DNA from: an uncultured Geobacter sp.
GTDB lineage: Bacteria > Desulfobacterota > Desulfuromonadia > Geobacterales > DSM-12255
Direction of reading: 5' to 3'
DNA length: 35,543 nucleotides
Assembly: GCA_937860145.1 (NCBI GenBank)
Contig: CALMBF010000127.1
Location: forward strand, 1 to 35,543
The notes beneath the pieces are model-generated. The model was not told where the DNA came from and searched no databases. It saw only the letters and a list, made by a program, of their open reading frames with translations. Both the position numbers and the translations under genes were made by a program. Position 1 is the first letter of the stretch. Every line of letters begins with the position of its first letter. Positions 1 through 35,543 of this stretch are shown here, piece by piece.

Positions 1-47
1 CTACACCTCTCTATTCGTCGGCAGCGTCAGATGTGTATAAGAGACAG
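1..47 (+). other. Illumina/Nextera adapter sequence (assembly artefact)
   Basis: Bases 15-47 match the complete 33-base Nextera read-1 transposase adapter, ending in the Tn5 mosaic end (GTGTATAAGAGACAG at 33-47). Bases 7-14 (CTCTCTAT) match i5 index S502, and bases 1-6 (CTACAC) match the end of the P5 oligo. The order P5-index-adapter is that of an untrimmed library molecule, so this stretch is not genomic. It creates the artefact peptides MCIRDR (plus strand) and LLYTSDAADE (minus strand) in spurious reading frames. Confidence 0.97.
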
Positions 48-766
48 GGATGAACGGACTGAAAATCGATGCTCCGCTCCTTGCCGGCCAGAGGCTCAGA
101 TACAACAACCGCAGGATAGTGCCCAAAGCCTTGGCCAACGGAATCGTCGTCAATATCCCGGAAAAGAGCCTCTACCTCTTCAAGAGGGGGCGCCTGGCTG
201 CCACGTACCCGGTTGCCGTGGGGATGGCGCGGAGGACGGAGAGTGGCGTCTGGCGGACACCGACGGGGAGGTTCAGGGTTGTGGCGAAGCAGGAGAACCC
301 GACCTGGACGGTACCCCTCTCCATCCGCAAAGAGATGAAAGCCCAGGGCGACGAGGTGGTGGCGTCGGTCCCCCCCGGACCCCGCAACCCGCTGGGGAGA
401 CATGCCATCAAGACTTCCCTGGCAGGTATCATGATCCACGGGACCACGAAGCCGACCTCGATAAACAGTTACAGCAGTCACGGCTGCATCAGGGTGCTGC
501 CGGAACATATGGATGACCTGTTCCGTTCCGTGACCATCGCGATGCCCGGTGAGATTGTCTATCAGCCGGTAAAGGTCGCGGTCACGGGGGAGGGGAGGGT
601 CTTCCTCGAGGTCAACCAGGATGTCTACGGACAGGTCGGGGATGTCGGCTCGGAGGTGAAGAGGCTGTTGCGCCGGCACAATGCCGAAGATCTGGTCTCC
701 TGGGCCAGGGTGGCGCAGGTCGTCAGGGCCAGGAAAGGCATAGCGGAAGAGATTACCTTGCAATGA
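48..766 (+). CDS. L,D-transpeptidase (YkuD/ErfK family), 5'-truncated
   Basis: This periplasmic enzyme family cross-links peptidoglycan or attaches lipoproteins to it through a catalytic cysteine. Counting from the ATG at 50, the first ~20 residues (NGLKIDAPLLAGQRLRY) look like the end of a LysM peptidoglycan-binding repeat. The YkuD domain follows from about residue 33, with the catalytic signature HG...SHGCIR near residues 130-148. No signal peptide is present because the gene is cut by the adapter at base 47; the ATG at 50 is most likely an internal Met, and no ribosome site precedes it. The stop is TGA at 764-766. Family assignment is firm. The physiological substrate cannot be told, and the true N-terminus is missing. 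Confidence 0.9.
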
Positions 767-790
767 CCCGATACCGGGCCGGCAAGCTGT

Positions 791-835
791 TTCGTCTCCT
801 GGCGGCCGGTCTTACATCCAGCGCCAGGAGACGAA
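791..835. terminator. Long hairpin between convergent genes
   Basis: A perfect 14-base inverted repeat (TTCGTCTCCTGGCG at 791-804, CGCCAGGAGACGAA at 822-835) encloses a 17-base loop. It lies between the stop of the L,D-transpeptidase gene and the stop of the minus-strand small Cys protein gene. There is no T-tract on either side, so it is not a classical intrinsic terminator. A bidirectional 3'-end stabilising hairpin is the likeliest role. Confidence 0.4.
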
Positions 836-848
836 GCCGGATCGGTGA

Positions 849-1073
849 CTAGTTGCCGCTCCCCTTGATGATGCTTTCCGCCCGCTCTTTCTGGTTGGGG
901 AAGAGATCGTTCGGCACATTGCCCCTGCCGATAGCCTTGACGACCATGTAGCGGGCACAGTTGTCAAAATCCTGCTCACAGTAGATCTTCTTGTAGACCG
1001 CAGCCGTGGACGGCATGTTCGGCATCTGGTCGTTAAAGAAAATGCACTTCTCGATCAGTTCACACTTTGCCAT
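849..1073 (-). CDS. Small Cys-rich conserved protein of unknown function
   Basis: The protein has 74 residues and is probably cytoplasmic (no signal peptide). Four cysteines (C4, C10, C32, C39) are spaced as if to bind a metal, followed by CARYMVV and a C-terminal part with VPNDLFPNQ. The ATG at 1073 is chosen over an upstream one at 1172 because GGAGA lies about 6 bases before it and because the longer form would overlap aroG. It starts 14 bases after the aroG stop and probably shares its transcript. Proteins of this look recur in Geobacter-type genomes, from memory and without a search, but I know of no assigned function. Metal or Fe-S binding is inference. Confidence 0.75.
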   Translation of the reverse strand: MAKCELIEKCIFFNDQMPNMPSTAAVYKKIYCEQDFDNCARYMVVKAIGRGNVPNDLFPNQKERAESIIKGSGN

Positions 1074-1087
1074 GAGATGTCTCCGTT

Positions 1088-2155
1088 TCAGGCGAGCTTG
1101 CGCCCTCCGCATTTTTTCAACCGTGCGTGCGATGCACGCAGGATCCTTTCCGTTGTTGCCCAGTCGATGCATTTATCAGTGATGGATACGCCGTACTTCA
1201 GCTTGGAGTGGTCTGCCGGAATCGACTGGTTGCCGCTTTCCAGGTAGCTTTCGATCATGACCCCCGAGATGGAGCGGTTGCCCGCCTCGATCTGGTCAAT
1301 GACCGCTTCGAGGACGGCCGGCTGCTTCTCGTGGTTCTTCTCCGAGTTGCCATGGCTGCAGTCGACCATGATGGTGGGGAGGAGTCCGCTCTTGGCGAGC
1401 ATCTCTTCCGTCTTCAGGATGTCCTCGGGGTAGTAGTTCGGCTTCTTGCCGCTGCCGCGCAGGACTATGTGCACATCGGGGTTGCCCGTGGTCTGGACGA
1501 TGGATGTCAGCCCGTCACGGTTGATGCCGAGGAAGCTGTGGGGGGCTTTGGCCGATACCATGGCATCGAGGGCTATCTGCAGGTTACCGTCGGTGCCGTT
1601 CTTGAAGCCGATAGGGAAGGAGAGGCCACTGGCCAGTTCCCTGTGGGTCTGGGACTCGGTGGTGCGGGCACCGATCGCCCCCCAGCAGATCATGTCGGCC
1701 AGGTATTCGGGGGTGATGGGGTCAAGCATCTCGTTGGCCACGGGAAGTCTCAGTTCGGTCATCTTGCAGAGGAGCCCCCTGGCGATGCCGAGTCCCTTGG
1801 AGATCTTGTGAGTACCGTCCATGTCGGGATCGTTGATGAGCCCCTTCCAGCCGACGGTTGTCCGCGGCTTTTCAAAGTAGACCCTCATGATGATGAAGAG
1901 CTGGTCGGACAGTTCGGTGGCAAGGGCTGACAGGCGCTCCGCGTACTCGATGGCACCTTTCGTGTCATGGATCGAGCAGGGGCCGACGACCATCATCAGG
2001 CGCGGATCCTCGCCGCGCAGGATCTTCTTGATCTGTTCGCGACTGGAGGTGATGAATTCGCTCCCCCCCTCATTCATCGGGAAAACCTGCCTGAGGTCGG
2101 CAGGGGCAATGATCGGGGTAATGCTTTTGATTTTGAGGTTGTTGGTCTTGATCAT
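1088..2155 (-). CDS. aroG: 3-deoxy-7-phosphoheptulonate (DAHP) synthase, class I-alpha (AroG/F/H type)
   Basis: Catalyses condensation of phosphoenolpyruvate and erythrose 4-phosphate, the first step of the shikimate pathway, in the cytoplasm. The 355 residues match the usual ~350 of the E. coli AroG/AroF/AroH type. Typical motifs are visible: KTNNLKI near the N-terminus, MVVGPCSIHD (~residue 55), the RVYFEKPRTTVGWKGLINDP block (~92-111), GFKNGTDG, and the C-terminal VDCSHGNSEK metal/substrate segment. AGGA lies 9 bases before the ATG at 2155. Which amino acid inhibits it cannot be read from the sequence, hence the isozyme letter is nominal. A separate type I-beta DAHP-synthase regulatory domain is encoded at 10652-10861. 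Confidence 0.93.
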   Translation of the reverse strand: MIKTNNLKIKSITPIIAPADLRQVFPMNEGGSEFITSSREQIKKILRGEDPRLMMVVGPCSIHDTKGAIEYAERLSALATELSDQLFIIMRVYFEKPRTTVGWKGLINDPDMDGTHKISKGLGIARGLLCKMTELRLPVANEMLDPITPEYLADMICWGAIGARTTESQTHRELASGLSFPIGFKNGTDGNLQIALDAMVSAKAPHSFLGINRDGLTSIVQTTGNPDVHIVLRGSGKKPNYYPEDILKTEEMLAKSGLLPTIMVDCSHGNSEKNHEKQPAVLEAVIDQIEAGNRSISGVMIESYLESGNQSIPADHSKLKYGVSITDKCIDWATTERILRASHARLKKCGGRKLA

Positions 2156-2234
2156 TCTGGCTTCCTGTAGAGAACATTATGGAAAAGTGTAACGACACAT
2201 CATAACAGATTTTTCATCCGATGGTTAGAAATTT

Positions 2235-2253
2235 TTGTCAGTAACGGTGACAA
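2235..2253. promoter_or_regulatory. 19-base palindrome in the aroG-rrf2 intergenic region
   Basis: TTGTCA-N7-TGACAA is a perfect 6+6 inverted repeat, 80 bases upstream of the aroG start and ~200 upstream of the Rrf2 gene. It looks like a dimeric regulator site. It does not match the TyrR, Fnr or Crp consensus closely, so the binding protein is unknown. The rest of 2156-2390 contains a run of ten G (2338-2347) and no convincing reading frame. Confidence 0.35.
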
Positions 2254-2390
2254 TGCTGCCGAATCGGGGTGGCACGTGGCTATGACGCATCCTCTTGGAT
2301 CAGCGGGAAAAGCGGATCCTCCAGTGCCGGCATCTCCGGGGGGGGGGAGGCAGGTCTGGCCGATGCAAAATTAAATCTGCTGAAATACAC

Positions 2391-2419
2391 TTGACAAGGC
2401 CGAAGTAATCGGGTAAAAA
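2391..2419 (+). promoter_or_regulatory. Sigma-70-type promoter for the Rrf2-cydAB genes
   Basis: A perfect -35 hexamer TTGACA (2391-2396) is followed after 17 bases by TAAAAA (2414-2419) as -10. The start of transcription would fall near 2426, about 25 bases before the Rrf2 start codon, inside the dyad at 2419-2435. Confidence 0.6.
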
Positions 2420-2435
2420 AGACAAAAACGGTCTT
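2419..2435. promoter_or_regulatory. Candidate Rrf2 operator
   Basis: AAGAC-N7-GTCTT is a perfect inverted repeat over the end of the -10 box and the predicted transcription start. A bound dimer would block RNA polymerase, which fits autorepression by the Rrf2 protein encoded next. Rrf2-family dimers are known to bind such short dyads. That this protein binds here is inference. Confidence 0.45.
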
Positions 2436-2449
2436 AAAGGGCTTATGTT

Positions 2450-2866
2450 ATGATGGAGTTGACCCGCAAAGGTGAATATGCAATCCGCGGCATAGTATAT
2501 CTGGCCAAGCAGTCGCCGGGGAAGGTCATCCTGGTGAGTGAAGTGGCAGAGGCTACCGGCGTGCCCCAGACGTTCCTAGCAAAGATTTTCCAGAGTTTCG
2601 CCAAACTCGGCCTGGTGAATTCGTTCCGCGGCACGGGTGGGGGCTTTCTCCTGGGGAGGCCGGCAGCGAAGATTACCCTGCGCCAGGTGGTCGAAGCAGT
2701 GGAAGGGCCGATCATCCCCAACCGCTGCCTGTCGGATGAGGGGAACTGTGGCAGGACGAGCGAGTGCACCGTCCACCCCGTCTGGAGAAGAATCCAGGAG
2801 GAGATTGCCGCCATCCTCGACGGCGTGACCCTGGAGGATCTGGCAAAAGGGAAGAAGTCGCTGTAG
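2450..2866 (+). CDS. Rrf2-family transcriptional regulator upstream of cydAB
   Basis: The 138-residue protein has an N-terminal winged helix (ELTRKGEYAIRGIVYLA, recognition segment around 28-55, and the GTGGGFLLGRP wing ~61-71). Three cysteines follow, C93, C100 and C106 (NRCLSDEGNC...SECTVHP), the spacing that holds an Fe-S cluster in IscR, NsrR and RsrR relatives. An O2, NO or redox-sensing repressor is therefore likely. The start is ATG 2450 or the next ATG at 2453; AAAGGG lies ~8 bases upstream. It is 76 bases before cydA on the same strand, so control of the bd oxidase is the natural reading. Whether the signal is NO (NsrR-like), O2 or Fe-S status cannot be decided. Confidence 0.88.
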   Translation: MMELTRKGEYAIRGIVYLAKQSPGKVILVSEVAEATGVPQTFLAKIFQSFAKLGLVNSFRGTGGGFLLGRPAAKITLRQVVEAVEGPIIPNRCLSDEGNCGRTSECTVHPVWRRIQEEIAAILDGVTLEDLAKGKKSL

Positions 2867-2942
2867 CACCTTTTTTTTGCCCGTTAATGAGAGTGATTAG
2901 GTCCTGTTAGGGATATTTAACAATCTGAGAGGAGGAGAAGTT

Positions 2943-4289
2943 ATGGATGTAGTATCGCTGAGCCAGCTTCAGTTTGCGGCCACATGCATGTTTCACTGGA
3001 TATTCGTGCCGCTCACCCTGGGACTGTCCATCATGACAGCCTGGATGGAGACCAAGTATGTGACAACGGGTGACGAGACGTGGCTGCGCATGACCAAGTT
3101 CTGGGGCAAGCTGTTTCTGATCAATTTTGCCCTGGGGGTCGTGACCGGTATCACCATGGAGTTCCAGTTCGGCCTCAACTGGGCGGAGTACTCCCGGTAC
3201 GTCGGCGACATATTCGGCGCTCCCCTGGCGATCGAGGCAACGGTGACCTTCTTCCTCGAGTCGGTCTTCATCGGCGTCTGGATCTTCGGGTGGAACAAGG
3301 TCTCCAAGAAGGTGCATGCCCTGACGATCTGGCTGGCTGCCATCGGCACCAATCTTTCCGCGCTCTTCATCCTCCTGGCCAATGCCTGGATGCAGAAGCC
3401 GGTCGGCTATGTCATCCGTAACGGCCGGGCAGAGATGACCGACTTCATCGCGGTTGTCACCAATCCCTATGGCTGGATCAAATATTCCCATACGCTCATG
3501 TCCGGCTACGCACTGGCCGCTTTCCTGCTGATGGGGGTCTCGGCCTGGCATCTGCTGCGCAAGAACGAGGTCGATTTCTTCACCCGCTCATTCAGGATGG
3601 CGGCAGTCTGGGGCTTCGTCGCCTCCCTGATCGTGGGGGTGACCGGCGATTTCCACGCGGTGGAGATCGCCAAAACCCAGCCGAGCAAATTCGCCGCCAT
3701 GGAATCGATCTGGGAGACCAAGAAGAATGCGGAGATGTGCCTGCTGCTGGTGCCCGATGCCTCCAAGGAGTGCAATGCCGTGGAAGCCTTGAAAATACCT
3801 GGCATGCTCAGCTTTCTCGCCTTCCACGACACCGATGCCGAGATCAAGGGGCTGAAGGACTTCCCCCGGGAGATGAGGCCGCCGGTTACCCCCACGTTTC
3901 TCAGTTTCCGCATCATGGTGGGGATCGGTACGTTCATGATCCTGGCAAGCCTGCTCGCCATCTTCCTCTCCCGGAGAGCGAATTTCGTTGATAACAGGCT
4001 GTTCCTCAACCTGATGGTCCTGGCCATACCGGTACCCTACCTGGCCCAGCAGGTCGGGTGGCTCGTGGCAGAGCTGGGGCGCCAGCCCTGGATAGTCTAC
4101 GGGGTGCTCAAGACCTCCGATGCCGTATCCAAGTCGATCACCTCGACCCAGGTGCTTCTCTCCCTGCTCGGCTTCACCGTGCTCTACGGGCTGCTCGGGG
4201 TTGTGGATATCTACCTGCTGGCAAAATATGCGAAAAAGGGACCCGACAACGATCTCGGGACCATTATTTCCGTTCAGGGGAGGGTATAA
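2943..4289 (+). CDS. cydA: Cytochrome bd-type quinol oxidase subunit I
   Basis: Membrane subunit that oxidises quinol and carries the hemes of the bd oxidase, which reduces O2 to water. The 448 residues give about nine membrane segments. Heme ligand candidates are H18 (FHWIFVP), H183 (KYSHTLMSGY) and a Met near 325 (FRIMVG); E98 and E106 correspond to the conserved proton-path glutamates. GRQPW near the C-terminus is the family hallmark. The quinol loop (AKTQPSKFAAMES, ~243-255) is followed by a short insert, so this is the short-Q-loop class rather than the 522-residue E. coli form. GGAGGAG precedes the ATG closely. In an organism of anaerobic type the complex probably serves O2 detoxification or microaerobic growth. 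It overlaps no gene and is 3 bases before cydB. Confidence 0.95.
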   Translation: MDVVSLSQLQFAATCMFHWIFVPLTLGLSIMTAWMETKYVTTGDETWLRMTKFWGKLFLINFALGVVTGITMEFQFGLNWAEYSRYVGDIFGAPLAIEATVTFFLESVFIGVWIFGWNKVSKKVHALTIWLAAIGTNLSALFILLANAWMQKPVGYVIRNGRAEMTDFIAVVTNPYGWIKYSHTLMSGYALAAFLLMGVSAWHLLRKNEVDFFTRSFRMAAVWGFVASLIVGVTGDFHAVEIAKTQPSKFAAMESIWETKKNAEMCLLLVPDASKECNAVEALKIPGMLSFLAFHDTDAEIKGLKDFPREMRPPVTPTFLSFRIMVGIGTFMILASLLAIFLSRRANFVDNRLFLNLMVLAIPVPYLAQQVGWLVAELGRQPWIVYGVLKTSDAVSKSITSTQVLLSLLGFTVLYGLLGVVDIYLLAKYAKKGPDNDLGTIISVQGRV

Positions 4290-4292
4290 GCG

Positions 4293-5348
4293 ATGGATGC
4301 AGCCATTTTCCAGGTTACCTGGTTTGTTCTCTGGAGTGTCCTCTGGGGTGTCTACTTCATGCTTGACGGTTTCGTTCTCGGGACAGGCTTCCTCTCCGGG
4401 TTCATTGCCAGGACCGACACGGAAAAACGGATCCTTATCAATGCGATCGGTCCGGTATGGGACGGCAACGAAGTCTGGCTCCTTACCGCAGGTGGTGCCA
4501 CGTTCGCCGCCTTTCCCACGACCTATGCGCTGATGTTCAGCAATCTCTACTCTGCCCTGATCCTGCTTCTTTTTGCCCTCATCGTCAGGGGGGTCTCCTT
4601 CGAGTTCAGGGGAAAGCTGGACAGTGCCGCCTGGAAGAGCACCTGGGACAAGGCGATCATCGTCTCCAGTTTCCTGCCCGCCCTCCTCTTCGGCGTTGCC
4701 TTCGGCAACATCTTCGAAGGGATCCCCATGCGCAACGATTTCACCGCGCTCCAGTTCAGTTACGAGGGGAGCCTGATCGGTCTCCTCAACCCCTATGGAC
4801 TGGTGACCGGTCTCCTCTTCGTCCTCCTCTTCGCCGTGCACGGAGCGCTCTACATTGCCATCAAGACGGTCGGGGAGCTGAGCGGTCGTGCCAATGCCCT
4901 GGCAAACAAGGTCTGGCCGGCTCTGCTTGTAGTGGCGGTCATCTTCCTCGGCTATACCTATCCGGCCACCAGGCTCTACGACAATTATCTCAAGCTGCCG
5001 GTGCTGTTGATCGTGCCCCTCGTGGCCGTGGTATCCCTGGTGCTCGTCAAGGTCTACGCCGGCAAGGGGGAGTCGGGAAAAGCCTTCACCTTCTCCTGCC
5101 TGACGGTGCTGTTTGTCGTGGCTACCGGGGTAACGGGACTCTTCCCCAACCTGCTCCCCTCAAACATCGACCCGGCCTCAAACCTGACCATCTTCAACTC
5201 GTCATCCAGCCCGCTCACCCTGAAGCTGATGACCGGCGTGGCCCTCGTGGTGGTCCCCATTGTCATCGCGTACAAGATCTGGGTCTATCGTGTGTTCCGT
5301 GCCCCGGTGACCAGCGAGGATGTACTCGGCAACAAGCAAGCGTACTGA
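4293..5348 (+). CDS. cydB: Cytochrome bd-type quinol oxidase subunit II
   Basis: Second membrane subunit of the bd oxidase, structural partner of CydA. The 351 residues contain the conserved N-terminal LWGVYFMLDGFVLG segment and GPVWDGNEVWLLTAGGATFAAFP (~50-72), both diagnostic. About eight to nine hydrophobic segments are seen. The gene starts 3 bases after the cydA stop and is closed by a strong intrinsic terminator 20 bases downstream. No CydX-like small protein gene is visible between cydB and the terminator. Confidence 0.95.
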   Translation: MDAAIFQVTWFVLWSVLWGVYFMLDGFVLGTGFLSGFIARTDTEKRILINAIGPVWDGNEVWLLTAGGATFAAFPTTYALMFSNLYSALILLLFALIVRGVSFEFRGKLDSAAWKSTWDKAIIVSSFLPALLFGVAFGNIFEGIPMRNDFTALQFSYEGSLIGLLNPYGLVTGLLFVLLFAVHGALYIAIKTVGELSGRANALANKVWPALLVVAVIFLGYTYPATRLYDNYLKLPVLLIVPLVAVVSLVLVKVYAGKGESGKAFTFSCLTVLFVVATGVTGLFPNLLPSNIDPASNLTIFNSSSSPLTLKLMTGVALVVVPIVIAYKIWVYRVFRAPVTSEDVLGNKQAY

Positions 5349-5367
5349 TCGTCACACTGTCTCGGAC

Positions 5368-5402
5368 AAAAAAGCCCGACCGGATTCCGGTCGGGCTTTT
5401 TT
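5368..5402. terminator. Bidirectional intrinsic terminator after cydB
   Basis: GCCCGACCGG (5374-5383), a 3-base loop, then CCGGTCGGGC (5387-5396) and six T. Six A precede the stem, so it also works on the minus strand for the convergent DRTGG gene. Confidence 0.93.
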
Positions 5403-5422
5403 ATTGCGGAAAAAAAGCTCGG

Positions 5423-6514
5423 TCACAGGGTCGCGTCGATGGCGTCGAAGTCGATCTCCTGTTCCGCGTGGGCCTTGATCCAGTTGAGTTTCTCCTCGTC
5501 TTCCACGGTGATCTTGGCAACGTCATCCTTCAGGGCCGTGTAGACGTCCGCCGTAGTCCTGTTGATGCGGATGTAGGGGATGCCGCTGTCCTCGACGATC
5601 TGCTGGCTGATGTTCGATACCGGGGTCTGGCCGGTAATGACGAGGCCGGCGATCTTCTCCCTGAATTCCGGGATGTGGTAGAGGGAGGAGATGGTGACGA
5701 GCAGTTCGTCCCGCGAGCCGGTTACCACCAGGAGGGTCGAATCCAGCAGGCTGTCCACGACCCGCTGGGAAGAGGCTGCCCCCAGCTGGATGTTATGGAT
5801 GATCCTGCTCCGCTCGGTTGTGGTGGCACGGAGAGGAAGTTCGAGGAGCCGGGAGATGTGTCCCAGGGTAGGGTCGGCGAGAATGGGGGAGTAGTTGAAT
5901 CCACCGGTTATTCTGATCGGGGACTCTGCAAAGGCCTGGTCGATGAGGTCGATGATCTGGGTGCGCTTGTCATGGCGGACCTTGTTGATCACCGCCATCC
6001 GCACATCGGCCCGCTCCTTTTCGAACAGGGCCATGTTGAGCCTGAGGGAATCGACCACGCTGCCGATGCCGCTCCCGGTAACGATAATGATCGGCGCTCC
6101 TACGAGGTGGGCGACCCTGGCGTTGTTAAGGCCGATGATCGAGCCGACCCCTGCATGGCCAGCCCCCTCGATGATGAGGAAATCGTACTTGCGCTCCAGT
6201 TGCCGGACAGAGTCAACCACCGAGTCCTCAAGCCGCCGGGGGTCGATTTTGCCGGCCAGGAACTCCTTGGTGAAGTTCTTGTGGAGTGCCACGGGGGACA
6301 TGAGCTCGATGTCCTCCTCCATGCCATAGGCCTTGGCCATGAGGGCCGCGTCCATATCCACCATTCTGTTGCCGAACAGTTCTATCTTGGGTCCAATCGG
6401 CTTGATGAAGCCGACACGAGCATACTTTTTCCTCGCCAGGTGCATGAGGGAGACGCTCATGGTGGTTTTCCCGCAGTTCTGGCCGGTGGCGGCGATGAAA
6501 AGCTTCTTGCACAT
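5423..6514 (-). CDS. BioD-like P-loop / DRTGG-domain protein
   Basis: A 363-residue cytoplasmic protein. The N-terminal half is a dethiobiotin-synthetase-like P-loop NTPase with AATGQNCGKTT (residues 8-18) and IIEGAGHAGVGS as a Walker-B/switch-like segment. The C-terminal third resembles the DRTGG domain found between the NTPase and catalytic parts of long phosphotransacetylases (Pta). No Pta catalytic domain follows. Such stand-alone proteins are thought to be regulatory or sensory, but no reaction is established that I know of. The ATG at 6514 is chosen because AAGGAG lies 8 bases before it; a reading frame to 6793 has no family-like residues. It ends 20 bases from the shared terminator after cydB. 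Confidence 0.85.
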   Translation of the reverse strand: MCKKLFIAATGQNCGKTTMSVSLMHLARKKYARVGFIKPIGPKIELFGNRMVDMDAALMAKAYGMEEDIELMSPVALHKNFTKEFLAGKIDPRRLEDSVVDSVRQLERKYDFLIIEGAGHAGVGSIIGLNNARVAHLVGAPIIIVTGSGIGSVVDSLRLNMALFEKERADVRMAVINKVRHDKRTQIIDLIDQAFAESPIRITGGFNYSPILADPTLGHISRLLELPLRATTTERSRIIHNIQLGAASSQRVVDSLLDSTLLVVTGSRDELLVTISSLYHIPEFREKIAGLVITGQTPVSNISQQIVEDSGIPYIRINRTTADVYTALKDDVAKITVEDEEKLNWIKAHAEQEIDFDAIDATL

Positions 6515-6554
6515 GGCAGCTGCTCCTTGGGTGGTGTGTGCTGATGACGTCCCT

Positions 6555-6582
6555 ATAATACATCCACGGGACACTATTGCAA
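6555..6582 (-). promoter_or_regulatory. Possible promoter of the DRTGG gene
   Basis: Read on the minus strand: TTGCAA (6582-6577), 16 bases, TATTAT (6560-6555), about 40 bases before the start codon at 6514. The intergenic region 6515-6817 separates two divergent genes; apart from this and the plus-strand promoter candidate at 6692 I see nothing in it. GEMM-type riboswitch landmarks were looked for and not found. Confidence 0.4.
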
Positions 6583-6691
6583 GGATTGAGAGGCCGGTGA
6601 GCCGATGGCTGGACGGCTGCGGGGGATGCTGCCCCGGGGGAGTCCGCATCATTTCGTAAGCAAACTCACATAAAACGATTCTATTAACGTC

Positions 6692-6720
6692 TTGCCCTCG
6701 GGTGAAAAATGAATTATGAT
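6692..6720 (+). promoter_or_regulatory. Possible promoter of the cytochrome cluster
   Basis: TTGCCC (6692-6697), a 17-base spacer, TATGAT (6715-6720). Transcription would start near 6727, leaving a ~90-base leader before the cytochrome gene at 6818. Confidence 0.4.
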
Positions 6721-6817
6721 GCCACGTTAAATGTAGGGACGGACGATCTTTATGTCGCAGTTCTGATGCAATTCTAGGAATCGCACCTCTCACAGCTGAC
6801 CTAACGGGGGTTTAGAG

Positions 6818-8743
6818 ATGAAAACCATACATTGTGCACTCTTGCTACTGGGAATCGGGGCACTCCTTAACGGTTGTGGCGGCGGTGTGTCGGGAAGCTC
6901 GACACAGGTCGGGGGAGTTGCCAAGTCACAGGCCTGTCTTGTGGACGGTTGTCATGCCATTTCCTTTTCGAAAGTAACCGGCAAGAACATCGCGGATGAG
7001 TGGAAGGCTTCAATCCACTACAAGATGAACGCTGCAGGATGTGCCGATTGTCACGATTCCTCCCACAACGGCGGGAACAAGTGCGGCGACTGTCATGGCA
7101 GCAGTGTCCCTTCGGCAAAGAACTCCCCGGAGAGGTGCTCGAAATGCCATGGGCTCGACCATCCGACGGACAGGATGGTTGCCCGTTCTCCCCAGCATTT
7201 CGGTGCCATGTCCTCCCATGCCACCCGTTTCTCGAATCGGGACAGGGCAAGCTACGTCAGCGGTCAGACTGCCGGGAAGTGCCGCTCCTGCCACAACCCC
7301 CACGATCCCTCGTCATCCTTTGATTATGAGCGGGCATGGGCCGAGTCGGGACATGGCGATACCCTTTCCGGTACGAGGACGAGCCGCGACTTCAAGATGT
7401 TCGGTACTGATCGTCCGGCCAATCTTGCCTACACCAACTCCAGTCCACCCACTGCTTCCGGTAATTCCAACATCTACCTGGGGGTGGAATACACTCCCGT
7501 CTGCGTCCGTTGCCATACGACAACAGGGTACGTGAATTTCATCCAGTCTTCCGGTTTCCTTTATGTAAAACCGTTCGGCAATAATCTGGGCGGACCTTAC
7601 GTCGATACGACCAAGGAGGTTACCGACTGCACCGCCTGCCACCTGGACTACAGCTTTGCTCGCCGGACTGTCCCGCCCGTGACCCTCTATTTCAATTTTT
7701 CAGGAGCGACCAGGGCCTTGCCAGGCTTTGACGTTACCCAGTCGGTGAAGTTGATCAATAACCCGGTCACTTTTCCTGACCTTGGTTCATCAAACCGCTG
7801 TATCCCGTGTCATTCTGGCCGGGGAATTGGAGAAAACATTAAACAGTTGGCAGCCAAGGGGCTTGATTTCAGTAATTCAGCCAGCCCCAGCGCCCATGAC
7901 TTTGCCGGTGCCGGGCTGCTGACCGCCAAAATCGGCTATGAATTCCCCGGCCTCGATTATACGACCGGCAAGGGTTCCGTAACCCACCATGAGGACAGTA
8001 GCGGCGGCACCGACCGCGGTCCCTGTATCCGCTGTCACATGGATACGGCGGTTCCCGCCCAGTCCCACCATTTCCTGCCGGTCGAGCATGGTGCGGCTTT
8101 CACCCTCTATACCGCAAACCGTACCTGGTCCCAGGTCTACAGTGTCAGTTCCAGCAGCCCCGCCTCACTGGTCATCGGCGATGTTGTCAGCCGGTCCTGC
8201 GCCAACTACAGCTGCCATGCCGGATCCGGTACCAAGTCCATGACCGCCAGCGACCTGACAGGGTACAAGGAGGGGTACATCTCCGCGCTTACGGCCCTGA
8301 ACAAGTTCCTTCGCCTGGTGCGGAACGTACCGGTCGATCCGACTCAACCGTTCAACGCAACCACCAACAAGGCCCGTTCCACCTCGAAATGGGACTACAT
8401 GGGTCTTGGTACCGGACCGAACACTATGGGTGCTTCGTTTAACAACAGCCTGCTGGCCAACGAGCCGGGGGCGTACACCCACCGTCCCCTCTATGCCAAG
8501 CGTCTGATTTACGATTCCATTGCCTGGCTCATGCAGGCCCAGGGGCAGACCAATGTTGCCGATGCCATCCAGTGGCTGGTTACGACTGATGCCACCACCT
8601 TGGAGACAGTCAACGGAGTGGCCAATACCGCTGTCAAGGCACGCATCCCCCAGCACCAGGCTGACGCGGCCATCAAGTGGCTCTACGGCAAGGACAGGAC
8701 AGCCCTCGTCCTGGCTGACAAAGTGAAACGCCCCGGCGAATAG
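6818..8743 (+). CDS. Multiheme c-type cytochrome lipoprotein (about ten hemes)
   Basis: A 641-residue exported protein with a hydrophobic leader and lipobox-like LLNGC (C20), so probably anchored to the outer membrane. Eight CxxCH heme sites are visible at about C75, C89, C107, C155, C229, C271, C328 and C403. Two CX4CH sites, CLVDGCH (C40) and CANYSCH (C461), also fit covalent heme attachment as in cytochrome c3, giving up to ten hemes. The first five sites are crowded within residues 40-160 and the rest are widely spaced. The C-terminal ~170 residues have no heme site. It resembles Geobacter outer-membrane cytochromes in general plan; I cannot match it to a named Omc protein. It leads a co-directional set with a heme-barrel protein and a monoheme cytochrome, which suggests electron transfer across the outer membrane. 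Confidence 0.9.
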   Translation: MKTIHCALLLLGIGALLNGCGGGVSGSSTQVGGVAKSQACLVDGCHAISFSKVTGKNIADEWKASIHYKMNAAGCADCHDSSHNGGNKCGDCHGSSVPSAKNSPERCSKCHGLDHPTDRMVARSPQHFGAMSSHATRFSNRDRASYVSGQTAGKCRSCHNPHDPSSSFDYERAWAESGHGDTLSGTRTSRDFKMFGTDRPANLAYTNSSPPTASGNSNIYLGVEYTPVCVRCHTTTGYVNFIQSSGFLYVKPFGNNLGGPYVDTTKEVTDCTACHLDYSFARRTVPPVTLYFNFSGATRALPGFDVTQSVKLINNPVTFPDLGSSNRCIPCHSGRGIGENIKQLAAKGLDFSNSASPSAHDFAGAGLLTAKIGYEFPGLDYTTGKGSVTHHEDSSGGTDRGPCIRCHMDTAVPAQSHHFLPVEHGAAFTLYTANRTWSQVYSVSSSSPASLVIGDVVSRSCANYSCHAGSGTKSMTASDLTGYKEGYISALTALNKFLRLVRNVPVDPTQPFNATTNKARSTSKWDYMGLGTGPNTMGASFNNSLLANEPGAYTHRPLYAKRLIYDSIAWLMQAQGQTNVADAIQWLVTTDATTLETVNGVANTAVKARIPQHQADAAIKWLYGKDRTALVLADKVKRPGE

Positions 8744-8793
8744 TACCCTGTTGTGCCATTACCTGCGCAGGTAGAGCATCTGAAGGAGCAGAT

Positions 8794-10164
8794 ATGCAAA
8801 CATACAAGCATTGCCTGATAGTTCTTTGTGTCACCCTTGTCATGGGCTCCTTGACAAAGGCCCATGCCATCCCCGCCTTCAGCCGGGAGCACAACACGGA
8901 GTGCGCCACCTGCCATACCATTTTCCCCGAACTGAATGAGTATGGTGACGTGTTTCTGAAAAACGGCTTCGTCTGGGCCAAGCAAAAAAAGGATGACAAG
9001 GGGGGGAACGGGGGAGCCAAGCCCGAGATAAGGGGAGAGGGTGATCCCGCCCTTCTTGCCAAGCTGAAGGAAAGCTCGGCCCTTCCCAACGGGTCGAAGG
9101 GTGAGATGCCGACCATGGGCGGGGCCACTCCCAAGAGCGAACCGCTCTGGCTGGCCGGGCTCCCCCAGACGGTCCCCCTTTCCCTCTCCGGGACCTTGAA
9201 CGCCTCCTATAACGATGACGCACCCTATGACAAGCTTGACCTCTCGACCCGGGCCCTGTCGCTCCTTTCGGGAGGGGTGATACGGGATAAGCTGGGTTTT
9301 TTCGTTAAATACAACCTGTTCGCCGAAGGGGCTTTCAATCCGGCACTGAGCAATACTCCGATCAACAGCGACTCCCCCTACGCAAAGGATCTGGAGGAGT
9401 TCTACCTTGTATGGCGAAACACGTTCGGTACGCCGGTAAACTTCAAGGTAGGTCGTTTCCGGCCCCAGCTCTCCCTCTGGAAAAAGACCAACAAGACCGG
9501 CATTTCGGATCTGGTTACCACGAGCTATCGTGTCGGTTCTTCAAAATTCACCTCCGACTCCCCCGAGGACGCGATCGAGGCGAATGCCGTGCTTTTCAAC
9601 CGGTTGTATCTCGCTGCCGGGGTAGTGGACCGTAATGGGCAGGATACCAACGAAGGGTACGGTCACATCTCCTTGAAGATCGGCGGCTCCGACTTCCACG
9701 CCCGGGAGCCGGAACTCGATCTGGACAACGAGAGTATTTTTGACTACATGTACCTGGTGGTCGGCGCCTATGGCTATAGTGGCCGCAATTCAGGCGACCT
9801 TGCCTCAAATGAGCGTAATAACTTTTACCGGACAGGGGTCGACCTGGATTTCATGGTCAAGAGCCTCAGGCTGAAGCTTGCCTGGGCGAAGGGGCAGGAC
9901 AAGAATCCCGATTTCGCATCCCATGTCCGGAGGATGACGGATGCCTATGTCGCCGAGGCTGACTACATGCTTACCCCCGATCTGCTTGCGTTGTTCCGCT
10001 ACGAGTACCATGAGTCGGGTGATGGTCCGGTCATCAAGCGATACATCCCGGCTATTTCATATGCGCCTATTCAAAACACCAAGGTTACCTGCGAGTACCA
10101 GCATGTAACGACCGACGGAGCTCACAGTAACCTTGCTTTGCTTGGCATAAGAGTTGCTTTTTAG
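8794..10164 (+). CDS. Outer-membrane beta-barrel-like protein with an N-terminal c-heme motif
   Basis: The 456-residue protein has a signal peptide ending near AHA-IPAF (residue ~25), then FSREHNTECATCHTIFPELN with one CxxCH (C37, C40, H41). From about residue 125 to the end the sequence alternates polar and hydrophobic residues with many aromatic girdle residues (for example FFVKYNLF, NFKVGRFRP, LRLKLAWAKG), and it ends in Phe (RVAF), the usual signal for outer-membrane insertion. A barrel with an attached heme is therefore likely. AAGGAG lies 6 bases before ATG 8794. It sits 50 bases after the ten-heme lipoprotein gene, where a porin partner of a porin-cytochrome conduit would be expected. 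The family is not one I can name; porin function is inference. Confidence 0.82.
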   Translation: MQTYKHCLIVLCVTLVMGSLTKAHAIPAFSREHNTECATCHTIFPELNEYGDVFLKNGFVWAKQKKDDKGGNGGAKPEIRGEGDPALLAKLKESSALPNGSKGEMPTMGGATPKSEPLWLAGLPQTVPLSLSGTLNASYNDDAPYDKLDLSTRALSLLSGGVIRDKLGFFVKYNLFAEGAFNPALSNTPINSDSPYAKDLEEFYLVWRNTFGTPVNFKVGRFRPQLSLWKKTNKTGISDLVTTSYRVGSSKFTSDSPEDAIEANAVLFNRLYLAAGVVDRNGQDTNEGYGHISLKIGGSDFHAREPELDLDNESIFDYMYLVVGAYGYSGRNSGDLASNERNNFYRTGVDLDFMVKSLRLKLAWAKGQDKNPDFASHVRRMTDAYVAEADYMLTPDLLALFRYEYHESGDGPVIKRYIPAISYAPIQNTKVTCEYQHVTTDGAHSNLALLGIRVAF

Positions 10165-10200
10165 ATAGGGAAGCCTATTCACTTTACAAGGGAGATCAAA

Positions 10201-10572
10201 ATGATGAGATTGACAAAGATGATGGTTCTTCTGATCCTGATGGCGTTTGCCGCCACCCCTGCAGTCGCAAAAATCAAGGTGGTGGGTAAGGGTGACAAAA
10301 TGAATTTCGATGCTTCGCAGATCCCCAGTGACTTGAAAGGGGCATACGAAATCATGAAGGTCAAGTGTATCCAGTGCCACACCATGGAAAGGACGGTCAT
10401 TGCCATACAGACCGGCATCGCTCCGGTTACCGGGCAACCGTTCGACAAACAGGCGACCAAGGCCTATGGCATTAAAATGCTCCGTAAGCCCAAGTCCAAC
10501 ATGAGCCGAGACGAAGTCAAGCAGGTGGTCAATCTCATGAATTACCTGATCGACGAATCGGCCAAGCCGTAA
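10201..10572 (+). CDS. Small periplasmic monoheme c-type cytochrome
   Basis: The 123-residue precursor has a signal peptide cut near AVA-KIKV (residue ~23) and one heme site CIQCH (C56, C59, H60). Several Met residues C-terminal to it (KMLRKPKSNMSRDEV) could provide the distal axial ligand. A ~100-residue mature size fits a class I-like soluble cytochrome. The start is ATG 10201, with GGAG at 10191-10194; a second ATG follows directly. It is 36 bases downstream of the heme-barrel gene and closes the cluster before a strong terminator. A shuttle between the inner membrane and the outer-membrane proteins is a reasonable guess. Confidence 0.85.
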   Translation: MMRLTKMMVLLILMAFAATPAVAKIKVVGKGDKMNFDASQIPSDLKGAYEIMKVKCIQCHTMERTVIAIQTGIAPVTGQPFDKQATKAYGIKMLRKPKSNMSRDEVKQVVNLMNYLIDESAKP

Positions 10573-10597
10573 CAGGCTTTAGTGCAGAATAAAAAAA

Positions 10598-10631
10598 GAC
10601 CTCCGGGCACCATGCCCGGAGGTCTTTTTTT
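10598..10631. terminator. Bidirectional intrinsic terminator
   Basis: GACCTCCGGGCA (10598-10609), loop CCA, TGCCCGGAGGTC (10613-10624), then seven T; seven A precede the stem. It ends the cytochrome cluster on the plus strand and the nadB-chorismate mutase set on the minus strand. Confidence 0.94.
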
Positions 10632-10651
10632 GTCGGAGGATGTGGGTGTCC

Positions 10652-10861
10652 TCACTCTTCCTTGGCAATCCTGATGACCTGCAGAACTCCGGGCATCTGT
10701 TCCAGGGTCTGCGTATCCAGTCGTCCGGTTTCGCCGATAACGCCGATAATCGTCCTGTTGGCACCGGTTGACTGGTGTATGTCGAAATCACGGTCGATGA
10801 GGTATTCCTTCACGCTGACCAGTTCTTCTTCCTTCGCGGCTTTCTTCATGATGATAAGCAT
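10652..10861 (-). CDS. Stand-alone DAHP-synthase ferredoxin-like regulatory domain
   Basis: The 69-residue protein (begins MLIIMKKAAKEEELVSVKE, contains GANRTIIGVIGETGRLD, ends GVLQVIRIAKEE) follows closely, from memory, the N-terminal ferredoxin-like domain of Thermotoga-type I-beta DAHP synthase, which binds Tyr/Phe and shuts the catalytic barrel. Here it stops exactly at the domain edge, 20 bases before the terminator, with no catalytic part. It starts 2 bases after the chorismate mutase stop, with AAGGAG 8 bases before the ATG at 10861, so the two are translationally linked. It may act in trans on chorismate mutase or on DAHP synthase, or be a remnant of a fused enzyme. The good ribosome site and intact fold motifs favour a working protein. 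Confidence 0.82.
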   Translation of the reverse strand: MLIIMKKAAKEEELVSVKEYLIDRDFDIHQSTGANRTIIGVIGETGRLDTQTLEQMPGVLQVIRIAKEE

Positions 10862-10863
10862 TG

Positions 10864-11184
10864 CTATGGCTCCTTGACGGCAGGTTCTTCGGGGTGGGTC
10901 ATGATTCTTTCGAGGCGTCTCGATTCGTCGATGACCCGCTCGAAAAGCCTGACAACGGCCCCGTCATCCAGTGGTCCGGTATTGTTGCTCTTCATCCGCT
11001 CGAATATCTTCTTTTCCCGGGAGGGATCATACACGGGGAGCCCCCGGGTTTTCTTTATCTGGCCGATCTGCAGCGCCAGCGTGGCCCGGCGGTTGAATAT
11101 CCTGAGCAGTTCGCTGTCGAGGCTGTCGATCTCCTGTCGGTAGCTGTCGATGGATGCCTGCTGATTAGAACTGTTTTCTGACAT
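10864..11184 (-). CDS. Chorismate mutase (AroQ type)
   Basis: Converts chorismate to prephenate, the branch to Phe and Tyr. The 106 residues have the all-helical AroQ pattern: YRQEIDSLDSELLRIFNRRATLALQIGQIKK (residues ~15-45, with the active-site Arg and Lys), VYDPSREKKIFERM, and a C-terminal helix with VIDESRRLE. There is no dehydratase or ACT domain, so it is a free mutase. The ATG at 11184 is chosen over 11271 because AAAAAGGA precedes it and because the longer form lies inside nadB; it still overlaps the nadB end by 20 bases. It is followed directly by the DAHP-synthase regulatory-domain gene. Confidence 0.9.
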   Translation of the reverse strand: MSENSSNQQASIDSYRQEIDSLDSELLRIFNRRATLALQIGQIKKTRGLPVYDPSREKKIFERMKSNNTGPLDDGAVVRLFERVIDESRRLERIMTHPEEPAVKEP

Positions 11185-12760
11185 AGGTATCCTTTTTCCA
11201 GTGCACGTCGTCACGTTCGGGATAGTCGATGTTGTAGTGGAGTCCGCGTGATTCCTTGCGTTGTTTTGCACAGAGCACGATCAGTTCGGCCACGGTGGCG
11301 ATGTTCCTCAGTTCGATCAGGTCGGACGTGATGTTGAAATCCCAGTAGTAATCCTCGATCTCTTCCTGTATCAGCCTGATTCTCCTCAGGGCGCGTTCCA
11401 GGCGCTTGTTGGAGCGGACGATGCCCACGTAGTTCCACATGAAGCGCCTGATCTCGTCCCAATTCTGGGACACGACGACCATCTCGTCGCTGTTGGTGGC
11501 CGTGCCCGAGTCCCATTCCGGGACGGGAGGAAATTCGAAGTTCCCGTTGGAGAGTTCCCCGATGGCGTGGGTGTAGGCGCGGCCAGCATACACCGCGGCC
11601 TCGAGCAGGGAGTTGCTGGCAAGTCGGTTGGCTCCGTGCAGGCCGGTAAAGGCGACTTCGCCGATGGCATAGAGGTGCCTGATATTGGTTTCGGCGTTGG
11701 CATCGACCGCGACGCCGCCGCAGAGGTAGTGTGCGGCCGGGACGACCGGCAATGGCTCCCGGGTCATGTCCAGCCCGTAGTCGAGACAGGTCTGGTAGAT
11801 GTTGGGGAACCGGGTGCGGACATAGTCGGGGTCCTTGTGGGTGATGTCCAGGTAGGCGCAATCGTCGCCATAGGTCTTCATCTCGTTGTCAATGGCACGG
11901 GCGACAATGTCACGGGGGGCAAGATCCTTGAGATGGTGATACTTCTCCATGAATGCGGTGCCGTCACGCCGTCTCAGGATGGCACCTTCCCCCCTCACGG
12001 CTTCGGAGATGAGGAACGATTTGGCATTGGGGTGGTAGAGCGTGGTGGGGTGGAACTGCATGAACTCCATGTTGGCAATATTGGCCCCCCCCCGATACGC
12101 CATGGCGACACCGTCTCCGGTTGCAACGTCCGGGTTGCAGGTGTAGAGATAGACCTTGCCCGCGCCACCGGTTGCGAGAAGGGTGATCTTGGCGGTGCAG
12201 GTTATGATTTTCTCTGTTTCGATGGAAAGGACGTAGGCGCCGAGGCAGCGGTTCGGGTTGAGTCGTTTGCGGGTAATCTTTGCTTCGGTGATCAGGTCGA
12301 TGGCGATGTGATGCTCGTAGATGGTTATGTTGGGGTGGTTCCTGGCGGCCGTAACAAGGGCGCGTTCGATTTCCCGGCCGGTGACATCATCGGAGTGGAG
12401 GATACGGCGCTGGCTGTGACCACCCTCCCTGGTGAGGTCATAAGCGTCTCCGCTGGTGGTGAATTTGACCCCCCACTCGATGAGACTCTTGATGGTCTGG
12501 GGACCTTCCTCCACGACCATCCGGACGACATCTTCGTGACAGATTCCCGCACCTGCTACCAGGGTATCGTTGACGTGGGCATCGAACGTGTCTTCCTGGG
12601 AAAAGACCGAGGCTATCCCCCCCTGGGCGTAGTTGGTTGCCGATTCGGTTACTTCCCGTTTGGTAATGATAGCGACCGTTCCGTGGTCTGCGGCCTTGAG
12701 GGCGAATGAAAGCCCGGCGATACCACTGCCGAGAATGAGGAAATCACTTGTGATCTGCAT
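11165..12760 (-). CDS. nadB: L-aspartate oxidase
   Basis: FAD enzyme that oxidises L-aspartate to iminoaspartate, the first step of de novo NAD synthesis. The 531 residues show the N-terminal dinucleotide fold LGSGIAGLSFAL (residues 10-21), the ESATNYAQGGIA block (~39-50), TREGGHSQRRILHSDDVTG (active-site region, ~110-128), the LATGGAGKVY turn, HPT near 240, and GANRLASNSLLEA (FAD/substrate closure). AGGAGA precedes ATG 12760. Family members can use fumarate instead of O2 as acceptor, which suits an anaerobe. The nadA and nadC partners are not in the window. The gene heads a minus-strand set with chorismate mutase. Confidence 0.95.
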   Translation of the reverse strand: MQITSDFLILGSGIAGLSFALKAADHGTVAIITKREVTESATNYAQGGIASVFSQEDTFDAHVNDTLVAGAGICHEDVVRMVVEEGPQTIKSLIEWGVKFTTSGDAYDLTREGGHSQRRILHSDDVTGREIERALVTAARNHPNITIYEHHIAIDLITEAKITRKRLNPNRCLGAYVLSIETEKIITCTAKITLLATGGAGKVYLYTCNPDVATGDGVAMAYRGGANIANMEFMQFHPTTLYHPNAKSFLISEAVRGEGAILRRRDGTAFMEKYHHLKDLAPRDIVARAIDNEMKTYGDDCAYLDITHKDPDYVRTRFPNIYQTCLDYGLDMTREPLPVVPAAHYLCGGVAVDANAETNIRHLYAIGEVAFTGLHGANRLASNSLLEAAVYAGRAYTHAIGELSNGNFEFPPVPEWDSGTATNSDEMVVVSQNWDEIRRFMWNYVGIVRSNKRLERALRRIRLIQEEIEDYYWDFNITSDLIELRNIATVAELIVLCAKQRKESRGLHYNIDYPERDDVHWKKDTYVRKQF

Positions 12761-12798
12761 GGCAATTCTCCTGAACGCACCAGAATGTGAGGCAAAAA

Positions 12799-12827
12799 AT
12801 TATTGACCCGGGCCACCCGATTGTCAA
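12799..12827 (-). promoter_or_regulatory. Promoter of nadB
   Basis: On the minus strand TTGACA (12827-12822), 17 bases, AATAAT (12804-12799). Transcription would start near 12792, about 30 bases before the nadB start codon. Confidence 0.55.
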
Positions 12828-12858
12828 GGAGTTTTGCCTCCGTTGCCGCGACACGGTC

Positions 12859-13842
12859 CTAACGGCCGTACAGATCGTGGCTGAAGTGGCATGCCGCCTT
12901 ATGCCCGGGCGTCTTCTCTTCGAGGGGGGGCTCGGTCGTGTGACAGAGCTCTTTGCTGTAGGGACAGCGCGTCCGGAACCTGCAGCCGATCCCCGCCGCC
13001 GGGGCGGCGTTGTCGCTGTCCCGGCGCGTCTGTCTGCTCCCCGTGCGGACCAGGCCGGGGATGGCGGACAGAAGGGCTTCCGTGTATGGATGCCGGCAGT
13101 TGGTGAAAATCTTCTCGCTTTCACTCTCCTCGACGATGTTGCCAAGATACATGATGGCCACCCGGTCGCTCAGGTGTCGTATGACGGCGAGATCGTGGGA
13201 GATGAGCAGATAGGCGAGACCAAGGCTTTTCTGCAACTCAAGGAGGAGATTCATGATCTGCGCCTGGATCGAGATGTCCAGCGCGGAGAGCGGTTCGTCG
13301 GCAATCACTACCTGGGGGCTGACGGCGAGCGCCCTGGCGATACCGATCCGCTGGCGTTGTCCGCCGGAGAACTCGTGGGGGTATCGGTCGTAGAGGTCCG
13401 GGGAGATGCCGACCCTTTCCATCAGGCCGTGTACCGTCTCCCGCGCGTCCTCGCGTGGTACCAGGCGGTGTATCCTGAGCGGTTCGGCGATGATCTCTCC
13501 GACCCTCATGCGCGGATTGAGGGACGAAAACGGATCCTGAAAAATCATCTGCACGCTTTTTCTGAACTCTGTCAGGTCGTCCCCCCGGAGAGCGTCCAGT
13601 TGCTTACCCCGGAAGAGTATCTCCCCCGCAGTCGGAGTGGTAAGCCCCATGACCATGCGGGCAAGAGTCGATTTGCCGCACCCCGATTCGCCTGCCAGCC
13701 CGACGGTCTCACCGGGGGTGATGACAAGGTCGACCCTGTCGACAGCGGTAACCGTCTGCCCCGGAAGAAAGGGAGAGGGTTTGTGGGTGAACTGTTTCCG
13801 CAGGCCGCGGATTTCGATAATGGGCTGGGCGGGTGCGGTCAT
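12859..13842 (-). CDS. Oligopeptide/dipeptide ABC transporter ATPase (OppF/DppF type)
   Basis: Energises peptide (or nickel/oligosaccharide) import at the inner face of the membrane. The 327 residues contain Walker A GESGCGKST (~49-57), the Q-loop QMIFQDPFSSLNPR typical of the Opp/Dpp branch, signature FSGGQRQRIGIARAL, Walker B VVIADEPLSALD and the switch HDLAV. The C-terminal oligo_HPY region has CRFRTRCPYSKELC, a four-Cys motif of this branch that holds an Fe-S cluster in some members. The ATG at 13842 overlaps the stop of the upstream ATPase gene by 4 bases (ATGA), so the two are made together. The substrate cannot be assigned because no permease or binding protein gene is adjacent. Confidence 0.9.
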   Translation of the reverse strand: MTAPAQPIIEIRGLRKQFTHKPSPFLPGQTVTAVDRVDLVITPGETVGLAGESGCGKSTLARMVMGLTTPTAGEILFRGKQLDALRGDDLTEFRKSVQMIFQDPFSSLNPRMRVGEIIAEPLRIHRLVPREDARETVHGLMERVGISPDLYDRYPHEFSGGQRQRIGIARALAVSPQVVIADEPLSALDISIQAQIMNLLLELQKSLGLAYLLISHDLAVIRHLSDRVAIMYLGNIVEESESEKIFTNCRHPYTEALLSAIPGLVRTGSRQTRRDSDNAAPAAGIGCRFRTRCPYSKELCHTTEPPLEEKTPGHKAACHFSHDLYGR

Positions 13843-14840
13843 TGGCGCTTCGTCCTCCAGCACGCCACGTAATGGCCGGGTTCCGCCTCCACAAACTCGG
13901 GGGAGGCAGCAATGCAATCGCTCTCACGGTACGGACAGCGGGCCGAGAACAGGCAGCCGAGCTCCCCGGAGACAGATTCGCCTCCTCCGGCGCTCATGGT
14001 TGGCAGGAGCGAACGGGGCGTGCTGTTTTGAGGCAATGAAGCCAGCAACCCCCTGGTGTAGGGATGGAGAGGCGCTTCCAGAAGTCTGTCGGTCCGGGCA
14101 GATTCAACAGCCCTTCCTCCGTACATGACGACCGTACGGTCTGCTCTTTCCGCCACGATACCCAGATTATGGGTGATGAGGAGGAGGCTCATCTCCAGTT
14201 CAGATTTCAACCGGTCGATGAGTTCGAGGATCTCAGCCTGGATCGTCACATCCAGGGCTGTTGTCGGTTCATCCGCTATGAGCAGCATCGGTCTGCATGC
14301 CAGTGCCATTGCGATCATGACACGCTGCTTCATGCCGCCGGACAACTGATGGGGGTAGGCATGGTACCGATCGTTTGCTAAGGGGATGCCGACCTGGGTG
14401 AGGAGACGCACTGCTTCCTGGGTAGCTGCGGTCTTGGAGATGGTTTTGTGCCGCAGGATCCCCTCGGCTATCTGAAACCCGATCTTGAGCACCGGGTTGA
14501 GGGACGTCATGGGCTCCTGGAAAATCATGGAAACCGCGCCGCCGCGCAGGAGTTGCATCTCCCCTTCGGGCAGAGTGAGGAGGTCTTGGCCGTCGAAGAG
14601 TATCTCTCCCCCCGATATGGCTGCCGGTTTCCGCAGCAGGCGCATGATGGCGAGGGCCGTGGTGCTCTTGCCGCACCCCGATTCGCCGACGAGGGCGACG
14701 GTTTCCCCTGTCCCTATGGAGAATGAGAGGGAGTCGACGGCCTTGAAGGGTCTGTCCGCAGTCCCCGGGTAATGTACGGAAAGGTCTTTGATGTCGAGAA
14801 GTGGTCTGGCGGGTATGCTGGTCGATGCGTGGGGGGTCAT
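13839..14840 (-). CDS. Oligopeptide/dipeptide ABC transporter ATPase (OppD/DppD type)
   Basis: Partner of the OppF-type ATPase that follows, together forming the ATPase pair of a peptide-class importer. The 333 residues have Walker A GESGCGKST (~53-61), Q-loop SMIFQEPMTSLNPV, signature LSGGMKQRVMIAMAL, Walker B LLIADEPTTALD, and the C-terminal CLFSARCPYRESDC oligo_HPY segment. The GGMKQR signature separates D-type from F-type subunits. The start at 14840 lies 44 bases after the HD-GYP stop on the same strand, so read-through from that gene is possible. No permease genes are adjacent in this window. Confidence 0.9.
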   Translation of the reverse strand: MTPHASTSIPARPLLDIKDLSVHYPGTADRPFKAVDSLSFSIGTGETVALVGESGCGKSTTALAIMRLLRKPAAISGGEILFDGQDLLTLPEGEMQLLRGGAVSMIFQEPMTSLNPVLKIGFQIAEGILRHKTISKTAATQEAVRLLTQVGIPLANDRYHAYPHQLSGGMKQRVMIAMALACRPMLLIADEPTTALDVTIQAEILELIDRLKSELEMSLLLITHNLGIVAERADRTVVMYGGRAVESARTDRLLEAPLHPYTRGLLASLPQNSTPRSLLPTMSAGGGESVSGELGCLFSARCPYRESDCIAASPEFVEAEPGHYVACWRTKRQ

Positions 14841-14884
14841 GGAAGGGTTATAACATCAATTTCTGCAACAGGCAATCGGACTGG

Positions 14885-16963
14885 TCAGGCTGCCGCGATT
14901 GCCTGCTGCGCGACCTGCTGCTCCCCCCCCTGGAAGAAGAATTCTCCCTGCCGGAGCAGTTCGACAAAGTGCGGCACAATGGACGGGTCAAACTGTGTGC
15001 CGGAAAAGTCGATGAGCTCCTTGATGGCCACTTCCACGTGCAGGGCCTTGCGGTAGGGACGGTCGGAGGTCATGGCGTCGAAGGAGTCGGCGATGGCGAG
15101 GATCCGTGATTCGAGGAGCAGTTCTTCTCCTGCCAGCCCGTTCGGATAGCCCTTGCCGTCAAAACGCTCGTGGTGCTGGCCGATGCAGGTGCGGACATCG
15201 CTGAGGAATTCAATCGGCTCGAGTATCTTGATGCCGATGAGGGGATGCTGCTGGAGATCGAGCACATCTTCCGGGGTGAGTTTCCCGACCTTGTGGAGCA
15301 GGGAGACGTTAATGCCGATCTTGCCGATATCGTGCAGGATGGCCGCCCGTTCCATGATCTTGAGCCGTTCGGCGGAGAGCCCGAGCTTTTTCGCGATGGC
15401 GAGGCTGTAACGGGTGACACGTTCGGAGTGGCCGCGGGTATAGCTGTCGCTCGCTTCGATTGCGGAGACGAGGGCGTGAATGGTGTTGAGGTAGGTTTTC
15501 TGCTGCTCCTCGTACATCATGGCATTCTTGATGGCGATGCTTGCCTGGGCGGCAATGGTGGTCAGCAGGCCCAGGTCTTCATTGGTATAGGTCGAACCAT
15601 CGTTCTTGTTGACAACGGTAATCGTGCCGATCACTTCGTCCTTGACGATGAGGGGGGCGCAGATGAGGGTCTTGCGCTCGTAACCGAGTGCGCTGAACCT
15701 GTCGAACTGGGGCGCATCGTTAATGTCGGAGATGAGCAGCGGTTTGGCATTGCTGAGTACCCAGCCGGAGACGCTGGTGGACTTGATGGGGAGGTAGATC
15801 TCCCCGGTCGGCAGATCGTTGTGGCCGACAAGGGTGTCGACCCGCAGGGCGTTTTTCTTCTTGTCGTGAATGATGATGTAGCCGATGTCGGCATGGAGCG
15901 TATCCGTTGTCGTGTCGACGATGAGGCGGAAGATGTTTTCGCTCTCCATGTTGGAGTTGATGGCAAGGCCGACCTTGTAGAGAGTCGAGAGCCTGGCAAC
16001 GACCTTTTCCAGGTTGGTGTTCTTGTCTTCCAGTTCACCGGCAAGGTCGGCGATCTTATAGTTAGCCTCTTCAATCTCCTCGATCCGCTCTTCCAGGGTG
16101 ATGTTGAGCGCTTCGATTTCATTGATCTGGGCTTCGAGCTTCTGGTTGAGCTGGTGAACTTCCCGGTGGTGTGCCAGTTTCCCCTGGGCGATGACCAGCT
16201 CGCGTTCATGGGCAATGGCGGTGTCCATGACCTCGTTGAGTCGGGTCACCATGTGGTTGAAGTGGCTGCTGAGAAGATTCATCTCCGTGCTGCTGGTAAT
16301 GTTTATCTCCGTGTGAAAATCGCCCTGTTCGACCCTCTGCATCGACTGGATCAGTCTCCTGATCGGTTTGTCCACGAATACATAGAGAAAGATCGAGATG
16401 GTGATGATGATCAGCAGGATGATGGAGACGGTGGAGCCGATTTCGTTGTTCCTCATCGATTCCATGTAGCTGCGCAGGTGCTCGATGGAGATGTTGACCT
16501 GCAGGATGCCGAGAACCTCGGAGGAGGGGTTGTGACAGCCGTGGCATGCCGGACTGTTCTTGATAAGGGAGATGGAGGTGAATGTTTTCAGGTTGTCGAG
16601 AATCCTGGAGTCGCCGCGCTTTATGACCGACAGGTCTTCCTTGGGGATTGTCGTGCCGATCTCAGCTGCGTTGGCCGAGTTGAGGACAACCCCCTCCGGG
16701 TCGAGGATCCGTATGGAGGTTATGTGGCCTGATGCGTTGAGCCGGGTAAGTATGGACCGGACTTCATCGGACCGGCCGGTGCGCATGGCATCGGAAATGC
16801 TGCTCTTGATGGTTTCGTTGAGGAGGTGGATATTGCTGTCGGTTATCTTGTGCACCAGCTGTTTCTGGTACCTGAAGTTCAGATACGTTGCCGCTGACAG
16901 GAAGACGATGATAAGGAGGCAGACCGCACCGAGTATTTTGACTTTGAGAGAGTTCAGTACCAT
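14885..16963 (-). CDS. Membrane HD-GYP phosphodiesterase with periplasmic c-heme sensor, HAMP and GAF
   Basis: The 692-residue protein probably degrades cyclic di-GMP. In order: membrane helix (~8-27), periplasmic domain (~30-172) holding a c-heme site CHGCH (C140, C143, H144), second helix (~176-197), HAMP (~198-250), long coiled coil (~250-330), GAF (~335-485), HD-GYP (~490-670). The HD-GYP motifs are intact: H512, HDIGKIG (544-550) and HHERFDGKGYP (597-607). The periplasmic part looks like the tandem sensor fold of chemoreceptors. Geobacter chemoreceptor-type sensors with a c-heme in the periplasmic domain are known, so redox, NO or CO sensing is plausible. The start at 16963 has only a weak ribosome site. 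It may be cotranscribed with the ABC ATPase pair downstream. Confidence 0.92.
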   Translation of the reverse strand: MVLNSLKVKILGAVCLLIIVFLSAATYLNFRYQKQLVHKITDSNIHLLNETIKSSISDAMRTGRSDEVRSILTRLNASGHITSIRILDPEGVVLNSANAAEIGTTIPKEDLSVIKRGDSRILDNLKTFTSISLIKNSPACHGCHNPSSEVLGILQVNISIEHLRSYMESMRNNEIGSTVSIILLIIITISIFLYVFVDKPIRRLIQSMQRVEQGDFHTEINITSSTEMNLLSSHFNHMVTRLNEVMDTAIAHERELVIAQGKLAHHREVHQLNQKLEAQINEIEALNITLEERIEEIEEANYKIADLAGELEDKNTNLEKVVARLSTLYKVGLAINSNMESENIFRLIVDTTTDTLHADIGYIIIHDKKKNALRVDTLVGHNDLPTGEIYLPIKSTSVSGWVLSNAKPLLISDINDAPQFDRFSALGYERKTLICAPLIVKDEVIGTITVVNKNDGSTYTNEDLGLLTTIAAQASIAIKNAMMYEEQQKTYLNTIHALVSAIEASDSYTRGHSERVTRYSLAIAKKLGLSAERLKIMERAAILHDIGKIGINVSLLHKVGKLTPEDVLDLQQHPLIGIKILEPIEFLSDVRTCIGQHHERFDGKGYPNGLAGEELLLESRILAIADSFDAMTSDRPYRKALHVEVAIKELIDFSGTQFDPSIVPHFVELLRQGEFFFQGGEQQVAQQAIAAA

Positions 16964-16964
16964 T

Positions 16965-17037
16965 AGTGTAATTTATTGTTCCTGTTGGGTTTAGTGCTTT
17001 ATTTCACGTGATTTAGTGCTAAATAACGGTTAGTGCT
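16965..17037. repeat. Short direct repeats TTAGTGCT upstream of the HD-GYP gene
   Basis: TTAGTGCT occurs at 16991-16998, 17013-17020 and 17030-17037, with a partial copy TTAGTGTA at 16965-16972. The starts are 26, 22 and 17 bases apart. They lie just before the minus-strand HD-GYP start codon at 16963 and may be a regulator-binding array. The rest of the gap 16964-17388 is AT-rich and shows no reading frame or RNA landmark I recognise. Confidence 0.5.
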
Positions 17038-17333
17038 GTTTAATCTGGTTGCTGCATCAATCTGGTGTCATGAAGAAAACATCATGTCCCTGCCATGCGA
17101 TCGTTCCGGCTGACCGGTCATGTCTCACTTATGCGGCCTTACAGGGGCTGTAGCAGGTTTTTTGCATATTTATATTAATTTGGGAGTCCTTCTTCCCGCG
17201 GCACACCGCCCTATTCACCGCAAGTCGTTACGATAATGATTAAGCAAATCGTTTGCCAAAAGTCGTTCCCCGCGGCTTTTTTTGTGGGCTGCGGAAGGGA
17301 GAGGCAATAAAGCGGGCTTGCTTCTATTATCTG

Positions 17334-17364
17334 TTGACTGCCATACTGTTTTGTGATTTTTATA
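17334..17364 (+). promoter_or_regulatory. Possible promoter of the SpoIID-like gene
   Basis: TTGACT (17334-17339) followed by a T/A-rich -10 region, best TTTATA (17359-17364) at a long 19-base spacing. It would place the transcript start near 17371, which speaks against the GTG at 17353 as start codon and for the TTG at 17389. Confidence 0.35.
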
Positions 17365-17388
17365 CAACTTTTCCCTCAGGATAAGGTC

Positions 17389-18504
17389 TTGAAAATTAAT
17401 CGCTTACTCTTGTTTATAGTTCTGCTGACCCTGGCAGCTGCGGCCATCTCTCCCGCTGCCTACAGGCCGGAAACGGTACGGGTGGCAATCGCCCGCGGCA
17501 TGGAAGAGGTCAGGGTAGACGGTGATGGGATGCTCGTCACCGATGACAAAGGGACGGCTCTTGCCGTTGACGTGCCCGGTATTGTCCGGCGTTCGGGGGG
17601 GGGGACCCTCGTCATGGGGGGGACCACGTCACGCCGGTTCACCTTTGCGTCACCATCCCTCGTGAGGATCAACGGGAGGGGGTATCGCGGGGTCATCGAG
17701 CTGCATCCGGCGGACAAGGGGATTCTCGTGGTGAACGAACTCCCCCTGGAGGAGTACCTTGTCGGACTGATCAATTGCGAGATCTCTTCCCTCTGGCCGA
17801 TCGAGGCGGTCAAGGCCCAGGCAGTCATTGCCCGTTCCTACGCCATCTACCAGAAAGACAACCGGAAGAATGCCCTGTACCATCTCGAATCGAGTGTCAT
17901 GGACCAGGTGTACAACGGTGCGGATATCGAGGACAGCCGCGCGGCACGTGCGGTCAAGGAGACCGAAGGGGAGGTGCTGGTCCATGCCGGCAGCATAATC
18001 CAGGCATTTTACCATTCCAATTGCGGCGGACACACCGAGGCCGCCGTCAATGTGTGGGGCGCCGATATACCCTACCTGCAGGGAGTGGAGTGCACATACT
18101 GCGTCAATACCCCGCCGGCGCGCTGGGAGTTGACCCTGGGACTGAAGAAGATAGAGTCGCTGCTGAAAAACGCCGGTTATCAGTTCGGCACCATCAGGGA
18201 GATCAGGGGGGGGAGGCTGAACGACAGCGGGAGGCTGCAGAATCTCCTTCTGGTGACATCGCGGGGGGATGCCAAGATCTCGGCGGTCAATTTCCGCAAG
18301 GCCATCGGCTACGCGGTGCTGAAAAGCACCAGCTTCACCATTCGCCAACGGGGCGATGAAGTACTGTTCTCCGGCGCGGGTAACGGTCATGGCGTCGGCC
18401 TCTGCCAGTGGGGGGCAAAGCAGAGGGCCGGTGACGGCTTCAGCTACCGGGAGATTCTCAACTACTACTATCCCGGGGTCCGTCTCGAACGGCTGAAAAA
18501 CTGA
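17389..18504 (+). CDS. SpoIID/LytB-domain protein
   Basis: The 371-residue exported protein has the SpoIID fold, known in Bacillus as a lytic transglycosylase acting on glycan strands without stem peptides. Sequence marks are the signal peptide LKINRLLLFIVLLTLAAAA, the PLEEYLVGLINCEISSLWPIEAVKAQAVIARSYA block (family signature with its catalytic-type Glu), YHSNCGGHTE (conserved metal-site segment), and GNGHGVGLCQWGAKQRA near the C-terminus. The TTG at 17389 is preferred because AGGA lies 7 bases before it and the signal peptide then begins correctly; a GTG at 17353 has no ribosome site. In non-sporulating Gram-negatives the role is probably cell-wall remodelling or division. It is followed by queA after 67 bases. 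Confidence 0.88.
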   Translation: MKINRLLLFIVLLTLAAAAISPAAYRPETVRVAIARGMEEVRVDGDGMLVTDDKGTALAVDVPGIVRRSGGGTLVMGGTTSRRFTFASPSLVRINGRGYRGVIELHPADKGILVVNELPLEEYLVGLINCEISSLWPIEAVKAQAVIARSYAIYQKDNRKNALYHLESSVMDQVYNGADIEDSRAARAVKETEGEVLVHAGSIIQAFYHSNCGGHTEAAVNVWGADIPYLQGVECTYCVNTPPARWELTLGLKKIESLLKNAGYQFGTIREIRGGRLNDSGRLQNLLLVTSRGDAKISAVNFRKAIGYAVLKSTSFTIRQRGDEVLFSGAGNGHGVGLCQWGAKQRAGDGFSYREILNYYYPGVRLERLKN

Positions 18505-18571
18505 ACGCGTCCCATTTGTGCTCCCTCCATGGCGCCCGTCGTGACGGGGGAGCGGAGAGTAACTGCAGAGC

Positions 18572-19600
18572 ATGAGACTGGAAGATTTCGATTTCGACCT
18601 CCCCCCGGCATTGATCGCCACCGAACCACTCCCCCAGAGGGATGCGGCCAGGTTGATGCTCCTGGACAGGGTCTCCGGAGAGATCGGCGAGAGCCGCGTT
18701 TCGTCCCTGCCTGAGCTGCTCCGGTCAGGCGATCTCCTGGTACTGAACGACACCAGGGTGCTCCCTGCGCGGCTGTTCGGCCGGAAGGAGAGCGGTGGCC
18801 GGGTGGAGCTGTTCCTGGTCCGCCGCCTTGAGGGCCGGGAAGAGAGGTGGGAGGCCCTTATCCGCTCTTCGAAACCGTCCCGGCCGGGGACCCGCATCCT
18901 CCTGGCGGAAGGGGTGGTTGCCACGGTCCTGGAACCGGGCGAAGGGGAGACGCGGATGGTCTCCTTTGATCCCCCCCCGGATTTCATGGCCTGGCTGGAG
19001 CGTGCCGGCCAGGTCCCGCTCCCTCCCTACATCCGTCGGACTCCGCTCGAGAGTGATCGTGACCGGTACCAGACGGTTTTTGCTGCCGAGCCGGGAGCTG
19101 TTGCCGCACCGACTGCCGGGCTGCACTTTACCGACGGCCTCCTGGAGCGTATCCGTCACGGTGGGGTGGAGACGGCGACGGTTACCCTGCACGTCGGACT
19201 CGGGACGTTCATGCCCCTGCGGGTGGAGGACCCCCGTCAGCACCGGATGCACAGCGAACGGTACCGGGTGCCGGAGGAAACCGTTGCCGCCATCGAGGCC
19301 TGTCGTGCCCGGGGGGGGCGGGTTGTGGCCGTTGGCACGACCGTTACCCGGACGCTCGAGCATGCCGCAAGCAGCGGCGTGTTGCGGGCCGGCAGCGGCG
19401 AAACGGAGATATTCATCTTCCCGGGACATGAATTCAGGGTGGTGGACGCCCTCATAACCAATTTCCACCTGCCGCAATCGACGCTCCTCATGCTGGTTTC
19501 GGCCTTTGCCGGCAGGGAGAAGGTCCTGCACGCCTATGCCGAGGCGGTGGCGCGGGGATTCCGCTTTTACAGCTACGGGGACGCCATGTTCATCTCCTAG
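18572..19600 (+). CDS. queA: S-adenosylmethionine:tRNA ribosyltransferase-isomerase
   Basis: Transfers and isomerises the ribosyl group of S-adenosylmethionine onto 7-aminomethyl-7-deazaguanine in tRNA, making epoxyqueuosine. The 342 residues are the normal length. Characteristic segments are the N-terminal [67 protein letters not shown] and [24 protein letters not shown] lies before ATG 18572. The tgt partner is not visible in the window. Next is mutS after 85 bases. Confidence 0.96.
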
Positions 19601-19685
19601 GACAGGTGCCTCCCCTGCTCCGGTGCCGCCTGACATGGCGTACCCCCTATGCCATCAGATACGAAAGTAGTGACGAGAACCGACC

Positions 19686-22304
19686 ATGACCTCACTCAAT
19701 GAACTCACCCCGATGATGCGCCAGTACCTGGAGATCAAGTCAGGCTATCAGGATGCCATCCTCTTCTTTCGTCTGGGAGACTTCTACGAAATGTTTCTCG
19801 ACGATGCCGTCAAGGCATCACGCATCCTCGACATCACCCTGACCTCGCGCAACAAGAACTCCGAGGGGGCCGACGTCCCCCTCTGCGGCATTCCGTACCA
19901 CTCGGCGAACCCCTATATCGCCAGGCTGATCGAGGCCGGGGAGAAGGTGGCGATCTGCGAGCAGGTTGAGGACCCCAAGGCTGTCAAGGGGATCGTGCGG
20001 CGGGAGGTCGTCAAGGTCATCACCCCCGGACTTGTTGTCGATGCCGATACCCTCTCCCCCAAGGAGAACAACTACCTCCTGGCCATTGTCCCCGGTAGCG
20101 GCGACCTGTTCGGCCTGGCGAGCCTCGACCTTTCCACCGGACAGTTCCGTACCACCGAGGTGGAGGGGAGCGGGGCTGCGGTGGCGGAAGCGGCATGCAT
20201 CGCCCCCCGGGAGGTGCTGATCCCCTCCGACTCCCGCGATTCGGCCCTGTACAAGGCGCTGCAGCTGGAGGGTACCCCGCTCCTTACCTTCGTGGAAGAG
20301 TGGGCCTACGACAGGGATTACGCCCTGAGACTGTTCAACGACCAGTTCGGGGTGCCGCCCGAGTCACTCTGCGGTTCCATGGACCTGGCCGCTGCAGCTG
20401 CCGCGGCGGTGCTGCACTACCTGAAGGAGACCCAGAAGGGGGGGACGCTCCACCTGCGGGAGCTGGTCACCTACCAGAGCCGCGAGTACCTCATGCTGGA
20501 CGATGCCACCCGCCGCAACCTGGAGCTGACCAGGACCATGGCCGACGGCAAGCGGCGCGGCTCACTTCTCGGCCTGATGGACCACACCGTCACCCCCATG
20601 GGGGCGCGAAAGCTCAAGCAGTGGATCAATTATCCGCTCATGTCGGTGGAGCTGATCTCCCGGCGCCACGATGCCGTGGACGAGCTGGTGGCGGACCCTG
20701 CCCGCCGGACCGGCATGGTGTCGTCACTGGAGGGGATCTACGACCTGGAGCGGCTCAACGGCAGGATCAGCCTCGCATCGGCGTCGGCCAAGGACATGGT
20801 CGCCCTGCGCGACTCCCTGGAGCGGATCCCCGCCGTCATCGCCGCCGCCGGACAGTGCGGCGCCCCGCTCCTGAAGGAGACCCTGGAGGCCATCGATCCC
20901 CTGGCAGACGTCGCTCTCCTGATCCGGCAGGCAATTGCCGAAAATCCCCCCTTTGTCCTGAGGGACGGGGGGGTCATCGCCGACGGCTACAACACCGAAC
21001 TGGACGACCTGCGCAGCATCAGCCGTGAAGGGAAGGGGTTCATCGCCCGGCTGGAAGCGCAGGAAAAGGCCCGCACCGGTATCGGTTCCCTGAAGATCCG
21101 CTACAATAAGGTGTTCGGCTACTACATCGAGGTGACCAAGGCCAACCTCGGGGACATCCCTGCCGATTATATCCGCCGCCAGACCCTGGCCAATGCGGAG
21201 CGATTCATTACCCCCGAGCTGAAGGAGTACGAGGAGAAGGTGCTCGGGGCCGAGGACCGTATCGCCGAACTGGAATACTCCCTGTTCCAGGAGATCCGCT
21301 GCCGGGTGGCGGAGCAGGGGGGGCGGATCGCCCGGACGGCGGACCTGCTGGCAACCCTGGATGTCCTCCTCTCCCTGGCACGGCTGGCCCACGAGGCGGA
21401 TTACTGCCGTCCACAGATAAACGACGGCGACGTCATCTCCATTGCCGATGGCCGCCATCCCGTGGTGGAATCCCTCAACCTGGGGGAGCGGTTTGTCGCC
21501 AACGACCTCCTGCTGGACGGCAGGGAGAACCAGCTGCTCATCATCACCGGTCCCAACATGGCAGGTAAATCCACCTTCATGCGCCAGGTCGCCCTGATCA
21601 CGCTCATGGCCCAGATCGGCAGTTTCGTCCCGGCACGGGAGGCGACCATCGGCATTACGGACAGGATCTTCACCCGGGTCGGCGCCTCCGACAACCTGGC
21701 CCGGGGCCAGTCCACCTTCATGCTGGAGATGACCGAGACCGCCAACATCCTCAGGAACGCCACCCCCCGCAGCCTGGTCATCCTCGACGAGATCGGCCGG
21801 GGGACCTCGACCTTCGACGGTGTCTCCATCGCCTGGGCGGTCGCCGAGTTCCTCCACGACTCCCCGGAGCACAAGGCCAAGACCCTCTTTGCCACCCATT
21901 ATCACGAAATGACCGAGCTGGCCGTTACCCGCGAAGGGGTGAAGAACTTCAACATCGCTGTGCGCGAGTGGAACGACCAGGTGATCTTCCTGCGCAAGAT
22001 CGTCCCCGGCGGTGCCTCCCACTCCTACGGCATCCAGGTGGCGCGGCTCGCCGGCCTCCCCCTTGCCGTCATCGAGCGATCCAAGGAGATCCTGCGCAAT
22101 CTGGAGAAGGGTGAGTTCTCCGCCGAAGGGGTGCCGCGCATCGCCAAGGGGAAGAAGTCTTCCCCCCCCGTGCCGACGGCCCAGCTCTCCCTGTTCGATG
22201 ACGGTTCCGCTCCCCTCAGGCGCCGCCTGGAGGAGATCAACGTGGCTGCCATCACCCCCCTTGAGGCACTCAACCTGCTCGATGAACTGAAGAGGATGCT
22301 CTGA
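19686..22304 (+). CDS. mutS: DNA mismatch repair protein MutS
   Basis: Recognises base mismatches and small loops and starts repair through MutL. The 872 residues are typical of MutS1. The mismatch-stacking Phe-x-Glu is F33-Y34-E35 (GDFYEMF). Connector, core and clamp regions follow. The ATPase has Walker [10 protein letters not shown] (~622-630), the STFMLEMTE segment, Walker [14 protein letters not shown] and the THYHEMTEL loop. The C-terminal tail ends with the [11 protein letters not shown] helix, a tetramer/dimer element. The stop TGA shares its last base with the ATG of the amidase gene, so translation is coupled. The ribosome site before ATG 19686 is weak. Confidence 0.97.
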
Positions 22305-23701
22305 TGTCGCGTCGCCTTCTGACTGTTTTCGTCCTGATCCTCACCCTTGCACTCCCCTCTGCTCTCCGTGCTGAAACCGATGGTGCGCCCGCGGCGAAGA
22401 AATCAGCGCCAAAGAAGAAAACCACCCGGGCAAAGGGCTCTCCGGCGCGGAAAAACGTTGCCAGGCCCGGAAGGAAAGCGGTCCGGGCAACTCCGCCGCC
22501 GCCGGTTGCCGACAAGGAGCCCCAGAAGCCGGCCGAGGTGGCGGAGTTGCGTCACTGGTCTACCCCCGACTACACCCGGATCGCCGTTACCCTTGACCGT
22601 GAGGTCACCTTTGAGAAGCATGAGATCGCGAAGTCGCCCGGGAGCGCCGTGTTGAGTCGCATCTACTTCGACATCAACGGCGCCCGACTGGCGAGCGGGG
22701 TGAAGGATATACCCATCGGCGACGGTCTGCTGAAGACGGCCCGGGTTGCCCAGTACCGGCCCGATACGGTGCGGGTGGTGCTGGACGTCGAGAACATCCG
22801 CGACTACAAGATTTTCACCTTCTCCGATCCCTTCCGGATCATCGTGGATGTCAAGGGGGAACGCCCGACCGAGATCAGCGCCCTCTCCCCTACACTCAAG
22901 GCTGCGGTGCCTCCGGTGGAGACTGTTGGCCGGGAGCTTCTTCCCGTTGTGCCGAAGGAGCCGGTCGTGGAGCCTCCCCGCGAGCAGCCGGCTCCCCGGC
23001 CGAAGGTGCGGACAGCGGTGAAACCGGGGAAGATCAGGCGCATCGTCGTGGATCCCGGCCACGGGGGGAAGGACCCGGGTGCGGTGGGCCCCTTGGGGAT
23101 GCAGGAGAAGGATGTGGTCCTCGCCATGGGGCTCTCCCTGGCAAAGAAGCTCAGGGATGAGCTGGGGATCGACGTGGTCATGACCCGCTCGACGGATGTG
23201 TTCATCGAGCTGCAGGAGCGGACGGCCATTGCCAACCAGGTGGGAGCGGACCTGTTTGTCTCCATCCATGCCAATGCGTCGCTGAACAGGAATGCCTCGG
23301 GAATCGAGACCTATTATCTCAACCTGGCGAAGACCGAGAAGGCTGCCCAGCTTGCCGCGCGGGAGAACGGGACATCCCTGGAGAAGGTCAGCCTCCTGCA
23401 GGCGGTTCTCTTCGACCTCATGGCCAACTACAAGCTGAACGACTCCGCCCACCTGGCAGAGGAGGTGCAGAAGCTGCTGCACAAGCGTCTGGCGGCGCAC
23501 TATCCCACGGTGAAGAACCTGGGGGTAAAGCAGGGCCCGTTCTATGTCCTGGTCGGGGCCACCATGCCGAGCATCCTGGTGGAGACCGCCTTCATCAGCA
23601 ATGAGAAGGAAGAGACCCGGCTCGGGGACCCCCAGTACCAGGACCAGGTGGCCGAAGGGATTCTCGAGGGGATTTCGGCATACATCGCCGCCCTGAAGTA
23701 G
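22304..23701 (+). CDS. N-acetylmuramoyl-L-alanine amidase with AMIN domain (AmiC-like)
   Basis: Zinc enzyme that removes stem peptides from murein and helps daughter cells separate. The 465 residues have a signal peptide (LLTVFVLILTLALPSALRA), a Lys/Pro-rich linker (~25-75), an AMIN domain (~78-190) that directs such enzymes to murein or the Tol-Pal/secretin region, a second linker (~195-240), and the Amidase_3 catalytic domain (~245-465). Zinc ligands are the His in VDPGHGG (~251), Glu in QEKD (~267) and His in SIHAN (~320); the catalytic Glu is in LVETAF (~425). The start codon overlaps the mutS stop by one base. Confidence 0.94.
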   Translation: MSRRLLTVFVLILTLALPSALRAETDGAPAAKKSAPKKKTTRAKGSPARKNVARPGRKAVRATPPPPVADKEPQKPAEVAELRHWSTPDYTRIAVTLDREVTFEKHEIAKSPGSAVLSRIYFDINGARLASGVKDIPIGDGLLKTARVAQYRPDTVRVVLDVENIRDYKIFTFSDPFRIIVDVKGERPTEISALSPTLKAAVPPVETVGRELLPVVPKEPVVEPPREQPAPRPKVRTAVKPGKIRRIVVDPGHGGKDPGAVGPLGMQEKDVVLAMGLSLAKKLRDELGIDVVMTRSTDVFIELQERTAIANQVGADLFVSIHANASLNRNASGIETYYLNLAKTEKAAQLAARENGTSLEKVSLLQAVLFDLMANYKLNDSAHLAEEVQKLLHKRLAAHYPTVKNLGVKQGPFYVLVGATMPSILVETAFISNEKEETRLGDPQYQDQVAEGILEGISAYIAALK

Positions 23702-23768
23702 TTGGGTCGGGAGCGGGGAAGCTGTCTCGACGTGAAGTGCCATGCGGCATTAAGGGGATTGAGGAGCC

Positions 23769-26468
23769 ATGGAATATACCATCGATAAATATTTCCCTGA
23801 TGAGACCCAGGCTGTCGGCGATGCGGGGCGGGCCTCCTTCGAGGAGAAGCGACCCCTCTACCTTGCGGCCTCACGGCGTTTCCTCGCCCATTACCGTGAA
23901 GCTATCAAGCAGCGGCACCGCGAAGGGCTCTCCGGCATCGAGACGGTCAGTGCCATCACCGCCATGACCGATACCCTTGTCCTCAAACTCTACTCATCGA
24001 TCCTGCAGGACATGGACGCGGCTGGCCAGATCGACGATCTCACCCTGGTGGCCGTGGGGGGGTATGGCCGCGCCGAGCTCAACCCCTTCTCCGACATCGA
24101 CCTGATGTTCCTCCACGGCGGCAAGAAGCTGCAGCTCGTGGAGGAGATTGCCCAGAAGCTCCTCTATTTCCTCTGGGACATGCGCCTGGACGTGGGGTAT
24201 TCGGTCCGGACCGTAGGGGATTGCATCGAGATGGGAAAGAGCGATTCCACGGTGCGGACCGCCATGCTGGACAGCCGCTTCCTCGGCGGCAGCGAACCCC
24301 TGTACCGGGAGTTCTGGAAAGCGTTCCAGAGCCAGCTCCTTGCCCGGGGGAGCGATGCGTTCATCAACGACAAGCTCCATGAACTGGAGACCCGGCGGGG
24401 GAAGTACGGCTCGTCGGTCTACATCCTGGAACCGAACATCAAGGAGAGCGAGGGGGGACTGCGCGACCTGCAGACCGCCCTCTGGGTGGCGAAGCTCAAG
24501 TACAAGATCACCACCATGCGGGAACTGGTGATCAAGGGGGTGCTGTCGGAGGAGGAGCTGGAGGGGTTCGAGGCGGCAAAGTCATACCTGTGGCGGCTGC
24601 GCAACGAGCTCCACTACCTGGCGGGGAGGAAGAACGACCAGATAACCTTCGAAGCCCAGATCGGCCTGGCGGCTTTCCGCGGCTTCAAGGACCATGGCAA
24701 GACCCTTGCCGTGGAGGAGTTCATGCGGGAGTACTACCTCCAGGCCACCAGGACCGAGCACCTCTGTGCCTCCCTCATCACCCGCTGCCGGCGCAGGGAC
24801 GACAGCCGGGGGAAGATCCTCGGCTACTTCATCAGGAGGCACCTGGGTGACGGTCTCTACGTGGTCAGGGGGGAGCTGGTGGTCCCGGACGAGTCGGTCG
24901 TGGACGCCAATCCACCGCTCCTGATGAAGATCTTCGAGGCGGCCCAGAAGCAGGGGGTCCGGCTCTCCGTCGATACCAAGTCCCTGATCAGGCGCAAGCT
25001 CCATCTGGTCAACGACAAGTTCCGCCGCAGCCGGGAAGTGAACGGGTCGTTCTTCGCGATCCTCCGCTCCGACAAGGGGGTGGTCGAGACCCTCAAGCTG
25101 ATGCACCACCTGGAGTTCCTCAATCACTACATCCCCGAGTTCGAGCGGATCTACTGCAAGGTGCAGCACGATCTCTACCACATCTTCACCGTGGATACGC
25201 ACCTCCTCTTCTGCGTGGAGGAGATTGTCAACCTCTGGCAGGGTGGGCATGCCGAGGAGCTGCCGGACCTGACATCCCTCGCCAAGGAGGTGGAAAAGCG
25301 GGAACTGCTCCTCCTGGCGGTCCTCCTCCACGATATCGGCAAGGGTGAAGGGGGAGGCCATGCGGAAAAGGGGGCTCTCCTCTGTCGTACCATTGCCCGG
25401 AGAATGGGGCTCTCCCGGGAGGACAGCGAGCGGCTGGAGTTCCTGGTGCGCCAGCACCTCCTCTTCGCCCACATCGCCCAGCGGCGCGACCTGCACGATG
25501 AGCGGATGATCATCGATTTTGCCCGGCAGATGGGGAGCAGCGAAAACCTGAAGATGCTCTACCTCCTTACCTATGCCGACGTGAAGGGGGTCGGTCCCGA
25601 TGTCTGGACGGAGTGGAAGAAGATGCTCTTCCGGGAGCTGTTCGACAAGACCTACCAGGTCCTGGAACGGGGCGACTTCCGTCTCGAGGCGAGCAGCGAG
25701 CGGGTCAAGGCGGTGCGACGCAGGGTCATGGCCCTGCTGGAGAACGAACTCCCCCACCAGGCCGTCATGGACGAACTGAAGGCCCTGACCACCCGGCATA
25801 CCCTGTCGAACCGGCCCGAGGAGCTTGCCGACCATATCAGGGTGCTGCTGCGGCTGGAACACGACCCCATGGTCATCGAGCTGGATCACCGGCAGGACCT
25901 GGGTTTTACCTTCTTTACCATCGCCACCCGCGACATGCCCGCGCTCTTCTCCAAGATCACCGGGGTGATGGCCGCCAACGGCATCAACATTCTCGGGGCC
26001 CAGATCCACACGAGCAAGAACGGCAAGGCGCTGGACACGCTCCAGGTCAACTCCCCCCAGGGCTTCGTCATTACCGACGCACACCGGTGGAACAGACTCA
26101 AGGAGGACATGCGCAACGTCCTGGAGGGCAAGGTCAGGGTGCAGGCCCTGGTGGAGAAGAGGCGCAAGTCGAATCCCGTGCTGGAGAAGCCGAAACCCCG
26201 GTTTCCGACCAGGGTCGAGATCGACAACGAAGTCTCGGTCGATTACACGGTCCTCGACATCTATACCCATGACAAGGTCGGGCTGCTCTACAGCATAACC
26301 GCCGCGCTCAGTGACCTGGGGCTCTATATCGGCGTGGCGAAAATCTCCACCAAGGTCGACCAGGTCGCCGACGTCTTCTACGTGCGGGACATCTTCGGGC
26401 AGAAGATCATCAACGAGGAGAAGCTCGCCGAGATCAAGGCCAGGCTCCTTGCCGCCATTGATTCATGA
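23769..26468 (+). CDS. glnD: [Protein-PII] uridylyltransferase / uridylyl-removing enzyme
   Basis: Senses glutamine and modifies PII proteins with UMP, thus setting nitrogen regulation. The 899 residues hold the nucleotidyltransferase motif GGYGRAELNPFSDIDL (~97-112), the GlnE/GlnD linker region with ESEGGLRDLQTALW, the HD domain for deuridylylation (LLHDIGKGEGGGHAEKGA, ~517-534), and two C-terminal ACT domains (~710-790 and ~820-899) that bind glutamine. GAGGAG precedes ATG 23769. Its last four bases (ATGA) overlap the start of xerD, so the two are translationally coupled. Confidence 0.97.
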   Translation: MEYTIDKYFPDETQAVGDAGRASFEEKRPLYLAASRRFLAHYREAIKQRHREGLSGIETVSAITAMTDTLVLKLYSSILQDMDAAGQIDDLTLVAVGGYGRAELNPFSDIDLMFLHGGKKLQLVEEIAQKLLYFLWDMRLDVGYSVRTVGDCIEMGKSDSTVRTAMLDSRFLGGSEPLYREFWKAFQSQLLARGSDAFINDKLHELETRRGKYGSSVYILEPNIKESEGGLRDLQTALWVAKLKYKITTMRELVIKGVLSEEELEGFEAAKSYLWRLRNELHYLAGRKNDQITFEAQIGLAAFRGFKDHGKTLAVEEFMREYYLQATRTEHLCASLITRCRRRDDSRGKILGYFIRRHLGDGLYVVRGELVVPDESVVDANPPLLMKIFEAAQKQGVRLSVDTKSLIRRKLHLVNDKFRRSREVNGSFFAILRSDKGVVETLKLMHHLEFLNHYIPEFERIYCKVQHDLYHIFTVDTHLLFCVEEIVNLWQGGHAEELPDLTSLAKEVEKRELLLLAVLLHDIGKGEGGGHAEKGALLCRTIARRMGLSREDSERLEFLVRQHLLFAHIAQRRDLHDERMIIDFARQMGSSENLKMLYLLTYADVKGVGPDVWTEWKKMLFRELFDKTYQVLERGDFRLEASSERVKAVRRRVMALLENELPHQAVMDELKALTTRHTLSNRPEELADHIRVLLRLEHDPMVIELDHRQDLGFTFFTIATRDMPALFSKITGVMAANGINILGAQIHTSKNGKALDTLQVNSPQGFVITDAHRWNRLKEDMRNVLEGKVRVQALVEKRRKSNPVLEKPKPRFPTRVEIDNEVSVDYTVLDIYTHDKVGLLYSITAALSDLGLYIGVAKISTKVDQVADVFYVRDIFGQKIINEEKLAEIKARLLAAIDS

Positions 26469-27352
26469 ACCACTATCTCGACCTGTTCCTCTCCTATCTC
26501 CTCGTTGAGAAGGGATTGACAAGGAATACTCTGGAAGCATACAGTCGGGATGTGGGGGGGTATCTCGGTTATCTGGAGCAGGAAGGGTGCCGTGAGCCGG
26601 GCCAGGTACGGCCGACCCATGTCGCTTCGTACATCGCGCTCCTCAGGGATGCCGGCCATGCCCCGCGCAGCCGCGCACGGGCCCTGTCCGCCCTGAGGAT
26701 GTTCCACCGCTTCCTGCTGGTGGAGGGGCATGCCACCGAGAACCCTACCGCCGTCATCGAATCTCCCCGCCTGCCGGCGAAGTTGCCCCAGGTACTGGGG
26801 GAGGCGGAAGTCGATGCCCTCCTCCGGGTCCCTGCCGGCAACGACAGCATCGATGTCAGGGACCGCGCCATGCTCGAGCTCCTCTATGCTACCGGCCTGA
26901 GGGTGTCCGAGCTGGTGTCGCTGCGCCTGACCGATCTCAACCTGGTGGCCGGCTACCTGGTAACATCGGGCAAGGGGGAGAAAGAGCGGCTGGTGCCGAT
27001 AGGAGAGTCCGCAGGCAGGGTGCTGGCAGAGTACCTGCAGACGGCGCGCAGTGAGCTTGACAGGACGGGGGAGAGCCGGGTCCTCTTTCTGAGCCGCCTG
27101 GGGGGGAAGATGAGCCGCCAGGCATTCTGGAACATCATCAAGAAGAGGGCTCTGCAGGCAGGGATACGGAAGGCGATTTCCCCCCACACCCTGCGCCACT
27201 CCTTCGCCACCCATCTGCTGGAACATGGCGCCGACCTGCGCAGCGTGCAACTGATGCTCGGCCATGCGGATCTTTCAACCACCCAGATTTATACGCATGT
27301 TTCGCGGGAGCGGCTGAAAAAACTCCACCAGTCATTACACCCCCGCGGCTGA
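26465..27352 (+). CDS. xerD: Tyrosine recombinase XerD
   Basis: Resolves chromosome dimers at dif with XerC, under FtsK control. The 295 residues have the SAM-like N-terminal DNA-binding domain and the catalytic set: Arg in ATGLRVSEL (~146), Lys in GKGEKERLVP, HTLRHSFATHLLEHGADL (His and Arg, ~240), LGHADLSTTQIYTHV with the nucleophile Tyr (~279). The ISPHTLRH and ERLKKLHQSLHPRG end resemble XerD more than XerC. The start overlaps the glnD stop by 4 bases. No nearby integron or phage genes, so this is the housekeeping enzyme. Confidence 0.93.
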   Translation: MNHYLDLFLSYLLVEKGLTRNTLEAYSRDVGGYLGYLEQEGCREPGQVRPTHVASYIALLRDAGHAPRSRARALSALRMFHRFLLVEGHATENPTAVIESPRLPAKLPQVLGEAEVDALLRVPAGNDSIDVRDRAMLELLYATGLRVSELVSLRLTDLNLVAGYLVTSGKGEKERLVPIGESAGRVLAEYLQTARSELDRTGESRVLFLSRLGGKMSRQAFWNIIKKRALQAGIRKAISPHTLRHSFATHLLEHGADLRSVQLMLGHADLSTTQIYTHVSRERLKKLHQSLHPRG

Positions 27353-27426
27353 TGGGACCCGGCAGATTATCACCCGTGCCAGGGGGAATGGGACGCATCC
27401 CCCCCCGGTTTTTGAAAGGATCGTGT

Positions 27427-28623
27427 ATGAAATACATCGTGCTGCTCGGCGACGGCATGTCGGACGAGAAAATTGCCGGTCTTGACAACAGGACACCGCT
27501 GCAGGCCGCCCACACCCCGCACATGGATTACATGGCGCGGTGCGGCAGGATCGGCCTCGCCAATACCGTCCCCCCGGGGTATCCGCCGGGGAGCGACGTC
27601 GCCAACCTTTCCGTATTCGGCTACGACCCGCGCAGCTGCTACACGGGCCGTTCTCCCCTTGAGGCTGCGAGCATGGGGATCGAGCTCGGTCCCGATGACG
27701 TGGCGTTCCGCATCAACCTGGTCAATCTCGAGGCCCGTGCGGGCACGCTGCTGATGAAGGATTACTCCGCCGGCCACATCTCCACTGACGAGGGGCACGA
27801 GCTGGTGGACGCCCTGCAGAAGGAGCTGGGCAGCGACGAGTTCCACTTCTACCCCGGCATCAGCTACCGCCATCTGCTCGTCTGGCGGGGTGGCAATGAG
27901 AAGGTCAACGCCACTCCTCCCCACGACATCACCGGCCAGTCGATCCTCGACTATCTCCCCACGGGGGAGAGGGCGGAAAAGCTGATCAGCCTGATGAACG
28001 CCTCCCAGCTCGTGTTCCACAACCACCCCCAGTATCGCCGTCGGCTCGAGGGGGGGAAGACCCCGGCCAACTCCATCTGGCTCTGGGGGCAGGGGAAGGC
28101 GCCGAGCATGCAGACCTATGCCGAGAAGTTCGGCCTTACCGGCGCGGTTATCTCTGCCGTGGACCTCGTGCGCGGCATCGGCGTGTATGCCGGGCTGGAG
28201 ATCATCAAGGTGCCGGGTGCCACCGGCTACATCGATACCAACTACCGCGGGAAGGCCGAGGCGGCCCTGAAGGCTCTGGAGCGGTGCGATTATGTCTATC
28301 TCCACGTGGAGGCCCCGGACGAGGCTGCCCACAGCGGTAACCTGGAGCACAAGCTGCGGGCGATCGAGGATTTTGACGCCCAGGTCGTGGGGCCGGTGCT
28401 GGAGGGGATGAAGAAGTTCGGGGAGTACAGGGTCCTCTGCACCCCCGATCACCCGACGCCGCTGGCGCGCATGACCCACACGTCGGACCCGGTTCCGTTC
28501 ATTGTCTACGGGGGGGAAACGGTGGAGAATGCCCGGGTTTTGGGGTATGACGAGGATTCTGCCCGGGAGTCCGGACTGGTGGTCGAGGAGGGGTACCGGT
28601 TGATGGAGCTTCTGCGTGCCTGA
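27427..28623 (+). CDS. ApgM-family cofactor-independent phosphoglycerate mutase / proposed homoserine kinase
   Basis: A member of the alkaline phosphatase superfamily, archaeal-type phosphoglycerate mutase branch (COG3635), 398 residues. Visible metal and catalytic sites are VLLGDGMSDE (residues ~5-14), the PPGSDVANL segment with the probable Ser nucleophile (~55-63), EAPDEAAHSGN (~298-308) and CTPDHPTPL (~338-346). In deltaproteobacteria, close relatives have been proposed to be homoserine kinases because they sit by threonine genes (TIGR02535). Here the neighbours are xerD and a Cys-rich PAS protein, which give no support to either choice. ATG 27427 is chosen over an upstream in-frame start at 27352 because AAAGGA lies 6-8 bases before it. 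Confidence 0.88.
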   Translation: MKYIVLLGDGMSDEKIAGLDNRTPLQAAHTPHMDYMARCGRIGLANTVPPGYPPGSDVANLSVFGYDPRSCYTGRSPLEAASMGIELGPDDVAFRINLVNLEARAGTLLMKDYSAGHISTDEGHELVDALQKELGSDEFHFYPGISYRHLLVWRGGNEKVNATPPHDITGQSILDYLPTGERAEKLISLMNASQLVFHNHPQYRRRLEGGKTPANSIWLWGQGKAPSMQTYAEKFGLTGAVISAVDLVRGIGVYAGLEIIKVPGATGYIDTNYRGKAEAALKALERCDYVYLHVEAPDEAAHSGNLEHKLRAIEDFDAQVVGPVLEGMKKFGEYRVLCTPDHPTPLARMTHTSDPVPFIVYGGETVENARVLGYDEDSARESGLVVEEGYRLMELLRA

Positions 28624-28634
28624 AACGGCTCACG

Positions 28635-29135
28635 TCAGAGCTTGTCGATGCGGAGGTGAACAACGCCGTTGACCAGGCGCGTGGAGATGAGGTAGTCGCA
28701 CCGTTGCTCCGGCGATGAACTGCATCCGTTGACAAGTGCCGGCATGGCGTCGATCTCCCGCCCGGTCTGGTACGTCTCGGTTGCGGCAAACCGGATGGTG
28801 CATCCGCTGCAGTGGATAGTGTTGTCGCACCGTTCCGGCAGGCGTGCATGGGAACATTCGTAAATTTTCCCTCCCCAGCTGGTGTCCGGCTCCTTCACTT
28901 CGGCCGAGGCCGATTCGTTGGCAGCGATGTTCTCGATGATAACCGTGCCGGCACTGTCAACGAGTGCGATCGGAAAGTTCAGGCTGTCCAGGTATCGTTG
29001 CAGGGAAACCCCGAGCTGGAAATCCAGGTTGTCGGCGCATTCATCGCAGATGGTGTGGGTTGTCAGCCCCTCACCTTCATCGGTCCCCCCGATATACCCC
29101 ATGAACTTGTTGCACCAGGCACAGATTCTTTTCAT
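28635..29135 (-). CDS. Cys-rich PAS-like protein of unknown function
   Basis: The 166-residue cytoplasmic protein begins with a zinc-finger-like pair of CxxC motifs (C5AWC8 and C30DEC33). A short PAS-like core follows (FPIALVDSAGTVIIENIAANE, ~54-74). The second half has more cysteines: C94, C103, C109, C112 (HCSGCTIR), C138 and C146. I recall similar proteins in Geobacter-type genomes but no known function. The cysteine clusters suggest a redox or metal sensor. The gene is convergent with the ApgM gene, 11 bases apart at their stops. No output domain is present. Confidence 0.75.
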   Translation of the reverse strand: MKRICAWCNKFMGYIGGTDEGEGLTTHTICDECADNLDFQLGVSLQRYLDSLNFPIALVDSAGTVIIENIAANESASAEVKEPDTSWGGKIYECSHARLPERCDNTIHCSGCTIRFAATETYQTGREIDAMPALVNGCSSSPEQRCDYLISTRLVNGVVHLRIDKL

Positions 29136-29310
29136 CTACGTGGACCCCACCTTGTTCGGGCGCCGTTCCCGGGTGACGAAGGATGCCGTCGTACCGGTCA
29201 TGGCATGTTCTTTATGCTATACCCGGGCATGATTTTATGCAAAACGAATTTGAGTCCACGGAGATTACCGGGCCGGTCCGGCTGATGAACGGGATAGGGG
29301 ACCATGAAAA

Positions 29311-29343
29311 GAGGTCGGGGAGCATTCTCCCCGGCCTCTTTTT
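29311..29343. terminator. Intrinsic terminator in the gap 29136-29443
   Basis: GAGGTCGGGGAG (29311-29322), loop CATT, CTCCCCGGCCTC (29327-29338), then five or more T; on the minus strand the hairpin is followed by TTTT, so it may also serve the GapN-like gene that ends at 29444. The remainder of this ~300-base gap shows no supported gene. Confidence 0.8.
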
Positions 29344-29443
29344 GTACCCGGAAGGGAGGGGCTCTCCTCATCGACAAAGCGCCGGGCAAGCGGGATAGTT
29401 CCCCAGCTGCCCGGCCTTCGGTCCTCTGACCAGTTTGTCGCTC

Positions 29444-31057
29444 TTACAGAATGTAGTCGGTGGAGAGGAAATGGGATTTCCGGTCCCGCACGATCCGGTT
29501 GATGATCTCCTTGCTGGAATCCGTGTCCCGTGCGGCGACAACCGTCCGGATGGAGAGGATCCGCAGGGCATCGATCACCGACTGGGTCCCTTCGGCGGAG
29601 TTTTTCCGGCCGTTGAAGGGGAAAGAGTCGGGGCTGCGCTGGCACTGGCTGTTGATGTTGATCCTGCAGACCTGGTTGACCAGTGCGTCCATGAGAGTTG
29701 CGACGCCGTCGGCCGACGACCCGAAGATGCTCGCCTGCTGGCCGTAATCGGAGGAGACGACGTAGTCGATGACCTCCCGGATGTCGTCATAGGGGACCAC
29801 CGGCACTACCGGTCCGAACTGCTCCTCCTGGTGGACTCTCATTGCCGGCGAGACGGGGTAGAGGAGCGCCGGGTAGAAGAACGAGCCGGTGACCGAACCA
29901 CCCCCCGGGTTGACGACGTCGGCCCCTTTGCCGACCGCATCATTGACAAGGTCGGTGAGATACCCGGGTTTTTCCGGCTCGGGGAGGGGGGTGATGGTCA
30001 CCCCTTCATCCCACGGCATGCCACAGGTGAGGCTGCTGACCCCCCGGGACAACCGGTCGAGGAACGGTTCGGCACACGAACGGTGGACGAAGATGATCTT
30101 CAGGGCGGTACAGCGCTGGCCGTTGAAGGTCAGGCTACCGCGCAGGCATTCGGTTGCGGCCAGGTCCAGGTCCGCGTCGGGCAGTATCACCGCCGGGTTC
30201 TTGGCATCGAGACCGAGGACGCAGCGGAGTCGGTGGGGCCGGGGGTGCATGGCCCGCAGGGAATCGGCGACACGGCTGGTGCCGATGAAGGCGAGGACGT
30301 CGACGTCTCCGGAGGCCATCAGGGGGGGGACGACGACTTCGCCGTCGCCGTAGACCGTGTTTACCACCCCCGGGGGGAAGGAGTCCCGCAGCGCCGCCAG
30401 GAGCGGCTGGAACAGGAGGATGCCGAAGCGGGGCGGCTTGATGATGACCGTGTTCCCCATGAGCAGGGCAGGGATCAGGGTCGTGAAGGTCTCGTAGAGG
30501 GGGAAGTTGTACGGACCCATGCAGAGCACGACCCCCAGGGGAGCCCGGCGGATCTGGCCGATGATCCCCTGCTGGATGATGAAGCGTGACGAGGCGCGGT
30601 CGAGCTCCTTGAGGGCGTCGATGGACTCGGTGATGCAGGCGATGGCCCGGTCGAACTCCCGTCTCGCCTCGTCCAGCGGCTTGCCGACCTCCCAGGCAAG
30701 CAGGCGGATGATCTCGTCGCGCCTGCCGTGCATGCCACCGGTGAACTTCTGCAGGCATTCGATCCGTTCCCCCACCGCCATGGTCGGCCAGACGCCCCTG
30801 CCGTTGGCATAGGCCTTCGTTGCCGCCGCGAGCGCCTCCAGGGCCGCTTCGGGGGAGAGGAGCGGAGCGTGACCGACAACGTGGGGGGCGTATCCGTCCC
30901 CATCCGCAACGTAGACCGGAGAAACGATGGTCTGGAGCGGGCCGCCCCAGGTGTCGAGTTTGCCGTCGATGAGGTATTCCCGCTGTTCGCGGGGGGTGCC
31001 CAGGGAGAATGCCGCGGGGATACGCGGTGCTGAAGGGAACAGGTTCTCAGGTGTCAA
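29444..31057 (-). CDS. GapN-like aldehyde dehydrogenase (NADP-dependent, non-phosphorylating GAPDH type)
   Basis: By family, oxidises glyceraldehyde 3-phosphate directly to 3-phosphoglycerate with NADP+. The 537 residues show CMGPYNFPLYETFTTLIPAL (~155-175), IIKPPRFG, AFIGTSRVADSL, the catalytic Cys in SLTFNGQRCTALK, and LPEPEKPGYL, all as in GapN-like enzymes. The usual general-base Glu, expected 34 residues before the Cys (ELGGK), is Gly here: the segment reads LGLDAKNP, with an Asp two residues on. GAGGA lies about 8 bases before TTG 31057, the chosen start; another TTG at 31102 would add 15 residues. The substrate is therefore probable, not certain. It is a single-gene unit on the minus strand. 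Confidence 0.85.
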   Translation of the reverse strand: MTPENLFPSAPRIPAAFSLGTPREQREYLIDGKLDTWGGPLQTIVSPVYVADGDGYAPHVVGHAPLLSPEAALEALAAATKAYANGRGVWPTMAVGERIECLQKFTGGMHGRRDEIIRLLAWEVGKPLDEARREFDRAIACITESIDALKELDRASSRFIIQQGIIGQIRRAPLGVVLCMGPYNFPLYETFTTLIPALLMGNTVIIKPPRFGILLFQPLLAALRDSFPPGVVNTVYGDGEVVVPPLMASGDVDVLAFIGTSRVADSLRAMHPRPHRLRCVLGLDAKNPAVILPDADLDLAATECLRGSLTFNGQRCTALKIIFVHRSCAEPFLDRLSRGVSSLTCGMPWDEGVTITPLPEPEKPGYLTDLVNDAVGKGADVVNPGGGSVTGSFFYPALLYPVSPAMRVHQEEQFGPVVPVVPYDDIREVIDYVVSSDYGQQASIFGSSADGVATLMDALVNQVCRININSQCQRSPDSFPFNGRKNSAEGTQSVIDALRILSIRTVVAARDTDSSKEIINRIVRDRKSHFLSTDYIL

Positions 31058-31174
31058 TGGATCTATCCTCGTGGCAGGTCGTATGGCAAGAAAAGAGGCC
31101 AAGGACTGGTTCCCTGGCCTTCGTCTCCTGGTTCAGCCGGTTCGGGTGCGTGCGTACCCTGATTCGTCCTGCCC

Positions 31175-31204
31175 ATCCTAGAAGATTGAACGGTGGTCGG
31201 TCAA
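31175..31204 (-). promoter_or_regulatory. Possible promoter of the GapN-like gene
   Basis: On the minus strand TTGACC (31204-31199), 18 bases, TAGGAT (31180-31175). Confidence 0.35.
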
Positions 31205-31303
31205 GTCTAGATTCCGGGACCGCCCATGACCATGCCCGCTTCCATGGTAGTGCGGGTAGGGGGTAGCAAGGGGATGCTGGACGTCATGATAAAAAATATA
31301 AAG

Positions 31304-31320
31304 ACTATAAAAAAAGTATA
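31304..31320. promoter_or_regulatory. CTAY-N7-RTAG-like operator candidate, distal copy
   Basis: ACTATAAAAAAAGTATA has the left half (CTAT) and spacing of the other three copies, with a weaker right half (GTAT). It lies in the AT-rich divergent region 31058-31457, between the GapN-like gene and the Rrf2 gene. Confidence 0.4.
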
Positions 31321-31398
31321 AAATTCATATTTATTTGAAATCACGAGAGAATATGGTCGGAGCGTGCAGCGGTCTCTGCTGTCGGTGAAAAATATCAG

Positions 31399-31428
31399 TT
31401 GACAGGGGACGGCGATACGGAGTAAAAC
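31399..31428 (+). promoter_or_regulatory. Promoter of the sulfur-locus Rrf2 gene
   Basis: TTGACA (31399-31404), 18 bases, TAAAAC (31423-31428). Transcription would start near 31435, at the edge of the operator candidate 31436-31452. Confidence 0.5.
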
Positions 31429-31435
31429 GATAATA

Positions 31436-31452
31436 ACTATAGCAACCGTAGG
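31436..31452. promoter_or_regulatory. CTAY-N7-RTAG operator candidate before the Rrf2 gene
   Basis: ACTATAGCAACCGTAGG: CTAT-N7-GTAG. It covers the predicted transcription start and runs up to the ribosome site, 6 bases before ATG 31458, a position suited to autorepression. Confidence 0.55.
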
Positions 31453-31457
31453 TAATC

Positions 31458-31919
31458 ATGATTTCAATGCGCAGCAAATACGCCATCAAGGCGCTCAGTT
31501 ACATGGCCCGTACCCGGGACAAGGAGTCGTTCCTGATCGCGGAGGTGGCTGCTGCCGAGAACATCCCCAAGAAGTTTCTCGAAGCGATCCTCCTGACCCT
31601 GAAGAGCCAGGGGATCCTGACCAGCCGCAAAGGCCCCGGTGGCGGATACTGGCTTGCCAGGTCCCCGGGGGCGATCACCCTCGGCAGCATCATCCGTGCC
31701 TTCGAGGGTGACTTGGCCCCGGTCCCGTGCCTCTCCGAAACATCTTCCGGGACCTGTCCCGAATGCAGCGATGCGGCAACCTGCGCCACCCGCCTGGCCA
31801 TGGCCGATGTCCAGAAAGCCGTCTCCTCGGTCATCGACACCGTCACCCTCGCCGACATGATCGAGCGGAGCGAATTCGAGCGGCAGCGGCTGTCCCAGCA
31901 GCTGGATTTTACGATCTGA
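31458..31919 (+). CDS. Rrf2-family regulator of the sulfur-assimilation locus (CymR-like role)
   Basis: The 153-residue DNA-binding protein has an Rrf2 winged helix (MRSKYAIKALSYMAR, helix-turn-helix ~26-52, wing RKGPGGGYWLARSP ~57-70). Four cysteines at C91, C100, C103 and C109 (PCLSETSSGTCPECSDAATC) could bind an Fe-S cluster; this differs from Bacillus CymR, which lacks a cluster and uses CysK as partner. It lies 78 bases before cysK, and matching dyads sit before its own gene, cysK and sbp. A repressor of cysteine synthesis and sulfate uptake, sensing sulfur supply or Fe-S status, is the best inference. The ribosome site overlaps the operator candidate. Confidence 0.88.
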   Translation: MISMRSKYAIKALSYMARTRDKESFLIAEVAAAENIPKKFLEAILLTLKSQGILTSRKGPGGGYWLARSPGAITLGSIIRAFEGDLAPVPCLSETSSGTCPECSDAATCATRLAMADVQKAVSSVIDTVTLADMIERSEFERQRLSQQLDFTI

Positions 31920-31925
31920 TTTTTT

Positions 31926-31954
31926 TTGTGGTAAAAATCTACAAGTTCTATAGA
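31926..31954 (+). promoter_or_regulatory. cysK promoter with overlapping operator candidate
   Basis: TTGTGG (31926-31931), 17 bases, TATAGA (31949-31954). The dyad TCTACAAGTTCTATAGA (31938-31954; CTAC-N7-ATAG) covers half the spacer and the whole -10 box, so a bound regulator would exclude RNA polymerase. Confidence 0.55.
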
Positions 31955-31997
31955 AAGCATCTTTTGAAGTAGCGACCACCCACGCAAGGAGAACATC

Positions 31998-32951
31998 ATG
32001 GCACGCATTTACGAAGACAACTCCCAATCCATCGGCAACACGCCACTGGTGAAACTCAACCACATCACCAAGGGGGCAGGGGCAACGGTACTGGCCAAGA
32101 TCGAGGGGCGCAACCCGGCCTACTCGGTAAAATGCCGGATCGGCGCCAACATGATCTGGGATGCGGAGCAGCGGGGAGTACTGAAGCCCGGGGTCGAGAT
32201 CATCGAGCCCACCAGCGGCAACACCGGCATCGCCCTGGCGTACGTGGCAGCCGCCCGGGGGTACAAGCTGACCCTGACCATGCCGGAGACCATGAGCATC
32301 GAGCGGCGCCGGGTGCTGGCCGCCCTGGGGGCGAACCTTATCCTCACCCCCGGTGCCGAGGGGATGAAGGGGGCCATCAGCAAGGCGGAGGAAATCGCCG
32401 CCTCCGACCCGAGCCGCTGGTTCATCCCCCAGCAGTTCAAGAACCCGGCCAACCCGGCCATCCACGAGAAGACCACCGGCCCGGAGATCTGGAACGACAC
32501 GGACGGCGCCATCGACGTGCTGGTCGCTGGCGTGGGCACGGGTGGCACCATCACCGGCATCTCCCGGTACATCAAGCAGAACAGGGGGAAGCAGATCCTC
32601 TCCGTGGCCGTCGAGCCGAAGGAGAGCCCGGTCATCTCCCAGAAACTGGCCGGCGAGGCGATCAAGCCCGGCCCCCACAAGATCCAGGGGATCGGTGCCG
32701 GCTTCATCCCCGATACCCTCGACCTCTCCGTCATCGACCGGGTCGAGCAGGTCTCCAGCGACGATGCCATTGACTTCGCCAAGCGGTTGACGAAAGAAGA
32801 GGGGATCCTGGTCGGTATCTCCGGCGGCGCGGCGGTTGCGGCGGCAGTACGTCTTGCCTTCGATCCGGCCCATGCCGGCAAGACCATCGTCGTGGTCCTC
32901 CCCGACGCTGCCGAGCGGTACCTGTCCACAGCGCTCTTCGAGGGGGTCTGA
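31998..32951 (+). CDS. cysK: Cysteine synthase A (O-acetylserine sulfhydrylase)
   Basis: PLP enzyme that makes L-cysteine from O-acetyl-L-serine and sulfide. The 317 residues carry the PLP lysine K45 in [15 protein letters not shown], the [14 protein letters not shown] substrate/PLP loop (~72-85), QFKNPANP, and the phosphate-binding [10 protein letters not shown] (~177-186). SVKCRIGAN and the length match CysK rather than CysM or cystathionine beta-synthase. AAGGAG lies 7-8 bases before ATG 31998. The TGA stop overlaps the next start by one base. It belongs to a sulfate-to-cysteine locus with sbp and cysT. Confidence 0.96.
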
Positions 32952-33133
32952 TGGCTGCCCCGGTCGTTGACCTGTGGACCGGAGAGGTGGAGCGCCAGGT
33001 ACGGGACGCGCTCCGTCTCATCCGTTTCGGCGCCATTACCCTTGTGATCCAGGATGGCAGGGTCATCCAGATCGACAAGAGCGAAAAGATACGCCTGAAC
33101 CGCCAGGAGCACATGCACGGCAGCGGCATCTGA
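32951..33133 (+). CDS. YezD-like small protein (DUF2292)
   Basis: The 60-residue protein matches the YezD/DUF2292 pattern: a helix (VRDALRLIRF) followed by GAITLVIQDGRVIQIDKSEKIRL. Family members recur beside sulfur-assimilation genes, but their function is unknown to me. It begins on the last base of the cysK stop (TGATG), so synthesis is coupled to cysteine synthase. The last residues include two His (HMHGSGI). A role in sulfur metabolism or in modulating CysK is inference from position. Confidence 0.85.
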   Translation: MAAPVVDLWTGEVERQVRDALRLIRFGAITLVIQDGRVIQIDKSEKIRLNRQEHMHGSGI

Positions 33134-33252
33134 CCTGCCGTAAGAAACCGGTTGCCCTCACATCAGGCGTCAGGACGCCAGGTTGACCGTAAACACCGGA
33201 GTCCGGGAGAGCGTCATGGGCGACCCTCCCGGCCTGAGTAGAACTGATTTTT

Positions 33253-33281
33253 TTGTCGTTTTAAACTATAAAAACCATAGG
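33253..33281 (+). promoter_or_regulatory. sbp promoter with overlapping operator candidate
   Basis: TTGTCG (33253-33258), 17 bases, CATAGG (33276-33281) as a weak -10. The dyad ACTATAAAAACCATAGG (33265-33281; CTAT-N7-ATAG, perfect) overlaps the promoter in exactly the register seen at cysK. The rest of 33134-33252 shows nothing I can support. Confidence 0.55.
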
Positions 33282-33296
33282 ATAAAAGGATAACAT

Positions 33297-34301
33297 ATGA
33301 ACCTCAAGAACCTGTCCCTGGTTGTCGCTGCCGCCGCCCTGGTTGCTGCCACCTCCCTGTCTGCAGTCGCTGCCGACATCAACCTGCTGAACGTCTCCTA
33401 CGACCCGACCCGGGAGTTGTACACGGACTACAACAGCGCCTTTGCCAAGTACTGGCAGAAAAAGACCGGCGACAGGGTCACGGTCAAGCAGTCCCACGGC
33501 GGCTCGGGCAAGCAGGCCCGGGCGGTCATCGACGGCCTGGAGGCCGACGTGGTCACCCTGGCCCTGGCCTACGACATCGACGCCATTGCCGAAAAGGGTC
33601 TGATCAAGCCGGGGTGGCAGAAGGAACTCCCCCACAACAGTTCCCCCTACACCTCCACCATCGTCTTCCTGGTGCGCAAGGGGAACCCGAAGCATATTAA
33701 AAACTGGGACGACCTGGTGAAGCCCGGCGTGTCGGTCATCACCCCCAACCCCAAGACCTCTGGCGGCGCCCGCTGGAACTACCTTGCCGCCTGGGCCTTC
33801 GCCCTGCACCGGAAAGGGGGCAGCGAGGCCACGGCCAGGGAGTTCGTGACCAGGCTCTTCAAGAACGTGCCGGTGCTGGATTCCGGTGCCCGGGGCTCCA
33901 CCAACACCTTCGTCCAGCGGGGGCTGGGTGACGTACTCCTGGCCTGGGAGAACGAGGCGTTCCTTGCCATCAACGAGCTGGGACCTGACAGGTTCGAGGT
34001 CGTGACCCCATCGGAAAGCATCCTTGCCGAGCCGCCGGTGACGGTCATCGACAGGGTGGCGGACAAGCGGGGGACCCGCACGGTGGCCGAGGAGTACCTG
34101 AAGTACCTCTACAGCGACGAGGGGCAGAAGATCGCCGCCAAGCATTACTACCGGCCGATCAATAAGAAGATCCCCACCAAGCTCGCCAAGGTCAAGCTCT
34201 ATACCATCGACCAGGTCTTCGGCGGCTGGCGGTCGGCCCAGAAGACCCACTTTGCCGACGGCGGGGTGTTCGACCAGATCGTCGGAGCGGCAAAGAAGTA
34301 G
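33297..34301 (+). CDS. sbp: Sulfate/thiosulfate-binding periplasmic protein
   Basis: Captures sulfate for the CysTWA ABC importer. The 334-residue precursor has a signal peptide cut near [10 protein letters not shown] (residue ~26). Family marks are [56 protein letters not shown] (sulfate-binding Ser/Gly region), [27 protein letters not shown], and HYYRPIN near the C-terminus. Its own promoter and operator candidate lie directly upstream. A palindromic repeat (34309-34388) separates it from cysT. Preference between sulfate and thiosulfate cannot be told. Confidence 0.94.
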
Positions 34302-34308
34302 CACCTAG

Positions 34309-34388
34309 TTCACCGCAAAGGCGCCAAGAGCGCAAAGTGATGCTGAACCGAACAGGTTTCTTGGCGTTCTCTGCGTCTTTGCGGTTCG
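34309..34388. repeat. Imperfect inverted repeat of the ACCGCAAAG-CGC-AAG type
   Basis: A 29-base arm (34309-34337, begins TTCACCGCAAAGGCGCC) and its imperfect complement (34360-34388, ends TCTTTGCGGTTCG) enclose 22 bases. Such CCGCAAAGxCGCxxAG palindromes are, from memory, dispersed in intergenic regions of many proteobacterial genomes. Here it sits between sbp and cysT and would form a large hairpin in their transcript. Confidence 0.75.
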
Positions 34389-34443
34389 AAAGTTTTGTAG
34401 AATCATCACCCGTTTCATCATGATCCCGTGCAAGAGGAAGTGC

Positions 34444-35349
34444 ATGGAACTGACCCCAACCTTGTCATACCCGGTGCGTCAGCTTCTGCCCTTCCCGGAA
34501 AAGCCAAAGACGCAAGCCATGAAACTCTTTGCAAAACACAACAATGTCTTTCCCGGATTCGGCCCCACCATGGGGTACACCCTGCTCTACCTGAGCCTGG
34601 TGGTGCTGATACCCCTGTCGGCCCTGGTCTTCAAGACGGCCGGGCTCTCCTGGGCCGAGTTCCTTGGGGCGGTGGCAGCCCCGCGGGTGCTGGCCTCCTA
34701 CCGGGTCACCTTCGGTGCGGCATTGGCCGCGGCGGGGATCAACGCCGTCTTCGGCGTCCTGGTGGCCTGGGTGCTGGTCCGCTACCCCTTCCCGGGGAAA
34801 CGGCTGGTGGACGCCCTGGTGGACCTCCCCTTCGCCCTCCCCACGGCGGTGGCCGGCATCACGCTGGCCACGGTCTACTCGGCCAACGGCTGGGTGGGAC
34901 GCTACCTGGAGCCCCACGGTATCAAGGTTGCCTTCACCCCCCTGGGGATCATCATCGCCATGACCTTCATCGGCCTCCCGTTCGTCGTCCGGACGGTGCA
35001 GCCGGTGATCGAGGAGCTGGACGCCGAGATCGAGGAGGCGGCCGCCTGCCTTGGTGCCAACCGCTGGCAGACTTTCCGCCGGGTGCTGTTCCCCCTCTTC
35101 ACCCCGTCGGTCCTGACCGGGTTCGCCCTGGCCTTCGCCCGGGGGGTGGGGGAGTACGGCTCCATCATCTTCATCGCCGGCAACATGCCGATGGTGTCGG
35201 AAATCACCCCGCTGATCATCATCACCAAACTGGAGCAGTACGACTACCAGGGGGCGACGGCCGTGGCCACGGTCATGCTGGTGGCGTCGTTCGCGATGCT
35301 GTTGGCGATCAATCTGCTGCAGAAGTGGAGCAGGCGCTACGCCGACTGA
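34444..35349 (+). CDS. cysT: Sulfate/thiosulfate ABC transporter permease CysT (CysU)
   Basis: One of the two membrane subunits that carry sulfate across the inner membrane. The 301 residues have about six membrane helices and the EAA loop that docks the ATPase (EEAAACLGANRWQTFRRVLFP, ~195-215). FALPTAVAGITLATVY and RGVGEYGSIIFIAGNMP are typical of CysT. ATG 34444 is chosen because AGAGGAAG lies ~5 bases before it; ATG 34519 (MKLFAKHNN) is an alternative that fits the usual shorter N-terminus but has a poor ribosome site. The expected cysW and cysA are absent because the contig ends 194 bases downstream. Confidence 0.92.
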   Translation: MELTPTLSYPVRQLLPFPEKPKTQAMKLFAKHNNVFPGFGPTMGYTLLYLSLVVLIPLSALVFKTAGLSWAEFLGAVAAPRVLASYRVTFGAALAAAGINAVFGVLVAWVLVRYPFPGKRLVDALVDLPFALPTAVAGITLATVYSANGWVGRYLEPHGIKVAFTPLGIIIAMTFIGLPFVVRTVQPVIEELDAEIEEAAACLGANRWQTFRRVLFPLFTPSVLTGFALAFARGVGEYGSIIFIAGNMPMVSEITPLIIITKLEQYDYQGATAVATVMLVASFAMLLAINLLQKWSRRYAD

Positions 35350-35470
35350 GAGCGTCCGTCTTCAGGCCATCTTCGGCCCGGCCTCAATCGCGCAATCCTC
35401 GACGTAGCGCTGCTACGCCTGCGGTTTCGCTCTATCGGCCAAGCCGAACCTGACCTAAATCTGAACGCTC
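35350..35470. repeat. 121-base imperfect palindromic repeat abutting cysT
   Basis: Two arms of 59 bases (35350-35408 and 35412-35470) flank GCT. Ends match (GAGCGT and ACGCTC), and the centre CGTAGC-GCT-GCTACG is perfect; between them roughly half the positions pair. It begins on the base after the cysT stop codon. The size and form suggest a dispersed REP/MITE-like element. Confidence 0.7.
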
Positions 35471-35543
35471 GATGTACACACAACAAATATCAGTAGTGTC
35501 CCAACGTTGAATAGTCTATGGCCTGCAAGAGCCAGTTAATTCT
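35471..35543. other. Contig tail without recognisable feature
   Basis: The last 73 bases are more AT-rich than the neighbouring genes and contain no supported reading frame. Instead of cysW, expected after cysT, an intergenic or foreign sequence begins here. It may be a further repeat on which the assembly stopped. Confidence 0.5.

Follow-up and report, generated by a model that had tools for sequence, protein, structure and literature searches.

A probable Cyc2-like fused cytochrome-porin and its conserved cytochrome neighbours in Geobacterales

The gene cluster described here, from an uncultured Geobacter sp., encodes a predicted outer-membrane barrel protein with a heme-binding site of its own, together with a ten-heme lipoprotein and a small monoheme cytochrome c. 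Judged by its sequence the barrel protein is Cyc2-like, not a strict Cyc2, and represents a variant of the Cyc2 type that is specific to Geobacterales. Taken as a whole, the cluster is in our opinion best explained, with reasonably good confidence, as a Geobacterales form of fused cytochrome-porin for which the monoheme cytochrome would be the periplasmic partner and the ten-heme lipoprotein an electron relay or store.

The analysed DNA, hereafter the window, is a stretch of 35,543 nucleotides (contig CALMBF010000127.1). Three open reading frames follow each other on its forward (+) strand, those of the ten-heme protein (positions 6818-8743), the barrel protein (8794-10164) and the monoheme cytochrome (10201-10572), with intergenic gaps of 50 nt and 36 nt, respectively. 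They are followed on the same strand by an intrinsic terminator, a hairpin and T-run at 10589-10633 with a fold of -34.4 kcal/mol (z -7.1), which is absent from the list returned by a simple consensus terminator scan; since the hairpin is symmetrical it could be used by both strands. The three reading frames and the terminator of the initial annotation were thus recovered, and we infer that all three genes are carried on one transcript.

The barrel protein (456 aa) begins with what reads, by inspection, as a signal peptide ending in AHA. It continues with a short heme or “plug” domain (residues 25-61, positions 8866-8976, AIPAFSREHNTECATCHTIFPELNEYGDVFLKNGFVW), in which the CATCH heme site (8902-8916) is located approximately 11 residues into the mature protein. 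In an alignment of 21 homologues C37, C40, H41, P45, L47 and G51 are invariant, and no second axial His or Met is conserved in the heme domain. A low-complexity tether (residues 62-117, 8977-9144), much shorter in some family members and longer in others, connects this domain to the predicted porin-type beta-barrel (residues 118-456, 9145-10161), which ends in Phe. The protein from the window had no matches to Pfam or NCBIfam models. A profile built from the 21 homologues nevertheless picked out OprO, a phosphate porin, among PDB structures (E 4e-4), and the Pfam family Porin_O_P matched 8 of the 21 members (best E 2e-5). The predicted barrel fold is accordingly supported by homology, and weakly by a strand-like alternation of hydropathy with a period of two residues (spectral test, z 2.8). 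A crude strand count of the same part was no higher than in shuffled sequences, AlphaFold models from one or two input sequences were uninformative either way (pLDDT 28-32), and no convincing profile match was obtained when the barrel was compared with heme-free Porin_O_P proteins of the local set. A scan of viral contigs yielded zero relatives. The initial claim of a barrel-type protein with its own N-terminal heme holds, with the Cys and His residues of CATCH invariant and the barrel assigned by homology.

The similarity to Porin_O_P could also indicate an ordinary solute porin in which the heme domain serves assembly or iron handling and not electron transfer, a reading to which the lack of a conserved second axial ligand would lend some weight. 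We consider it improbable. The heme site is invariant, the cytochrome neighbours are conserved, and the heme domain is the most Cyc2-like part of the protein; moreover, the Cyc2-like proteins that we aligned equally lack a conserved second His or Met in this domain.

Fused monoheme cytochrome-porins are a published class (PMC8406198, PMC5566968). In Cyc2 as defined by Keffer et al. (2021, PMC8406198), a 16-strand OprO/OprP-like porin carries a fused monoheme cytochrome at its N-terminus, and the CXXCH of this cytochrome lies between an upstream AXPXFAR[QK][TY] motif and a downstream PXL. For comparison we used six Cyc2-like proteins from annotated plasmids (Methylocystis, Ideonella, Paraburkholderia, Polymorphobacter, Acidithiobacillus and Caballeronia), one of them from an Acidithiobacillus ferrooxidans plasmid. 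The profile of the window family aligned with the Cyc2-like profile over 361 columns at a probability of 99% (hhalign, E 6e-18). Most of this signal resides in the heme domain, which alone gave E 5e-19, whereas the barrel alone matched weakly (E 1.5e-4, 51% probability); reversed controls gave E values of 0.2-0.8 in these comparisons. Likeness among known Cyc2 proteins is also concentrated at the N-terminus (PMC5566968).

Several features by which a Cyc2 is recognized are found in the window protein. It has the putative signal peptide and one N-terminal CXXCH, its length exceeds the minimum of at least 365 aa, and CATCHTIFPEL supplies the PXL motif, with the same spacing between CXXCH and PXL as in Cyc2. 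The region around the Cyc2 motif reads AIPAFSREHNTECATCHTIFPEL, and it is here that the protein departs from the strict definition, with AIPAFSREH in place of AXPXFAR[Q/K][T/Y]. In none of the parsed members from the order is AXPXF followed by AR[QK][TY]; the residues are mostly SRQH, TRAN, SREH or similar. Two family members outside the order do have the exact Cyc2 motif, AIPAFARQY, and these have PER downstream where the window protein has PEL. Maximum-likelihood analysis placed the 21 family members and seven Cyc2-like proteins in separate, fully supported groups with a long branch between them. The family shares with Cyc2, the Fe(II) oxidase of Acidithiobacillus, Mariprofundus and Gallionellaceae, the putative signal peptide, the single N-terminal heme domain, the AXPXF...CXXCH...PXL pattern, a predicted OprO/OprP-like barrel of similar length, and a small c-type cytochrome as neighbour; the Cyc2-like plasmid genes likewise adjoin genes for small c-type cytochromes. 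It differs in its SREH core, in forming a separate clade, in the long tether of many members, in the adjoining ten-heme lipoprotein, in a monoheme partner that looks unrelated, and in hosts that belong to a group known for iron reduction.

Cyc2 has been noted in Geobacter before. FeGenie (PMC7005843) lists Cyc2 of “cluster 3” for G. sulfurreducens and G. bemidjiensis, as well as a cyc2 gene for G. metallireducens; cluster 3 is the Cyc2 cluster with the most uncertain function (Keffer et al., PMC8406198). These Cyc2-type genes probably belong to the family described here, since no more than 2 of 138 Geobacterales genomes clearly contained a canonical Cyc2, full in one (G085, locus L098) and as fragments in the other (G057). 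A search of 395 genomes of the phylum with the strict Cyc2 motif, including the G after it, gave a single match, a distant Cyc2-like protein. The passages on these genes describe neither the family, nor its motif, nor the cytochrome trio, and no description of the conserved three-gene set was found in the open-access journal papers searched. To the extent of that search, neither this branch from Geobacterales nor the conserved ten-heme protein beside it has been studied. The genes GSU2934-2937 were considered as the G. sulfurreducens counterpart and rejected, as they are the ext/cbc cluster.

The first gene of the cluster encodes a lipoprotein of 641 aa with a match to Pfam Cytochrome_C7 and a lipobox, LNGC, whose Cys is residue 20 (positions 6875-6877). 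Its heme sites comprise eight CXXCH and two CX4CH motifs (CLVDGCH and CANYSCH). An alignment of the window protein with 54 relatives, picked because they have ten motifs, showed a heme site at each of the ten positions in 55 of 55 cases, and many of these relatives have CXXCH where the window protein has its two CX4CH motifs. Because all sites are retained and the unusual ones are often canonical elsewhere, the ten hemes are real and not a chance occurrence of motifs, and the ten-heme lipoprotein of the initial annotation stands; most decaheme homologues carry a lipobox as well. The accompanying statement that no large periplasmic multiheme partner is encoded is not established, as the ten-heme lipoprotein could itself face the periplasm.

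In encoding a barrel together with multiheme cytochromes, one of them often a lipoprotein, the porin-cytochrome systems MtrCAB/MtoAB, OmbB-OmaB-OmcB, ExtABCD and ExtHIJKL resemble the cluster. The barrels of these conduits, however, are heme-free and work with a separate multiheme cytochrome, and those of the MtrB type are larger, with 26 strands; the window protein is short and has a single covalent heme site, a conserved CXXCH within the barrel protein itself. The multiheme component could be the one ten-heme lipoprotein, which may lie on either side of the outer membrane. The cluster had been proposed to represent a different architecture for electron transfer, but that proposal compared it only with conduits built on heme-free porins; the Cyc2 design is published and homologues have been reported in Geobacter (PMC7005843).

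The third gene encodes a protein of 123 aa with a CIQCH heme site (10366-10380, + strand) and a weak class I cytochrome c signal. Met52, Met93 and Met101 are invariant, and Met93 and Met101 are candidates for the distal ligand. No close solved relative of this protein was found, and comparison with the cytochromes beside canonical Cyc2 genes revealed no clear relationship. It is better conserved than the decaheme protein.

The barrel family is present in about 70 of 141 Geobacterales genomes (the profile matched 80 of the 141, a few via the heme domain only), and of 244 genomes sampled from the class, no more than two from outside the order contained a full-length member. The family is thus restricted almost entirely to Geobacterales. 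Linkage was counted in 72 genomes after removal of duplicates, with loci containing enough sequence as denominators. The monoheme gene lies directly downstream of the barrel gene in 63 of 69 genomes, and in 53 of 61 a decaheme homologue is found upstream at a distance of no more than 900 nt, with exactly ten sites in 52 of those 53. Co-occurrence of the three genes elsewhere, which had been set as a test of the original proposal, is therefore observed. An abundance of cytochromes does not account for this linkage, given that the source genome holds elsewhere one weaker relative each of the decaheme and monoheme proteins and no more. Both members outside the order keep the same monoheme partner, and no decaheme gene was found in the stretches fetched around them. 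From this pattern the barrel and monoheme genes look like the core of the system and the decaheme gene like a Geobacterales addition. The upstream decaheme gene is divergently oriented in 31 of the 53 genomes and co-directional in 22, and this, together with its absence beside the two outside members, suggests that it may not be an obligate partner.

The reading we prefer, that of a Cyc2-like fused cytochrome-porin, can be put in terms of the following model. After export the short N-terminal domain of the barrel protein would bind one c-type heme and, by analogy with Cyc2, would form a tethered plug in the periplasmic mouth of a small porin. A dissolved redox substrate would enter the pore and exchange one electron with the plug heme. 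The downstream-encoded monoheme cytochrome, whose nearly constant adjacency makes it the likely periplasmic partner, would then carry electrons between the respiratory chain and the heme of the plug, and the ten-heme lipoprotein, anchored in the outer membrane, may act as an electron relay or store to one side of the conduit.

The Cyc2 proteins that have been characterised oxidise Fe(II) (PMC8406198). Since they are high-potential oxidases, we lean slightly, by analogy, towards a system that takes up electrons, from Fe(II) in solution or some comparable donor, over one that exports them. Set against that lean, iron reduction is what the hosts are best known for.

The opposite direction would apply if the ten-heme lipoprotein were located on the cell surface and docked on the barrel, with the periplasmic monoheme cytochrome feeding the plug heme, so that electrons are exported to metals or electrodes. 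The repeated clustering of the three genes in an order known for its metal reducers, the lipobox on most decahemes, and the Cyc2 of iron reducers noted by FeGenie would all fit such a hybrid outward conduit. Yet in a small porin whose only heme lies at one mouth, a heme on the cell surface would be a long way off, the substrate has to enter the pore according to Keffer et al. (PMC8406198), and the decaheme gene is so often divergent; we regard this arrangement as possible but rather unlikely. Slightly more doubtful still is the wider proposal that the trio constitutes a third kind of outer-membrane conduit, in part like Cyc2 and in part like a porin-cytochrome complex, in which a barrel with one plug heme is connected electrically to the ten-heme lipoprotein, and which would serve respiration in metal-reducing Geobacterales and not Fe(II) oxidation.

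A methyl-accepting chemotaxis protein homologue was encoded in 38 of the 72 fetched stretches, those of both members outside the order included, and it could be speculated that the pore and its cytochromes report the extracellular redox state to a chemoreceptor encoded nearby. We give little credence to such a sensor. Within the window no chemoreceptor gene adjoins the trio, and approximately half of the loci are likewise without one. Chemoreceptors are numerous in Geobacter genomes generally, and the linkage may be incidental.

In summary, a Cyc2-like family occurs in approximately half of the genomes of Geobacterales, an order known for iron reduction, for the most part next to cytochrome genes of these two kinds, and yet Cyc2 is a marker gene for iron oxidation. 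Either Geobacterales possess an overlooked route of electron uptake, or proteins of the Cyc2 type work in other directions too, and either outcome for this family would alter how the Cyc2 marker is read.

A gene for a methyl-accepting chemotaxis protein lies near the barrel gene, which encodes the Cyc2-like fused cytochrome-porin, in 38 of the 72 stretches fetched (L052, L047-L059, L096 and L097 among them), and its product carries HAMP and MCP signalling domains. These 38 take in both members of the barrel family from outside the Geobacterales. Within the window, no chemoreceptor gene was found near the barrel gene.

In two close relatives (L042 and L043) the multiheme cytochrome encoded close by carries 12-13 heme motifs, not ten, and an AAA/DRTGG-type gene stands between it and the barrel gene. 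In L137, from genome G116, the heme domain and the barrel occupy different open frames of 213 and 510 aa, and this copy may therefore be frameshifted or split. Canonical Cyc2, the published Fe(II) oxidase, is rare among Geobacterales; one instance from this order (L098:3104-4516; AVPSFARQTGMSCDECHTIFPEL) has a monoheme cytochrome gene immediately upstream.

The cytochrome bd oxidase genes cydAB (window 2943-5348, (+)) lie ∼1.5 kb upstream of the trio; in an unsystematic look at the relatives examined, no cydAB adjoining their trio was noticed. The window also holds a free-standing DAHP synthase ferredoxin-like domain of 69 aa (10652-10861, (-)), adjoining a chorismate mutase gene, and a separate DAHP synthase I gene (1088-2155, (-)).

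A heme domain (ITTFAQKFNMKCDACHTTVPKLNEFG) like that of the barrel protein is found, in a few Geobacterales genomes, at the N-terminus of proteins of ∼250-280 aa that have no barrel. Two of these are encoded beside minor pilin and PilY1-like (VWA) genes (L093:2774-3523 and L095:2354-3199), and a third beside a minor pilin gene (L094:1749-2540). The barrel-free proteins represent a heme module with a link to type IV pili.
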